Below, piece by piece: positions 1 through 49,468 of a stretch of DNA of 49,468 nt. Every line of letters begins with the position of its first letter. The first letter of the stretch is position 1. The position numbers were made by a program, and so were the translations under genes. The stretch is from a virus. The notes under the pieces are model-generated. The model saw only the letters and a program-made list of their open reading frames with translations, made no database searches and was not told the DNA's origin. The stretch lies in IMG/VR virus record IMGVR_UViG_3300025921_000024, positions 1 through 49,468 of that record. One strand, 5' to 3'.

Positions 1-579
1 TACTTCGTCTTCGGTACAGGTATCAACGCAGGAACTACCATAGTAAGTATCGATTCTGCTTCTCAAATAACTCTTTCTAGTAATGCTACATCGTCTGGTA
101 CTGCTGCATTTGCAGTCTCACCGTGGGCAATGAATACAGGAACTATTACTCTTCCTGATGTTTCTGCTGCGGGTCGTTATCGTCGATCTAGAACTTCCTC
201 TACAGCTATAGGTCAAGTACAAACTTCCCAAAATTTAGCGCACAGTCATACCGGCTCGTTAACTACAGGAAATGAAAGTGCTTCACATACACATAGTTTC
301 TCAGGCAGTGGCAGTTCAAGCGTTAACTTTGGTTCCTTTGTTCCTGCGTCATCCACAGGCTGGATAAATCAGTTCAACAACGATGTTACAGGTAATAACA
401 CCCCGTTTAGCTCCAGTGGAAGTTTTTCTCAGATTAGCGGAGCCTCGGGTACTGCTAGTGTTTCAGGCACAACTGGAACAGAGAGCGTAAATCATACACA
501 TTCTGTTACTATTCCCTCGGATGGTGGAACTGAAGCACGTCCTGTTACCCTTATCGTTATGACTTGCGTTAAGACCTAA
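1..579 (+). CDS. Tail collar / short fibre protein, C-terminal part (copy B)
   Basis: This is the 3' part of a gene whose start lies beyond the left edge; reading frame 1 is open from base 1. It matches the C-terminal half of the complete collar gene at 48052-48957: the first ~60 codons are nearly identical and the end is similar (RPVTLIVMTCVKT against RPVSLVVMTCVKT), while the middle differs completely. The variable part has His-x-His motifs (HSH, HTH, HTH), which bind iron in other phage fibre tips such as T4 gp37. The likely role is receptor binding or tail-tip structure. Its TAA overlaps the ATG of the next gene by one base, so the pair is probably translationally coupled. Confidence 0.75.
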   Translation, partial: YFVFGTGINAGTTIVSIDSASQITLSSNATSSGTAAFAVSPWAMNTGTITLPDVSAAGRYRRSRTSSTAIGQVQTSQNLAHSHTGSLTTGNESASHTHSFSGSGSSSVNFGSFVPASSTGWINQFNNDVTGNNTPFSSSGSFSQISGASGTASVSGTTGTESVNHTHSVTIPSDGGTEARPVTLIVMTCVKT

Positions 580-1089
580 TGACTAAACTTACTCTTAGCA
601 ATCTCCAGAATCTACAGAACGAATCTACTACGATTACGACGCTGACGCAGAATAACGTCGCGACATCGGCTGCTCTTGAGAATACGCTTTCTAGAGATGG
701 CACCAGTCCTAATCAGATGAATGCTGATTTCGATATGAATAGCAATCGTATTCTTAATCTACCTGATGCACTGACGGATCAAGAGCCTGCTACGTTCAGT
801 CAGCTTAATGACCGTATAGACAGTCTCACTAATGGTGCTGTTATATCTGCATCATATGTTACTCTTGCTAATGATCCTCAGCTTCAGAATGAACGTGTTC
901 TTACGGCAGGCACCAATCTAGGAATAGCTGATACAGGTCCTAACGGTGAAGTCATTGTTTCAATCACTGACCCTGAACTCAACTCTATTGCAAGTCTTAC
1001 TTCTGCAAACAATCAAGTTCCTTATTTTACCGGTTCAGGCACTGCTGATCTACTGGCTGTTACTGACTATACAAAGACAGTTCTTGATG
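1..1089 (+). repeat. Paralogous collar-fibre cassette, left copy
   Basis: This stretch aligns with 48382-49468 at the other end of the window. Bases 1-83 are identical to 48382-48464, and 963-1089 (127 bases) are identical to 49342-49468. In between, differences are mostly third-codon-position changes, except for an unrelated stretch in the middle of the collar gene. The collar/fibre junction also differs by one base (TAATG here, TAAATG in the other copy). This is either a tandem duplication or two alleles joined by the assembly. Confidence 0.85.
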
Positions 1090-2996
1090 ACGTCGATGCT
1101 CCTACTCTAAGAGCTACAATTGGTCTAGATCAAGTAGATAACACTAGCGATGCTACTAAGAATGCAGCTACGGTTACGTTAACGAATAAAACCATAGATA
1201 CTGCTAGTCCTAATACAATTAAGATCAATGGTAACACTCTTAGCGCTACGGCTGGTACAGCTACTGTAACTGTTCCTAACTCTACTGACACGTTAGTTGG
1301 CAGAGCTACCACAGATACCTTAACGAATAAAACATTAACTCTTCCAGTGATTGCTAGTATCAGCAATTCAGGTACTGTTACTCTTCCGACAGGTACTCAC
1401 ACTCTCGTAGCTAGAGATACCGCAGATACACTTACTAACAAAACGTTGACTGCTCCTGTAATCTCGACAATATCAAATACAGGAACACTGACGTTACCAA
1501 CTTCTACAGATACTCTTGTAGGACGCGCAACTACTGATACGCTGACAAATAAAACCATCAGCGGTTCTAATAACACTTTATCTAATATCGCTAATACTTC
1601 TTTAAGCAATTCCACCATAACTGTCGGCTCTACATCGACGTCTCTTGGTGGAACGCTTTCTGCTACTACCGGACGTGGCCCTAATGGTTTAAACATAGAC
1701 CAAGTTACTGGCCACGGCGATAGCAACTATACTATCCTTTCTACAGACAGAAATGTCTTCACTACGGCTGCTTTGACTGCTACTAGGACTTGGACTCTTC
1801 CTGCTGCTAACTCTGTCAACGCAGGCCAGAGCATTCTAATCGCTGACCTTGCTGGTGGCGTTACTTCGAGTAATCTCCTTACTGTTCAACGTGCAGGTAC
1901 CGATACAATCAATGGTACTACCAGCGTTTCTTTGTCTGCTGCAAGTACTTCTGTTGAAGTAATCTCAGATGGTACTAGTAAATGGTACGCCGTTCAAAGT
2001 AGCTCAGGGGGTGGAGGTGGTGGAGCATCTTCGTTTAAACGATACGAATACACAGCAACAGCAGGTCAGACTACATTCTCTGGCGCTGACGTAAACAGTA
2101 ATACGCTGTTGTATACTCCGGGATTTGTCATAGTAACAGTCAATGGCGACGCTATGGCTACTGCTGATTACACAGCCACTAGCGGAACGAGTATCGTCTT
2201 CTCAGTTGGCCGTGCAGTAAACGATCAAGTATCTATGATCGCAATGAACCAGTCTGCGGTAGGATTGATCCCCGGAAATAATCTCTCGGATGTTGTTAGT
2301 AAAGCTACTAGCATATCTAACCTTAAAGTTTCGGGAATAACTACGCAGACCTTTACTTCAGGTACAGCGGCTACTTACACGACTCCGGCCAACTGTACGT
2401 GGATTGAAGTCTACATGGTCGGCGGCGGTGGCGGGGGAGCTGGTTGCTTCAATGGTGTTGGGGCAGGTACTGCTGGATCAAACGGCACTAAATCATCATT
2501 TAATGGTATTGACGCAGCACCCGGTTTAGGCGGTCAAATTCAGGTTTCTGGGACATCCGGCCAAAGTGGTGCAGGCGGTGCTGGTGGTACCGGAGGCACA
2601 GGTACAGCAACTAGGCGTATGCCGGGACAACCGGGACATTCAGCCACTAACTCTAGTATAACTTTTACCTCACCCGCTGCGGCAGGAGGCTCTTCGGTTT
2701 TATTTGGGGGTGGTGGTGCTCCGCCTGTGGACACTGGAACCCACACAACGGTAGGCAATGCTGGCGTAGCTAATACAGGTGGCGGCGGGAGCGGTGCTTA
2801 TGACATTAGAACAACAAATAATAACGTCGGTTCAGGCGGCGGCGCAGGCGAGAGTGTGTATTTAATTATCAATTCGCCAAGTCCTACTTACACATATACA
2901 GTTGGAACTGGTGGTACCGGAGGTGTTTCATCTACAAATGGTGGTGCAGGCGCCGCAGGCCAAATTCAAGTCATTGAACACTATGGATTACCTTAA
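579..2996 (+). CDS. Tail fibre protein with TLTNKT repeats and Gly-rich tip domain
   Basis: This 805-residue structural protein is probably a trimeric tail appendage. The N-terminal ~170 residues are shared with the partial gene at 48958 and likely attach it to the tail. Residues ~195-330 carry degenerate repeats built on TLVGRATTDTLTNKTL, a pattern common in beta-helical phage fibres. Residues ~350-470 resemble a further beta-rich shaft. The C-terminal ~200 residues form a glycine-rich domain beginning near the motif WIEVYMVGGGGGG, typical of adhesin tips that may touch the host receptor. It starts at ATG 579 inside the collar stop codon and its own stop overlaps the next ATG. Fibre function is confident; the receptor is unknown. 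Confidence 0.85.
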   Translation: MTKLTLSNLQNLQNESTTITTLTQNNVATSAALENTLSRDGTSPNQMNADFDMNSNRILNLPDALTDQEPATFSQLNDRIDSLTNGAVISASYVTLANDPQLQNERVLTAGTNLGIADTGPNGEVIVSITDPELNSIASLTSANNQVPYFTGSGTADLLAVTDYTKTVLDDVDAPTLRATIGLDQVDNTSDATKNAATVTLTNKTIDTASPNTIKINGNTLSATAGTATVTVPNSTDTLVGRATTDTLTNKTLTLPVIASISNSGTVTLPTGTHTLVARDTADTLTNKTLTAPVISTISNTGTLTLPTSTDTLVGRATTDTLTNKTISGSNNTLSNIANTSLSNSTITVGSTSTSLGGTLSATTGRGPNGLNIDQVTGHGDSNYTILSTDRNVFTTAALTATRTWTLPAANSVNAGQSILIADLAGGVTSSNLLTVQRAGTDTINGTTSVSLSAASTSVEVISDGTSKWYAVQSSSGGGGGGASSFKRYEYTATAGQTTFSGADVNSNTLLYTPGFVIVTVNGDAMATADYTATSGTSIVFSVGRAVNDQVSMIAMNQSAVGLIPGNNLSDVVSKATSISNLKVSGITTQTFTSGTAATYTTPANCTWIEVYMVGGGGGGAGCFNGVGAGTAGSNGTKSSFNGIDAAPGLGGQIQVSGTSGQSGAGGAGGTGGTGTATRRMPGQPGHSATNSSITFTSPAAAGGSSVLFGGGGAPPVDTGTHTTVGNAGVANTGGGGSGAYDIRTTNNNVGSGGGAGESVYLIINSPSPTYTYTVGTGGTGGVSSTNGGAGAAGQIQVIEHYGLP

Positions 2997-3769
2997 TGGG
3001 AAGATCATTAGAACACGCTAACTTTACATTCCCTAGAGGTTATCTCTTCGGGCTCACACTATCTACCGCAGGATCATCTACTACGTTCTCTGTAGCTGCT
3101 GGCGAAGCCGTAGATAGCACATTCGTTGGAAACATGACTCTTGGGTCTAGTATCTCCAAGACTACATCTGCATGGGCTGTAGGCTCTACCAACGGTGCAT
3201 TAGATACAGGAACGATTGCAAATAATACTTGGTATCACGTCTATCTTATTAAGCGTCCCGACACGGGTGTGGTCGATATTCTGATCTCGTTGTCGGCGAC
3301 GAGCCCGACGCTGCCAAGTGGCTATACGATCTTCCGCCGCATCGGATCGATGAAGACCGATGGTTCGGGCAACTGGGTTGCGTTCACGCAAAACGGCGAT
3401 GATTTCGTGTGGTCCGCGCCGGTGTTTGACGCAAACGCCGCAGCGCTTGGGACGTCGCGGTCGTTGTTTACCCTTTCGACCCCGCCCGGAGTGGTGACTA
3501 AAGCAAACGTTCTTGTTTGGGCCTTTAATAGTTCTACAGGGACTAGTATCTGGGTCGGTCCTACTACTACGACCGATGCCGCTCCGTCCTTCAGTTCTAG
3601 TCCCGGCGCGACCGTTTTCACTCTGAGCACCACGTCGATCCAACCCGGTGCAACCATCAACATCTTGACCGACGCGTCAAGCAGAGTTGCAGCGCGATCA
3701 TCGGCAGCCGGCACGCAACTCTACCTAACCACAAATGGCTGGACCGATACTCGTGGGAAGTTAAGCTAA
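2996..3769 (+). CDS. Accessory tail/fibre protein (hypothetical), mosaic composition
   Basis: This 257-residue protein is rich in Ser, Thr, Gly and Ala, as is typical of beta-structured tail proteins. The block around NNTWYHVYLIKRPDTGVVD resembles a segment I associate with phage and prophage tail proteins of rhizobia; this is from memory and untested. It lies between the fibre and the tail adaptor with one-base overlaps at both ends, so it is probably a virion part. The DNA is mosaic: from about 3246 to 3720 codon third positions become strongly G/C, unlike the A/T-ending codons before and after. This suggests a recombined segment from host-like DNA. No catalytic motif is visible. Confidence 0.65.
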   Translation: MGRSLEHANFTFPRGYLFGLTLSTAGSSTTFSVAAGEAVDSTFVGNMTLGSSISKTTSAWAVGSTNGALDTGTIANNTWYHVYLIKRPDTGVVDILISLSATSPTLPSGYTIFRRIGSMKTDGSGNWVAFTQNGDDFVWSAPVFDANAAALGTSRSLFTLSTPPGVVTKANVLVWAFNSSTGTSIWVGPTTTTDAAPSFSSSPGATVFTLSTTSIQPGATINILTDASSRVAARSSAAGTQLYLTTNGWTDTRGKLS

Positions 3770-4557
3770 TGAAATACACTCTTCTTGAACTAACTCAAGC
3801 TGTTCTTTCCTCGATGGATAGTGATGAAATCAATAGCATCAACGATACCGTAGAAAGTCAGCAAGTCGTAGAAGTTATCAAGACTGTCTACGATGATATC
3901 GTTAGTCGTTCTAGTTTGAATAGCAATAATACGTTGTTTAACCTCACTGCTTCTACGGATATCACAAAGCCTATTCTTATGACGAAGCCAGATAACATCG
4001 AGAATGTCAAATGGTTGAAGTATAACGTCATGACTGTCAGTGATACTGAACCCGTCTGGGCTGATCTTCAGTATCTTACTGTCGAAGATTTCATGCATTT
4101 CATCTATCAATACAACCCCGGTGAAACTAACGTCTCGACGTTCAATCACGTCATAGGTGCAAGTAATATCTTATTTGTATTTAGAAACGATACTGCTCCT
4201 AAGTATTACACTAGCTTCGATGACAACACTATCTTCTTCGATGCGTATGACAACCAAGTAGATACAACTCTCCAGTCTTCTAAAACGCTAGGCTTTGGTC
4301 AGCAAGCTACAGACTTCTCCAAGACTGATACGTTTGTTCCCAATCTGCAACCTCAGCAATTCGCTCTTCTTCTTAACGAAGCCAAGTCTCTGGCTTGGGC
4401 AGAACTTAAACAATCACAACATCAGAAAGCTGAACAAGCCGCTAGACGTAACTGGGTTCACGTCCAGAAGACACAAGATCAGATCATTGATGGTTCTGTC
4501 CTAGGCAGTGGCAATCACTTCTTTGATAAACTTCCTAACTTTGGTCGTCAGCGTTAA
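3769..4557 (+). CDS. Tail tubular protein A-like adaptor (T7 gp11-like)
   Basis: This 262-residue protein occupies the position of the podoviral head-to-tail adaptor, directly before the nozzle gene. Its N-terminus (MKYTLLELTQAVLSSMDSDE) and the following helix ending in EVIKTVYDDIVSR fit the family pattern of tail tubular protein A, which forms a dodecameric ring under the portal. The C-terminal AWAELKQSQHQKAEQAARRN segment is the usual long helix. It is shorter and more diverged than some adaptors. It starts in the stop codon of the upstream gene and ends in the start of the downstream one. Assignment rests on pattern and gene order. Confidence 0.75.
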   Translation: MKYTLLELTQAVLSSMDSDEINSINDTVESQQVVEVIKTVYDDIVSRSSLNSNNTLFNLTASTDITKPILMTKPDNIENVKWLKYNVMTVSDTEPVWADLQYLTVEDFMHFIYQYNPGETNVSTFNHVIGASNILFVFRNDTAPKYYTSFDDNTIFFDAYDNQVDTTLQSSKTLGFGQQATDFSKTDTFVPNLQPQQFALLLNEAKSLAWAELKQSQHQKAEQAARRNWVHVQKTQDQIIDGSVLGSGNHFFDKLPNFGRQR

Positions 4558-6683
4558 TGCCGCAACAGTCTTTTACAGTCGTAGAGAATAGTTTTATAAA
4601 CGGATTGGTAACTGAAGCTACTGGACTGAACTTTCCAGACAAGGCTGCTTCGGATACATTCGATTGTATATTTGACATCGACGGCTCTGTGTATCGTCGT
4701 AACGGATTTGACTTCGAGACTAACTTCTCTACTAAGACAATCGACCGAGACAACTGTGCTATAAAAGAATACCTATGGCAGGATGTTAGCGGAGACGGTA
4801 ACGTCACTGTCGTTGTAATGCAGGTTGGTCCTAAGCTTTACTTCTACGAAACGAACGGCACAGGTATATTCTCAACTGGCGCCCAGACTACTACAGTTAC
4901 GTTGACTCCAGTATCAGGCGCTCCTGTTGTAGATACTGTAGAATGTCAATTCACAGACGGCAATGGATTTCTAATTGTAACCCATCCGTATTGTGAACCC
5001 ATGCGTATCAGCTATGACACAGCAGCGCATACGGCTACAGCTACTAATATCATCATAAACATCAGAGACTTCGCTGGTGATCCTAATGATCCTTACGCAG
5101 TAGACTTCAGACCTACTACGTCTCTTGGTTCTATGAATGTAGACCACAATTACAATCTTCTTAATCAAGGTTGGACTACTGCTAATCTTACTGCATGGGA
5201 TACTGCTCAAACTACTATGCCATCTAATGCAGACGTGATGTGGCAGTTTGAAGACGACACTGGAGCTTTCAGTGCAACGACTGCTGTAATAAACAGCGTA
5301 GTTGCAGGTAACTCTCCTGCACCTAATGGTCACTATGTCATGACGCTATCCAATCAAGACAGAAATGCCATTAGCGGATTAACAGGACTTCCTGTTACCT
5401 CAACAGGCTTCCAGCGTCCGACTTGCTGCACATTCTTTGCTGGACGTGTCTTCTACGCAGGCATCAATGCAGTAGGCTTTAATACTAATATTTACTTCTC
5501 GCAGATCATTGAAGGCATAGACCAGTACGGAGATTGTTACCAAGTAAACGATCCGACTGCACAAGACCTATTCAATCTACTTCCTTCTGATGGCGGTGTG
5601 CTTTCTATTCCCGAAGCAGGAACAGTCTATAAGATGCAAACCGTCCCCGGAGGGTTGTGCATCTTCGCTGCTAATGGCGTATGGTTTCTGACTGGAAGTA
5701 CAGGACTGGGCTTTACTGCTGATGACTATGTTCTTCTGAAGATCGCAGACATCGGAACTATATCTGATACGTCTTTCGTAAACGTCAATGGCTTCCCTGC
5801 TTGGTGGAACTCAGAGGGCATTTACATAATGCAGAGTTCTCAGAGCAACACAATGCCTACGGTAAAGTCTCTGACATACGATACATTCAGGACATTCTAC
5901 AACACTATTCCTGTTGCTTCTAAACGTTTCGCTCGTGGCTTCTTCGATAAGACGGACCAGATCATCCGTTGGGTGTACCGAATAGAAGACACCACTAACT
6001 TAAACCAAACCTATGAGTATGACCACGCGTTGAACTTCAACATGAGGACTAATGCTTTCTATCCGTGGACGTTCTCGGATAATGGCAGCGTTAAAGTCCA
6101 TGGGGTCCTGTCATCAGAGATTGTCACAAGACCAATTCAGTTGAATAATGTTGTAGACAGCAGCACTGATGATGTGGTAGACTCATTAGGTAACCAAGTA
6201 ATTTCATTCTCAGCATCAGGCAATGACGCACAACAAATCGACAAATACATCGTGTCTTATCCGGACGGTTCGGGTAGCTATAAATTTACCTTTGCTAATC
6301 GTACAGATGATACTTATATCGACTGGTTTTCTTATGACAATCAGGGGGTTAACTACGATTCATACGTCATTACCGGGGCTAAACTAAGAGGCGAAGGACT
6401 TCGTAAGTTCCAGAACAATTGGGTTGACATATATAGTCGGCTTGATGAAGCTGTGACTTATAAGTTCCAAGCTATTTGGGATTACGCAAATACAGGTACT
6501 ACAGGTAGGTGGTCTACTAATCAATTAGTAAGCCATAGCGATTTAAATTACAGCAATGCTCCTAAGCGTCTTAAAGTCAGAGGACATGGAAGAGCAATGC
6601 AGTTCAAGGTGTCTTCAATATCCAACAACCCATTTGATATCATCGGATGGAGTAGTATGCAAACAGTCAATGGAGTCCCATAG
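4557..6683 (+). CDS. Tail tubular protein B-like nozzle (T7 gp12-like)
   Basis: This 708-residue protein follows the adaptor, as nozzle genes do in T7-like phages. The opening segment, with SFINGLVTEATGLNFPDKAA and an aspartate-rich CIFDIDGSVYRRNGF block, is the recognisable start of the nozzle family: a conserved pattern that introduces a beta-propeller-like fold. The nozzle forms the distal tail tube through which DNA and ejection proteins pass. Length is close to the T7 protein (about 800 residues) but somewhat shorter. It begins at ATG 4557 overlapping the previous stop, and its TAG overlaps the GTG start of the lysozyme-like gene. Confidence 0.75.
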   Translation: MPQQSFTVVENSFINGLVTEATGLNFPDKAASDTFDCIFDIDGSVYRRNGFDFETNFSTKTIDRDNCAIKEYLWQDVSGDGNVTVVVMQVGPKLYFYETNGTGIFSTGAQTTTVTLTPVSGAPVVDTVECQFTDGNGFLIVTHPYCEPMRISYDTAAHTATATNIIINIRDFAGDPNDPYAVDFRPTTSLGSMNVDHNYNLLNQGWTTANLTAWDTAQTTMPSNADVMWQFEDDTGAFSATTAVINSVVAGNSPAPNGHYVMTLSNQDRNAISGLTGLPVTSTGFQRPTCCTFFAGRVFYAGINAVGFNTNIYFSQIIEGIDQYGDCYQVNDPTAQDLFNLLPSDGGVLSIPEAGTVYKMQTVPGGLCIFAANGVWFLTGSTGLGFTADDYVLLKIADIGTISDTSFVNVNGFPAWWNSEGIYIMQSSQSNTMPTVKSLTYDTFRTFYNTIPVASKRFARGFFDKTDQIIRWVYRIEDTTNLNQTYEYDHALNFNMRTNAFYPWTFSDNGSVKVHGVLSSEIVTRPIQLNNVVDSSTDDVVDSLGNQVISFSASGNDAQQIDKYIVSYPDGSGSYKFTFANRTDDTYIDWFSYDNQGVNYDSYVITGAKLRGEGLRKFQNNWVDIYSRLDEAVTYKFQAIWDYANTGTTGRWSTNQLVSHSDLNYSNAPKRLKVRGHGRAMQFKVSSISNNPFDIIGWSSMQTVNGVP

Positions 6684-7441
6684 TGGATTTAAAATTAGCT
6701 AATCTAAACAGATGGAATGCCTGCCACATTCCCGCAGACAAGGGACCTGCGTTTAAAAAAGTCGCAGATAGACTTATGGCCTCTGATGCCGTTCTTCGGT
6801 ACAAGAAGGTCGAGACCCTGACGGGTGTGCCTTGGTGGTTCATCGCCGTCGTGCATTATCGTGAATCCTCTCAAAAATGGAATACCCAACTTGCCCAAGG
6901 CGACCCGCTTAACCAAAAATCAACGCATAGGCCTCAAGGCAGAGGTCCTTACGCAACTTGGGAAGATGGAGCAGTTGATGCGCTCAAGAACTGCCCCCCG
7001 TACGCTGCCAGAAATACTGACTGGTCTATTGGCGGGGCTCTGGCGCTTCTCGAGCAATATAATGGCCTTGGTTATGCTGATATGGGCAAGCCTTCTCCTT
7101 ACCTATGGGCAGGAACAGATCAATATTCTCAAGGCAAATACGTTGCTGATGGGAAGTATGATCCTGTTGTTGTTGACCAGCAACTCGGCTGCGCGGGACT
7201 CCTGAAGTTCATGGGTGTGTTTAAAACAGCTCCTACAGGCGCAGGGACGGCCGCTGGTGCGGTTGTTGTCGCCGGAGGTGCTGCTACCGCTGCTGCATCG
7301 CAAAGCCACTGGGCGTGGTTCTATGCACATTGGGGTGTCATTCTAGCTACAGTCATTGGTATCGGTCTGTTCGTTGACCTTGCCCTTGCAATCTATAACA
7401 ACGAAAAGAATCAACTTAAGGTATCCAATGTCTCTCTCTGA
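6683..7441 (+). CDS. Lysozyme-like endolysin with C-terminal membrane segment
   Basis: This 252-residue protein starts at GTG 6683. Residues ~20-180 look like a peptidoglycan hydrolase of the lysozyme superfamily: WWFIAVVHYRESS places a candidate catalytic Glu at residue 61, followed by TQLAQGDPL, an aromatic EQYNG block (124-128) and a PYLWAGTDQY segment. A Gly/Ala linker (~182-205) leads to one hydrophobic helix (~216-237) and a short charged tail. This resembles a membrane-tethered or virion-associated muralytic enzyme rather than a soluble endolysin. It could act at exit with the holin-like genes downstream or at entry, since tail genes lie upstream. The specific family is not certain. 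Confidence 0.7.
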   Translation: MDLKLANLNRWNACHIPADKGPAFKKVADRLMASDAVLRYKKVETLTGVPWWFIAVVHYRESSQKWNTQLAQGDPLNQKSTHRPQGRGPYATWEDGAVDALKNCPPYAARNTDWSIGGALALLEQYNGLGYADMGKPSPYLWAGTDQYSQGKYVADGKYDPVVVDQQLGCAGLLKFMGVFKTAPTGAGTAAGAVVVAGGAATAAASQSHWAWFYAHWGVILATVIGIGLFVDLALAIYNNEKNQLKVSNVSL

Positions 7442-7694
7442 TATTAAAACTACTCTAGCTACTTGGTGGGATAACACTAAGGCTTTCTTCAAGCGCTCTG
7501 AAACTATCGCTTATGCTCGTCTACAAGTCTTGGCTGGTTTCTTTCTAGCTGTCTTCTCAAGTATTGATTGGAGCACGGTTACTGTTGATCTAGAGAACGC
7601 CAAACACGCATTGTATCTCGCTGGCGGTTTAATCATCAACGGTATCATCACTGAGTATCTCCGTCGCCGTAATGCCAATCTAACCAGTGCTTAG
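7428..7694 (+). CDS. Small two-TM membrane protein, holin candidate
   Basis: This 88-residue product starts at ATG 7428, chosen because AAGG lies just upstream; an earlier in-frame ATG at 7356 would extend it into the lysozyme gene. After an amphipathic N-terminus rich in Trp, Lys and Arg it has two hydrophobic stretches, RLQVLAGFFLAVFSSIDW and HALYLAGGLIINGIITEYL, and an Arg-rich C-terminus. Size, two helices and position straight after a lysozyme-like gene fit a class II holin. It overlaps the upstream gene by 14 bases and the downstream gene by 8. Function is inferred from topology and context only. Confidence 0.6.
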   Translation: MSLSDIKTTLATWWDNTKAFFKRSETIAYARLQVLAGFFLAVFSSIDWSTVTVDLENAKHALYLAGGLIINGIITEYLRRRNANLTSA

Positions 7695-8094
7695 TATCTT
7701 CACAAGTGTACTTGGTTTAATTCCGGGATTGTTCACTACAGTCAACGGAATAACCAATGCTATTACTAACGAGAAAATCAATCTAGCTCAGGCTCAAAAC
7801 CAGTCTGATCAGATAGCTGCTTCGGAGCGTATCGCTACGCTCCAAGCGCAGCGTGACATCATGATTGCTGAAGCAGGTTCTAGCAAGCTAAACGCCATCG
7901 TTCGGGGATGTATAGGTGGTAGTGTCGCTATTCTTCTTATGAAGCTTTACGTCTATGACAAAGCCTTAGGACAATGGACTGGTGGACACACCGATGCTCT
8001 TGATCCTAATCTATGGACTGTCGTGACTGCTACGATTGGTTTTTACTTCTTATACGAGGGTGCTATTAACGCAACAAGGATATTCAAAGCGTGA
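7687..8094 (+). CDS. Holin-like protein resembling the GTA 3-TM holin family
   Basis: This 135-residue protein starts at GTG 7687. It has a hydrophobic N-terminal helix (LSIFTSVLGLIPGLFT), a charged coiled-coil middle rich in Gln, Ala and Glu, the conserved-looking block IAEAGSSKLNAIVRG, and two further hydrophobic helices near residues 75-92 and 112-135. That arrangement matches the holin-of-3-TMs family (GTA_holin_3TM), first described in alphaproteobacterial gene transfer agents, in which an AEA...RP block precedes paired helices. It probably forms membrane lesions for lysis. With the two-TM gene upstream it suggests a holin/antiholin pair. The family match is from memory of the pattern. 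Confidence 0.6.
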   Translation: MLSIFTSVLGLIPGLFTTVNGITNAITNEKINLAQAQNQSDQIAASERIATLQAQRDIMIAEAGSSKLNAIVRGCIGGSVAILLMKLYVYDKALGQWTGGHTDALDPNLWTVVTATIGFYFLYEGAINATRIFKA

Positions 8095-8399
8095 CAAACC
8101 TACCTTTTAACCTAGAAGCTCGTGAACAAGCCAAGATGCTGCCTGACAAACGCCGCTTCATTCTTAGAGCTAAAGAAGGCGAAGCTCATAAGACAGACAG
8201 TGGCGCTGTAGACAAACGTCTCTTTACAGGAGATGTAAATCTCTATGCCATCCGAGATACTATAAAAGGTACTTGGTTTCTTAGATATGACAAAGGAGCT
8301 TTGCCTTCTGGTCTTGACCAGCAGTTCACTGAGTTTACTAAATTAGTAGACTTCGTGACTGGGTATTTCGCACGTAGGAACGTTGAAGTAAGTACATGA
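8091..8399 (+). CDS. Hypothetical protein between lysis and ejection genes
   Basis: This 102-residue, charged, soluble protein starts at GTG 8091, overlapping the holin-like stop. Segments such as KMLPDKRRFILRAKEGEAHK and RDTIKGTWFLRYDKG suggest a compact alpha/beta fold, but I recognise no domain. The tight overlaps with both neighbours, four bases at each end, support a real, translationally coupled gene. Its position before the GNAT and ejection proteins would allow a structural or assembly role, but this is not shown by the sequence. Confidence 0.6.
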   Translation: MTNLPFNLEAREQAKMLPDKRRFILRAKEGEAHKTDSGAVDKRLFTGDVNLYAIRDTIKGTWFLRYDKGALPSGLDQQFTEFTKLVDFVTGYFARRNVEVST

Positions 8400-8821
8400 A
8401 GATTGCTACCACTGAAGATATTCCCGAGATCACTAACATGGCTATGGATTTCCTAGAAGTCTCTGGCTATGCTGATTTAGGAAACGAAAAGACTATTACA
8501 AAATTAATAACTGATGTAGTCACGTCTTCCCAAACAGAAAAGATTATACTACTTAAACCTGATATAGGATTTATCGCAGGCATAGCAACTCCGTTTCTAT
8601 TCGGAGATTGTCTTCTAGCTACTGAAATAGCTTGGTGGGTAAACCCAGACAGCAGAGGTTCTGGAGAGGGGCTAAAACTTCTAGGAGCGTTTGAATACTG
8701 GGCTAAGCATGTTGCAGAATGTAAACTAATCTCTATGAGTTCGTTAGATAAAGAAATCGAGAAGTACTATAAGAAGAACGGGTATAAGCTTTACGAAAGA
8801 GCTTATATGAAGGTGCTGTAG
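8396..8821 (+). CDS. GNAT-family N-acetyltransferase-like protein
   Basis: This 141-residue protein has the GNAT layout. An N-terminal strand-helix (MKIATTEDIPEITNMAMDFL) is followed by a central strand EIAWWVNPDSRGSGEGLKLL, in which RGSGEG matches the acetyl-CoA pyrophosphate loop (R/Q-x-x-G-x-G/A). A C-terminal YYKKNGYKLYERAYMKVL is the typical end of the fold. The substrate is unknown. Similar genes sit next to internal virion proteins in several podoviruses, so it may modify a virion or host protein. The start at ATG 8396 overlaps the previous stop and its TAG overlaps the next GTG. Confidence 0.75.
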   Translation: MKIATTEDIPEITNMAMDFLEVSGYADLGNEKTITKLITDVVTSSQTEKIILLKPDIGFIAGIATPFLFGDCLLATEIAWWVNPDSRGSGEGLKLLGAFEYWAKHVAECKLISMSSLDKEIEKYYKKNGYKLYERAYMKVL

Positions 8822-9729
8822 TGGCTGCATTGACTTCATTAGCTCTAGCTGCTGGTGTGGGCTCTATGATCTTTGGAGCCGCTGATTCCTACGAAGGTAA
8901 GCAACAGCAGCAACAAGGTTTACAACAAGAACAACAAGGTTATCAGACTGAACAGCAAGCCGCTGCGCAGCAAGCTGCTATTTCTAAAGCACAAGCTGCT
9001 GCTTCGGTACAATTCGCTGGACAGAACAGAGATATCAACGTAGCTGCTGCTGCGTATTCGTCTAATGTCGCTGCCCAAAGCGGTACTCTGAATGCCCAGA
9101 TTATCCAACAACAGCAAAACATCCAGCAGACACAACTGCAAGCAACGGATGTCGCTGCACGTCGTGCTTCGCTTCAGGCTATTAGAGATCAACAAACAGC
9201 TAGAGCTATGTCTCTAGCGACTGGTGTTGCCCAAGGTGGTTCTGGATATGTCGCAGGTTCGTCTGCACGAGGTGGTGCTTATGGTCAGGCTTCAGGTCAG
9301 GCTACTACCAATCTAACTGGTATCAACCAAGACTTGCAAGCTACACAAGCTATCTACGGTTTCAACCAAGGTATCAATACAGCTCAGCTTGGATTGAATA
9401 CTCTTCAGACTCAATACTCTCAAGAGCAAGCAAATGTCCAGACTCAGTTGAGTGGATTGCAATACAGCTACGCACAGTCTAACGCTGGCTTCCAGACACA
9501 ATTAGCTGACACTCAGACACTGATGGCTCAAGGCCAAGGTCAAGTATCTTTAGGACAAGGCGTTGCTCAGGCCGGTGCAATACAGGCTCAAACTGGTGCA
9601 CAGTTCTTATCAGCAGGTCCTCAGATATTCTCAATGGGAACTAACTTCAGCCAGCTTGCGGGTGGGTTTAGTCTTCCTAATTTCAATTCCCTCTTCGGAG
9701 GTGGTAGTCCGTCAGGTTATGGCGTTTAA
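8821..9729 (+). CDS. Gln-rich internal virion (ejection) protein, T7 gp14-like
   Basis: This 302-residue protein starts at GTG 8821. A short hydrophobic, Gly/Ala-rich N-terminus (MAALTSLALAAGVGSMIFGA) precedes a very Gln- and Ala-rich coiled coil (residues ~25-245) and a Gly/Ser/Phe-rich tail. This is the layout of the T7 gp14 type of internal core protein, which is ejected first and inserts into the host outer membrane. It is the first of three consecutive ejection-protein candidates. The Gln codons make the DNA locally repetitive. Identification rests on composition and gene order. Confidence 0.7.
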   Translation: MAALTSLALAAGVGSMIFGAADSYEGKQQQQQGLQQEQQGYQTEQQAAAQQAAISKAQAAASVQFAGQNRDINVAAAAYSSNVAAQSGTLNAQIIQQQQNIQQTQLQATDVAARRASLQAIRDQQTARAMSLATGVAQGGSGYVAGSSARGGAYGQASGQATTNLTGINQDLQATQAIYGFNQGINTAQLGLNTLQTQYSQEQANVQTQLSGLQYSYAQSNAGFQTQLADTQTLMAQGQGQVSLGQGVAQAGAIQAQTGAQFLSAGPQIFSMGTNFSQLAGGFSLPNFNSLFGGGSPSGYGV

Positions 9730-12700
9730 TGCTTCTTAATTTACCTTCTACTCAAACACAACCTGCTCCTCCGGATGCCGTTGATAATAATCAAATGGCA
9801 GTCACACCGGCTAGGGATACATCTAACGATGAACCCTTGACGGTTGATGACGCTTATGCGTCTCCTCAGTCTTCTCCCGAGACTATGCAGGATCGTTCAA
9901 GTAAGTTCAAATACGGATTAGGTGATCTTCTTCAGAAGACACAAGACGAGATTTATCAAAACCTAAATGATGGTCGTGAAGACGAACTGCGTTCTCAAGG
10001 AGCATCGCAGATAGATGAACGTCGTAGACAAGCCACTGAGGATTTGATTACCCAGACAACTGCTAACAAAGGCGCACCGCTGACTCCTGAAGAGCGTGAT
10101 GGATTAGTTGAAATCGTAGCTAATATGAATCAACAAACTAATCCTGCTACTGTTATGGAGACGGCTTACGGTCGTCAGTTCATTGCTACGCTGGATCGAA
10201 CTGCTCAAGGCAATGACGATAACGTCCTTAATGATGCCAAGAAGGTAGCTCCTGAGACAATCGCTAGAGTCATGAATGACCATAGCGATCTTGTTGCAAA
10301 ACAAGAAGTCATCAATACGATGCTTCAGAATGCACAGGATGCACTGAAGACACAAGGATGGTTGCCTTGGGGTGTCGATACGCTAAAGAGTTTCGTTCCG
10401 GGATATGAAGACGTCAAGCTACGCAACAACGTCCCCGGAGTAGGATACTTCGATGGATTAGGTTTAGGCGAAAATCTTGATGAACAACGCAAAGCCTTGA
10501 TGCGTCTTCCTATTGAAGACATGCAGTCTAAGCTGAAGACTATCTCAGATCAGATGATTAAGGATAATCCTCAGATTGCTATTGAGTTTCTTCAGTCAAT
10601 GAAGGGAATGTCCTCGGAAGACACCATGGTTAAGAACTGGAGTCTTCCTACTCAGCTTATTGGTACTGGCATTGGCTCTAAGACGGGCAAGGTTGCTTTA
10701 GCTGCTGTTAAGGGTGTTGCTGAGAAAGCAGACGTCCAAGTAGTTAAAGATGCAGTTACTGCCGTAGAGCAAATGACAAAAGCTGCCGCAGAGCCTGATG
10801 TCTCTAAGTCTACTATTGAAGCAGCCGCTGGTGACCTCAATGAGTCTGCTGTTACACGTTCTACGACTAACGCAGTCGCTGACCAGCAGAATGTTCCGCA
10901 AGCACAGAAACGTGCCGTAGAAGCCCTATCAGGGACATTTAGAGCTGATCTAGATGCAGCTAAAGCTAACCCCGGTAGGTTAGGCCAAGACATCGTAAAT
11001 CGTATAGAAGACGATAGCAACCGAGCTACGACTAATCTATTCGATGCCGTCCAGACTATTCAAAAGAATGAACGTCTTCCTGATGTCTTAGCTAATGAGA
11101 CTGCTGTTCGTGCAATCATCGAAGATCAGAAGAATAAATATCGTGATCTACGCAATAGCGTAATCGATACGTCAGGTATCTACAAAGACAAAGTGTCTAA
11201 TACTTACCTTCTAGATTTTATTCTGGGTAAGAATGATGGTACGTACTTCCCTAATAGAGACGTAGCAGAGAACTTCATAAAGTTCCATGGACTTGGTGAT
11301 GCAAGCGTTGAGCAAGGAACTGATACGGCTTTTACTCCTTCTGCTGTAAAGATGAAGCAGCTAGACAGCAACATCGCTGCTGCTGAAGCTGCTATCGATA
11401 AGCATGGCACTCGCATGAGCGATCCGTCGTTGTCTCCAGAAGAAAGACAGAAATCTCTAGAGCAGTATAACGGTCTTAACGATCATCTAGAGAAATTCAG
11501 GAATGACAGGGCCAATCTTATTCTAGATAACTCCGGTGCGTTCCAGACCGCTAAGGTTGAACAACAAGGATTAGGCTATTACGTCAAAGTGACTAAGCCT
11601 ATCGATGAAACACGTCCTGTGATTCGTCAGGCTATCGCTCAGACATCTAATACACAGCTTCCTAAAAGTCCTGTTACTCAGTTCTTAAATAACTGGATTG
11701 GTAAATACAGAACTCCCGAAGAAGTCCTGAGTCTTGCTGAAAGACAGAACAGACTTACTACGACGTATGCTCCAAGCAATTACTTCCAGATCATGCAGGA
11801 CAACGCTAAGGCGATTAAGAGCTTGCAAGCTGGAAGGTTTAGCCGTGGGCGTAAGCGTTGGGTAGAATGGCAAGACGGTTTAAGCCGTGCCCAAGAACTT
11901 CCTGATCCGCTTGATCCAGATCGTAAGGGTTACTTCTTTCAGTCTCCCGGTGAGATGGAAGGATACTGGCAACAATGGTTCCATCGCCTTCCTGATGAAC
12001 AAGAAATAGCTGCTTACTTCGAGTTCAAACGAGGTATGGAGATCGATCGTGTCTTCCGTAACATCGCTGAGCATCGTAACCAGCAACGCGTTGGTTCAGA
12101 GACTCATAACATCATCGGAACAGATGCTTTAGGAAAGCAAGTCAAATCTCCTGACTTCAATGGTGTTATTCGAGATAGACTTCCCGGTGCTGCTGATAAC
12201 GCTTTGATTATGCCTGAGAAAGGTCTTCCTAACGAAAGGAATATCAAAGCCTTAGACAAAATGCCTACTAAGGATAAAGCCGATCTTCAGAAAGATATCG
12301 CGAGTGGACGTTATAAACTCATCGAACTATACAACCCAGAGTTGCGTTCGTTGTCTGGTTTTGGCGATATTGCTGACCAGCGTATTAGGTATGTTCTGGC
12401 TCCGCAAGTTGAAACGCGAGCGCTTGATTGGAATCATATTCCGAGACGCGGAGGTGGACATATCGACTATGACTATGACTTCTTTATTAAACAAGCGAAG
12501 ATTAATTTCGACGAAGTAGGCAACCGTCATTGGTACGAAGGTGACACTACGATCATGGCTGCGCCAACTCGCGGCATCGGTTCAGGTGTTGCCAAACATA
12601 TCAACGAAGTTCGTAAGCTACTGAAAGCTCGTAACGAAGATGCCGCTAGAGATTACTCCAATAAGAACCTCCATGTCGATTGGGACACAGTTAAGAATTG

Positions 12701-14942
12701 GTTCGTAGGACAAAAAGATGCCGAAGGTAAATACCAACCGCCCAGACTCAACCTCAACGAAGACATCCAAGTTGTCCCCAGAGGAAGACAAATCCTTGAC
12801 ATCGACAATTCCCTCTCAAGCAAGTACGCAGATTTCAGAAACGCAACGCGCGAAGGCAGTCTGGCTCGCCAAATGCAGACTGAGTTTGCTCAAGAGCGGG
12901 ATGCGTTTGAACTCTTAGGAGTTAACGTCGAAGGCACTAGAGCTAATCCGTTATACAAGATATCCCCAGCTAATAAGATAGACGCGGTTACAATGATGAA
13001 CCGTGGTCTAAGTCGTATAGCCCGCTCATCCTTCATGGATGACTATAAGACAATGGCTGTAGAGCATTGGTTGTCTCAAGCTGCTAATCATCTCGAAGTA
13101 GATAACAACGACATCAATCGTATATGGGATAGCCCGTATTACTACTTCAACCAAGGTAAATTCAAGAAAGCTGCACCTCCTGAGGTGGCGAGTCTTCTCG
13201 ATGCTTCTCGTTATCATACGATGCAGCTTACTGGACAACCTTCGGTTACTGATGCTTTACTTCACAGCATGGCCCAGAAGCTTGCTGACAGCGCATTCTC
13301 TGCTTTCGGTCCTAAAGGACTGGTGATTACTCCGACTTGGCTGTTGCCTAAGCTACGTGATCCATTCGGGGCATTGCGAAGCTTTGCTTTTAATATCAAA
13401 CTTGGTTTGTTTAACATTCCACAGTTTATTGTCCAAGCAAGCAACTATGCTAACATCTTTGGTATCGCCGGAGCTAAATATGCCACTCCCGGTACGCTAG
13501 GTGCTCAGCTTCATTTCTGGAGTACTGTCAACAGCCATCCTAATATCATTAATGCTCTAGATGGCATCGCATCTAAAATGATTGTTCCCGGTGCTTCTAG
13601 ATGGAGACCCGGTGAGTTTAAAGAAGCTTGGAATGAGCTTCATAAAACCGGCTTCGGACACGTCGCTGGCGAATACAGCGCTCTAGATAACATGTCTACT
13701 AAAGTCGTTAATACTGGTTTCGGTACTATGCTGGACTGGGGTAGATATCCTTTCAAAGCAGGTGAACAAAATGCCAGATATGGTGCATGGTATACAGCCT
13801 TCAAAGAGTTCCGAGATGCTAACCCTACAGGACGTATTACGGATGCGGGACGCGCTCAAATCCTGCAACGTGCAGACCTCCTTAACGTTAATATGTCAAG
13901 AGCTTCATCTTCCGCAATCCACAAAGGAATATGGTCGATACCCACTCAGTTCTATACGTATCAGATACGTCTGACAGAATTGATGTTTGGAAGTAGGTTG
14001 ACTCAACGTGAACGTCTTCGTTTATTCGCTACTAATGCTGCTCTCTTCGGAGTGCCAATGGCTGCTGGTGTGTCATCCCTTCCTCTTTCCGATTATCTAC
14101 GCAGAACGGCCTTGGACAACGGCTACGTCGTTGGAGATGATTTCTTCAAGAGTATGCTAGCAGAAGGATTACCTTCGGCAATAGGGGCAATTATATCTGG
14201 CGAAGGCGATCCTTCTAAAGGTACGTGGTATGACGTTGGTCCTAGATACGGTACTAAAGGTCTAGAGTTTCTTGGCAATGCCACAGGAACAGACAAAGGC
14301 TGGCTGGATATCATCGGCGGTCCTGTGTATTCAATAGCTCATGATTTCTTGTCTCAGACAGATGGACTAGTCTACGCAATGTCCTCTATGGCTCACAGAG
14401 ATGGTGAAGTCTTTCCAATGACTCCTGAAGACGTCTATGATTGCTTCAAGGAAATTACTTCGTTTAACTCAGCGTGGAGAGTATACGCAGCTACCCAATG
14501 GGGTAGATGGGTATCTAAGAAAGACGCTTATCTATCAGACGCTTCTCCAGCCCAAGCTATATTCGGAGCACTTACAGGTCTTAAAGATACTCGTATTGAC
14601 GATATCAACATTAAGAGTAATTCTCTTAAAGTCCAAGCTGCTTATGAAAAGCAAGTCGAAGATCAATTCAGGCAGGAGTTCCGCAGAGGAATGCTTGCTC
14701 AGAAGGACGATCCCGATATGGCTAAGAAGTATTTCACTAGAGCACAAGCATGGCTTGTCTTAGGTGGATACCGAGAAGACCGCATTAACAGTCTAATAGC
14801 TAAGGCTTTGGAAGACAACAAATCAGTCTTAGACAAGGTTGACTTCGATTTCTATCTTCGTAAAGCCCCTGATGCTACTAAAGAAACACTCCGTAACGCA
14901 TTTCAAAGAACCCAAGCAATTCAAGAAGGTAAGCAACAGTAA
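9729..14942 (+). CDS. Very large internal virion / DNA-ejection protein (1737 aa)
   Basis: The largest gene of the window takes the place of T7 gp16 (1318 residues), which spans the cell envelope during DNA entry. The N-terminal ~130 residues are polar and probably disordered. The middle holds long helical, charged stretches. Hydrophobic blocks near residues 1210-1290 (KLGLFNIPQFIVQASNYANI) and 1440-1500 (FATNAALFGVPMAAGVSSL) could insert in membranes. I see no lytic transglycosylase domain at the N-terminus, unlike T7 gp16, which may explain the separate membrane-tethered lysozyme-like gene. Its TAA directly precedes the next ATG. Confidence 0.7.
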   Translation: MLLNLPSTQTQPAPPDAVDNNQMAVTPARDTSNDEPLTVDDAYASPQSSPETMQDRSSKFKYGLGDLLQKTQDEIYQNLNDGREDELRSQGASQIDERRRQATEDLITQTTANKGAPLTPEERDGLVEIVANMNQQTNPATVMETAYGRQFIATLDRTAQGNDDNVLNDAKKVAPETIARVMNDHSDLVAKQEVINTMLQNAQDALKTQGWLPWGVDTLKSFVPGYEDVKLRNNVPGVGYFDGLGLGENLDEQRKALMRLPIEDMQSKLKTISDQMIKDNPQIAIEFLQSMKGMSSEDTMVKNWSLPTQLIGTGIGSKTGKVALAAVKGVAEKADVQVVKDAVTAVEQMTKAAAEPDVSKSTIEAAAGDLNESAVTRSTTNAVADQQNVPQAQKRAVEALSGTFRADLDAAKANPGRLGQDIVNRIEDDSNRATTNLFDAVQTIQKNERLPDVLANETAVRAIIEDQKNKYRDLRNSVIDTSGIYKDKVSNTYLLDFILGKNDGTYFPNRDVAENFIKFHGLGDASVEQGTDTAFTPSAVKMKQLDSNIAAAEAAIDKHGTRMSDPSLSPEERQKSLEQYNGLNDHLEKFRNDRANLILDNSGAFQTAKVEQQGLGYYVKVTKPIDETRPVIRQAIAQTSNTQLPKSPVTQFLNNWIGKYRTPEEVLSLAERQNRLTTTYAPSNYFQIMQDNAKAIKSLQAGRFSRGRKRWVEWQDGLSRAQELPDPLDPDRKGYFFQSPGEMEGYWQQWFHRLPDEQEIAAYFEFKRGMEIDRVFRNIAEHRNQQRVGSETHNIIGTDALGKQVKSPDFNGVIRDRLPGAADNALIMPEKGLPNERNIKALDKMPTKDKADLQKDIASGRYKLIELYNPELRSLSGFGDIADQRIRYVLAPQVETRALDWNHIPRRGGGHIDYDYDFFIKQAKINFDEVGNRHWYEGDTTIMAAPTRGIGSGVAKHINEVRKLLKARNEDAARDYSNKNLHVDWDTVKNWFVGQKDAEGKYQPPRLNLNEDIQVVPRGRQILDIDNSLSSKYADFRNATREGSLARQMQTEFAQERDAFELLGVNVEGTRANPLYKISPANKIDAVTMMNRGLSRIARSSFMDDYKTMAVEHWLSQAANHLEVDNNDINRIWDSPYYYFNQGKFKKAAPPEVASLLDASRYHTMQLTGQPSVTDALLHSMAQKLADSAFSAFGPKGLVITPTWLLPKLRDPFGALRSFAFNIKLGLFNIPQFIVQASNYANIFGIAGAKYATPGTLGAQLHFWSTVNSHPNIINALDGIASKMIVPGASRWRPGEFKEAWNELHKTGFGHVAGEYSALDNMSTKVVNTGFGTMLDWGRYPFKAGEQNARYGAWYTAFKEFRDANPTGRITDAGRAQILQRADLLNVNMSRASSSAIHKGIWSIPTQFYTYQIRLTELMFGSRLTQRERLRLFATNAALFGVPMAAGVSSLPLSDYLRRTALDNGYVVGDDFFKSMLAEGLPSAIGAIISGEGDPSKGTWYDVGPRYGTKGLEFLGNATGTDKGWLDIIGGPVYSIAHDFLSQTDGLVYAMSSMAHRDGEVFPMTPEDVYDCFKEITSFNSAWRVYAATQWGRWVSKKDAYLSDASPAQAIFGALTGLKDTRIDDINIKSNSLKVQAAYEKQVEDQFRQEFRRGMLAQKDDPDMAKKYFTRAQAWLVLGGYREDRINSLIAKALEDNKSVLDKVDFDFYLRKAPDATKETLRNAFQRTQAIQEGKQQ

Positions 14943-17144
14943 ATGGCTCCCTTTAACCCTAATATCCAACCCACACCCGGCCCCGGTGTAAAAAATATCG
15001 GAGCCATCGATGTCCCGCAGAACATCAGACCTCAAGGTGTACAGAATAACGAAATCCTTCCTCAAGGTGTACAGCAAGGCGATATGTCTGCCGCTTATGC
15101 CGGAAAGGCTGCGGCAGCAGGTGTAGAAGCGGAGGCAGTAGGTGATAACAAATACGCAGACTTATTCAAAGACCTTGCAGAGACAGGAAACTTCCTCGGC
15201 AAGGCAGGGGTTAATATTGTCAAGAAAGACATCGAAGATAAAGTCTACCAAGTCGCGGACAAAGAAAGGCAGTCGTACACCGATCTCCTTGAAAAGATCA
15301 AAGCAGGTGTAGGTGTCAAGAATGTCCTAGATGCCAACGCAGAAGATACTGGACAAGAAAGCCAACCTGCTGAAGTAGCTAATCTTCCAGATACCTTGTC
15401 TGCTCTTCAAGGTGCAAGAGACTCTGGTAAGATATCTGGGACGTACTATCAATCCCGTCTTCTAGCTGACGCTAAGAATCTTCGTGCTCAGTATCCTGAC
15501 TTCAGAGAAGAAATAGATCGTGCATTCGCTAAGGTAACAGGAACTAATCCTGCTAACGCTTACATAACGAGTCTTGTTCAGGATATCAACAGAGCCACTC
15601 AGGCTTCGGCTTCCGATAAGAACAAGATGCTTACCTACATTCGAGGTAATCTCCAATTCCCCGGTGCTCCTGATGTTTATGCTAAATACAACGCTGGGTT
15701 GATGGATAACAACGACGTAATCAAATGGGCTGCTCCTTATGAACAAGAGAAGTACCAGTTGAATATGCGGGCTCTGAAGTTCCAAGACCAGAATAATACT
15801 CGACAAGATCAACAGCGTATTGCTGGAGATAACATCGATTATGCCTCAGGTGTCTCTGTAGGTCGTGCTGTAGACAGCATGATGCATTCTATGGGTTTGA
15901 ATACTTCAGATGATGTCGGTAGACTTTCAAGCATGGAGGACAATAAGCTTATCCCTCCTACTCAATGGTCACAATGGGGTCAGCAGCTTGCTACTGCTAA
16001 ACTTCAACTACGAAATAGGATGATTTCTGATATAGATGCACAGGGGTATACGAAAGCTGTGGGCGGTAAAGCTGAAGCTATCAAGCGGGTTGATGCTTCT
16101 CTGGCTCCTGTCGACGCTCTTATTGATCGGGTCTATAATCACGATTTCGGAGGTATATATTCGATTAAGACTCAGTTGGCTGCTATGAATGACCAACAGC
16201 AGCAGAAGATGCTAACCGATCCTAAGATTGGTCCTGCTCTTCAGACTGCTAAAGCTCTTAAAGACATCGGTGGTGAGCAGAATCTACAGAATTTTATGCT
16301 TGATACAATTAAAGGAGATTTTCCTCAGAACTTTAAAGCTTGGTACCAAGCGTCTTCTCAAGAGATGCAGACTCAGTATACCATGAAGAATACTGGAGTT
16401 CCTTATACGTTCAATGATCGTATCGATGCCCTGAAGACCTCAGGCATCAACAATGCACAGCTTAACCGTTCAGTTCTTGATGAAGTCTCTAAGATCGCTG
16501 ATCCTAAAATACCTGAAGCTGTTCGTATGAATTACGCATTAGGTGCTTTTTCGGATGGCAACAGAGGTATGATTAGCCGTCTTCAGGCTGATGGTGTAGA
16601 CGCCAATGGTAGACAAGTCTCAGGACAGAACGCTGTCTTCCAGAGATTTACTTCTCCAGAAATGACTCATGCGATGTTCGAGCTTGGTAAGAAAGAACCT
16701 CAAGTCTGGACTAACTATGTCAATTGGGCTAAGGATACTATTGGCTCTGAGTTGATGAATAGAGAGATTAATGACCTTAAAGCGCTTCCTGATAACGCTG
16801 GTGTTCGTGTTGATTGGGACCCTTCTAACCACAGATTCGTTACGGTAGATACGAGTACTCCTGAGAGTCGTGCAGTCATGACTCATATGCGTGGTAATCC
16901 TACTGCACCCGGAGCTAATTCGTATTATAATACAGTTAACGCTACTGTTAACAGAATGAACTCTCAAATCTATAACTTCAAGCGTATAGCTGAAGCCTCA
17001 GGTGATAATGTCGACGCTTTTATACTCAAGACTATTGCAGACGCTGCTGGTCCTGATGCTCTTCAAAATGTTCAGGGAATACCATACAATCTTATTAAGC
17101 AGATAGGTCTGGCTCGTATGAGGACTCCTAATAATGGCGGATAG
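14943..17144 (+). CDS. Internal virion protein (T7 gp15-like position)
   Basis: This 733-residue, soluble, mainly helical protein is rich in Gln, Asn, Asp and Ala. Its N-terminal ~40 residues are Pro/Gly/Asn-rich and extended. The rest alternates helical segments such as MLTYIRGNLQFPG and DRVYNHDFGGIYSIKTQLAA. It lies between the giant ejection protein and the HExxH protein, without gaps, and is comparable in size to T7 gp15 (747 residues), which builds the periplasmic part of the ejectosome. No enzymatic motif is visible. Its stop overlaps the next ATG by 11 bases. Assignment comes from size, order and composition. Confidence 0.65.
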   Translation: MAPFNPNIQPTPGPGVKNIGAIDVPQNIRPQGVQNNEILPQGVQQGDMSAAYAGKAAAAGVEAEAVGDNKYADLFKDLAETGNFLGKAGVNIVKKDIEDKVYQVADKERQSYTDLLEKIKAGVGVKNVLDANAEDTGQESQPAEVANLPDTLSALQGARDSGKISGTYYQSRLLADAKNLRAQYPDFREEIDRAFAKVTGTNPANAYITSLVQDINRATQASASDKNKMLTYIRGNLQFPGAPDVYAKYNAGLMDNNDVIKWAAPYEQEKYQLNMRALKFQDQNNTRQDQQRIAGDNIDYASGVSVGRAVDSMMHSMGLNTSDDVGRLSSMEDNKLIPPTQWSQWGQQLATAKLQLRNRMISDIDAQGYTKAVGGKAEAIKRVDASLAPVDALIDRVYNHDFGGIYSIKTQLAAMNDQQQQKMLTDPKIGPALQTAKALKDIGGEQNLQNFMLDTIKGDFPQNFKAWYQASSQEMQTQYTMKNTGVPYTFNDRIDALKTSGINNAQLNRSVLDEVSKIADPKIPEAVRMNYALGAFSDGNRGMISRLQADGVDANGRQVSGQNAVFQRFTSPEMTHAMFELGKKEPQVWTNYVNWAKDTIGSELMNREINDLKALPDNAGVRVDWDPSNHRFVTVDTSTPESRAVMTHMRGNPTAPGANSYYNTVNATVNRMNSQIYNFKRIAEASGDNVDAFILKTIADAAGPDALQNVQGIPYNLIKQIGLARMRTPNNGG

Positions 17145-18702
17145 TAATTACGTCGCTGATGGTCAAGTCTATGACGACGAGGCTTCTGCTGTCGTAGCTA
17201 ACCATCCTAATATCCCGGATGAGTTGAAGAGGCTATACGTATCTCCTAAACCCCCTCCAGAAGGCTCTACGGAGGCCGCTGGTGCGTTAAAATCATCCGA
17301 GGGTACTAAACCTACCCCTCAAGATGTAGACGCTGTACGGGCTCCTATGGGCGTCATGTCTGACCTAGAAGCTCCTCAAGGAAGTCTTACTGGACAGGTA
17401 TTTGCGCAGAAATTTAAGGACTTCTTAGGAACTCTATGGAACTCAGCTAAGCTTCCCGGAGACGTCGCTGCTGGTGATGTCGATCCTACGTCTCCAGAAG
17501 GTATTCAGAAAGCCAACGATCTTGCTCATGCAATGGTGTTTTATCCAGCTCCTATAGCCTCTAAAGTAGCTGATGGTTCTTTGGGTTCATTTGCTGGTGT
17601 TCGATCTGTATTAGGAAATCCAGAAGCTAGACAGAATCTCTACAACGCAGTACGTGCTGATCTAGAAGGAGCTACTCCTGATGAGATTTACTCAGAGACA
17701 GGATGGTTCAAAGGTAGAGACAATAAATGGAAGTTAGAGATTCCTGATACTAATTCTAAATTAAACGTAGACAACCTTACTCAGATACCTGCTAAATCTG
17801 ATCCTAATGGTTGGACTTTTATTCAAGGAGACGATAAAGTCGGTGTTCCTGAATGGGATTACCAACAGTTCGGCGCGCCTAAACTTGGGGAAATATTAGA
17901 TCATCCGGAGTTATTTAAAGCTTACCCAGAGTTGAAAGACATGGAAGTTCAACGCCTGCCTTCGTATGCACGTAATTTATATAATGGCATGTATGATCCT
18001 AATACCAAAAAGATTTACATGAACGATCTAACTCCTGAGCAGTTTCATTCGACGTTACTACATGAAACTCAACATGCCATTCAAGACATGGAAGGATTTG
18101 CCACAGGAGGTAACTCTACGATGTTTACTCCTCAAGGATTAGATGCCGCTACTAAACAATGGCGTGATGCAGAAAATGGACTGCTGCAAGAAGCCAAACA
18201 ACTCGGAGTAAATCCTGGAGAGTTCGGCGTAATGCAAGGCCAAGTCGGAATGGAACTTAAAGGTTGGCCTCAAGATTACATCAAACAAGATGTAATTAAG
18301 AAAGCCAAAGACTTAGGACTATATGAACGCATTAGAAATATCGAGAAAGGCAGGCTTCTGCTTCGCAGTCAGTCTGAAAGACAAGACGAGTATTACCGGA
18401 GATTGATGGGTGAAGTTGAAGCAAGGAATGTCCAACGTCGAATGAACATGAGCCCTGCTGAATTAAATACTACACATCCGTTCGCTACCGAAGACAGACC
18501 GAGCTTTGTTCAATTAAATAGTTCAAACAATACTCCGTCAGGTTCCGAAGTAATTCCTTTCCGTCGTGCCGCTAATGATAATGTTTCTCCTGAAGAGTTT
18601 GTAAAGAAGTTCTTAAGTGATCTTCCTGAGTATACTAAGACAGAACGTGATGATATTCTTACACGGCTTAAAGAAGCTCTTGATGAGCAAAACAAGGAAT
18701 AA
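17134..18702 (+). CDS. Putative Zn-metallopeptidase-like protein, last gene of the late block
   Basis: This 522-residue protein starts at ATG 17134. The block DEIYSETGWFKGRDNKWKLE is typical of large polyvalent protein-associated (LPD) domains found in phage and mobile-element proteins. About 130 residues later STLLHETQHAIQD contains an HExxH zinc motif (His310, Glu311, His314), consistent with a gluzincin-like peptidase; a downstream glutamate ligand is plausible but not pinpointed. The C-terminal third is charged and helical, with an ANDN motif in RRAANDNVSPEEF. Position after the ejection proteins suggests a virion protein delivered with the DNA, perhaps cleaving a host or core protein. 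A bidirectional terminator follows. Confidence 0.65.
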   Translation: MADSNYVADGQVYDDEASAVVANHPNIPDELKRLYVSPKPPPEGSTEAAGALKSSEGTKPTPQDVDAVRAPMGVMSDLEAPQGSLTGQVFAQKFKDFLGTLWNSAKLPGDVAAGDVDPTSPEGIQKANDLAHAMVFYPAPIASKVADGSLGSFAGVRSVLGNPEARQNLYNAVRADLEGATPDEIYSETGWFKGRDNKWKLEIPDTNSKLNVDNLTQIPAKSDPNGWTFIQGDDKVGVPEWDYQQFGAPKLGEILDHPELFKAYPELKDMEVQRLPSYARNLYNGMYDPNTKKIYMNDLTPEQFHSTLLHETQHAIQDMEGFATGGNSTMFTPQGLDAATKQWRDAENGLLQEAKQLGVNPGEFGVMQGQVGMELKGWPQDYIKQDVIKKAKDLGLYERIRNIEKGRLLLRSQSERQDEYYRRLMGEVEARNVQRRMNMSPAELNTTHPFATEDRPSFVQLNSSNNTPSGSEVIPFRRAANDNVSPEEFVKKFLSDLPEYTKTERDDILTRLKEALDEQNKE

Positions 18703-18763
18703 ATTCCTATCATAGGTATAATAGTACCAATAAGGCTAAAATCACAGGTTTGAATTTTAGGCA

Positions 18764-18805
18764 TGAAAAAACCCCCGCAGGCTATTAAGCTTACGGGGGT
18801 TTTAG
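18764..18805. terminator. Bidirectional rho-independent terminator between convergent blocks
   Basis: A CCCCCG...CGGGGG stem is flanked by an A-run on the left and a T-run on the right (AAAAAACCCCCG at 18766-18777, CGGGGGTTTT at 18794-18803). It can therefore stop rightward late and leftward early transcription alike. It sits exactly where the two blocks converge. Confidence 0.9.
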
Positions 18806-18877
18806 TTTGTGCGCTTATATCACAATAAGCGGAGTCCTTAGCCGGGGTCGCTTAAGCGATCTTCTCCGGCTTATTCA

Positions 18878-19468
18878 TTACGCCTTCGGCGAAGTAGCCG
18901 CAGCAGCCGTACCGTCACGGTACGCCTCGACAGCAGCCAGAGCATCAGCCACCGGAATGATGCCGATGCGCAGCTCAAGCGCATGGTACTCCGTCTCCAG
19001 AGCCGCACGAGCAGCCTTGTAACCATCCTTGTCGACAGTCACAGACGGGTCCTTCCAATCGATGGCGTACCAGAAGCTACCAGCGTACTGGTCTTCCTGA
19101 TCAGGCTTGATGCTGAACTTGCCATCCTTGATACGCTGGATGAACTCAGCAACCGTGTCAGGAGCCGTACCAGCGTTGATGTTGAACTGTTTCTTCGCAG
19201 CGTCAATCTTATCACGGAAGGCATTGTGGAGAGCCGACGACAGCGACCTACGCTGCTTGGCTTCGATGGAGTCCGAGGTATTCACGATGGCAGTCGAAAA
19301 GCTAGACATGGGAATTGCTTCCTTCTTGTTTTCATCGCAAGGCTTACAAGCCTTGGCAGGTGCTTGAGTGCAATCTGCTAAAGAATACTTTGCTACTGGT
19401 GTGGCACCATACATCTTTTGAAGCATCATTGCTTTGTTATACATACAGTCTGCGTAATTGTCAATCAT
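18878..19468 (-). CDS. Hypothetical early protein, last gene of the leftward block
   Basis: The 196-residue reading starts at ATG 19468; upstream codons in frame lie inside a terminator-like hairpin and are unlikely to be translated. A second start at ATG 19309 has a better ribosome-binding site (AAGGAAG) and would give 143 residues beginning MSSFSTAIVNTSD. The short N-terminal extension contains clustered cysteines (CTQAPAKACKPC). The main part is charged and helical, with a FWYAIDWKDPSV block and an Ala-rich C-terminal helix ALETEYHALELRIGIIPVAD. I do not recognise a family. As the most distal gene of the long operon it may be expressed from a local promoter. Confidence 0.6.
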   Translation of the reverse strand: MIDNYADCMYNKAMMLQKMYGATPVAKYSLADCTQAPAKACKPCDENKKEAIPMSSFSTAIVNTSDSIEAKQRRSLSSALHNAFRDKIDAAKKQFNINAGTAPDTVAEFIQRIKDGKFSIKPDQEDQYAGSFWYAIDWKDPSVTVDKDGYKAARAALETEYHALELRIGIIPVADALAAVEAYRDGTAAAATSPKA

Positions 19469-19486
19469 TGTTATCTCTAAAAGAAT

Positions 19487-19543
19487 GGGAGAGTAGACCC
19501 ATACGGTGTTCCACTCTCCCAAGTTTACCCGTCTCGGGACGGG
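19487..19543 (-). terminator. Tandem hairpins between two early genes, terminator-like
   Basis: Read leftwards, a CCCGTC...GACGGG stem (19528-19543) is followed by GGGAGAGT...ACTCTCCC (19487-19520) and then ATTCTTTTAG. They lie between the stop of the gene at 19550 and the ATG at 19468, so they may terminate or attenuate transcription into the last gene. Confidence 0.6.
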
Positions 19544-19549
19544 AGAGGA

Positions 19550-19807
19550 TTACTGCTCGACGATGACGTCTTCGCCGGTCTGCACGAATGCAGCGGGCTC
19601 ATCAGAAGGCACGAACTTGCCAGTCACCGGGTCGATATAGCCAGTGTTGATGACGGTCTCTTTGATCTCGAAGCCAGTATTCTCAGTCATGTTGTTTTCC
19701 TTTTTATTATGACCTAATTCAATTAATTCAAAGAAGTCTTTCAGACTGTGTGTCTGACACCACTCAGGTAAACTAATGCCGGGGTGGTTGTCTGATCCTG
19801 TTGGCAT
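19550..19807 (-). CDS. Small acidic hypothetical protein
   Basis: The longest reading gives 85 residues from ATG 19807. An internal ATG at 19690 with AAAAAGGA seven bases upstream would give a 46-residue protein starting MTENTGFEIKETV. The C-terminal part (TGYIDPVTGKFVPSDEPA...) is acidic and looks like a small beta-rich protein. The N-terminal extension (SLPEWCQTHSLKDFFELIEL) also looks protein-like and begins with a GGTGA site overlapping the upstream gene. Both starts may be used. No family recognised. Confidence 0.55.
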   Translation of the reverse strand: MPTGSDNHPGISLPEWCQTHSLKDFFELIELGHNKKENNMTENTGFEIKETVINTGYIDPVTGKFVPSDEPAAFVQTGEDVIVEQ

Positions 19808-20009
19808 GTCTAGTCACCAGTTTGACGGGAACTTTGTCTAAAGAACCAGTTCTATGAAAGCCGATATGATCTAATTCCATACCTTTAGGAAGATGCTTTA
19901 CTTTGTGTTTCTTTTTGTATTGACGTTCTCGCTTGTTTCTAGCCTCCCGTCTTTTAACCTGAGCAGGAGTATTTTCCCACGCAGTTTCTTTTGGATAATT
20001 ATGCGCCAC
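19773..20009 (-). CDS. Small basic HNH-like / DNA-binding protein
   Basis: This 78-residue, strongly basic protein has a Lys/Arg-rich helix (KRREARNKRERQYKKKHK) followed by KGMELDHIGFHRTGSL and a NRIRQPPRH tail. The LDHIG...RHANR pattern resembles the DH and N-x-R parts of minimal HNH-type phage proteins, but the usual Cys pairs are absent, so nuclease activity is uncertain. It belongs to a run of very small overlapping genes. The N-terminal half resembles that of the neighbouring protein at 19999-20139, suggesting local duplication. Its start overlaps the upstream gene by 11 bases. Confidence 0.6.
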   Translation of the reverse strand: MAHNYPKETAWENTPAQVKRREARNKRERQYKKKHKVKHLPKGMELDHIGFHRTGSLDKVPVKLVTRHANRIRQPPRH

Positions 20010-20139
20010 TCTTTTTCTTAATCCGATTTAAACGATTACGCTCTGCACGTAATTTCTTTTGTTTAGGAGTACCATGGTAACTATCGTATTCTTTACGATA
20101 GTTTCTCTTTACCTTCTTCGATGTGAAGGTAGACTTCAT
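19999..20139 (-). CDS. Very small basic protein, paralogue-like of its neighbour
   Basis: The 46-residue product from ATG 20139 contains NYRKEYDSYHGTPKQKKLRA and ends RNRLNRIKKKSGA. This is the common N-terminal half of small phage HNH-like proteins, here without the DH part. An ATG at 20187 would add an unconvincing hydrophobic leader. It overlaps the genes on both sides. The charge suggests nucleic-acid binding. The start codon is uncertain. Confidence 0.5.
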   Translation of the reverse strand: MKSTFTSKKVKRNYRKEYDSYHGTPKQKKLRAERNRLNRIKKKSGA

Positions 20140-20254
20140 CAGGGAAATAAGGATTTTCTGTAAATGAATATAAATGCTGATTATCATTTATTAATGACGT
20201 AGCGTGTAAGTAACTATCCAAGACATCAATAACTTGTTTCTTGTTGATTGTCAA
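20093..20254 (-). CDS. Small hypothetical acidic protein
   Basis: The reading ending at 20093 encodes KKQVIDVLDSYLHATSLIND followed by an acidic tail with FPDEVYLHIEEGKEKL. The 53-residue form from TTG 20254 is preferred. An ATG at 20329 would give 78 residues, but its first third overlaps a better-supported coiled-coil gene in another frame and looks like out-of-frame sequence. It overlaps both neighbours. No domain is recognised, and the start is uncertain. Confidence 0.45.
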   Translation of the reverse strand: MTINKKQVIDVLDSYLHATSLINDNQHLYSFTENPYFPDEVYLHIEEGKEKLS

Positions 20255-20396
20255 GGACTTGCAATTGCCTGAGAGCTTCTTTGGTTTCTTGGAGTTCTTG
20301 GGCAAGCCTGCTTTGGACGAGTTCTTCATGTTCTTGCTTCGTCTTATATTTCTTGTTTAGCCGACGACGTTCGGCTTTATTCTTAGGATGGTTCAT
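20226..20396 (-). CDS. Small coiled-coil protein (56 aa)
   Basis: ATG 20396 opens a 56-residue frame. A basic N-terminus (MNHPKNKAERRRLNKKYK) is followed by a clear heptad-like Glu/Gln/Leu helix, LVQSRLAQELQETKEALRQL. The start lies within the last codons of the upstream gene (13-base overlap), typical of this dense cluster. Composition is far more protein-like than in the alternative frame over the same bases. The role is unknown; a basic head plus coiled coil would suit a small dimeric nucleic-acid or protein adaptor. Confidence 0.55.
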   Translation of the reverse strand: MNHPKNKAERRRLNKKYKTKQEHEELVQSRLAQELQETKEALRQLQVLDNQQETSY

Positions 20397-20535
20397 CGAA
20401 ATCTAATGGTTGAATGTCTGGTAAATCTACAAAGCCTTCTTCGACTAAGAACTCTAAACAATCCTCAGGTGTCTTGTCGTTTAATTCTAGGATGTCCTCA
20501 AGACTATAAGTCTCAAGGATGGTGGAGTAACTAAT
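20383..20535 (-). CDS. Small conserved-looking phage protein with apparent non-AUG start
   Basis: This frame encodes ISYSTILETYSLEDILELND followed by an acidic helix-turn segment (KTPEDCLEFLVEEG) and ends DFDEPS. The pattern STILETYSLEDILELN looks like a conserved small protein of T7-like phages. No ATG, GTG or TTG exists between the upstream in-frame stop (20548-20550) and the coding part. The best candidate is ATT at 20535-20533, fused to the previous gene's stop as ATTAG, so initiation could be coupled to termination. ATT 20541 and ATC 20538 are alternatives, the latter about seven bases after an AGGA. Confidence 0.5.
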   Translation of the reverse strand: MSYSTILETYSLEDILELNDKTPEDCLEFLVEEGFVDLPDIQPLDFDEPS

Positions 20536-20635
20536 GATAATACAATCCTACGAACATCAGAGCAACGAACATACTGATTGCTCCTGAGCAGAACCACAGG
20601 AAGTTAATTAGGACGTTTCTTTCGTCTTCTGACAT
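20531..20635 (-). CDS. Single-TM small membrane protein (34 aa)
   Basis: ATG 20635 starts a 34-residue product with a charged cytoplasmic N-terminus (MSEDERN) and one long hydrophobic helix (VLINFLWFCSGAISMFVALM). It overlaps the end of the endonuclease VII gene by 32 bases and ends at the start of the next small gene (ATTAG). Its ribosome-binding site is weak (AAGAAG), suggesting coupling to the upstream gene. The function is unknown. Confidence 0.5.
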   Translation of the reverse strand: MSEDERNVLINFLWFCSGAISMFVALMFVGLYYH

Positions 20636-21008
20636 GACGTTTCTTCTTTGGTTTAAGTGGAACTATCCAGCCGGTATATTCTCTATCTAAGTAAGACAAC
20701 GCAGACCGTAGTAAGTCTGTACCCAATCCCTTACGGTACCGTCCAACGACGTATCTATTACAATGGATACAGAGAAGTCCTCTAATTTCTCCGCTGGCGT
20801 GATCGTGATCGATTGCAAGTCTTTTCCGAAAGACAGAAGAATGCCTTCCACAAACTGCGCAGCAGCCTCTCTGTCTATTGTATAAATCAAGATATTGTTC
20901 ATCGGTGATCCCATACTTCTTAAGGAGATGTCTTGCTCTAGAAGATATCTTCGGACCACTGTTCTTCGCAGAACTGCCGGTGTTTAATTGCTTCTTCTTC
21001 AGTGTCAA
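20604..21008 (-). CDS. Endonuclease VII-type HNH nuclease
   Basis: The motif series is CCAVCGRH (Cys49, Cys50, Cys53), LAIDHDHASGEIRGLLC with DHDH at 67-70, and CIHCNR (Cys80, Cys83). This is the recombination endonuclease VII / His-Me zinc-knuckle pattern. Members cut branched DNA or mismatches, and in T7-like phages the analogous job is resolving replication intermediates before packaging. The extreme C-terminus is Lys/Arg-rich, suiting DNA binding. The start is uncertain: TTG 21008 gives 134 residues but overlaps the upstream small gene by 71 bases, and no internal canonical start precedes the domain. It clusters with the exonuclease and polymerase genes. Confidence 0.8.
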   Translation of the reverse strand: MTLKKKQLNTGSSAKNSGPKISSRARHLLKKYGITDEQYLDLYNRQRGCCAVCGRHSSVFRKRLAIDHDHASGEIRGLLCIHCNRYVVGRYRKGLGTDLLRSALSYLDREYTGWIVPLKPKKKRHVRRRKKRPN

Positions 21009-21105
21009 ATCTTCCGTAATCTAACAGTGATACGCGTTGGACATACCATTGTTTATCTTCAGGAAGATAAGGTTGCTGAACTATGTAATCACCTTTTAAT
21101 ACCAT
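20938..21105 (-). CDS. Small hypothetical protein (55 aa)
   Basis: ATG 21105 opens a 55-residue frame, MVLKGDYIVQQPYLPEDKQW, followed by YVQRVSLLDYGRFDTEEEAI and an acidic end. The DTEEEAI...FCEE pattern is typical of small phage proteins that carry an alternating strand and helix. It fills the only gap between the exonuclease and endonuclease VII genes and overlaps the latter. The ribosome-binding site is weak. No function can be assigned. Confidence 0.55.
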   Translation of the reverse strand: MVLKGDYIVQQPYLPEDKQWYVQRVSLLDYGRFDTEEEAIKHRQFCEEQWSEDIF

Positions 21106-21131
21106 TATCTTATCACACTTTTAAGAATTAA

Positions 21132-21980
21132 TCAAGACTTGAAGACTTCAATACCGTCTGGTTTTTTGAAGATGGTAACATAATCAATTGGTTTTCCTTT
21201 GACAATAAAGGTGCGGAGGTTTGGGAAGCAAAAATGTTTGTAGGGGTTGTAAGAAGCTTTCGTATCAAGCTTGATGTTTCCCGTAATTCTTTCCTGCACT
21301 GTTTGGCAAGTGCAACGAGGTGGGCTTTCGCTTGCAACAATTGCTTTATATTCAGTAACTCTTTTCCTGATACTATCGGGCCGTACTCTGTGTTCATGTA
21401 AATACATATGTCCTAGTTGTTTATCAATCGCCCAGATATAGGCGAACTCCTTATTGGTTACTAAAGGGTCATCAAGAGATGCCACAGAATACCCGTCCAA
21501 CTGATCCAGATAGGACCGTAGAAAAATATCCTCTTCAACTTTCCCAGCTTTGAACGTTTCCATACCACGGCTTGCAACAGACTTGACATCCACAATACAG
21601 CCGTCAATGACACAATCACGATGACCTTTGATACCATCAAGCTCGCATTCATCTTGCTCTCCCGTAACCGTATGGCCAGCAGCTTTAGCAAGAGCTATAG
21701 CGAGTTGCTCGATTACATGGCCGTAGTGGAAGATAATTCTGGTTTGTGGTCTGAAGGGCGTTTGTAGGCTTGGTGCACGAACAGATGCCCACAGGGATCG
21801 CGGGCACTTCTCTCCCATTGCCGATAGACGGAGAGCAGGTACAACGTCTCTTGGTCTAAGGCCTTGATGGATTGCACGTCCCAGTTCTCCACAATATCTT
21901 TCAGATTGTAGTTCGTCGAACCACTCTTCGTTGCTGACGACATCGTAGACATCCTTGATTAAAGTTTTAATTGATTTCAT
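21132..21980 (-). CDS. PD-(D/E)XK exonuclease, RecB/Cas4-like
   Basis: This 282-residue protein has the core of a PD-(D/E)XK nuclease: GHVIEQL (Glu91), GHRDCVID with Asp122, then IVDVKS with Asp131 and Lys133, followed by a helix with QLDGYSVAS. Cysteines near the start (Cys30, Cys59) and in the C-terminal third (RCTCQ and a later Cys) might bind a metal cluster, as in Cas4/AddB-like nucleases, but the arrangement is not certain. In this phage it probably replaces T7 gp6 in host DNA breakdown, primer removal or recombination. It is followed by endonuclease VII and preceded by a metallophosphoesterase. Confidence 0.75.
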   Translation of the reverse strand: MKSIKTLIKDVYDVVSNEEWFDELQSERYCGELGRAIHQGLRPRDVVPALRLSAMGEKCPRSLWASVRAPSLQTPFRPQTRIIFHYGHVIEQLAIALAKAAGHTVTGEQDECELDGIKGHRDCVIDGCIVDVKSVASRGMETFKAGKVEEDIFLRSYLDQLDGYSVASLDDPLVTNKEFAYIWAIDKQLGHMYLHEHRVRPDSIRKRVTEYKAIVASESPPRCTCQTVQERITGNIKLDTKASYNPYKHFCFPNLRTFIVKGKPIDYVTIFKKPDGIEVFKS

Positions 21981-21994
21981 AAATATCTCTTAAA

Positions 21995-22016
21995 GGAGGC
22001 CCTTCGGTCAGCCTCC
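21995..22016 (-). terminator. Weak terminator-like hairpin
   Basis: Read leftwards, GGAGGC...GCCTCC (6-bp stem, 10-base loop) is followed by TTTAAGAG. It lies at the 3' end of the metallophosphoesterase gene and before the exonuclease ATG. The T-tract is short, so it may only attenuate. Confidence 0.5.
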
Positions 22017-22544
22017 AATCCTTACTTTGTTAACCTTCTCCTTAATAACATCTATGTTGACAGGGGCATAGTTGGTATGCTCGACACAGACGCAGATGTA
22101 TCTTGGATCAGGTTTACCGAACTTATCGGTAACTAGATTGTTATGGATATGTCCGTGAACACAGACATGACCGTCTCGAAGCTGATCGATCTGAAGAGGA
22201 ATATGGACACAGGTGAAACCTTCGTCCTTAAATCCTCGCCATAGCTCGATCTTCTCGAAGCCTTGCTGAAACCACTGAGCCTTGATCGGATCGTGGTTAC
22301 CCACACAGGCACGCTTCTTCCCATTTAGACGGGATAGAAGATTGGTGATCTTTCCTTGGTTACCTCCGAAGCCCATAGCGACATCACCGAGATGCCATAC
22401 ATGGTCTTGAGGCTTCACTACTTTGTTCCATTCCTCGATCATGAACTCATTCATGAATTCGGCGTCCTTGAATGGACGGCCGCAATACTGAATGATGTTT
22501 TCATGGTAGAAGTGAGTGTCGCTGATGAACCAAATATCAGCCAT
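22008..22544 (-). CDS. Calcineurin-like metallophosphoesterase
   Basis: The 178-residue protein starting at ATG 22544 has the full metal-binding series: SDTH (Asp9, His11), HLGD (Asp54), VGNHD (Asn83, His84), His114 and HGHIH (residues 130-134). These bind two metal ions in phosphoesterases. The start is fixed by AGGAG seven bases upstream; an in-frame ATG at 22739 would add an unrelated stretch overlapping the zinc-ribbon gene. Substrates in phages range from nucleotides to RNA 2',3'-cyclic ends; this one is unknown. It lies in the nuclease cluster. Confidence 0.85.
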   Translation of the reverse strand: MADIWFISDTHFYHENIIQYCGRPFKDAEFMNEFMIEEWNKVVKPQDHVWHLGDVAMGFGGNQGKITNLLSRLNGKKRACVGNHDPIKAQWFQQGFEKIELWRGFKDEGFTCVHIPLQIDQLRDGHVCVHGHIHNNLVTDKFGKPDPRYICVCVEHTNYAPVNIDVIKEKVNKVRIGG

Positions 22545-22773
22545 ATTTGCACTCCTGGATTGATCGACAGTTGCACCGCCCATCGAGGTAAGCACAGTCA
22601 TGCGCAACCAATGGATCATTCCTGTGTCGTGGTTGACACAGAACACAGAGATACTCCCGATCTTTGATATCCACAGGATCGAAGTCCTGTTTGATAATTG
22701 TGTGACACTTGTTGCAGAGAAGTGCTCCTCTGCCGCCATTGAATTTCACAACAGCATATTTGAATGCATACAT
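22537..22773 (-). CDS. Zinc-ribbon small protein
   Basis: This 78-residue protein carries two paired-Cys knuckles, LCNKC (~19-23) and LCVLC (~42-46), about 20 residues apart. A His/Cys-rich tail follows, with HDCAYLDGRCNCRSIQEC. The first four cysteines form a credible zinc ribbon. The tail could bind a second metal. It starts at ATG 22773 with AGGTG close upstream and overlaps the metallophosphoesterase start by 8 bases. Such proteins often contact nucleic acid or RNA polymerase, but nothing specific is visible here. Confidence 0.65.
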   Translation of the reverse strand: MYAFKYAVVKFNGGRGALLCNKCHTIIKQDFDPVDIKDREYLCVLCQPRHRNDPLVAHDCAYLDGRCNCRSIQECKYG

Positions 22774-22776
22774 ATG

Positions 22777-23106
22777 TCACCTAAACAGTACGTGGAGGGC
22801 TGCTGAACACATAAGGACTGCGAGCGGGAATGTCGCTACAAGCAGTGTGCTGATCTGATTGGCAGACCAACCCTCATCCTTCTTGTCCTTCTTTTCTTCC
22901 TTCTTGTTTGCCTTCTCGTAATCAGAAAGCAACTTCTTGAGGTTCTCTGCTCGTTCAATCTCACGATGAATAAAAGCAGTGACATCGATGTCTCGATAGT
23001 CGAAGTCGTTAATGCGGACTTTCTTACGCTTCGGCTTATCTGGCTTCTGCGCCATCTTGGTCACAAATTCCAGAAGAGCCATAGTCTCACCGTAACCTTT
23101 GCTCAT
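22777..23106 (-). CDS. Tail-anchored membrane protein with charged coiled coil
   Basis: This 109-residue protein has a strong ribosome-binding site (AGGAGG before ATG 23106). The N-terminal ~85 residues are highly charged, with a basic KPDKPKRKKVRINDF stretch and a helix ERAENLKKLLSDYEKANKKE. One C-terminal hydrophobic helix (ISTLLVATFPLAVLMCSAAL) anchors it, giving N-in topology. It is the first gene after the 1.8-kb non-coding locus, separated from it by a 9-bp stem-loop (23129-23160). A small tail-anchored protein beside a large structured RNA is a notable arrangement, but a functional link is speculation. Confidence 0.65.
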   Translation of the reverse strand: MSKGYGETMALLEFVTKMAQKPDKPKRKKVRINDFDYRDIDVTAFIHREIERAENLKKLLSDYEKANKKEEKKDKKDEGWSANQISTLLVATFPLAVLMCSAALHVLFR

Positions 23107-23128
23107 GATAACCTCCTGTGGTGGCTCA

Positions 23129-23160
23129 GGAGCGGAGTGTCTTATGTTTCTCTCCGCTCC
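23129..23160 (-). promoter_or_regulatory. 9-bp stem-loop in the leader of the tail-anchored protein gene
   Basis: Read leftwards, GGAGCGGAG pairs with CTCCGCTCC across a 14-base loop. It lies just upstream of the AGGAGG site and separates the non-coding locus from the gene. It could be an RNase III processing site or an end of the structured RNA. Confidence 0.5.
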
Positions 23161-24151
23161 CTGCCCTTCTTATTCTTAAGGGGGTTGAGGGAGTTGACGA
23201 CTGAATTTTAATTGGGGGTGCAGGTTGTGGGGTTGAACATCACGCATGTTGGCCTCGCTTCCTGCTGGTGTGAATTTTAGGACGAAGTATTCCGATCTTG
23301 TTCTGTTCGGTTTGCAGTCATGTCACGACCGCTACTAAGGACTTACTATAGATTGACCCCAATCACACTGCTTCCAGTAGAGTCATAGGGCTCGGACATA
23401 CAACATCGTTGCTTGGTGTTCGTCAAGACCAAACCACAACATCCGGTTGTAGTTCCGCGTTCTACTTAGCCATACCTATAGATGAACCTCTCGGCCCATG
23501 AGGTATACAAGGCAAAGGTAACTGCCGTGTCTTACGATAACCCCGACGTTTAGAACGTCGTCTGCTTGCTCTTTCTGATAAACAATCAGCGAGCCTCACC
23601 TCGGAGGGTTTCTCTATTATCCGTCATAACTGTGTCATAGACCTTGGCTCACCACCAAGAACGGAGCATCGAGGGATACAAGGGTTGATTTCCAGACCCT
23701 GCTGGCTGACTTCTTTATAGACTGGTCTAAGTCCAATCAACGCTTCAAAGCGTGTCTAGACGATGGTCGTCGGATGTCTTTCTCTTCATCGATGCCTGTA
23801 TATCCAGACACATCGATGTACATCCATCCAATCGGAACCTGAGATTGAGTGACTAACAGCGGACCCAACGAGAGGACAGCGATTTCCTCTAACGCACTTC
23901 CGGTTAGACGGTCTATCAGCAGTGGGTGGGCATGATTGAGAGTCATGCTTACCTTAATCCTAACGGTAAGAAATGGTACCGTATCACCATATATCGAGAA
24001 GGAACCGTACTGTTCGGACCTAACTCTCCCTACACCTCGAAACATGAGCATGGTCGCTACGCTGCTTGAGATCGATTGCACTCGATCTACGTACCAGAAG
24101 ACTTGCCATATACTACGGAGACTTAGCCACCGGCCATTATCGTCGATCTTG

Positions 24152-24170
24152 GGTAGGGGTCGAACCTACC
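24152..24170 (-). other. T-arm-like hairpin within the RNA locus
   Basis: Read leftwards, GGTAGG and CCTACC form a 6-bp stem closing the 7-base loop TTCGACC, the consensus of a tRNA T-loop. I could not complete a canonical tRNA around it: the best acceptor partner (GTTCTGG) gives one mismatch, and D-arm and variable loop do not fit. Confidence 0.5.
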
Positions 24171-24215
24171 TTCGTCTCACGCTCGAAGCTCTCAGGTTTC
24201 GTTCACCAGAACACC

Positions 24216-24230
24216 ACGGAATTGAACCGT
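24216..24230 (-). other. Second T-loop-like hairpin within the RNA locus
   Basis: ACGG and CCGT close the 7-base loop TTCAATT. It lies about 50 bases upstream (in the - direction) of the first T-arm-like hairpin. Here too no complete cloverleaf can be drawn. Confidence 0.4.
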
Positions 24231-24945
24231 TATCTCAACAGAGTGGTACTTCGAGACGGCATCTTCAGCTATCCGTCATCATGTTAGTGTTCAGGGCTTG
24301 ACAGGTGTGCCCTACTGGTCAGCTAGGCTATACCTAGGCTGACGGGTTTTCTCGCGGTTCCCCCGAAGGGATCATGAGGAGTACGCACCGTACCCTCAAA
24401 CCATTATTTTAGCATCGAGGGCTAATGAGACCCTTGCGCTCGGACTTCGCTTCAGTCTGTGCATCCCGACTACCGGTCCAGTACTGGTCATCACACTCAC
24501 CGTGATGCTCATTTGTTAACGGGCAGGTCCCGTAGATGAAGCTAATCGGATCACGCGTTGTTAGGGGTTAAGCTTTGAGGCTCGTGACACTAATCCGGTG
24601 CCGTCATAATGCTCTCGCGGATACCCGCTACCGGGCTGCAACCTGCATGCGGTACAATTCTCACCGAAGGTGGAACCTCATGCAAGCTGGGAGCGCTCAA
24701 TCGTGTGGACGGAGAGCGCACACACGCTAGACCTATTCCGGATCAGAGTAGGTAAGCGATTAAAGAATAGAGACCGGCTTTACGAGCACCCGGTCTTGCC
24801 GCAACACGTTCCTTATTTCAGTCTCCCTCCTAACGGGCTAGTGGTAGGGAGACACTGCGTTTGCCCGTAGACATTATTCTACCTAACGCAGGGCGCGGGA
24901 GTAGTAGCACCATATAGTCGCTTTGGACGTTCAGGCGCTAGTAGT

Positions 24946-25425
24946 TTACCAAACAGTTTCTACTTCAGCTTCAGCCTTTGGCCTAGCTGGTCCAGCAGGA
25001 ACGAGGTTCTCTACTGTGACTCCATATAACCGAATGGAATTGCCCCATCGTTCTGAGTTAGGGACTTTATATTTCCTAAGCTCACAAGTCACAGTGACAT
25101 CGCTACCATCCCCGACACGATCATCGATGGGTTTCTTTTCGGCATCACGGACTTTAGGAGGGGTTACCGTCGTTTGAACTCCCTTCTGGAACTCAATCGA
25201 AGTCGGACGGCTGATCTGAAGAAACCAACCATCGTCATCCTTCTTGAAGACATTCTTCAATTGAAGTTCACGAAGACGCTCTAACGACTCATTATCAGGA
25301 TAAAGATTGATACTCCAATTACCAAACCTATTAGGATCGATAAGCTGAGCCCATGTGACTTTACCTTTAAAGCTCACAAGCTCTGTGTCTTTACCTTTAT
25401 CGTATACTCTAGTATCAGCGATCAT
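24946..25425 (-). CDS. Single-stranded DNA-binding protein-like (T7 gp2.5 type)
   Basis: The 159-residue protein opens with MIADTRVYDKGKDTELVSFK and GKVTWAQLIDPNRFGNWSIN, an OB-fold-like start. Later strands follow (VTCELRKYKVPNSERWGNSI, then RLYGVTVENLVP) and a C-terminal tail with several glutamates ending in Trp. An acidic tail with a terminal aromatic residue is the hallmark of T7 gp2.5-type SSBs, which contact the polymerase and helicase through it; here the tail is shorter and less acidic. It follows the DNA polymerase and a 54-residue gene, as expected for the replication cluster. Its start overlaps that small gene by 11 bases. Confidence 0.65.
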   Translation of the reverse strand: MIADTRVYDKGKDTELVSFKGKVTWAQLIDPNRFGNWSINLYPDNESLERLRELQLKNVFKKDDDGWFLQISRPTSIEFQKGVQTTVTPPKVRDAEKKPIDDRVGDGSDVTVTCELRKYKVPNSERWGNSIRLYGVTVENLVPAGPARPKAEAEVETVW

Positions 25426-25579
25426 TATTCTTAAAAATCTCTTCGAGTTCGTCTTGAACAGTTTCCCATTCGATTAAAGCTAAATTGTATCGTTCTTTCA
25501 AATCATCTGAAACAAGATTGCCTTCCGCTTCGTCATCAATAAAAATGTATTGTTCGTTATCAACATACAGTTGGGTCAA
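25415..25579 (-). CDS. Small acidic protein coupled to DNA polymerase
   Basis: A 54-residue frame starts at TTG 25579, overlapping the polymerase stop as TTGA, with GGAG nine bases upstream. The product (TQLYVDNEQYIFIDDEAEGN then an acidic helix LIEWETVQDELEEIFKNN) is strongly acidic and helical. It ends inside the SSB-like gene. The position and the two overlaps argue for a real gene translated with the polymerase. DNA mimicry or a polymerase-accessory role is possible but not shown. Confidence 0.6.
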   Translation of the reverse strand: MTQLYVDNEQYIFIDDEAEGNLVSDDLKERYNLALIEWETVQDELEEIFKNNDR

Positions 25580-27501
25580 TGTGTTTTACTCCAATTAGTA
25601 GATATTGTCCAATCCTTTAAATCATCATTCCAATAAGAACCAGCTAAAGGACATTTTAAACCAAGATCATTGCCTACTTCGACTAGGCTATTTGCCATTG
25701 TCTTCGCTATTGCTAATGCTACCTCCATGTTGTTAGGACATTCGACTTGCCATTCATCATGCACGAAGTTAACTATTCGTGCATCCCATTCTTTAAGCCT
25801 TGGCCACCACTTCAGGGTGGCTAACTTCATGCATACCGCTTCACCATTTTGGAGATAGCCGGACATTGCCAGATGCTTGCGTCCTCCTTCAGTGTCGGAA
25901 GGTATCGACACTGCACGACCGTCCAGCCCATTGAACCAGCCACGCTTTGCATCCTTCGGAAATACTTCCTCTTTGAGGTATCTCCATCCTTCGTAGCGGA
26001 CCAATAGACGATCAAGAGCTTCTTGTGTCTCGGTTTGGCTACAGCCGAGTATTTCAGTAAGCTTGCCAAGTCCAGCCCCAAGAAGCAACGCGTAGACGAA
26101 CCGCTTGGCTGCTGCTCTAGATCGACATACATCGCCAAGTATTCGTTGGTTAAGCGAATGCGGATCGGTTTTGTCATCTTTCTTCCCCTCGACTAACGCC
26201 TGAGTGAACTCAGGATCATTGATGTAGTGCGCAAATATTCTTAATTGAATACCTTCTGCATCACACCCAACCAACAATCTATTCCTAGGAGCCATCCATA
26301 GGCTGCGCAGTTCCTTTCCGTACAGCTTTCGCTTACCGGCTGTATCAAATTCGTTAGGGATATTCGCCGTGTTGGGATTTTGATGCGCCATCCTGTGAGT
26401 CCAGGCACCGATCCCGTAGAACTTTCCGTGTATCCTGCCATCAGTGCTGACAAGAGATAGCCACTCAGTCAAAGTTCTACGTCTAGACTCAAGCAGGATG
26501 CGCTTTGCCAGCGCTCTAGCGGGCGCCGGAGCTTTTGCTGGCAACGTCTCAAGATTGGCTTCGTTGACTTTCCAGCCAGAGACTTTCAGCGTCTTAAGCT
26601 TATCAATTAAATCTTGTCTTGTCAAACGCTCTTTGGCTTTAAGTCTGTTGTATTCTCTTTCAGCCTCGATGTGCGTCTTGGTTTTATCAGTTGGTTGCCA
26701 ACCTGCTTCGTTTAAGACTTGGATGATTTGTTTATGCGATGAAGGATTGAAAGCTTCGCTTCGAGTGTGGCGATACGTTTTTCCAACTTCGTAATCTTCC
26801 ATTCTTTGATGAAGCTGTCTAGGTACAGAACTCCTATTAATAGTACCAAACTTAGTAGCTCTTGGAGTGAACTCACGAATTAATACCTCACGAGGTGGAA
26901 AAGAAGAAAGGATGTCCTTGTCTAACGTAGCAAGCTCGTCTTGTACTTTCTGTAATAATTGCTGAGCCTTAGCTGTGTTGAAAGCAAATCCATTCTTCTC
27001 TAAATCGTTACAGACTAATTGAAAAGATTGTTCGGTATGAATACTCTTTTGTCGGATAGGGTTATGAATATACCTCCGGTATTTATTGTATATTCTTTCA
27101 GTGATGTCCACGTCTCTTTTGCAATATTCCTCCATCTCTGGGGAATATCTTGAAAAGTCTGTAAATTCAATCTTTGGTAATCCAAATTCTACTCCGTAGT
27201 CTTCGACGGAATGGCTTGATCTTGAGTAGTCAACCATCTTAGATACGATGAGTGTGTCAAGCGAAGCTTCCGGAGTGATGCTATAGCCAACCAACTTGTC
27301 AATAACTGAAGCATCATAACCGAGAAGATTATGACCAATCCATAAGTCGACAGATCGAGCAAACTCAATAAATCTGAGTGCAAGTCCATCAGTGTGTCTG
27401 AATACATAATACTTTCCTGTGTTTATGTCTTTACATACAATAACCCAAATCTTAGTTGGATTAATTAAACCATTAGCCTCTACGTCAATTACGACTTTCA
27501 T
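25576..27501 (-). CDS. Family A DNA polymerase, T7 gp5-like
   Basis: The 641-residue enzyme has a 3'-5' exonuclease domain (Asp6 and Glu8 in VIDVEANGL, Asn58 and Asp63 in GHNLLGYD, Tyr126 and Asp130 in YCKRD). The polymerase domain has motif A with Asp414 (VGCDAEGIQLRIF), motif B (Arg462 to Lys466 and RFVYALLLGAG) and motif C (VHDEW, Asp582). All catalytic residues are present, so it should be an active proofreading replicase. It is slightly shorter than T7 gp5 (704 residues). Whether it uses host thioredoxin is not evident. Its ATG overlaps the stop of the 41-residue membrane gene and its stop overlaps the next small gene. Confidence 0.95.
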   Translation of the reverse strand: MKVVIDVEANGLINPTKIWVIVCKDINTGKYYVFRHTDGLALRFIEFARSVDLWIGHNLLGYDASVIDKLVGYSITPEASLDTLIVSKMVDYSRSSHSVEDYGVEFGLPKIEFTDFSRYSPEMEEYCKRDVDITERIYNKYRRYIHNPIRQKSIHTEQSFQLVCNDLEKNGFAFNTAKAQQLLQKVQDELATLDKDILSSFPPREVLIREFTPRATKFGTINRSSVPRQLHQRMEDYEVGKTYRHTRSEAFNPSSHKQIIQVLNEAGWQPTDKTKTHIEAEREYNRLKAKERLTRQDLIDKLKTLKVSGWKVNEANLETLPAKAPAPARALAKRILLESRRRTLTEWLSLVSTDGRIHGKFYGIGAWTHRMAHQNPNTANIPNEFDTAGKRKLYGKELRSLWMAPRNRLLVGCDAEGIQLRIFAHYINDPEFTQALVEGKKDDKTDPHSLNQRILGDVCRSRAAAKRFVYALLLGAGLGKLTEILGCSQTETQEALDRLLVRYEGWRYLKEEVFPKDAKRGWFNGLDGRAVSIPSDTEGGRKHLAMSGYLQNGEAVCMKLATLKWWPRLKEWDARIVNFVHDEWQVECPNNMEVALAIAKTMANSLVEVGNDLGLKCPLAGSYWNDDLKDWTISTNWSKTH

Positions 27502-27623
27502 TTATAAAATACTACGATAGATATGCCGTTATCTAAGAATTTATACCAAATCAATTGATGACTAAGAGCATACACCATAAATAGTGTTAGCCCTGATACT
27601 ATTACAGTTTCTATATATTTCAT
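27498..27623 (-). CDS. Small membrane protein between kinase and polymerase (41 aa)
   Basis: ATG 27623 opens a 41-residue frame with a hydrophobic helix (TVIVSGLTLFMVYALSH) and a second partly hydrophobic stretch. Its TGA overlaps the polymerase ATG as ATGA, which strongly suggests a real coupled gene. Its first half overlaps the end of the kinase gene in another frame by 62 bases. The ribosome-binding site is weak (GTGAG). Function unknown. Confidence 0.6.
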   Translation of the reverse strand: MKYIETVIVSGLTLFMVYALSHQLIWYKFLDNGISIVVFYK

Positions 27624-28329
27624 AATACTCACTAATGGAGGGGGACAAGTCCCCACTCCTAAGACGTTTAACCGAAGTCAACTTGCTTCGGCCACAAACA
27701 GGATCAGTCACACAAAGACTTCCGTCCTTGCGGATCATGATGTTCTTGCCGTAGAGATCGAGATGGTCAGAGAAATCCCTGAACAGATCGTCGAAGAACG
27801 TAGTGCACTTCGGAGACAACTCCTCCATGAACAACTTCGCCATCATATTACCATGACTTGCAGGCCCAATCAAGCGGTCAATCAACGCCAGATCGTCTTT
27901 GTCGTCGTTTGTGGTGCGATCCATTCGCTCCATCACAGCTACTGCGAAGTCCGTATAGCGCTTATACGAATACACCTGAGGAGCAAAGCTTCCGGCGTAG
28001 CCTTTCTCAGCAGCCCACTTGCAGTAGTCAATCCAGTTATCGCAGTTGTGCTGGATTTTGATGACCCGCTTAGCTTCGCCCTTAGCAAGCACAGTGCTGT
28101 ACGCACCACTGCCAAGGATTTTATACCCACGCTTGATCAGGCGATCCTGAAACATCCGGGAGTTCGTGAACGGAGTGGTACCACAGGGTACACGGACGTA
28201 CTCACCATCAGAGTCACACATCCAAGCTTTGGCATAAGCCTTGAAGATTTTACCAAGCCCAAGCCAAGGTCCCTGCTTCTTCCGCTTCTCGGCATTACGG
28301 AGCCGAGCAATCCGTTTCTTACCGTCCAT
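27562..28329 (-). CDS. Protein kinase-like protein
   Basis: This 255-residue protein shows a Gly-rich loop (LGSGAYSTV, residues 72-80), a candidate ATP-binding Lys91 in VIKIQ, a hinge-like VAVMERMD, and a catalytic loop HLDLYGKN (His189, Asp191, Asn196) matching HxDxxxxN. A strand then ends TDP, where DP replaces the usual DFG. Many T7-like phages carry early Ser/Thr kinases (T7 gp0.7) that phosphorylate host RNA polymerase and RNases. Here the gene lies in the replication cluster instead. The small size and altered DFG resemble atypical bacterial and phage kinases. Start at ATG 28329 with GAGGAG upstream. Confidence 0.75.
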   Translation of the reverse strand: MDGKKRIARLRNAEKRKKQGPWLGLGKIFKAYAKAWMCDSDGEYVRVPCGTTPFTNSRMFQDRLIKRGYKILGSGAYSTVLAKGEAKRVIKIQHNCDNWIDYCKWAAEKGYAGSFAPQVYSYKRYTDFAVAVMERMDRTTNDDKDDLALIDRLIGPASHGNMMAKLFMEELSPKCTTFFDDLFRDFSDHLDLYGKNIMIRKDGSLCVTDPVCGRSKLTSVKRLRSGDLSPSISEYYEIYRNCNSIRANTIYGVCS

Positions 28330-28361
28330 TGTAGTCTCCTCTTGCCGGGGGATTTAATTTA

Positions 28362-28395
28362 AAGCGAGGGCTGTGACAACGGAACAACCCTCGCA
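28362..28395 (-). terminator. Terminator-like hairpin before the kinase gene
   Basis: Read leftwards, GCGAGGG and CCCTCGC (28364-28370 and 28388-28394) form a 7-bp stem followed by TTTAAATTAAAT. It lies between the 47-residue membrane gene and the kinase gene. Confidence 0.55.
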
Positions 28396-28400
28396 ATTAC

Positions 28401-28544
28401 TTAGTGAATGACACAACCCTTGGCCAGCCCGAAGGCATTGAAGCACGACGCATGAGCGCTGATGAAGATGATGCCAGCAGCGATGCCGACAAGCAAACCA
28501 ACAACGACCAGTCCAGTCACAATTGGATTGTTTTCCGGGTACAT
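28401..28544 (-). CDS. Single-TM small membrane protein (47 aa)
   Basis: ATG 28544 is preceded by GAGGAG at good spacing. The product begins MYPENNPIVTG, has one strong hydrophobic helix (LVVVGLLVGIAAGIIFISA) and ends with a short tail containing two cysteines. It is flanked by hairpins on both sides, so it may be a separate transcription unit or be differentially processed. Small early membrane proteins often block superinfection or alter the host envelope; no direct evidence here. Confidence 0.65.
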   Translation of the reverse strand: MYPENNPIVTGLVVVGLLVGIAAGIIFISAHASCFNAFGLAKGCVIH

Positions 28545-28560
28545 CTTTTCTCCTCTAACT

Positions 28561-28600
28561 TGGCAATATTGCCTAACGGGGAGTTACCTCCCCAACACTT
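28561..28600 (-). terminator. Two hairpins after the 53-residue gene
   Basis: Read leftwards, GGGGAG/CTCCCC (6-bp stem, 4-base loop GTAA) overlaps the stop codon at 28584. It is followed by the perfect palindrome GGCAATATTGCC. There is no long T-tract, so this is as likely an RNA-stability element as a terminator. Confidence 0.45.
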
Positions 28601-28745
28601 CATTCATAAGGCTATTATAAATCGAAGAATACTTCTCCACAGCCTCGTCGTACTGACCAGTATTTCGCTGCTTATAGATATTAAGCAGACCCTTCATGTC
28701 CGTCATGGTCTTTGCTGTCGGCTGATCTAGGTAGATTATATTCAT
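28584..28745 (-). CDS. Small hypothetical protein (53 aa)
   Basis: ATG 28745 follows GGGAGC at good spacing. The product (MNIIYLDQPTAKTMTDMKGL, then a helix NIYKQRNTGQYDEAVEKYSS) is hydrophilic and helical. Its first 65 bases overlap the end of the upstream gene in another frame. The TGQYDEAVEKY pattern resembles a single TPR-like helix, but one unit is too little to assign a fold. Confidence 0.6.
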   Translation of the reverse strand: MNIIYLDQPTAKTMTDMKGLLNIYKQRNTGQYDEAVEKYSSIYNSLMNEVLGR

Positions 28746-29073
28746 TATTTGCTCCCGCTTCTTCGTCGGGTTTAGGCAACATTGCCACTAATTTATACAT
28801 CCCTGAAAATATCTTGCTGTCAACCCACGTGAAGCTCATTGCTCCGTCTCCTCGGAAATCTGCGAGGAGGATGGCTTCTGGGATAACCATGGCAATACCG
28901 AAGGACGGTATGTCAGGCCCGCTGTGGAAATGCCTTTTAGCAAGGAAACGATCACCATATGCCAAATCCCTAAGCCAGTCATGTCCGGGGGGTCCTCCAC
29001 CTTGGAGTTTAGGTTCAATCGGATCGGCTTTACCGCCTTGGATAATGCCAAATGTTAACGGTGCTTCATTCAC
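28681..29073 (-). CDS. Hypothetical early protein (130 aa)
   Basis: The start chosen is GTG 29073, nine bases after AGGA and overlapping the upstream stop by eight bases; a GTG at 29124 would run further into the upstream gene. The protein contains EPKLQGGGPPGHDWLRDLAY and RFLAKRHFHSGPDIPSFGIA, then strands AMVIPEAILLADFRGDGA and a Glu/Asp/His-rich tail. The strand-rich middle suggests a compact enzyme or binding domain, but no known motif is clear. An opposite-strand ORF of 179 codons over the same bases looks like a shadow. Confidence 0.6.
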   Translation of the reverse strand: MNEAPLTFGIIQGGKADPIEPKLQGGGPPGHDWLRDLAYGDRFLAKRHFHSGPDIPSFGIAMVIPEAILLADFRGDGAMSFTWVDSKIFSGMYKLVAMLPKPDEEAGANNEYNLPRSADSKDHDGHEGSA

Positions 29074-29236
29074 GATTGAAAGTCCTGATCTGGATGCGCT
29101 GAATACGTTTGATGACTTTACCACGGTTCCGCATCATGCGGTCCAAAGTAGGCTGGATGATCTTCTGTCCGTAGAACAAATCGATCATTTCATCGGCTTC
29201 TCGAAGCTGGTTGTAGAGCAGGAGGAGATGTTCCAT
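29066..29236 (-). CDS. Small basic helical protein (56 aa)
   Basis: ATG 29236 has GAGGGG six bases upstream. The product (MEHLLLLYNQLREADEMIDL then QKIIQPTLDRMMRNRGKVIK) is helical, with a Leu-rich N-terminal half and a basic C-terminal half rich in Arg and Lys. It may bind nucleic acid or form a helical hairpin. It overlaps the next gene by eight bases. Family unknown. Confidence 0.6.
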   Translation of the reverse strand: MEHLLLLYNQLREADEMIDLFYGQKIIQPTLDRMMRNRGKVIKRIQRIQIRTFNRE

Positions 29237-29278
29237 TTAAAACCCCTCTAGGATTGCATTAGAAGCCCGTGGGTGCGT

Positions 29279-29593
29279 TTATTTCTTTCCCGCGTAGGGT
29301 ACTAGCGGGGCAGATTTAAAGCTCTCCTGAGCCTTCTCAGGGCTTCCCTTGAACTTGTCGAGAATGCCGGGTTTCCATACCACAACAACCTCGAGAAATT
29401 CATATTTGATATGGGATACTTGACTCTCAGATATTCCCCACTTATGGGAGATATTACGAGGACCCATGTCATTCATGAGATCGCAAGCGACTTCGTACTT
29501 CTGCTGTTCTGTTAGGTACACCGATGTGCGTCGATGCATCTTGCGAGCAGGAGTCCTTAGATATCTGCTCTGTCTCGAACCAGACTTGTCCAT
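29279..29593 (-). CDS. Helix-turn-helix DNA-binding protein
   Basis: The 104-residue reading starts at ATG 29593, nine bases after AAAGGA. An Arg/Lys-rich N-terminus (RQSRYLRTPARKMHRRTSVY) leads to LTEQQKYEVACDLMNDMGPR and NISHKWGISESQVSHIKYEF, a clear helix-turn-helix with the turn at WGIS, as in resolvase- or sigma-4-like HTH domains. The C-terminal tail is basic. It could be the phage's transcriptional switch between early and late genes, since no phage polymerase was found. Target sites are unknown; the palindromic repeats near 40.0 kb are candidates. Confidence 0.65.
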   Translation of the reverse strand: MDKSGSRQSRYLRTPARKMHRRTSVYLTEQQKYEVACDLMNDMGPRNISHKWGISESQVSHIKYEFLEVVVVWKPGILDKFKGSPEKAQESFKSAPLVPYAGKK

Positions 29594-29598
29594 GGTAC

Positions 29599-29883
29599 TC
29601 AATCCTTTTCAGGCAGGTGTGTACCGTTAAACTTCTTGAGTGCATTCGTTCGCTCCTCGTCCTTGGGGAGTTTGATGCAGCCGTGCCGTGTCACGGCTAA
29701 ATAGAAATGCACCGACTCAACCCAATCGACGTAATGGATTTCGGCATACTCACCGTCCTCCCAGATGTCATGGATGTCATCGTGCATATACCCGATGACA
29801 ATGCCTTGCGGACGGCCTTCTACGATGTCTTTCGACTTAAGCTGCCATTTCCTCAATTCGCCGGTTATCGTTTGCCGGGACAT
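29599..29883 (-). CDS. Hypothetical early protein downstream of the helicase
   Basis: ATG 29883 lies seven bases after GAGGAG and gives 94 residues; it overlaps the end of the helicase gene by 47 bases. The sequence has a basic helical start (MSRQTITGELRKWQLKSKDI), a strand-rich acidic centre (IGYMHDDIHDIWEDGEYAEI) and a charged end. The pattern looks like a small alpha/beta protein. No family recognised. Confidence 0.6.
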   Translation of the reverse strand: MSRQTITGELRKWQLKSKDIVEGRPQGIVIGYMHDDIHDIWEDGEYAEIHYVDWVESVHFYLAVTRHGCIKLPKDEERTNALKKFNGTHLPEKD

Positions 29884-31453
29884 AGCCAAGCTCCTCGCTG
29901 AGGGTGTAAGTACTGGGATCAAACAACAACTGACCTGCAGGTCCGGTACGACCGCAGAATCTATTCTTGGAAATCTTCAAATGAGTCGTCCGCCTAATCG
30001 TAGGATCGGACGACTGGATGTCTCTTGTTAAATCAATCCTGATATCAGCTATTTTACTGATGTTACGGCTGCCTCGGGTGAGTCCGTCGTCGTTGACGTG
30101 GCTGACAACGATGAGTGCGAAGTCAAGCTCTTTGACGAGCATTTCAAGCCGCGTCGAAAGATAGTCGAGAGCCCGTCGTTCGTTATCGACTCCACCTCCA
30201 GTGACAACCATAGTAATGTGATCCAAGAACACATACCGACAGCCACGAGCAGATACGAGGAAGCGAATTGTGTCGAGAATATGATCGGGATCATCACTCC
30301 CGAAATGTGAATAAATGTGTAGACGATCGTCCGTCTTAACAACGCTTTGTACGGCTTCGTAGACCGCAGCGTCCGTAACGCCGCAGTCAGGGAGATGAAC
30401 CGGGCGATTGAGATGAAGTCCCGCAATCGCTTGAAGCAATCGTTTCTTAGGTTCTTCCAAGAATATACCAGCGACGGCTGCATCTGGGTGTTCCTTCAAG
30501 ATGTTGTACATGATCTTGTGCATGACTTCAGTCTTGCCAACACCCTCCTGAGCAGTAAGCAGCACGCTTTCCCCAGTGCGGATGCCGTAAGTCATATAGT
30601 CAAGCGTCGGTATCCCGTACGAGACTCCTTCCTTAGGAGCCTCGAAGAGGATATTCTTGAACACTCGAAGTTCTGACTCGATGTTTTGCGGACAGAACTT
30701 CTTAGCGTTCTCGAAGAGGTTCTTCAGTTCAGAGTATTCTCCGTGCTGTGCGAAGTCATTGGCGTCCTTGCGCTTTCCGCCGGGGAACCGCACCAAATAA
30801 ACTTTCGAGTAATCGAACAGCTTTGCAACGCGAGAGGCTGCATCACTCCCTTGCTCATCTCCATCGAACGCGAGATAAATGCGGTCGTACGAGTTAAGGT
30901 AGGATCGATCCTGAGAAACGTCTGCGACAGCAGAACTGCTGCTGTGAACGCTAAAGACAGGTACATGGGTAGCTTGATGAAGAGAAAGCGCATCTTCGTA
31001 GCCCTCTGTTATTGCACAGTATCGATGTCCACCGGCGATGAACTTATCAACACCAAAACAACCAGCTTTGTAGTCACCCTTATGGTAAGTCTTCGGACTT
31101 CCCTTCTGGGGCTCTAATATACGAACGTGAAAACTCCCATTTCGCTCAGGAAATCCGATTTCGATGGGTTTTCCATCTCCGTCAATCTTCGTCTTAGCGC
31201 CATATTTTCTGAAAGTAGAAGCATCAATCCCACGAAGAGGCAAATATTCGTAAGTATACTTAGCGTCATCAATCAACTCATTACCTCTTAAATAATAACC
31301 ACAACTAAAACAATAACTATGACCGTCGTCATAAATACCTAAATTATCACCAGCAGTATCCTTTCCGTGCTTGGCACAGTCAGGACACTGCTCATGGCGA
31401 ATAAGCTTCGACGTCCTGTCATCAAGTCGAGAGGACGCGTTTTGGATAGTCAT
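29837..31453 (-). CDS. Primase-helicase, T7 gp4-like
   Basis: This 538-residue protein has the full primase-helicase layout. An N-terminal zinc knuckle (Cys23, Cys26, Cys48, Cys51) precedes a TOPRIM primase core with Glu150 in ITEGYEDAL and DGDE at 197-200. Then comes a RecA-like helicase domain with Walker A (EGVGKT, 303-308), Walker B (VFLD, 408-411) and VVSHVNDDGLTRGS. It should unwind DNA as a hexamer and lay primers for the family A polymerase. Length is close to T7 gp4 (566 residues). The C-terminus ends with PANDNRRIEE, an ANDN motif also seen in two other proteins. Start ATG has AAGGAG upstream. Confidence 0.95.
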   Translation of the reverse strand: MTIQNASSRLDDRTSKLIRHEQCPDCAKHGKDTAGDNLGIYDDGHSYCFSCGYYLRGNELIDDAKYTYEYLPLRGIDASTFRKYGAKTKIDGDGKPIEIGFPERNGSFHVRILEPQKGSPKTYHKGDYKAGCFGVDKFIAGGHRYCAITEGYEDALSLHQATHVPVFSVHSSSSAVADVSQDRSYLNSYDRIYLAFDGDEQGSDAASRVAKLFDYSKVYLVRFPGGKRKDANDFAQHGEYSELKNLFENAKKFCPQNIESELRVFKNILFEAPKEGVSYGIPTLDYMTYGIRTGESVLLTAQEGVGKTEVMHKIMYNILKEHPDAAVAGIFLEEPKKRLLQAIAGLHLNRPVHLPDCGVTDAAVYEAVQSVVKTDDRLHIYSHFGSDDPDHILDTIRFLVSARGCRYVFLDHITMVVTGGGVDNERRALDYLSTRLEMLVKELDFALIVVSHVNDDGLTRGSRNISKIADIRIDLTRDIQSSDPTIRRTTHLKISKNRFCGRTGPAGQLLFDPSTYTLSEELGYVPANDNRRIEEMAA

Positions 31454-32165
31454 AATACTCCTTAGCCCATGGCTTATCGCGGGACTCGTAATAGTTTACG
31501 ATCTTGAACCCGCGAAAGCCACCATCGAGAACTGGTTCCCAATAGTCAGGCTTGGCTACGTACATCCATGCACGGATGATGTAGCATTTCATTCCGGAGT
31601 AAACTGGATGGAGAGTGCCTTGAAGGCAACGCGGGAGTGGACGAAACAAGCAAGGCTCGTCGGCATCCAGCTTGTTCTGCTGGTATCGGAGTTCCCGATA
31701 AGGCACGATGACATTCACTCGTTTACGACGGAATTGTACCGTATTCCGCTTGTAGTTGTCAAGGTCTTTGAACTGAGGGGTACGAACCAAATGGAGTTCG
31801 CCTTTAACCTTCAGTGGTGGAGGGAAGTAACGAACGAGATGCGGAGGTTGTTTGCCACCCGGTATCTCCATCGGAATGGGTGTCCGGTCTTCGCCAGCCT
31901 CCTGATACCAGTAATTGAAATAGTTGACAGTATATGCCGTAGCGACAAACGAACTGTCTTCGATAAGACAGTGGTGAGAATGGTTAAGCTTGGTGTCGTC
32001 TGCGCAGAAGAGCAGTTGATACTCGAACTGCGTCAGCCACCATAAGTCTGGGCTGTACTTCACGCTGTCGGTAATCCATCTGGCTTCGTGGACAGAAGGA
32101 AAGTTAATCCCTTGTCCGATGCCGGTCAAGAGCGAGAACTGATTGCGAGCGTGATTGAAACCCAT
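31422..32165 (-). CDS. Hypothetical early protein (247 aa)
   Basis: ATG 32165 follows GGAGG. The protein is soluble and rich in Tyr, Trp and Pro, with MGFNHARNQFSLLTGIGQGI at the start, a central HHCLIEDSSFVATAYTVNYF and a basic strand-rich second half (RRKRVNVIVPYRELRYQQNK). I recognise no catalytic signature. It sits directly before the primase-helicase gene and overlaps it by 32 bases, and a strong terminator lies just upstream of it, so the two may form a new transcription or processing unit. Confidence 0.6.
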   Translation of the reverse strand: MGFNHARNQFSLLTGIGQGINFPSVHEARWITDSVKYSPDLWWLTQFEYQLLFCADDTKLNHSHHCLIEDSSFVATAYTVNYFNYWYQEAGEDRTPIPMEIPGGKQPPHLVRYFPPPLKVKGELHLVRTPQFKDLDNYKRNTVQFRRKRVNVIVPYRELRYQQNKLDADEPCLFRPLPRCLQGTLHPVYSGMKCYIIRAWMYVAKPDYWEPVLDGGFRGFKIVNYYESRDKPWAKEYYDYPKRVLST

Positions 32166-32189
32166 GACGAACCTCCAATGATCTAATCA

Positions 32190-32231
32190 AAGAAGTGGGG
32201 CCGTGACCTGAGAGTGTAACCACGACCCCAC
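32190..32231 (-). terminator. Rho-independent-like terminator
   Basis: Read leftwards, GTGGGG-CGTG pairs with CACG-CCCCAC (32195-32205 and 32221-32231), followed by TTCTTTGATT. It lies downstream of the large gene at 32258 and before the ATG at 32165. Confidence 0.75.
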
Positions 32232-32257
32232 AACACTACGCTAAGCGGCTAGCGCAG

Positions 32258-33793
32258 TCACGCAGCCTTCTTGCCAAAGCCGAAGCGGTTCTGCTTCGCG
32301 GCAGGAGCGGGCTGTGTCTTGGTGACGGACTCGACCTTCGTAGCCGTTCCCGTCGTAGTCGTCGTGGTAGTGGACTTCTCGGTCTCCTTGACGGAGACTT
32401 CCGGCTGGCCGGACTTCAGAGCACGGTACTTGCTGCGCCACATAATGGCATAGCACACCAACGCCATAACATCCTTCTTGCCGATCGTTGCAAGCTCATG
32501 CGGCATCCAGTTGATCGTCTCCATATAGTCGAGACCAACCGCAGAAGCGAAGTTCGGCAGAGCCTTCTCCATCTCCTGAATGGTCTTCGGAGCAGCGATC
32601 TCCTTCGACGACGTATCGAGCGTTGCGACGTAATCAAGGACTTCCTTGAGAGTCTTATCGTTGAGGATCGGAAGATCACCAACGGTGGCCAATGCCTTGG
32701 CGTCGGCCTTGGCAGTCTCAGCCGGCGCAGCCGGGACAGCAGTCTCGGTAGTTCCGGTAGTCGCGAGCTTCTTCGACAGCGCGTACTTCTTGAAGTCGGG
32801 AAGATTGGTGATCTTAACCGCCTCGAAGTCCTTCACGATAATCGGCAGACGCTTCTTCCACTGTGAGTGGACTTCGCCGCCGATGACCTTGTACCACAGC
32901 TTGACGTCATCGTTGGTGTGAACCCAAGACGGCGGCTTCGCTGCGAGTTCGACAGCCTTGGCGGGCTGAGCCGGACGACTGCCGACGGCATTGCTCTTGT
33001 CGCCAGAGAGCTTGCGTTCAGCAGTGCCCGGCGTGGCGACATCCTTCGGAACCGGCGGAGGAGACGCCGGAACCGAGGCTGCTGCCTTCTTCCCGAAGCC
33101 GAAGCGATTGGCCTTGGCTACCGGAGCAGCTTCACGCTTCTCGACAACGACTTCAGGCGCTTTCTGATTGAAGCCAAACGCATGAGAAGCCCAGCCCCAC
33201 TCGCCGGTGATGCCGAGATCGTTCTTGCCAACAGTGACTGCATCGCCTTCGACAGGAAGAACATGGAGTAGAGCACGATGGCCGACCTGCGACATCAAGA
33301 CCTTCTTGAAGGACTCTGCCCTGAGCTTGTTCATCACACGCTCAAGCATGTCTTCGTGCTCGCCGTATTCTTCACACCACTCCGTGATCTGCGGGATCAG
33401 CAGACCATTGACGAGGTTGTACTGCTCGGTACGATCAGCCGAATCGTCGTTGCCGTTGAGAGTGCCTTCAAGGAACAAAGCCATGAAAGGCTGTTCGTTG
33501 CCGTCGTTGATGACGAACGGCTGAATGTCGTCGGGATTGTAGCCGTCTGCCAGCTTCCCGAAATACATCGTAAGAGGAAATTCCTTCGCGTTCACGAAGA
33601 GACGCTGAAGTTCGTCGAAGTTCAGGCCAGTACCGTCTTCACGGGTGATGGCAAGATCAGGCTTGCCCTCGAAGACGTTCTGGACAGCGAAGCCGAAAGC
33701 ATTCGGTTGCTTCGCTAGAATGTGCTTGAGCAAATCGTCCGGCGGTAACTGTCCGGCAGCGATGTGCAACATCATTTGATTGTCGATATTCAT
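32258..33793 (-). CDS. Large early protein with degenerate class II amidotransferase-like N-terminus
   Basis: The 511-residue product has at least three parts. Residues ~1-150 resemble a class II glutamine amidotransferase: NAFGFAVQN, then MYFGKLADGYNPDDIQPF aligning with the A-T-x-G...N-x-HPF region, then LEGTLNG resembling the HNG loop. The nucleophile Cys2 is missing (MNID), so it is probably inactive. A Pro/Ala/Lys-rich linker follows, with NRFGFGKKAA near residue 240. A helical domain (~280-470) comes next, then a Thr-rich tail that ends with a second NRFGFGKKAA. A related NRFGFG is found in the protein at 37149. Start at ATG 33793 with AGGAGA upstream. Confidence 0.6.
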   Translation of the reverse strand: MNIDNQMMLHIAAGQLPPDDLLKHILAKQPNAFGFAVQNVFEGKPDLAITREDGTGLNFDELQRLFVNAKEFPLTMYFGKLADGYNPDDIQPFVINDGNEQPFMALFLEGTLNGNDDSADRTEQYNLVNGLLIPQITEWCEEYGEHEDMLERVMNKLRAESFKKVLMSQVGHRALLHVLPVEGDAVTVGKNDLGITGEWGWASHAFGFNQKAPEVVVEKREAAPVAKANRFGFGKKAAASVPASPPPVPKDVATPGTAERKLSGDKSNAVGSRPAQPAKAVELAAKPPSWVHTNDDVKLWYKVIGGEVHSQWKKRLPIIVKDFEAVKITNLPDFKKYALSKKLATTGTTETAVPAAPAETAKADAKALATVGDLPILNDKTLKEVLDYVATLDTSSKEIAAPKTIQEMEKALPNFASAVGLDYMETINWMPHELATIGKKDVMALVCYAIMWRSKYRALKSGQPEVSVKETEKSTTTTTTTGTATKVESVTKTQPAPAAKQNRFGFGKKAA

Positions 33794-33816
33794 GGGCTGA
33801 TTTCTCCTCTGTTGCC

Positions 33817-34332
33817 CTACGACGCTTTCCGCCAGAAGCTGGCGGCACGACCCATCGTCTGAACGAAACGGTTCTTGACAATCGGTGTTGGTGGACCGCC
33901 CGGAATAACCGGACGATGTTCTTTGCCTTCCTTCCGAGCCTTCTCACGAAGGTATCGATCGGACTTAAGCTTTGACTTCACCTCCGAAGCAATACGCTTC
34001 TTCGGCACAAGATCACGCAAGCCAAGACGCTTGCGAAGCATTTCATACGTTCTGTTCTTCTCCTGCTTGCTGATCTTGCCGGAGCCTTCGGCTTCTTCAA
34101 GACCATCACACAAGATGTCGAGCAATAACGCATGTATCTTATGGTTACGGTCTTCCAAGACCATGCGATAGCCCTTTCGCTTAATCCATGCTTTCACCTG
34201 ATTGGCAATAGCAAGGACCACCCCTAATACGATTAGTGCACCTCCTAGTTCTCCAAGAAAGTTGTCAGAGTGAATGATGCCACTGACGCGATCAATGACA
34301 TCTTGAGATACGTCCAGAACGCTCAATGTCAT
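33817..34332 (-). CDS. Membrane-anchored basic protein
   Basis: ATG 34332 follows GAGGAG and gives 171 residues; an upstream in-frame ATG at 34374 lacks a site. One hydrophobic helix near residues 29-46 (GALIVLGVVLAIANQVKAWI) is followed by a long basic, helical cytoplasmic-type domain (LLLDILCDGLEEAEGSGKIS, then many Lys/Arg). Residues ~60-110, with ISKQEKNRTYEMLRKRLGL, might be an EF-hand-like or helical-hairpin segment, but the loop is not canonical. It could tether DNA or a host factor at the membrane. Function unknown. Confidence 0.6.
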   Translation of the reverse strand: MTLSVLDVSQDVIDRVSGIIHSDNFLGELGGALIVLGVVLAIANQVKAWIKRKGYRMVLEDRNHKIHALLLDILCDGLEEAEGSGKISKQEKNRTYEMLRKRLGLRDLVPKKRIASEVKSKLKSDRYLREKARKEGKEHRPVIPGGPPTPIVKNRFVQTMGRAASFWRKAS

Positions 34333-34487
34333 ATTTACTCCTCGGTTATGGACAAACGCTAAATCGCTTAACAAAGACGTAAAGACACGCTCTGTGCAAA
34401 AGGCACAAAAGGACTCAAACGCGGAACTACATTCACGAGGGGGATACGCAACGCCACACTACAACCCGCTAGGGCAGCGGGTAAAAG

Positions 34488-34525
34488 TAAGCCCCCGCTG
34501 GCGGGGAGACCAGCGAGGGCTTAAG
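34488..34525 (-). terminator. Strong rho-independent-like terminator
   Basis: Read leftwards, AAGCCC-CGCTGG and CCAGCG-GGGCTT form a long stem closing a short loop, followed by ACTTTTACC. A further perfect 7-bp hairpin (ACCCGCT/AGCGGGT) comes just after. It ends the transcript of the gene at 34544 before the membrane-anchored gene. Confidence 0.8.
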
Positions 34526-34543
34526 TAAGCAGCCGGAGAGGGG

Positions 34544-35050
34544 CTAATCCGAACTGCTATCGGGCGGTGGGCGAACGGAGGAGAACGTCACCCACCTTAC
34601 TTTATCGGACTTAAACGCTGCGATGCAGCGCAAGCGGTCCATGTAGACCAGCGAAGTCCGGATAAACAAATCTAGTTTGTTATCCTCGAACAGAACGAAT
34701 TTCGTTCTTTCGGAGTTATAGAACATCTGGACCTTACGGACAACGGTATTATCCAGAGTTACACAGGTTAGCGCTGGCGCAGTTTCTTGGATACGTAGGA
34801 TATGCGCCATTACCTCACGCCGACCAACAGAAATGTGCTGGCCCGCAGCGTCCATTTGACGACGCGTAACAAGGTAGTCAATGTATTCTTCGCTGAAGGC
34901 CAGCGATCGTGCGCGTTCTTTGAGTTCGCGCATGACTAGCATATTCGGAGGTTTACCAGTCGGAATGTAATCCGACGAAAGGCTACGCGGGAACAAACGC
35001 CTTTGACGAGAAAGCTTTAGCCGCTTTGCGGCCATCGTACGGTTAGCCAT
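34544..35050 (-). CDS. Basic early hypothetical protein under its own promoter
   Basis: This 168-residue protein has a very basic N-terminus (MANRTMAAKRLKLSRQRRLF), then a helical region (VMRELKERARSLAFSEEYID) and a strand-rich C-terminal half ending in an acidic tail. It is isolated between its own sigma70-type promoter (35076-35104) and a strong terminator (34488-34525), so it is probably expressed at a level of its own. That is unusual in this compact operon and suggests a regulatory or host-takeover role. No family recognised. Confidence 0.6.
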   Translation of the reverse strand: MANRTMAAKRLKLSRQRRLFPRSLSSDYIPTGKPPNMLVMRELKERARSLAFSEEYIDYLVTRRQMDAAGQHISVGRREVMAHILRIQETAPALTCVTLDNTVVRKVQMFYNSERTKFVLFEDNKLDLFIRTSLVYMDRLRCIAAFKSDKVRWVTFSSVRPPPDSSSD

Positions 35051-35075
35051 TTCTTTTAATCCCCAGTGTTCCTAT

Positions 35076-35104
35076 ACTATATATGACTTTTCTCGTTAAG
35101 TCAA
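35076..35104 (-). promoter_or_regulatory. Sigma70-type promoter, leftward
   Basis: Read leftwards, TTGACT (35099-35104) and TATAGT (35076-35081) are separated by 17 bases. It lies 26 bases upstream of ATG 35050 and points into that gene. Confidence 0.7.
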
Positions 35105-35658
35105 ATGCGTTTCTTCTTTGGCGAGTTCACCACTCCATTTACAATCAAGAATATCCCTGCGCCAATGCAGATAAGCAACAGCCCCAAACCACGCTTCGCA
35201 GCGTCCCAATCCCAAGGCCATTGCCATGGTTTAGGCTGCTTAGCCAAAGCTTCTTCACGCACAAAGGCTTTCAGCTTCGCCTCTGCCAGTCGTACCATTT
35301 GTTCATTAACCGTCGGCAACCACGGCCAAACAACAATGTACTTAATCGGAGCCTGATGCGTCTCGAAGTCCGACACCTTCGGTGTAACCAACAAGAGATA
35401 AAACTGCCCACGCACGTCATCAGGAAGCCAATAACTATACCTGTGAGTAGTTTCAACGCGAGAATTTGCATCGCCATGCGCCTCCACGCGCGCTGATGAC
35501 AGGAAAAACAACCCCATCAGCGACATAAACAAACACCACCGACGCCATGTCTTGTCTTTCCGTTTGGCCTTGATTGGCCAGAATGCTGCCCAACACAAAG
35601 CAGCCAGAGACACGATTACGCAAACTAGAACAAACTTTTCGACGTAGCTCATTGTCAT
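35101..35658 (-). CDS. Multi-TM membrane protein
   Basis: This 185-residue protein has two N-terminal hydrophobic helices (FVLVCVIVSLAALCWAAFWP and WCLFMSLMGLFFLSS), a ~90-residue polar domain with Trp/Pro-rich segments (IVVWPWLPTVNEQ, PWQWPWDWD) and one C-terminal helix (LGLLLICIGAGIFLIVNGVV) with a basic tail. The SSARVEA end of helix 2 could be a signal-peptidase-like site, which would release the middle domain to the periplasm. ATG 35658 overlaps the upstream TGA. Another ATG two codons later has better spacing from AAGGGG. Superinfection exclusion or envelope modification is possible but unproven. Confidence 0.65.
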   Translation of the reverse strand: MTMSYVEKFVLVCVIVSLAALCWAAFWPIKAKRKDKTWRRWCLFMSLMGLFFLSSARVEAHGDANSRVETTHRYSYWLPDDVRGQFYLLLVTPKVSDFETHQAPIKYIVVWPWLPTVNEQMVRLAEAKLKAFVREEALAKQPKPWQWPWDWDAAKRGLGLLLICIGAGIFLIVNGVVNSPKKKRI

Positions 35659-35813
35659 CCCCTTCTACAATTTAAATCCCATTCCAAGATGATGTCTTTA
35701 ACCATCACCCACTGATGCCCACGGGGATTGCCTTCTCCGTGGGTATTCATTTGTTGGATTGTCTTGACAGTAAATGCCTGTCCGCAAGAACACACCGCGA
35801 TGATGCGTTTCAT
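35655..35813 (-). CDS. Small Cys/His protein coupled to the NYN nuclease
   Basis: ATG 35813 overlaps the NYN gene stop as ATGA. The 52-residue product (MKRIIAVCSCGQAFTVKTIQ then NTHGEGNPRGHQWVMVKDII) contains a Cys-x-Cys and two His residues that could form half of a zinc site. A stem-loop (CCCACGG/CCGTGGG, ~35717-35742) is embedded in the coding sequence. Its own TGA overlaps the next ATG. The conserved coupling hints that it works with the NYN protein, but that is inference. Confidence 0.6.
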   Translation of the reverse strand: MKRIIAVCSCGQAFTVKTIQQMNTHGEGNPRGHQWVMVKDIILEWDLNCRRG

Positions 35814-36433
35814 GGTTTGAGATTGGTCACGCCGATACTGCGCCTAGCAGGGCGATCAACCCGCTCGATGGTAGGTCGCAATGAAGCAAGCTCGATGAAG
35901 TCGTCAGCTTGTCTGCGCAAGACGTCAGCGCACATAGGAGGCTGGGTCTGTATCGAAGATACAATACTGACACGTGTAGCATACCTACGCTGTATACTAC
36001 TGATAAGAAAGGTGAAATCACCGTCCCCCGTAAACATAAACAAATCAGTAACGAGAGGAGCCATCTCGTAAGCAACAATGGCCATCTCGATATCCATGTT
36101 GCCTTTAATCTTGGTTGTGACTGTCTCATTGTTGTGCCCACACTCCTGACATTGAAACACACCACGGTCTTGGTATTCCTTGTATTCCTTCTGGATAACA
36201 CTCCAGCCGTTAAACTCCAGCCAGTCAATCATAGGCTGGATAGTCGATTGTTCTTCAGCCGGAGCACGGGCAGTGAAGTAATAACTCCGTAAGATATGCC
36301 CGTCGAAAGCTTCGGTAAGCCTTCTGAAATCAATCGAGAAACCCAATTGCTTGGCAGTAGCGTAGAGATTGCTACCATCGACAAGCAAGACTGCAACACG
36401 ACCTTGGTAACGACTTTTATCCCATAGCGTCAT
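35810..36433 (-). CDS. NYN-domain ribonuclease-like protein
   Basis: The 207-residue protein has the PIN-like NYN/LabA pattern: VLLVDGSNLY (Asp19, Asn22), KGNMDIEMAIVAYEM (Asp114, Glu116) and FTGDGDFTFLI (Asp137, Asp139). These acidic residues bind Mg or Mn for RNA cleavage. A CQEC pair near residues 95-98, with CGH following, may bind zinc in an insertion. Such proteins degrade RNA and could act in host shut-off or transcript turnover. Start ATG 36433 follows AGAGGAG. Its stop is coupled to a small Cys/His gene. Confidence 0.8.
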   Translation of the reverse strand: MTLWDKSRYQGRVAVLLVDGSNLYATAKQLGFSIDFRRLTEAFDGHILRSYYFTARAPAEEQSTIQPMIDWLEFNGWSVIQKEYKEYQDRGVFQCQECGHNNETVTTKIKGNMDIEMAIVAYEMAPLVTDLFMFTGDGDFTFLISSIQRRYATRVSIVSSIQTQPPMCADVLRRQADDFIELASLRPTIERVDRPARRSIGVTNLKP

Positions 36434-36504
36434 TGTATTCTCCTCTTGACAGCTTGTTTTTTACGTGGTAAAAGCGGTGATCCGCCGCAGGTTAGATATA
36501 CCTA

Positions 36505-36711
36505 TTATCTTCTAATACCTGTGCGGGTAACAACCCACTCCGGCTTGATGCCGAAGCGGTCTTCGTTCTTGGTGTGACAAATATTGTAATTAGCTCTGTC
36601 AGGATGTTTGTAAACAGTCTGACTTTCCCAAGAGTCTAGCCCTTTAGCGAAAGCAATTACTTGTTCTTTATCACACCAGTTTACACTAGACAGCTTCGAT
36701 GGCCGTCCCAT
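36505..36711 (-). CDS. Small hypothetical protein (68 aa)
   Basis: ATG 36711 follows AAGGAG and overlaps the upstream stop as TGATG. The product MGRPSKLSSVNWCDKEQVIA then GLDSWESQTVYKHPDRANYN is polar; GRPSKL at the start resembles an AT-hook-like GRP motif. The end (WVVTRTGIRR) is strand-like and basic. DNA or RNA binding is plausible only from charge. Confidence 0.6.
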   Translation of the reverse strand: MGRPSKLSSVNWCDKEQVIAFAKGLDSWESQTVYKHPDRANYNICHTKNEDRFGIKPEWVVTRTGIRR

Positions 36712-36902
36712 CAGACACTCCTTATGCGCTTGTTGTCGTTAGCTGGACGATGATCCCGGACATACTGCCAGAACCAATCTTCGTGAGCAGGCAGTATCAT
36801 ACGTACCAGCACCATGATATGCTGATACGGCTGATTGGTCTTTAACTTAAATACAGTAGACCAGAAATACAGCCACTTAGACTGTGCCCGTTTTGTTGGC
36901 AT
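36711..36902 (-). CDS. Small basic protein with ANDN C-terminus (63 aa)
   Basis: ATG 36902 follows AAAGG and lies within the upstream gene's last codons. The 63-residue product is basic and aromatic (KWLYFWSTVFKLKTNQPYQH, then HEDWFWQYVRDHRPANDN) and ends KRIRSV. The HRPANDNKRI end matches the end of the primase-helicase (VPANDNRRI), a shared short motif. Function unknown. Confidence 0.6.
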   Translation of the reverse strand: MPTKRAQSKWLYFWSTVFKLKTNQPYQHIMVLVRMILPAHEDWFWQYVRDHRPANDNKRIRSV

Positions 36903-37146
36903 TGCTAAGCCTTTCTTCGATTGGACGGTTGTATTTCAGGATAGCGAGTTGCTTGAACTTCTCAACGCTCTCGCTCCATCTTGGCTTGGACTTGTCAGTC
37001 CAGTACAACTCACGCGTAATAGTGAACTTGCCTCTGTCTTCGACAACACGACAAGTCACATCCATCCCAGCATACGTCACTTCGACGTAGTGGATTTGGT
37101 CAGGCAGAATGTACCGCTTGACCTGCACAAGCAAACCGTTATCCAT
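36877..37146 (-). CDS. Small hypothetical protein (89 aa)
   Basis: ATG 37146 has AAGG about ten bases upstream. The sequence alternates strands (LVQVKRYILPDQIHYVEVTY, GMDVTCRVVEDRGKFTITRE) and ends in a charged helix (SVEKFKQLAILKYNRPIEER). It looks like a small beta-barrel or SH3-like fold, a guess from the strand pattern. It overlaps the following gene by 26 bases. Confidence 0.6.
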   Translation of the reverse strand: MDNGLLVQVKRYILPDQIHYVEVTYAGMDVTCRVVEDRGKFTITRELYWTDKSKPRWSESVEKFKQLAILKYNRPIEERLSNANKTGTV

Positions 37147-37148
37147 GG

Positions 37149-37469
37149 CTATAGCGCCTTATTGTAGGGCTTGCAGGGATTTTGGATGGCAGACAGTTCC
37201 AAGTCTGTACTGTGGATTTTCTCATTCTGAAAATCCTTATAACCGTACTTGGTTCCGCGTTCGTCGGCACCATCGATGACTTGCTTAAGCTTCTGGCAGA
37301 ATATGCCAGCACGCTTAAACGTCTCTTGCTTCATAGTCTCGATGGGAATGCTGACAAACACGTCTTGGGCTTTGAGAATGCCCGGAATGTCACCATACTC
37401 GCGCGTAGTGACATAGTTTGACTGTGCGATACGCTTTACACCGAACCCGAAACGATTGCCATTGCTCAT
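37149..37469 (-). CDS. Early protein with N-terminal NRFGFG motif
   Basis: ATG 37469 is preceded by AGGGG at good spacing and gives 106 residues; in-frame ATGs at 37493 and 37502 would extend it. It begins MSNGNRFGFGVKRIAQSN, sharing NRFGFG plus a nearby Lys with the two NRFGFGKKAA copies in the protein at 32258. The rest (FVSIPIETMKQETFKRAGIF, then a helix CQKLKQVIDGADERGTKYGY) is a small alpha/beta domain. The shared peptide suggests a common partner or a localisation tag. Confidence 0.6.
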   Translation of the reverse strand: MSNGNRFGFGVKRIAQSNYVTTREYGDIPGILKAQDVFVSIPIETMKQETFKRAGIFCQKLKQVIDGADERGTKYGYKDFQNEKIHSTDLELSAIQNPCKPYNKAL

Positions 37470-37702
37470 GACTTTTTCCCCTAAATCTGCCATAATTGGC
37501 ATTGTTTATATTATCGCATGGTAGTATAGTAAGGTCAAACAGCTAACGGGCTTAGCGACTTGCACGCTAGTCTAGCTTGTGTTTTGCGGCATGCCCTACG
37601 CACGTTGTTTGTCCTATCATCAATTCGCGGTGTGACATTTATGCAACACTGTTGCTGGATTGTCACATGCTGCGTTGCCGTTATGTTCATGGTGCAAGGC
37701 AA

Positions 37703-37738
37703 AAGAAAACCCCCGGCCATTGCTGGCGCGGGGGTTGG
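37703..37738 (-). terminator. Strong rho-independent terminator
   Basis: Read leftwards, a CCCCCG...CGGGGG stem with an inner CGCCAGCAATGGC loop is followed by TTTTCTTTTG. It lies just after the stop of the gene at 37749. The 200 bases that follow hold no convincing gene, only a weak TTGACC / TAATAT promoter-like pair with 19-base spacing near 37510. Confidence 0.85.
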
Positions 37739-37748
37739 TAGCTAGGAG

Positions 37749-39131
37749 TTATGCTGCCTTGGGCTTGGCAATCTCGGAGATCAACTCCGATCCACCTTGC
37801 TGGAGCTTGACATACTTGTCGTCGGCTTTGATTTCCTTGGCCAGATCAGCAAGCATGTTCCGTGTCTCGACAATGGCGACGATAAATTCGTCATTGTCTT
37901 TCGTGTTGCCAAGCTTGAGAAGCTTGCCGTATTCAGCCTTGTCTTTCGCGGTTGCGATTTCTTCCAACCATCGATGAAACTCCGCGAATACCGACACGCC
38001 TGTATCAATCGTCTTGATTGTCAAGCCTTCCGGCTTGTCAGACGTTGCGCCAGTGCCAGCCTTGGATTTCTTCACGACACCGCTTTCGATAAGGGATTGG
38101 AACGTGCCACCCTTTTCGAGACCCTTGTTCGGGTCCAGTTTCATGAATGCGCCAATGCTCATGGCTTCCCACTTGGCAATGGGTTTGCCTTCCGCCGGAA
38201 CCAACCACACTTGGATAGGCTTGGTTGTGTTCTCAACTTCCGGGATGTCGCACTTACCGGCCGCTGCATCTTCCGGGGATTTGCCCGGAACCCAGATGCA
38301 GTCAGCAGCGATGCCCGGATAGTTCTCAACAGCCTTGAATTGGAAATACAAAGCCATTGCTTTCTTATAAGACTGCCGGATGGTATTCCGCCGACCCTTC
38401 AAGAAATTCAGATGGGTTTCCCGTTGAACGGGGTCCATTGCCTTGATGTCTTCCGGGATATCATCCTTGACGGCCTTCGAGTCGCCAGCCCGTTCCGTCC
38501 ATTCGATCCGAGCAAGAATGTTCTGCCCGGTAGCGGTGCCGTCGGCGAATTGGGTGTAGAAAGTAGTCTCCACCATTCGCGTCTTGTTCTTGGCATCAGT
38601 CTTGGGAACCTTGAAGTAATCCGGGTTATTGCCCGTTTCGCTGTCAGGCACCGCAAAACCGTCCAATTCCTCGCGAGTGTAGTCTTGCTGCAAAGCAAAT
38701 AACACTCGGAACGGCCCGCCTGCCCAATCTTCCTTGGCTTTCATGACCGTTTCCATAGCCTCGGTCATTTCGCGGCCGCCCTTGGCGCCTAAAGACTTGG
38801 CACGATTGGCCAATTCTTCGCCGTCAAGGTTCGGAAGGTCGGTTTCTGCATTCGGATTGGCATCGCCGAACAACGCGCGCCATTCGTCGTCTTCCAAATC
38901 ATCTTCCGTAGACATGGCAACGTCGAAGATTTGAGCGTCAGTCATGCCTTTGGTTTCCTTGGGGAAACGTTTCCTGTACTGTTCCATTTCGTATTCACGG
39001 AACAATTCAGGCGTGTACGTTTCTGCCTGCGGTTGCGCATCCATTGGTGACACTTCCGGCAAGCCGGTTTCCGTGTCAGCTGCATGTGCAACGCGCGACG
39101 ATGATAGGAAATTCGATTTACGTCCGATCAT
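37749..39131 (-). CDS. Large acidic early protein (460 aa), unknown
   Basis: The 460-residue protein starts at ATG 39131 after TAGGAGA. It is acidic and helix-rich with an acidic N-terminal third (MSTEDDLEDDEWRALFGDAN). A block RRNTIRQSYKKAMALYFQFK and a C-terminal coiled region ending in KPKAA follow. No enzymatic motif stands out. It is one of the first large genes behind the leftward promoters and its own terminator follows, so it should be made early and abundantly. A host-takeover role or a DNA-mimic/binding role is possible only by position. Confidence 0.6.
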   Translation of the reverse strand: MIGRKSNFLSSSRVAHAADTETGLPEVSPMDAQPQAETYTPELFREYEMEQYRKRFPKETKGMTDAQIFDVAMSTEDDLEDDEWRALFGDANPNAETDLPNLDGEELANRAKSLGAKGGREMTEAMETVMKAKEDWAGGPFRVLFALQQDYTREELDGFAVPDSETGNNPDYFKVPKTDAKNKTRMVETTFYTQFADGTATGQNILARIEWTERAGDSKAVKDDIPEDIKAMDPVQRETHLNFLKGRRNTIRQSYKKAMALYFQFKAVENYPGIAADCIWVPGKSPEDAAAGKCDIPEVENTTKPIQVWLVPAEGKPIAKWEAMSIGAFMKLDPNKGLEKGGTFQSLIESGVVKKSKAGTGATSDKPEGLTIKTIDTGVSVFAEFHRWLEEIATAKDKAEYGKLLKLGNTKDNDEFIVAIVETRNMLADLAKEIKADDKYVKLQQGGSELISEIAKPKAA

Positions 39132-39178
39132 TTTAGTTTCTCCTATGTTGCTCGCTTGCCGTGTCTGCCCTCGGTTAA

Positions 39179-39196
39179 GCCAGCCTTTCGGCTGGC
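39179..39196 (-). promoter_or_regulatory. GNRA-capped 7-bp hairpin
   Basis: Read leftwards, GCCAGCC-GAAA-GGCTGGC is a perfect 7-bp stem with a GNRA tetraloop, located 10 bases after the stop at 39207 and before the ATG at 39131. No T-tract follows, so RNA stability or processing is more likely than termination. Confidence 0.6.
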
Positions 39197-39206
39197 GTGG
39201 TTAGAG

Positions 39207-39494
39207 TTAACGATAGTTCGGACTATCGTGCGGATAATCCGAATAAACTTTGCCATGCCATTGCTCTATGCAAAGGCGGGGATCAAAGCTTTCGTCACAG
39301 TCACAGATGATTACATCATCGGTGCCTATGTATACTTCACCAATCATTGCAGGCATTGGATAGTTAGGCGGTCTATTTCCTTTGAGGTATTCACCGGGAA
39401 TAAACGATCCTCCGGTTATGCACATTTTATGCATACCGTAGACCTTGCTAGGTCTCCAAAAGATATATGGAGTTTCAAAGCGCGGTATTGTCAT
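39207..39494 (-). CDS. Hypothetical early protein (95 aa)
   Basis: ATG 39494 overlaps the upstream stop as ATGA with GGTGG five bases before; a GTG at 39506 is the alternative. The protein has aromatic and Pro-rich strands (TIPRFETPYIFWRPSKVYGM, GGSFIPGEYLKGNRPPNYPM) and a Cys/Asp-rich part (DDVIICDCDESFDPRLCIEQ) with three cysteines. It might bind metal. No family recognised. Confidence 0.6.
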   Translation of the reverse strand: MTIPRFETPYIFWRPSKVYGMHKMCITGGSFIPGEYLKGNRPPNYPMPAMIGEVYIGTDDVIICDCDESFDPRLCIEQWHGKVYSDYPHDSPNYR

Positions 39495-39679
39495 GGCTGC
39501 CACCAATCTTTAGGCTTGGTGACATTTGCAATCGCAACAGAAACGAGAGCTATTATTTCGTCTCCGTCTACATTGCCCATGATATCAAGCATGCGGTGAT
39601 ATTCATGCTTGATCCTCTCGTATTGAGGCTCAAGCATGATTTCACTCATTGCTTGCTCTATTTCAGAGATAGTTTGCAT
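39491..39679 (-). CDS. Small helical early protein (62 aa)
   Basis: ATG 39679 with GAGG five bases upstream gives 62 residues; an ATG at 39739 would add a hydrophobic, cysteine-containing leader and cannot be excluded. The helix MQTISEIEQAMSEIMLEPQY and a second YERIKHEYHRMLDIMGNVDG are followed by EIIALVSVAIANVTKPKDWW. It ends in an ATGA overlap with the next gene. It is the first gene behind the promoter at 39866-39894. Confidence 0.55.
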   Translation of the reverse strand: MQTISEIEQAMSEIMLEPQYERIKHEYHRMLDIMGNVDGDEIIALVSVAIANVTKPKDWWQP

Positions 39680-39865
39680 GTCTGCCTCGTTTCTGAGGGC
39701 AGGCAGAGCAAGCGAGCAGACTAGTCCCTCAAGACACATGCGGAATGCATATGCCCGGTTTCGTCCTATTCAATTGTCAAATAGCCCGGTTAGATCGAAG
39801 TGGGTTTCGCGTCTGACGCTTCAGCGCCGTATGAACCGAAACCAAACAATCACTAACCAACCATC

Positions 39866-39894
39866 ATTATAGGTACTCAATCTAGTAAGCACAA
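39866..39894 (-). promoter_or_regulatory. Leftward promoter with consensus -10
   Basis: Read leftwards, TTGTGC (39889-39894), 17 bases, then perfect TATAAT (39866-39871). Transcription would start near 39859 and leave a ~180-base leader before ATG 39679. It lies directly downstream (leftward) of the repeat cluster at 39925-40094, which could hold its operator. Confidence 0.65.
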
Positions 39895-39924
39895 ACGCCT
39901 AGCCTCGTTAGAGGCATGTTTGTT

Positions 39925-40094
39925 TGCATAGCTGGTATGAAATTCTGTGAATAGCTAGGTATTCGCACTGATGCATAGCTCTAATGCTTAGCTATGCATA
40001 TATGCATAAGCAGCTAACGAATACGATAGCATCCTAAGCAGCATTAGTTGTGCTGATAATGCATAGCTTAGTAATGCTATCTAATACGTTAGCT
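39925..40094. repeat. Iteron-like 9-mers and large palindrome; origin or operator candidate
   Basis: TGCATAGCT occurs at 39925-39933, 39972-39980 and 40060-40068, and inverted at 39990-39998. TATGCATATATGCATA (39993-40008) is a perfect 16-base palindrome. AGCTAACG (40013-40020) and CGTTAGCT (40087-40094) form a further inverted pair. The stretch is A/T-rich and rich in TAGC-type words. Clustered short repeats near a divergent switch suggest an origin of replication or a multi-operator control region. No protein-binding site class is recognised. Confidence 0.5.
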
Positions 40095-40150
40095 AATGTA
40101 ATTACCTTAGCTTCTAAGTGTCCTAACGGTACCTAGGTATGCTTACGCTT

Positions 40151-40225
40151 ATCCGAAAGGGACTTCGGATTCCCCAAAATCCTAGGACCCCTACCCGGCT
40201 ACCACCCTCCAAGGGGGTCGGGGGT
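40151..40225 (-). promoter_or_regulatory. Strong leader hairpins of the first early transcript
   Basis: ATCCGAA/TTCGGAT (40151-40157 and 40164-40170) is a perfect 7-bp stem. Next to it GACCCC (about 40186) can pair with GGGGTC (about 40214). Together they give a G/C-rich structured block in an otherwise A/T-rich leader between the tiny membrane ORFs and the promoter at 39.87 kb. It may be an attenuator or processing element. No T-tract follows the main stem on either strand. Confidence 0.45.
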
Positions 40226-40271
40226 ATTGTTGCGGCCGTTGAATTAATTGAAAAAAATATCGCACCAGAAT

Positions 40272-40352
40272 TTAAAAGATTCTGATATAACCATAAATAC
40301 CCCAGCTAAGTAGAATCACTAATACTCCGATATCTTCAATCCCTAATAACAT
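40272..40352 (-). CDS. Tiny membrane protein candidate (26 aa)
   Basis: ATG 40352 opens a 26-residue frame, MLLGIEDIGVLVILLSWGIY plus a short GYIRIF end, which is one transmembrane helix with an acidic residue pair at the N-terminus. GGTAGG lies five bases upstream. It overlaps the previous tiny ORF by 17 bases. Frames this short can arise by chance, so support is the site, the hydrophobicity and the tandem arrangement. Confidence 0.35.
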   Translation of the reverse strand: MLLGIEDIGVLVILLSWGIYGYIRIF

Positions 40353-40422
40353 AAATACCTACCAGTGATATAATCAACACCAAAGCACTTAAAGCTCTAA
40401 TCCAGTCTATTTCTAGATTCAA
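40336..40422 (-). CDS. Tiny membrane protein candidate (28 aa)
   Basis: TTG 40422 gives a 28-residue frame with DWIRALSALVLIISLVGIYV as a single hydrophobic helix and a charged end. GGAAGG lies eleven bases upstream. It overlaps the end of the upstream 66-residue frame and the start of the next tiny ORF. Existence is uncertain. Confidence 0.35.
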   Translation of the reverse strand: MNLEIDWIRALSALVLIISLVGIYVIRD

Positions 40423-40597
40423 TCGTAATTATCCTTCCTTCGTATTTCTTAACCATGAATGTTAGTTCTCCTCTGTCAAACCATTCAGTTCTTGTTTCGT
40501 TGTTTAGGTGAAGACGATGCTCGAGCCTCTCAGAAGGCTCAGGAGATCGATTTGTCTTGGGGGGTAGGATTTGTACCTCCTGCTTAAAATAACGCAC
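40397..40597 (-). CDS. Small early protein, start uncertain
   Basis: The frame ends at 40397 and contains RTEWFDRGELTFMVKKYEGR plus IITIESRNRLD, which looks like a genuine small beta-rich domain. The GTG at 40597 has no ribosome-binding site, whereas a perfect AGGAGG lies at about 40576-40581, in the coding frame, with only ATC at normal spacing behind it. Translation may thus start at a non-AUG codon or at the internal ATG of MVKKYEGR. An internal hairpin GAGCCT/AGGCTC lies near 40530. Confidence 0.45.
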   Translation of the reverse strand: MRYFKQEVQILPPKTNRSPEPSERLEHRLHLNNETRTEWFDRGELTFMVKKYEGRIITIESRNRLD

Positions 40598-40736
40598 CAG
40601 CGGGCTTCTAATTGAATCCTAGAGGCATTCTAGAATGAATCCAGAATCTCATCTTGCAATTCTGCATGAAATACACCGATTTAGGTACCAAGGATTGCGA
40701 TATTCGCATCTAAAACACTCCCAGTAACTCTGAAAA

Positions 40737-40892
40737 CTATTCATCTAACCATTCTCCTTCTGGTATCTTACCAGTAATATTAACTAACGCTATAAGCTCT
40801 GCGAATGTCAACTTATCTTCTTTCCAAGTATAAACCCTAGCAGGTCCTTCTTCGGAATATACGATGATTTTATTAATTCTAGGGCTATTCAT
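40737..40892 (-). CDS. First leftward early gene (51 aa)
   Basis: ATG 40892 follows AAGGAGAG at ideal spacing and lies about 25 bases after the predicted start of the leftward promoter. The 51-residue product (MNSPRINKIIVYSEEGPARV, then YTWKEDKLTFAELIALVNIT) has strands and a helix and ends acidic (EGEWLDE). As the first gene expressed on this side it is a candidate host-takeover or anti-defence protein. No family recognised. Confidence 0.7.
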   Translation of the reverse strand: MNSPRINKIIVYSEEGPARVYTWKEDKLTFAELIALVNITGKIPEGEWLDE

Positions 40893-40913
40893 AAGCTCTC
40901 CTTAAGATTTTTC

Positions 40914-40943
40914 TTTACAGCTATATTAAGCTTATGCTATACT
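40914..40943 (+). promoter_or_regulatory. Rightward sigma70-type promoter for the late block
   Basis: TTTACA (40914-40919) and TATACT (40938-40943) are 18 bases apart. It lies 30 bases upstream of ATG 40974 and overlaps the leftward promoter on the other strand, so the two may exclude each other. Confidence 0.7.
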
Positions 40944-40951
40944 AATGTCAA
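40923..40951 (-). promoter_or_regulatory. Leftward sigma70-type promoter for the early block
   Basis: Read leftwards, consensus TTGACA (40946-40951) and TAATAT (40923-40928) are 17 bases apart. This is the best promoter-like match I found in the window. The predicted start near 40916 precedes the AAGGAGAG site of the gene at 40737-40892. Confidence 0.75.
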
Positions 40952-40973
40952 GAGTAATATTTTCGGAAAGACA

Positions 40974-41243
40974 ATGGCTTTACTAAGAAACAGAAAAGTA
41001 ACTATTCTAGGCGTAACTGGAGGAGAAGACCCTAGTCAACTCTTCACTGTAGCTTATCCAGATGGTAATCTTGAGCATGTACCTCTTTTCGAGTTAACTC
41101 TGGAAGACAGTGAGCACAAGGAGTTTACTAGACTGAACGGTGAACGTCTAAGTAGCTTAATCAATAAGATATCTTCTAAGGAATACCAAGCAATCCTTGA
41201 TTCGCAAGACCCTGAGAAGATCAAAGCAAAGGAAACTCAATGA
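40974..41243 (+). CDS. First rightward gene, small hypothetical (89 aa)
   Basis: ATG 40974 follows GGAAAG. The product (MALLRNRKVTILGVTGGEDP, later LFTVAYPDGNLEHVPLFELT) starts with a short beta-rich domain and ends in a Lys/Glu helix. Proteins of this size and place open the structural block in several T7-like phages. Its TGA overlaps the next ATG. Function unknown. Confidence 0.65.
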   Translation: MALLRNRKVTILGVTGGEDPSQLFTVAYPDGNLEHVPLFELTLEDSEHKEFTRLNGERLSSLINKISSKEYQAILDSQDPEKIKAKETQ

Positions 41244-41380
41244 CCCAAGTATGGCATTTCGTTAAACTCGCTGCTTCTGTTCTAACTGGCGTAGCAGCTT
41301 TAGTTTGTCTTTTCGTAGCGATGCAGTATGTCGTTCCTCTAAGCATAACTAGCCTTGCATTCTCACAGATGCCTGAATGA
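41240..41380 (+). CDS. Single-TM small membrane protein (46 aa)
   Basis: ATG 41240 overlaps the upstream TGA as ATGA. The product has a short N-terminus, a long hydrophobic stretch (LTGVAALVCLFVAMQYVVPL) and a short tail. The tight coupling supports it. Its position before the terminase, where T7-like phages place holin/spanin genes, makes a lysis role possible; it would then be a second membrane lysis factor next to those at 7.4-8.1 kb. Confidence 0.6.
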   Translation: MTQVWHFVKLAASVLTGVAALVCLFVAMQYVVPLSITSLAFSQMPE

Positions 41381-41457
41381 ACATCAACCATACCATTCGT
41401 TTAGATGATACAATCATCTTCCTTCTAAAACAAATTATACTTAAGGAAAACCAAATC

Positions 41458-41664
41458 ATGTCCTCGATTGACGATCTCAACGCAGCTATTTCTGATCTTA
41501 CTACTTCGATCACCAATGAGGTTAGCGCTCTAGAGTCTGCTCGTGCTTCTAACAACGACGCTGCTGTGGAACAAGCTGTTTCCAATCTGAAAGCTCTGAA
41601 TACTCAGCTTCAGAATAGCGTTACGCCTCCGGCTCCTGCAACTGATACGCCTCCGGCCCAGTAA
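41458..41664 (+). CDS. Small coiled-coil protein (68 aa)
   Basis: ATG 41458 lies ten bases after AAGGA and begins MSSIDDLNAAISDLTTSITN; an ATG at 41377, overlapping the previous stop, would add 27 residues. A helical Ala/Ser/Glu-rich body (VSALESARASNNDAAVEQAV) ends in a Pro/Ala/Thr-rich tail. Such small proteins are frequent beside terminase genes and in principle might serve as a terminase small subunit, but no DNA-binding motif is seen. Confidence 0.6.
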   Translation: MSSIDDLNAAISDLTTSITNEVSALESARASNNDAAVEQAVSNLKALNTQLQNSVTPPAPATDTPPAQ

Positions 41665-41813
41665 TGTCTTTTTCGGCTGTCCAATCTAAGATAGCTAAGA
41701 AAGAAGGTGTTTCCAAGAAGCGAGCCGGTGCAATACTGGCTTCCGCTTCTAGGAAAGCTTCTCCTGCCGCTAAAAAGAAAAACCCTAACCTAAAGAAGGT
41801 TAAGGGTTATTAA
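41664..41813 (+). CDS. Small basic protein (49 aa) with terminal RNA hairpin
   Basis: ATG 41664 overlaps the previous TAA as TAATG. The product contains SKIAKKEGVSKKRAGAILAS and ends KKNPNLKKVKGY, a highly basic pattern (ILA..SRKAS...NP.L..VKG) that I recall from many small phage proteins of unknown function. A bulged 10-bp stem (AACCCT-AACC/GGTT-AGGGTT, about 41781-41808) overlaps the end of the coding sequence. DNA or RNA binding is likely from the charge. Confidence 0.65.
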   Translation: MSFSAVQSKIAKKEGVSKKRAGAILASASRKASPAAKKKNPNLKKVKGY

Positions 41814-41816
41814 TCC

Positions 41817-42086
41817 GTGCATATCGATTATACGATATCAATTGGTAATATCTTCACCATCATAGCTGTTATAAGCTCGGTAATTACCGTGATTTATAAC
41901 ATGAAGGGAGACATATCAATTGTCAAGCATGACATCCATTATCTCCAAGAAAGTCACAGGGCTTTGACCGAAGCCTTTGCGCAATTAGGGAAAGTCCTAA
42001 CCCAAGTAGCAGTCCAAGACCAGCGGATCAATATGCTTGAGAAGCGAGTAGATGAGATGGCACATGGCAAAGGCCTTGTCGTATAG
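41817..42086 (+). CDS. TM plus coiled-coil protein, possible i-spanin-like
   Basis: The 89-residue product starts at GTG 41817. One hydrophobic helix (IFTIIAVISSVITVIYNM) is followed by a polar coiled coil (DIHYLQESHRALTEAFAQLG, then QDQRINMLEKRVDEMAHGKG). One N-terminal TM and a long helix fits an inner-membrane spanin, and T7 also places its Rz gene next to the large terminase. An embedded outer-membrane partner with a lipobox was not found, so this is tentative. Confidence 0.55.
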   Translation: MHIDYTISIGNIFTIIAVISSVITVIYNMKGDISIVKHDIHYLQESHRALTEAFAQLGKVLTQVAVQDQRINMLEKRVDEMAHGKGLVV

Positions 42087-43658
42087 TTGAAAAAGAAAGT
42101 CCAAGAAGTAAATCAGCAAAGAGAAGACCGACGTATCCTTGCTGAATCCTCATTAGAAGAATTTATTAAGCTAGTCCATCCTAACAGAGTCTTAGGAAAC
42201 ATCCATCGAGAATTAATACGATGGTGGGAATCTAGCAAGGCAAAGACTCATCAGCTTGTCTTGTTACCACGAGACCACATGAAATCCGCAATGGTTGCAT
42301 ACCGTGTGGCTCATGCGCTTACCGTAGACCCGACACTTCGTGTTCTTTACATTTCGTCTACAAGTAATCTTGCTACCAAGCAGTTGAAATTCATTAAAGA
42401 CATCTTGACCTGTGATACCTACCGTCTCTATTGGCCGGATATGGTTCATCCAGAAGAAGCCAAGAGGGAGAAATGGACTGAGCGGGAAATTTCCCTTGAT
42501 CACCCGAAAAGACGGCAAGAAGCTATCCGCGACCCAAGTATTTTTACTGCGGGTCTTACTAGCAACATTGTTGGCCTTCATTGTGATATCGCGGTTCTAG
42601 ATGACGTTGTTGTTCAAGCTAATGCGTACCTAGAAGACGGCAGAGAGAAAGTCCGGGAGCAATACGGATATTTATCTTCCATCGAAACAGTTAATGCAAG
42701 AGAATGGGTCGTAGGTACGAGATACCATCCTAAGGATTTATACTCGACACTCTTGGAGATGGAAGTTGAAGCGTTTGATGAGTTTGGAAATGTCGCTAAG
42801 ACAGACCAACTCTTTGAAGTCAAAGAATACCCAGTTGAAACAGCAGGCGATGGAACTGGCCAATTTCTATGGCCTCGTCAACAACGCTCTGATGGAAAGT
42901 GGTTTGGCTTCGACGAAAAGATACTTGCCCAAAAACGTGCGCAGTACCTTAACAAAATACATTTTAGGGCTCAGTATTACAACGACCCTCATGACGTTGA
43001 TTCTTCTCCTATTCGCCGTAGCTTATTCCAATACTACGATAACAACTGGTTATCACGGCGTGACGGGCATTGGTCCTTCAAAGGCAATAGGCTTAACGTT
43101 GTCGCTGCTGTAGACTTCGCGTACTCGCTTTCTAAGAAAGCCGATTCGTCTTGTATAGTTGTCGTAGGTGTAGATGCCAATCGGAATTATTACGTCCTAG
43201 ACATAGATAGGTTTAAGACAGCACAACCATCTGTGTACTTCGACCACATCCTCAAGATGCATGAGAAATGGGGCTTCCGAAGAATACGTGCTGAAGTAAG
43301 TGTCGCTCAGGTTGTTCTAGTTAATGACCTCAAGGATAACTACATCAGACAACTAGGACTTGGATTGACTGTTGATGAGTTCAGACCTAACAGAACTCAA
43401 GGTTCTAAAGAAGAACGTATTCTAAACATCCTAGAGCCCAAGTATGCCAACGGTCAGATATTCCATTACAGCGGCGGACACATCCAGACCTTAGAAGAAG
43501 AATTAATCTTCTCTAATCCAGCCCACGATGACGTCAAGGACGCTCTTGCTTCTGCCATTGATTTCGCAGACGGCTACGCTCCTGTAAATAGTTTTACAAG
43601 AAACAGAGAAAATAAACCAGTGTTACAATTTCATAGTAAGTGGGGCGGTGTTGCCTAA
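42087..43658 (+). CDS. Terminase large subunit
   Basis: The 523-residue packaging motor starts at TTG 42087, directly after the previous stop. The ATPase domain has a Walker A-like LLPRDHMKSAMV (61-67 region), Walker B IAVLDD (168-173) and a coupling-like GTRYHPKDLYS. The nuclease domain begins with Asp343 in VAAVDFAYS and contains a later HDDVKDALAS with acidic residues. The PRDHMKS form differs from the usual GxGKS loop but is seen in T7-like terminases. It should cut and pump DNA into the prohead through the portal encoded next. Its TAA overlaps the portal ATG. Confidence 0.9.
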   Translation: MKKKVQEVNQQREDRRILAESSLEEFIKLVHPNRVLGNIHRELIRWWESSKAKTHQLVLLPRDHMKSAMVAYRVAHALTVDPTLRVLYISSTSNLATKQLKFIKDILTCDTYRLYWPDMVHPEEAKREKWTEREISLDHPKRRQEAIRDPSIFTAGLTSNIVGLHCDIAVLDDVVVQANAYLEDGREKVREQYGYLSSIETVNAREWVVGTRYHPKDLYSTLLEMEVEAFDEFGNVAKTDQLFEVKEYPVETAGDGTGQFLWPRQQRSDGKWFGFDEKILAQKRAQYLNKIHFRAQYYNDPHDVDSSPIRRSLFQYYDNNWLSRRDGHWSFKGNRLNVVAAVDFAYSLSKKADSSCIVVVGVDANRNYYVLDIDRFKTAQPSVYFDHILKMHEKWGFRRIRAEVSVAQVVLVNDLKDNYIRQLGLGLTVDEFRPNRTQGSKEERILNILEPKYANGQIFHYSGGHIQTLEEELIFSNPAHDDVKDALASAIDFADGYAPVNSFTRNRENKPVLQFHSKWGGVA

Positions 43659-45478
43659 TGGACCATAGGGTCACAGAAGTACGAGACGTAGTTTCTCCAG
43701 ATCGTATTGCTACTCAGATTAGCAACGACTGGATTACTTGGAATATGCTCCGTCAGAACAAGCTAGACGATTGGGAAGAAATCCGCAGATACGTCTATGC
43801 TACTAATACATCGCAAACCTCTAACGCTTCTAATCCTTGGAAGAATAGAACAACTATTCCAAAGCTGTGTCAGATAAGAGATAACCTCTTAGCTAACTAC
43901 ACTGCTACGATGTTCCCCAACAGTGTTCCTGTTGAATGGGAAGCCAACGAGAAAGACAGCGACTCTAAGAATAAGCGGGACGCAATAACCAACTATATGC
44001 AGTGGGTTATGTCTCAACCATCCTTCAAGGGTGAAATGAATAAGGTAGTCTCAGATTATATCGACTACGGTAATTGCTTCGTTTCCGTTGAATGGGTTGA
44101 CCAACGCGTAGAACAACCAACTGAAGCCATGCAAGCTGGCTACGTAGGTCCTGCTTTGAAACGTATTTCTCCACTAGACGTCGTGATGAACCCTACGGCT
44201 TCTAACTTCGAGTCTACTCCTAAGATTGTTAGATCAGTCATAGGCTTAGGTGAACTCAAAGAAATGCTTAATCGTATGTCTACGATTGAGAACGAAGCTG
44301 AGATGAAAGCCCTATGGAAATACTTCCAAGACATCCGAGCACAAGCTCGTGAGTTCTCAGGCGAATGGGTCCAGCGAGATAATCTTTATCAGGTAGACGG
44401 ATTCACGTCTTTCCAGCAATACCTGTCTTCTAACTCAGTAGAAATCTTAACTTTCTACGGAGACCTGTATGACGTCAATGAAGATAAGCTGTACAAAAAT
44501 TATGTCTTTACTGTGGTTGATCGGCATAAGCTGCTGGGTAGCAAGCCTAATCCTTCTTTCTATGGATATCCTCCTATATTCCATGCGGCATGGCGTATCA
44601 AGCAAGATAACCTCTGGGGTATGGGTCCTCTTGATAACCTCGTCGGTATGCAATACCGTATTGATCATATTGAAAATCTTAAGGCCGACGTCTGGGATTT
44701 AGTTACTTTCCCTGTTGTTAATGTCAAGGGCTTCGTAGAAGAGTTTAATTGGCAGCCCGGTGAAATCATACGGTCTAGCGAAGAAGGCTCTGTAGAGCTT
44801 CTACAACCGCAGGTACAGATACTTCAAAGCGATACTGCTATTCAGTTCTACATGAACATGATGGAAGAAATCGCTGGTGCACCGAAGGAAGCCATGGGCT
44901 TCCGTTCTCCCGGTGAGAAAACGAAGTATGAAGTCCAGCGTCTAGAGAATGCTGCTTCTCGTATCTTCCAGAATAAGATCAAACAGTTCGAGGAACAAAT
45001 CGAAGAGCGTCTTCTGAACGCTATGCTTGAACTAGCACGAAGGAATCTCTCTGGTGTTACCACAATCAAGGTCTTCGATGACGAACTCAAAGCAGCTAGC
45101 TTCAAGTCCCTCACAGTCGAAGATATTACAGGCATTGGTAGAATCAGGCCAGTTGCGGCAAGGCACTTTGCTGAACAAGCCGAACTTATTCAGAACCTTA
45201 CAAGCCTTAGCCAGTCGCCGATTTACCAAGACATCAAACCGCACATCTCGATGATTAAGATGGCTCAGCTATTCGCTAAAGCCTTTAACGTCGAAGAAGA
45301 TGGAGTAATCATGCCTCCTTGGGTTGGTTTGATCGAACAAAGCGAAGGCCAGCGTATGGCCCAAGCCTCGCAAGAACAAGTCGCTCAAGCTACTCAAACT
45401 GCATCAGGTATGGGACAAGATTTCGATCTTCAACCTAACCCTGCACAACGCGTACTCCAGCCTCAAGGACCACAATAA
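43658..45478 (+). CDS. Portal (head-tail connector) protein
   Basis: ATG 43658 in TAATG gives 606 residues. The protein follows the terminase and precedes scaffold and capsid, the canonical portal position. The N-terminus (WEEIRRYVYATNTSQTSNAS) and the block NRTTIPKLCQIRDNLLANYT are typical of podoviral portals. Later come FYGYPPIFHAAWRIKQDNLW, with many aromatic residues, and a helical C-terminus with Gln-rich repeats ending NPAQRVLQPQGPQ, which may project into the capsid as a barrel. Size is near T7 gp8 (536 residues). Confidence 0.85.
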   Translation: MDHRVTEVRDVVSPDRIATQISNDWITWNMLRQNKLDDWEEIRRYVYATNTSQTSNASNPWKNRTTIPKLCQIRDNLLANYTATMFPNSVPVEWEANEKDSDSKNKRDAITNYMQWVMSQPSFKGEMNKVVSDYIDYGNCFVSVEWVDQRVEQPTEAMQAGYVGPALKRISPLDVVMNPTASNFESTPKIVRSVIGLGELKEMLNRMSTIENEAEMKALWKYFQDIRAQAREFSGEWVQRDNLYQVDGFTSFQQYLSSNSVEILTFYGDLYDVNEDKLYKNYVFTVVDRHKLLGSKPNPSFYGYPPIFHAAWRIKQDNLWGMGPLDNLVGMQYRIDHIENLKADVWDLVTFPVVNVKGFVEEFNWQPGEIIRSSEEGSVELLQPQVQILQSDTAIQFYMNMMEEIAGAPKEAMGFRSPGEKTKYEVQRLENAASRIFQNKIKQFEEQIEERLLNAMLELARRNLSGVTTIKVFDDELKAASFKSLTVEDITGIGRIRPVAARHFAEQAELIQNLTSLSQSPIYQDIKPHISMIKMAQLFAKAFNVEEDGVIMPPWVGLIEQSEGQRMAQASQEQVAQATQTASGMGQDFDLQPNPAQRVLQPQGPQ

Positions 45479-45735
45479 TGTATCCAGCTTGGACTCAGAA
45501 CCTCAAGACCGAGGAAGAGAAAGAGCACTTCAAACGATCTCTTAGCAGCGCAAGAACTGTATTAGATCGGTTAGTTGAACTTCTCGAAGTAAAAGAACGA
45601 GACATTCAATTTTCAGAGAGAACCCAGAAAGCCTACGATAATCCCAACTGGGCTTATCTTCAGGCACATCGAAATGGTTATCTCACAGCAATACAATCAA
45701 TAAAGAATTTAGTTCTAGACCAAGAGAGCAAATGA
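45478..45735 (+). CDS. Small protein between portal and scaffold (85 aa)
   Basis: ATG 45478 overlaps the portal stop. The product (MYPAWTQNLKTEEEKEHFKR, then SARTVLDRLVELLEVKERDI) is helical and charged. Its second half has NPNWAYLQAHRNGYLTAIQS, a pattern I associate with small proteins found in this position in related phages. It is probably a head-assembly accessory. No enzymatic motif. Confidence 0.6.
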   Translation: MYPAWTQNLKTEEEKEHFKRSLSSARTVLDRLVELLEVKERDIQFSERTQKAYDNPNWAYLQAHRNGYLTAIQSIKNLVLDQESK

Positions 45736-46523
45736 ATATCTTAGACAATACTAATCAGAATGACCAGATTCAGATTGACCCTAATCAAGACTATCTCGAA
45801 GTACTACTCGGACCGGGTGGGAAATACGATGCCGCTAAATACAACGGCAATAAGGAAGAGGCTTTAAAAGCCTTGGCACGAGGTAAGTATGAAGGGGATT
45901 TACACATCGAGCGCATGAAAACTCAGCAGGACACCCTTCGGGATGAATATCTGAAGTTTCGTGAGCAGAGTGTAGCCGGACCAAATCTTAAGGAAGTCTT
46001 AGACCAATACATGACCGAACTTAAGCAGTCTCAACAGCAACAGCAAACCCCAGTTCAGGAAGACAAGTCCGTGTTCGATGAAACCAAAATTCAGGATATG
46101 GTTAAGCAGCATATTGCTGCTAATAAACAACTAGATCGTGAAGAGGCTAATGCCTCAGAGGTAGAGTCGAAACTCCAGCAAGCTTATGGCCCCAACTATA
46201 AGCAAGCTGTTAAACAGCAAATAGATTCGCTAGGCATGTCTGTAGATTTCTTCAATCAAATGGCACGTCAAACTCCTAAGGCTCTTTTGAGCACTCTAGG
46301 TATTGATGGTCAGAGAAGCCAAGAACTCTTCCAAGCTCCTCCTTCTTCGACTATGCGTACTCCGGTAGGTTCTAATCCGACTGGAGCTAAAACATGGTCT
46401 CAGTGGGAAAAGCTACGAAAGACAGACCCAGCAAGCTATTGGCAACCTAAACAACAAGCACAACTGTTTAAAGACCAATCTATCTTAGGCGATGCCTTTG
46501 AAGATGGGGACTATAAACGATAA
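45732..46523 (+). CDS. Scaffolding protein
   Basis: This 263-residue, highly charged, Gln-rich helical protein lies directly before the major capsid gene. A polar N-terminus leads to EVLLGPGGKYDAAKYNGNKE, typical of podoviral scaffolds, then a long coiled coil (QYMTELKQSQQQQQTPVQED) and a C-terminal part likely to contact capsid subunits. It would be removed from the mature head. No protease is encoded next to it, so exit is probably without cleavage. It overlaps the previous gene by four bases. Confidence 0.8.
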   Translation: MNILDNTNQNDQIQIDPNQDYLEVLLGPGGKYDAAKYNGNKEEALKALARGKYEGDLHIERMKTQQDTLRDEYLKFREQSVAGPNLKEVLDQYMTELKQSQQQQQTPVQEDKSVFDETKIQDMVKQHIAANKQLDREEANASEVESKLQQAYGPNYKQAVKQQIDSLGMSVDFFNQMARQTPKALLSTLGIDGQRSQELFQAPPSSTMRTPVGSNPTGAKTWSQWEKLRKTDPASYWQPKQQAQLFKDQSILGDAFEDGDYKR

Positions 46524-46535
46524 GGAAAAACACGT

Positions 46536-47492
46536 ATGTCAGGCTTTACAGTCTCGAACAATACGGACTTCATCCGCAGTAATATCTACTCTAAGCAGAT
46601 TACTCGCGCGTTTGAGGACGATTTGTTCGCCATGCGGTTTGTGCGCACTATCACGGATTTTCCGGACGGTTCTACCCTGAACATGCCCCGGCTCGGCGTT
46701 GCTGAAACGGCTGACTTTGCAGAAGGTCAGGCGATCAAGTACAATCGCTTCGATACTGGTAATCTTACCTTTACGATCGATCAGTACAAGTATTCGGCTA
46801 ACTCGATCTCGGCGAAGTTCAAGCGTGACAGCTTCTGGTCTGCTGAAATTCAGGCTGCTTTTGCTCCTGAACAGCACCGCGCCCTGATGAAGGGTTTTGA
46901 AGCTCGCGTCTTCAACCGTGCTAATGCTGCTCAGACTGCTTCTAATCAGAACATCCTCAACGGTGCTCAGCATCGCTGGGTTGGCTCTGGTACTAGCAAC
47001 TCTCTCTCCATCAAGGACTTCTTCCTCGCTGAGCTTGCTCTGCGCGTTGCGAACGTCCCGATGCGCAACCTCGTTGCCGTCGTCGATCCCACCTGCGCTT
47101 ACGACCTTGAACAGTCGACCAACGCTATCAACCTGCTGACGCCGATCCCGAAATGGGGTGACATGGTGAACTCGGGTCTAGTGTCTGGCTTCCAGTTCCG
47201 GTTCAACATCGCTGGCTTCGACGTCTACGTGTCGAACTATCTTGCTCAGAACATCGCTGAGACGGTTAACTCCAAGTCGGTTACGACTGGCGTTGCTAAC
47301 GTCTTCTTCAGTGCTGAGCCCGGTATGACGACTCCGTTCATCGCAGCCTTCCGTCAGATGCCGACGGTCTTCTCGGAGTTCAACAAAGACCTCCAGCAAG
47401 ACGAGTTCTTGACGATCTGCGAATACGGCGTGGCTGTGTATCGCCCTGAAAACCTGTGCGTTGTCCTGACGGACAAGGGCACTCGTACCTAA
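46536..47492 (+). CDS. Major capsid protein
   Basis: This 318-residue protein follows the scaffold. It has a short N-terminal arm (SGFTVSNNTDFIRSNIYSKQ), an E-loop-like FPDGSTLNMPRLG, a spine helix region (FKRDSFWSAEIQAAFAPEQH) and a P-domain with ALRVANVPMRNLVAVVDPTC. This order is consistent with the HK97 fold. Codons change here to mostly C- or G-ending ones compared with flanking genes, as expected for the most strongly translated virion protein. Ribosome-binding site AAGGA lies upstream of ATG 46536. Confidence 0.85.
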   Translation: MSGFTVSNNTDFIRSNIYSKQITRAFEDDLFAMRFVRTITDFPDGSTLNMPRLGVAETADFAEGQAIKYNRFDTGNLTFTIDQYKYSANSISAKFKRDSFWSAEIQAAFAPEQHRALMKGFEARVFNRANAAQTASNQNILNGAQHRWVGSGTSNSLSIKDFFLAELALRVANVPMRNLVAVVDPTCAYDLEQSTNAINLLTPIPKWGDMVNSGLVSGFQFRFNIAGFDVYVSNYLAQNIAETVNSKSVTTGVANVFFSAEPGMTTPFIAAFRQMPTVFSEFNKDLQQDEFLTICEYGVAVYRPENLCVVLTDKGTRT

Positions 47493-47502
47493 GGAGACTA
47501 AC

Positions 47503-48006
47503 ATGGCTTATTTGGACAGCTCAGGTCTTTATGTCAAGACTGGTTTGGAACAAACCGTTCCTCTTACTGGTGGTGACTACCGTACCTATGGCGAACTCCG
47601 TGAGATTGAGCTAAACCTCGACCTCACCAAGGCTCCGCTGCTCTCGGCAGGTCCGATCATCGTCAACGACCAAATCTTCTTTGAGAAGAATATGGTTGTG
47701 CAGGAAGTCGAAATTTACACGACTACTGCTGCGACGGGTTCGACTGCGACTCTGGACATCGGTTTGATCGCTGTGGATCGTGCTACTGAAATCGACTTCA
47801 ACGGTTTCATTGCCGCGCTCGCACAGTCTTCGACTAACCTTTCTACTGCCGGTAACAAAACCGTCTATACGAAGGGTTCGACCGGTGCTGGTGCACTGAT
47901 CGGCGGCTCTGCCGTTGGAACTTCTGGTTATATCTGCATGAACTACAATACTGCTGCGTTTACCGCTGGCAATATCAAGGTTCGCATTCGGTATTTCCGG
48001 CCCTAA
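47503..48006 (+). CDS. Head decoration-like virion protein
   Basis: The 167-residue protein starts at ATG 47503 after AAGGAG. It is rich in Ala, Gly and Thr and beta-strands (IELNLDLTKAPLLSAGPIIV, VVQEVEIYTTTAATGSTATL) and ends in IKVRIRYFRP. It lies immediately after the capsid gene, uses the same C/G-ending codons and is closed by a terminator, so it should be made in large amounts. A minor capsid or cement protein is the best guess. Confidence 0.65.
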   Translation: MAYLDSSGLYVKTGLEQTVPLTGGDYRTYGELREIELNLDLTKAPLLSAGPIIVNDQIFFEKNMVVQEVEIYTTTAATGSTATLDIGLIAVDRATEIDFNGFIAALAQSSTNLSTAGNKTVYTKGSTGAGALIGGSAVGTSGYICMNYNTAAFTAGNIKVRIRYFRP

Positions 48007-48012
48007 TAGATT

Positions 48013-48040
48013 GGGGAGCTTCGGCTCCCCTTTCTTTTCT
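48013..48040 (+). terminator. UUCG-capped rho-independent terminator after the head genes
   Basis: GGGGAGC-TTCG-GCTCCCC (48013-48030) is followed by TTTCTTTTCTT. It separates the head genes from the collar-fibre cassettes and would lower tail expression relative to the capsid. Confidence 0.9.
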
Positions 48041-48051
48041 TAAGGATTAAA

Positions 48052-48957
48052 ATGACTAACGTAGCTCATGCTTCTTTAACTGGCTCTGAACTCCACGAGC
48101 CTAAAGGTGTTTCTGCCGCTCCTCTCGGTACCGTCTACGTCGCTAATGGCGCTGGCAGCGGAAGCTGGGAAAACATTGGTACATCTTCTTTCACAGGAAT
48201 GATCGCGGACTTCGTAGCTCCGGTTGTTCCTAATGGTTGGCTTGAATTAGACGGCTCCGTGATCTCCACGAGTACGTTCTCAGGCCTTTATGCCGTTATG
48301 ACTATTACGACTAGCGGATCGAGAACTAACTCTTCGCCTGTCGTGACTTCTATTGCAGATACTTCTCAGTTTAGAGTTGGTTACTTCGTCTTCGGTACAG
48401 GTATCAACGCAGGAACTACCATAGTAAGTATCGATTCTGCTTCTCAAATAACTCTTTCTAGTAACGCCACGTCGTCAGGTACTGCTGCGTTTGCAGTCTC
48501 ACCGTGGGCAATGAATACAGGAACTATTACTCTTCCTAATGTTTCTGCTGCTGGACGCTACCGTCGATCTAGAACTGCTTCGACTGCTGTAGGTCAAGTA
48601 CAAGCTGATAGTCTTGCGCCTCATACTCATACTGGTAGTGTTACAACGTCTGGTACTACAGACAGTCAAGGCTCTCACTCGCATAGTATAAACGATCCGG
48701 GTCATGCTCATAGTGGTACTGCTAATACAGTTGTCCTTGGAAATACCGCAGGCTCCGGTATCGGTGGCGGCGGTTCGTTTGGTGTTACGGGTAATGCGGG
48801 ACTGAGCATAAATGCAGCGGGAACTGGTATTAGTTTAAATGCTAACGGGGCTCACACTCATAGTGTAACAAGTACTGGAACATTTACCACTGCTTCAACA
48901 GGCTCTGTCGAAACACGGCCGGTATCTCTTGTTGTAATGACTTGCGTTAAGACCTAA
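48052..48957 (+). CDS. Tail collar / short fibre protein, complete copy (A)
   Basis: The 301-residue protein starts at ATG 48052 after AAGGA. Residues ~49-83 (GMIADFVAPVVPNGWLELDG then SVISTSTFSGLYAVM) form a phage tail collar domain. A Ser/Thr-rich beta region is followed by a HxH-rich section (HTHTG, HSHS, HAHSG, HTHS) that may bind iron in a trimeric tip. The conserved end is RPVSLVVMTCVKT. The partial copy at 1-579 shares the domain borders but has an unrelated middle. The differing centre suggests exchange of the receptor-binding part. It belongs to a cassette with the fibre gene that follows. Confidence 0.8.
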   Translation: MTNVAHASLTGSELHEPKGVSAAPLGTVYVANGAGSGSWENIGTSSFTGMIADFVAPVVPNGWLELDGSVISTSTFSGLYAVMTITTSGSRTNSSPVVTSIADTSQFRVGYFVFGTGINAGTTIVSIDSASQITLSSNATSSGTAAFAVSPWAMNTGTITLPNVSAAGRYRRSRTASTAVGQVQADSLAPHTHTGSVTTSGTTDSQGSHSHSINDPGHAHSGTANTVVLGNTAGSGIGGGGSFGVTGNAGLSINAAGTGISLNANGAHTHSVTSTGTFTTASTGSVETRPVSLVVMTCVKT

Positions 48958-49468
48958 ATGACTAAACTTACTCTTAGCAATCTCCAGAATCTACAGAACG
49001 AATCTACTACTATTACGACACTGACGCAAAATAACGTTGCGACAGTGAATGCTCTTGAGAATACGCTATCACGCGATGGCACAAGTCCTAATCAGATGAA
49101 TGCCGATTTCGATATGAATAGCAATCGTATTCTTAATCTACCTGATGCTTTGACAGACCAAGAACCTGCTACGTTCAGTCAGCTTAATGACCGTATAGAT
49201 AGTCTAACTAATGGTGCCGTTATATCTGCATCATTTGTTACTCTTGCTAATGATCCTCAGCTTCAGAATGAACGTGTTCTTACGGCAGGTACCAATCTAG
49301 GAATAGCTGATACAGGTCCTAGTGGTGAAGTCATTATTTCGATCACTGACCCTGAACTCAACTCTATTGCAAGTCTTACTTCTGCAAACAATCAAGTTCC
49401 TTATTTTACCGGTTCAGGCACTGCTGATCTACTGGCTGTTACTGACTATACAAAGACAGTTCTTGATG
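48382..49468 (+). repeat. Paralogous collar-fibre cassette, right copy
   Basis: The right edge of the window is the diverged counterpart of bases 1-1089. The last 127 bases are exactly identical to 963-1089. The exact match at the edge suggests that the contig ends inside a repeat rather than at a natural genome end. Confidence 0.85.
48958..49468 (+). CDS. Tail fibre protein, N-terminal part (copy A)
   Basis: ATG 48958 follows the collar stop directly. The 170 visible codons match those of the fibre at 579-2996 almost residue for residue (MTKLTLSNLQNLQNESTTIT...), with scattered silent changes and few replacements (for example VNALENTL for SAALENTL). This is the tail-attachment part; the repeat region and tip lie beyond the right edge. 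It may carry a different tip, giving the phage two fibre types. Confidence 0.8.
   Translation, partial: MTKLTLSNLQNLQNESTTITTLTQNNVATVNALENTLSRDGTSPNQMNADFDMNSNRILNLPDALTDQEPATFSQLNDRIDSLTNGAVISASFVTLANDPQLQNERVLTAGTNLGIADTGPSGEVIISITDPELNSIASLTSANNQVPYFTGSGTADLLAVTDYTKTVLD

Follow-up and report, generated by a model that had tools for sequence, protein, structure and literature searches.

What occupies a stretch of 1,839 nt on the minus strand of a phage genome in which no credible gene can be recognized? This question is raised by the window studied here, the complete 49,468-nucleotide stretch of IMG/VR virus record IMGVR_UViG_3300025921_000024, in which the interval separates the gene for an SSB-like protein from that for a small membrane protein (Table 1). 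The first-pass annotation had interpreted about 1.8 kb of it as a candidate giant structured non-coding RNA; the gap itself is real and slightly longer than proposed. We have taken the neighbouring genes as the boundaries of the RNA, and the real ends of the transcript are not determined. Elsewhere in the window, on the plus strand (17134-18702), a 522-amino acid protein matches with its middle part short segments of functionally uncharacterized PHROG proteins of very large size.

A gene-free slot in the replication operon of related soil phages

We gathered 80 IMG/VR loci with the DNA polymerase as the query; the exonuclease, when used in the same way, retrieved one contig only. The window gave no nucleotide match to INPHARED phages, and a search of genome contigs revealed neither a host nor a prophage. 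The terminase is 57-62% identical to that of cultured Cobavirinae (e.g., SIO1, ICBM1-3, CRP-5), and the lineage carrying the giant RNA consists of soil phages related to the Zobellviridae/Cobavirinae in which the RNA is encoded in the replication operon. We refer to the position between the SSB and exonuclease genes as the slot. In each of the 56 non-redundant soil-clade relatives that carry both genes (the complete loci, which serve as the denominator below), the slot is present at the same position without conserved ORFs and spans 1,490-4,156 nt (median 2,256 nt; small downstream gene included). About 60 related soil phages share, at one and the same place in their genomes, a giant folded RNA not described before. 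A codon model trained on the window transferred badly to these relatives.

The marine isolates CRP-5, ICBM2, and CRP-13 have no comparable gap in their polymerase-SSB-exonuclease stretch. Four loci (L063, L065, L068, and L069), whose polymerase is 44-45% identical, are likewise devoid of the giant RNA and possess at most 371 nt in the slot; in the polymerase tree, these four RNA-less tips fall outside the 70-tip RNA-bearing group (group support 0.9). A tRNA-Trp gene occupies the slot of one member of this outgroup (L063, 8822-8897). Inside or at the end of giant-RNA slots, a tRNA-Ile is predicted in L007 (9425-9496; supported by Rfam) and a tRNA-Lys in L045 (10341-10436; ARAGORN only).

The comparison with Rfam that the initial proposal called for yielded no match at the gathering score across the whole window and nothing meaningful within the RNA region at E ≤ 5. 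At E ≤ 5, the models for GOLLD, ROOL, and OLE matched neither the window nor L012, L062, or L043, and 21 loci searched over their full length gave no match at the gathering score, while neither Rfam nor ARAGORN detected a group I/II intron, tmRNA, or tRNA in the window. Since the window lacks a tRNA, the analogy to giant phage RNAs situated near tRNAs does not hold here; among the relatives, only a few have a tRNA. No such RNA is described in the open-access papers that we searched, but most subscription papers and preprints lay outside this search, so that its absence from the literature is unproven.

Conserved loops and covarying helices

The fold energies of the two halves of the RNA region (z = -1.9 and -2.1) are matched by that of a coding control (z = -1.9). 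We therefore rejected fold energy as evidence, which renders a thermodynamic argument for the first-pass annotation unusable, and it is the comparative evidence that carries the claim of a structured RNA. RNAalifold hardly separated the sense strand from its reverse complement when applied to the whole alignment, and for this reason targeted domains were used. An R-scape-like test of all pairs in eight sequences returned nothing at E < 0.05, a sample too small for power.

An alignment of a cluster of eight sequences, about 1.3 kb long, shows conserved islands that alternate with variable helices. Many indels are present, and those that break a reading frame fall between the islands; yet covarying pairs accompany them, so that the conditions under which the first-pass annotation would have been refuted are not fulfilled. 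A reading as unannotated or decayed protein-coding sequence could draw on two overlapping ORFs of 114 and 121 amino acids on opposite strands of the window gap. However, the longest open stretch does not exceed what shuffling predicts (142 codons; P 0.15), and none of the ORFs inside the gap is conserved among the relatives compared. Because of these chance-level ORF lengths, the missing conservation, the frame-breaking indels, and the covarying helices, we regard the coding interpretation as refuted.

Covariation lies far above shuffled, antisense, and coding controls. Within a 29-pair junction domain, two-sided changes occur at 17 pairs, and the number of cells with such changes (42) exceeds that of shuffles (15.9) and of slid controls (4-8). 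A covariance model built from the junction of one cluster (model R1) matches the same slot in L020 (E 4e-8) and L002 (E 1e-7), and weakly in L001 (E 0.011). Searches with loops alone, in which no stem is required and which are hence unbiased as to pairing, gave a concordant picture. For the loop TCYCATTAR, 24 of the 25 slot occurrences have flanks with 4 bp or more, comprising all pair types; its one antisense and four coding occurrences have no such flanks. For the loop TTCRANY, at least four of five flanking positions pair in 97/168 slot occurrences, as opposed to 10/173 in antisense and 45/623 in coding sequence. Both loops are present in the window.

The window RNA is tied directly to this family by a two-helix hairpin (23917-23958) found in 11 phages, including L062, L020, and the members of cluster A. 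Its stems were aligned by hand, and the loop alone served to find the copies in the window, L062, and L020. The inner stem occurs in eight different versions and is complementary in all 44 cells, a result reached by 0/20,000 shuffles; in the nine phages whose outer helix has its full set of three pairs, 27/27 cells of that helix are paired. The UUCG-capped hairpin and the two T-loop-like hairpins noticed at first pass are also present in the window (Table 1). Collectively, synteny, the lack of a coding signal, strand-specific conserved loops, and covariation uphold the proposal of a giant structured RNA: the slot encodes a conserved, strand-specific structured RNA composed of variable helices capped by conserved loops, T-arms among them.

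Table 1. Features of the window in and around the giant RNA region.
Feature	Position	Strand	Support
Giant structured ncRNA region (entire gap from SSB gene to small-protein gene)	23107..24945	-	Synteny; no conserved ORF; covarying hairpins
gp2.5-like SSB gene, upstream neighbour	24946..25425	-	phrog_112, E 6.9e-5; in most relatives
Gene for small K/E-rich protein, transmembrane helix at C-terminus; downstream neighbour	22777..23106	-	Equivalent ORF in 49/56 loci
Cas4-type exonuclease gene, far-side marker of slot	21132..21980	-	phrog_1990, E 1.9e-22
Hairpin GACCGG-GTGCTCGTAAAG-CCGGTC	24772..24795	-	Loop kept in L062 and L071; compensatory stem change
Hairpin with conserved loop TCTCATTAG	24417..24435	-	Loop-only test, 24/25 in slots
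UUCG-capped hairpin CCC-UUCG-GGG	24361..24370	-	Sequence only
T-arm-like hairpin ACGG-TTCAATT-CCGT	24216..24230	-	6.7 bits to T-arm part of model R2
tRNA T-arm hairpin GTAGG-TTCGACC-CCTAC	24153..24169	-	Family-wide 77 sense, 0 antisense
Two-helix hairpin AAGG-TA-AGCAT-GACTCTCAATC-ATGCC-CACCC	23917..23958	-	Common to window and 10 phages; alignment A6
3' island CAACCCCCTTAAGAATAAG	23169..23187	-	Counterpart of ACCTCCTTAA / CCACCTTAAG near RNA 3' end in many relatives
3' hairpin GGAGCGGAG...CTCCGCTCC	23129..23160	-	Replaced in L062 by GCCAGC-AAAA-GCTGGC
Hairpin CTCCTG...CAGGAG	23113..23132	-	Covering of downstream gene's Shine-Dalgarno inferred

A circularly permuted tRNA-like module

Across the slots, T-arm hairpins occur 77 times in sense and never in antisense orientation, with 0.1 expected. 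An acceptor in the normal tRNA order around these T-arms was tested and rejected, and a permuted order was hence considered. Many slots present three elements in succession, namely a T-arm, a closed acceptor-like hairpin, and a D-arm (e.g., TGGCGAAATTGGCAAACGC); together they form a circularly permuted tRNA-like module in more than 20 phages. In ten of these, 95.6% of the cells are paired, two-sided changes occur at all six acceptor pairs, and the covariation score is 0.66, as compared with 0.18 after shuffling. The positions equivalent to U8, A14, G18-G19, and U48 of the elbow, and those equivalent to T54-T55-C56 and A58 of the T-loop, are invariant or nearly so.

A covariance model of the permuted module (model R2), for which T-arm and D-arm instances had been selected partly for pairing, matches eight held-out loci (L008, L042, L064, L054, L022, L029, L044, and L074) with E values of 3e-10 to 5e-7. 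Nearly all of its matches in phages outside the training set fall within the slot and have the orientation of the RNA. One match falls outside the slot and extends across the start of a tRNA-Leu gene (L053, 93-193; E 1e-4). The module is recognized in about 20-25 of 64 slots. A complete copy was not found in the window, where model R2 recognizes two T-arms only; the full module is therefore a property of the family that remains unshown for the window itself.

The bacterial Y RNA YrlA (RF02553), which possesses an Rsr/Ro60-binding stem and a neighbouring Ro60 gene, displays the same permuted order of T-arm, closed acceptor-like hairpin, and D-arm, and its Rfam model matches L043 with 29.4 bits, below the gathering score of 69 bits. 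YrlA superposes on tRNA by circular permutation (PMC11472068). It is, however, a small RNA, whereas the slot module is one domain of a giant one.

Possible roles of the RNA and of its protein neighbour

Directly after the RNA, 49 of the 56 complete loci carry a charged-rich ORF of about 70-125 amino acids with a C-terminal transmembrane helix; ORFs of this type were found in 1/53 (polymerase) and 0/56 (antisense) controls. No family model matches the protein convincingly, and the small ORFs checked in marine relatives are unlike it. Its putative role as a partner of the RNA rests on synteny alone, without binding data. A precedent for such an arrangement is OLE, an RNA of about 600 nt in Bacillota, whose partner OapA has four predicted transmembrane helices. 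The slot protein, in contrast, has a single C-terminal helix, and neither a sequence nor a model match indicates homology. The likeness lies in the gene order, since at ole-oapA the large RNA is immediately followed by the gene for a charged membrane protein (PMC12265935).

That the slot encodes a real new class of structured RNA we regard, on its own, as nearly certain. We also lean, with some reservation, toward the combined reading of a new class of giant multidomain structured RNA of about 1.2-3 kb that operates through a membrane-associated ribonucleoprotein. Co-transcription with the early genes is inferred because no minus-strand terminator was found within the RNA region of the window; expression data are not available. 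The RNA would act in trans, its conserved loops may serve tertiary docking, and it might bind the small C-tail-anchored protein encoded downstream. Together they could constitute a membrane-associated ribonucleoprotein or scaffold during phage replication, functionally akin to OLE RNA with OapA, while the tRNA-like part may recruit a tRNA-binding host factor. Taken by itself, this mechanism is tentative and falls somewhat short of an even chance, as it is inferred without data on expression, binding, or localization. A bolder version, in which an RNA machine of ribosome-subunit scale (up to about 3 kb) with permuted tRNA elbows is anchored in the membrane by its dedicated small protein during genome replication, strikes us as unlikely but worth stating; if true, it would represent a class of ribonucleoprotein without known counterpart.

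The missing terminator and the position of the RNA region inside one operon are also compatible with a very long cis-acting leader that controls translation or processing of the mRNA for the small protein and the exonuclease, without a function in trans. The ACCTCCTTAA-type motifs, a hairpin, and the hairpin inferred to cover the Shine-Dalgarno sequence just upstream of the small gene fit such a leader, but a multidomain structure of 1.2-3 kb with tRNA-like modules is far larger than known leaders, and most conserved loops lie 0.5-1.5 kb away from the start codon, so that we consider this explanation rather improbable. Somewhat less credence still is given to a tRNA-mimicking decoy or YrlA-like tether whose elbows of T-arm and D-arm would either sequester tRNA-binding enzymes or draw them in (modification enzymes, RNase P, anti-phage tRNases, or a Ro60-type protein). 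It would account for the retained elbow nucleotides and the match of the YrlA model, itself that of a permuted tRNA mimic; however, the limited number of slots with a recognizable module and the T-arms-only state of the window speak against it, and the module is too small a part to account for an RNA of 1.5-3 kb.

A highly divergent GOLLD or ROOL RNA is very improbable. GOLLD (RF02032), which forms a multimeric RNA-only nanocage, is likewise a giant ornate phage RNA of unknown function with variable and conserved domains and an occasional tRNA inside or nearby, as in the slot of L007, and ROOL is also a large phage RNA with a complex fold. Neither covariance model matched in the loci searched, and the slot RNA is much larger than ROOL and resides in another gene context. 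GOLLD measures about 800 nt and is often found beside tRNA arrays (PMC12286853), whereas the slot RNA extends over 1.2-3 kb within a replication operon, contains permuted tRNA-like modules, and has a membrane-protein gene as its neighbour. We favour the new RNA class over these alternatives. To our knowledge, giant structured RNAs other than those of the ribosome are very few, and for none of them has a function been settled. The slot RNA is longer than the giant RNAs compared, is present in every complete genome segment of the phage clade examined, and has, besides a module that can be related to both tRNA and Y RNA, a candidate protein partner; these properties make its mechanism directly testable.

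Three observations concern the ends of the RNA. The ACCTCCTTAA motif, which resembles the 3' end of 16S rRNA (anti-Shine-Dalgarno), recurs in many relatives at the slot 3' end, 30-100 nt upstream of the small-protein start, and has its window counterpart in CCCCCTTAAG (23169-23187); kissing of TGGAGGCTAAAA with CCTCC was considered, but among the slots these motifs show no covariation. A weak Rfam match to the Mu-gpT-DE RNA (23104-23131; 22.5 bits, gathering score 49) overlies the ribosome-binding region of the small gene. Finally, the 5' hairpin GGCAAG-ACTG-GGTGCTCGTAAAGCC recurs at a contig end (L096, 13850-13999, on the contig of L019), about 4 kb downstream of the place where the slot usually lies, and this phage may therefore hold a second or relocated giant RNA.
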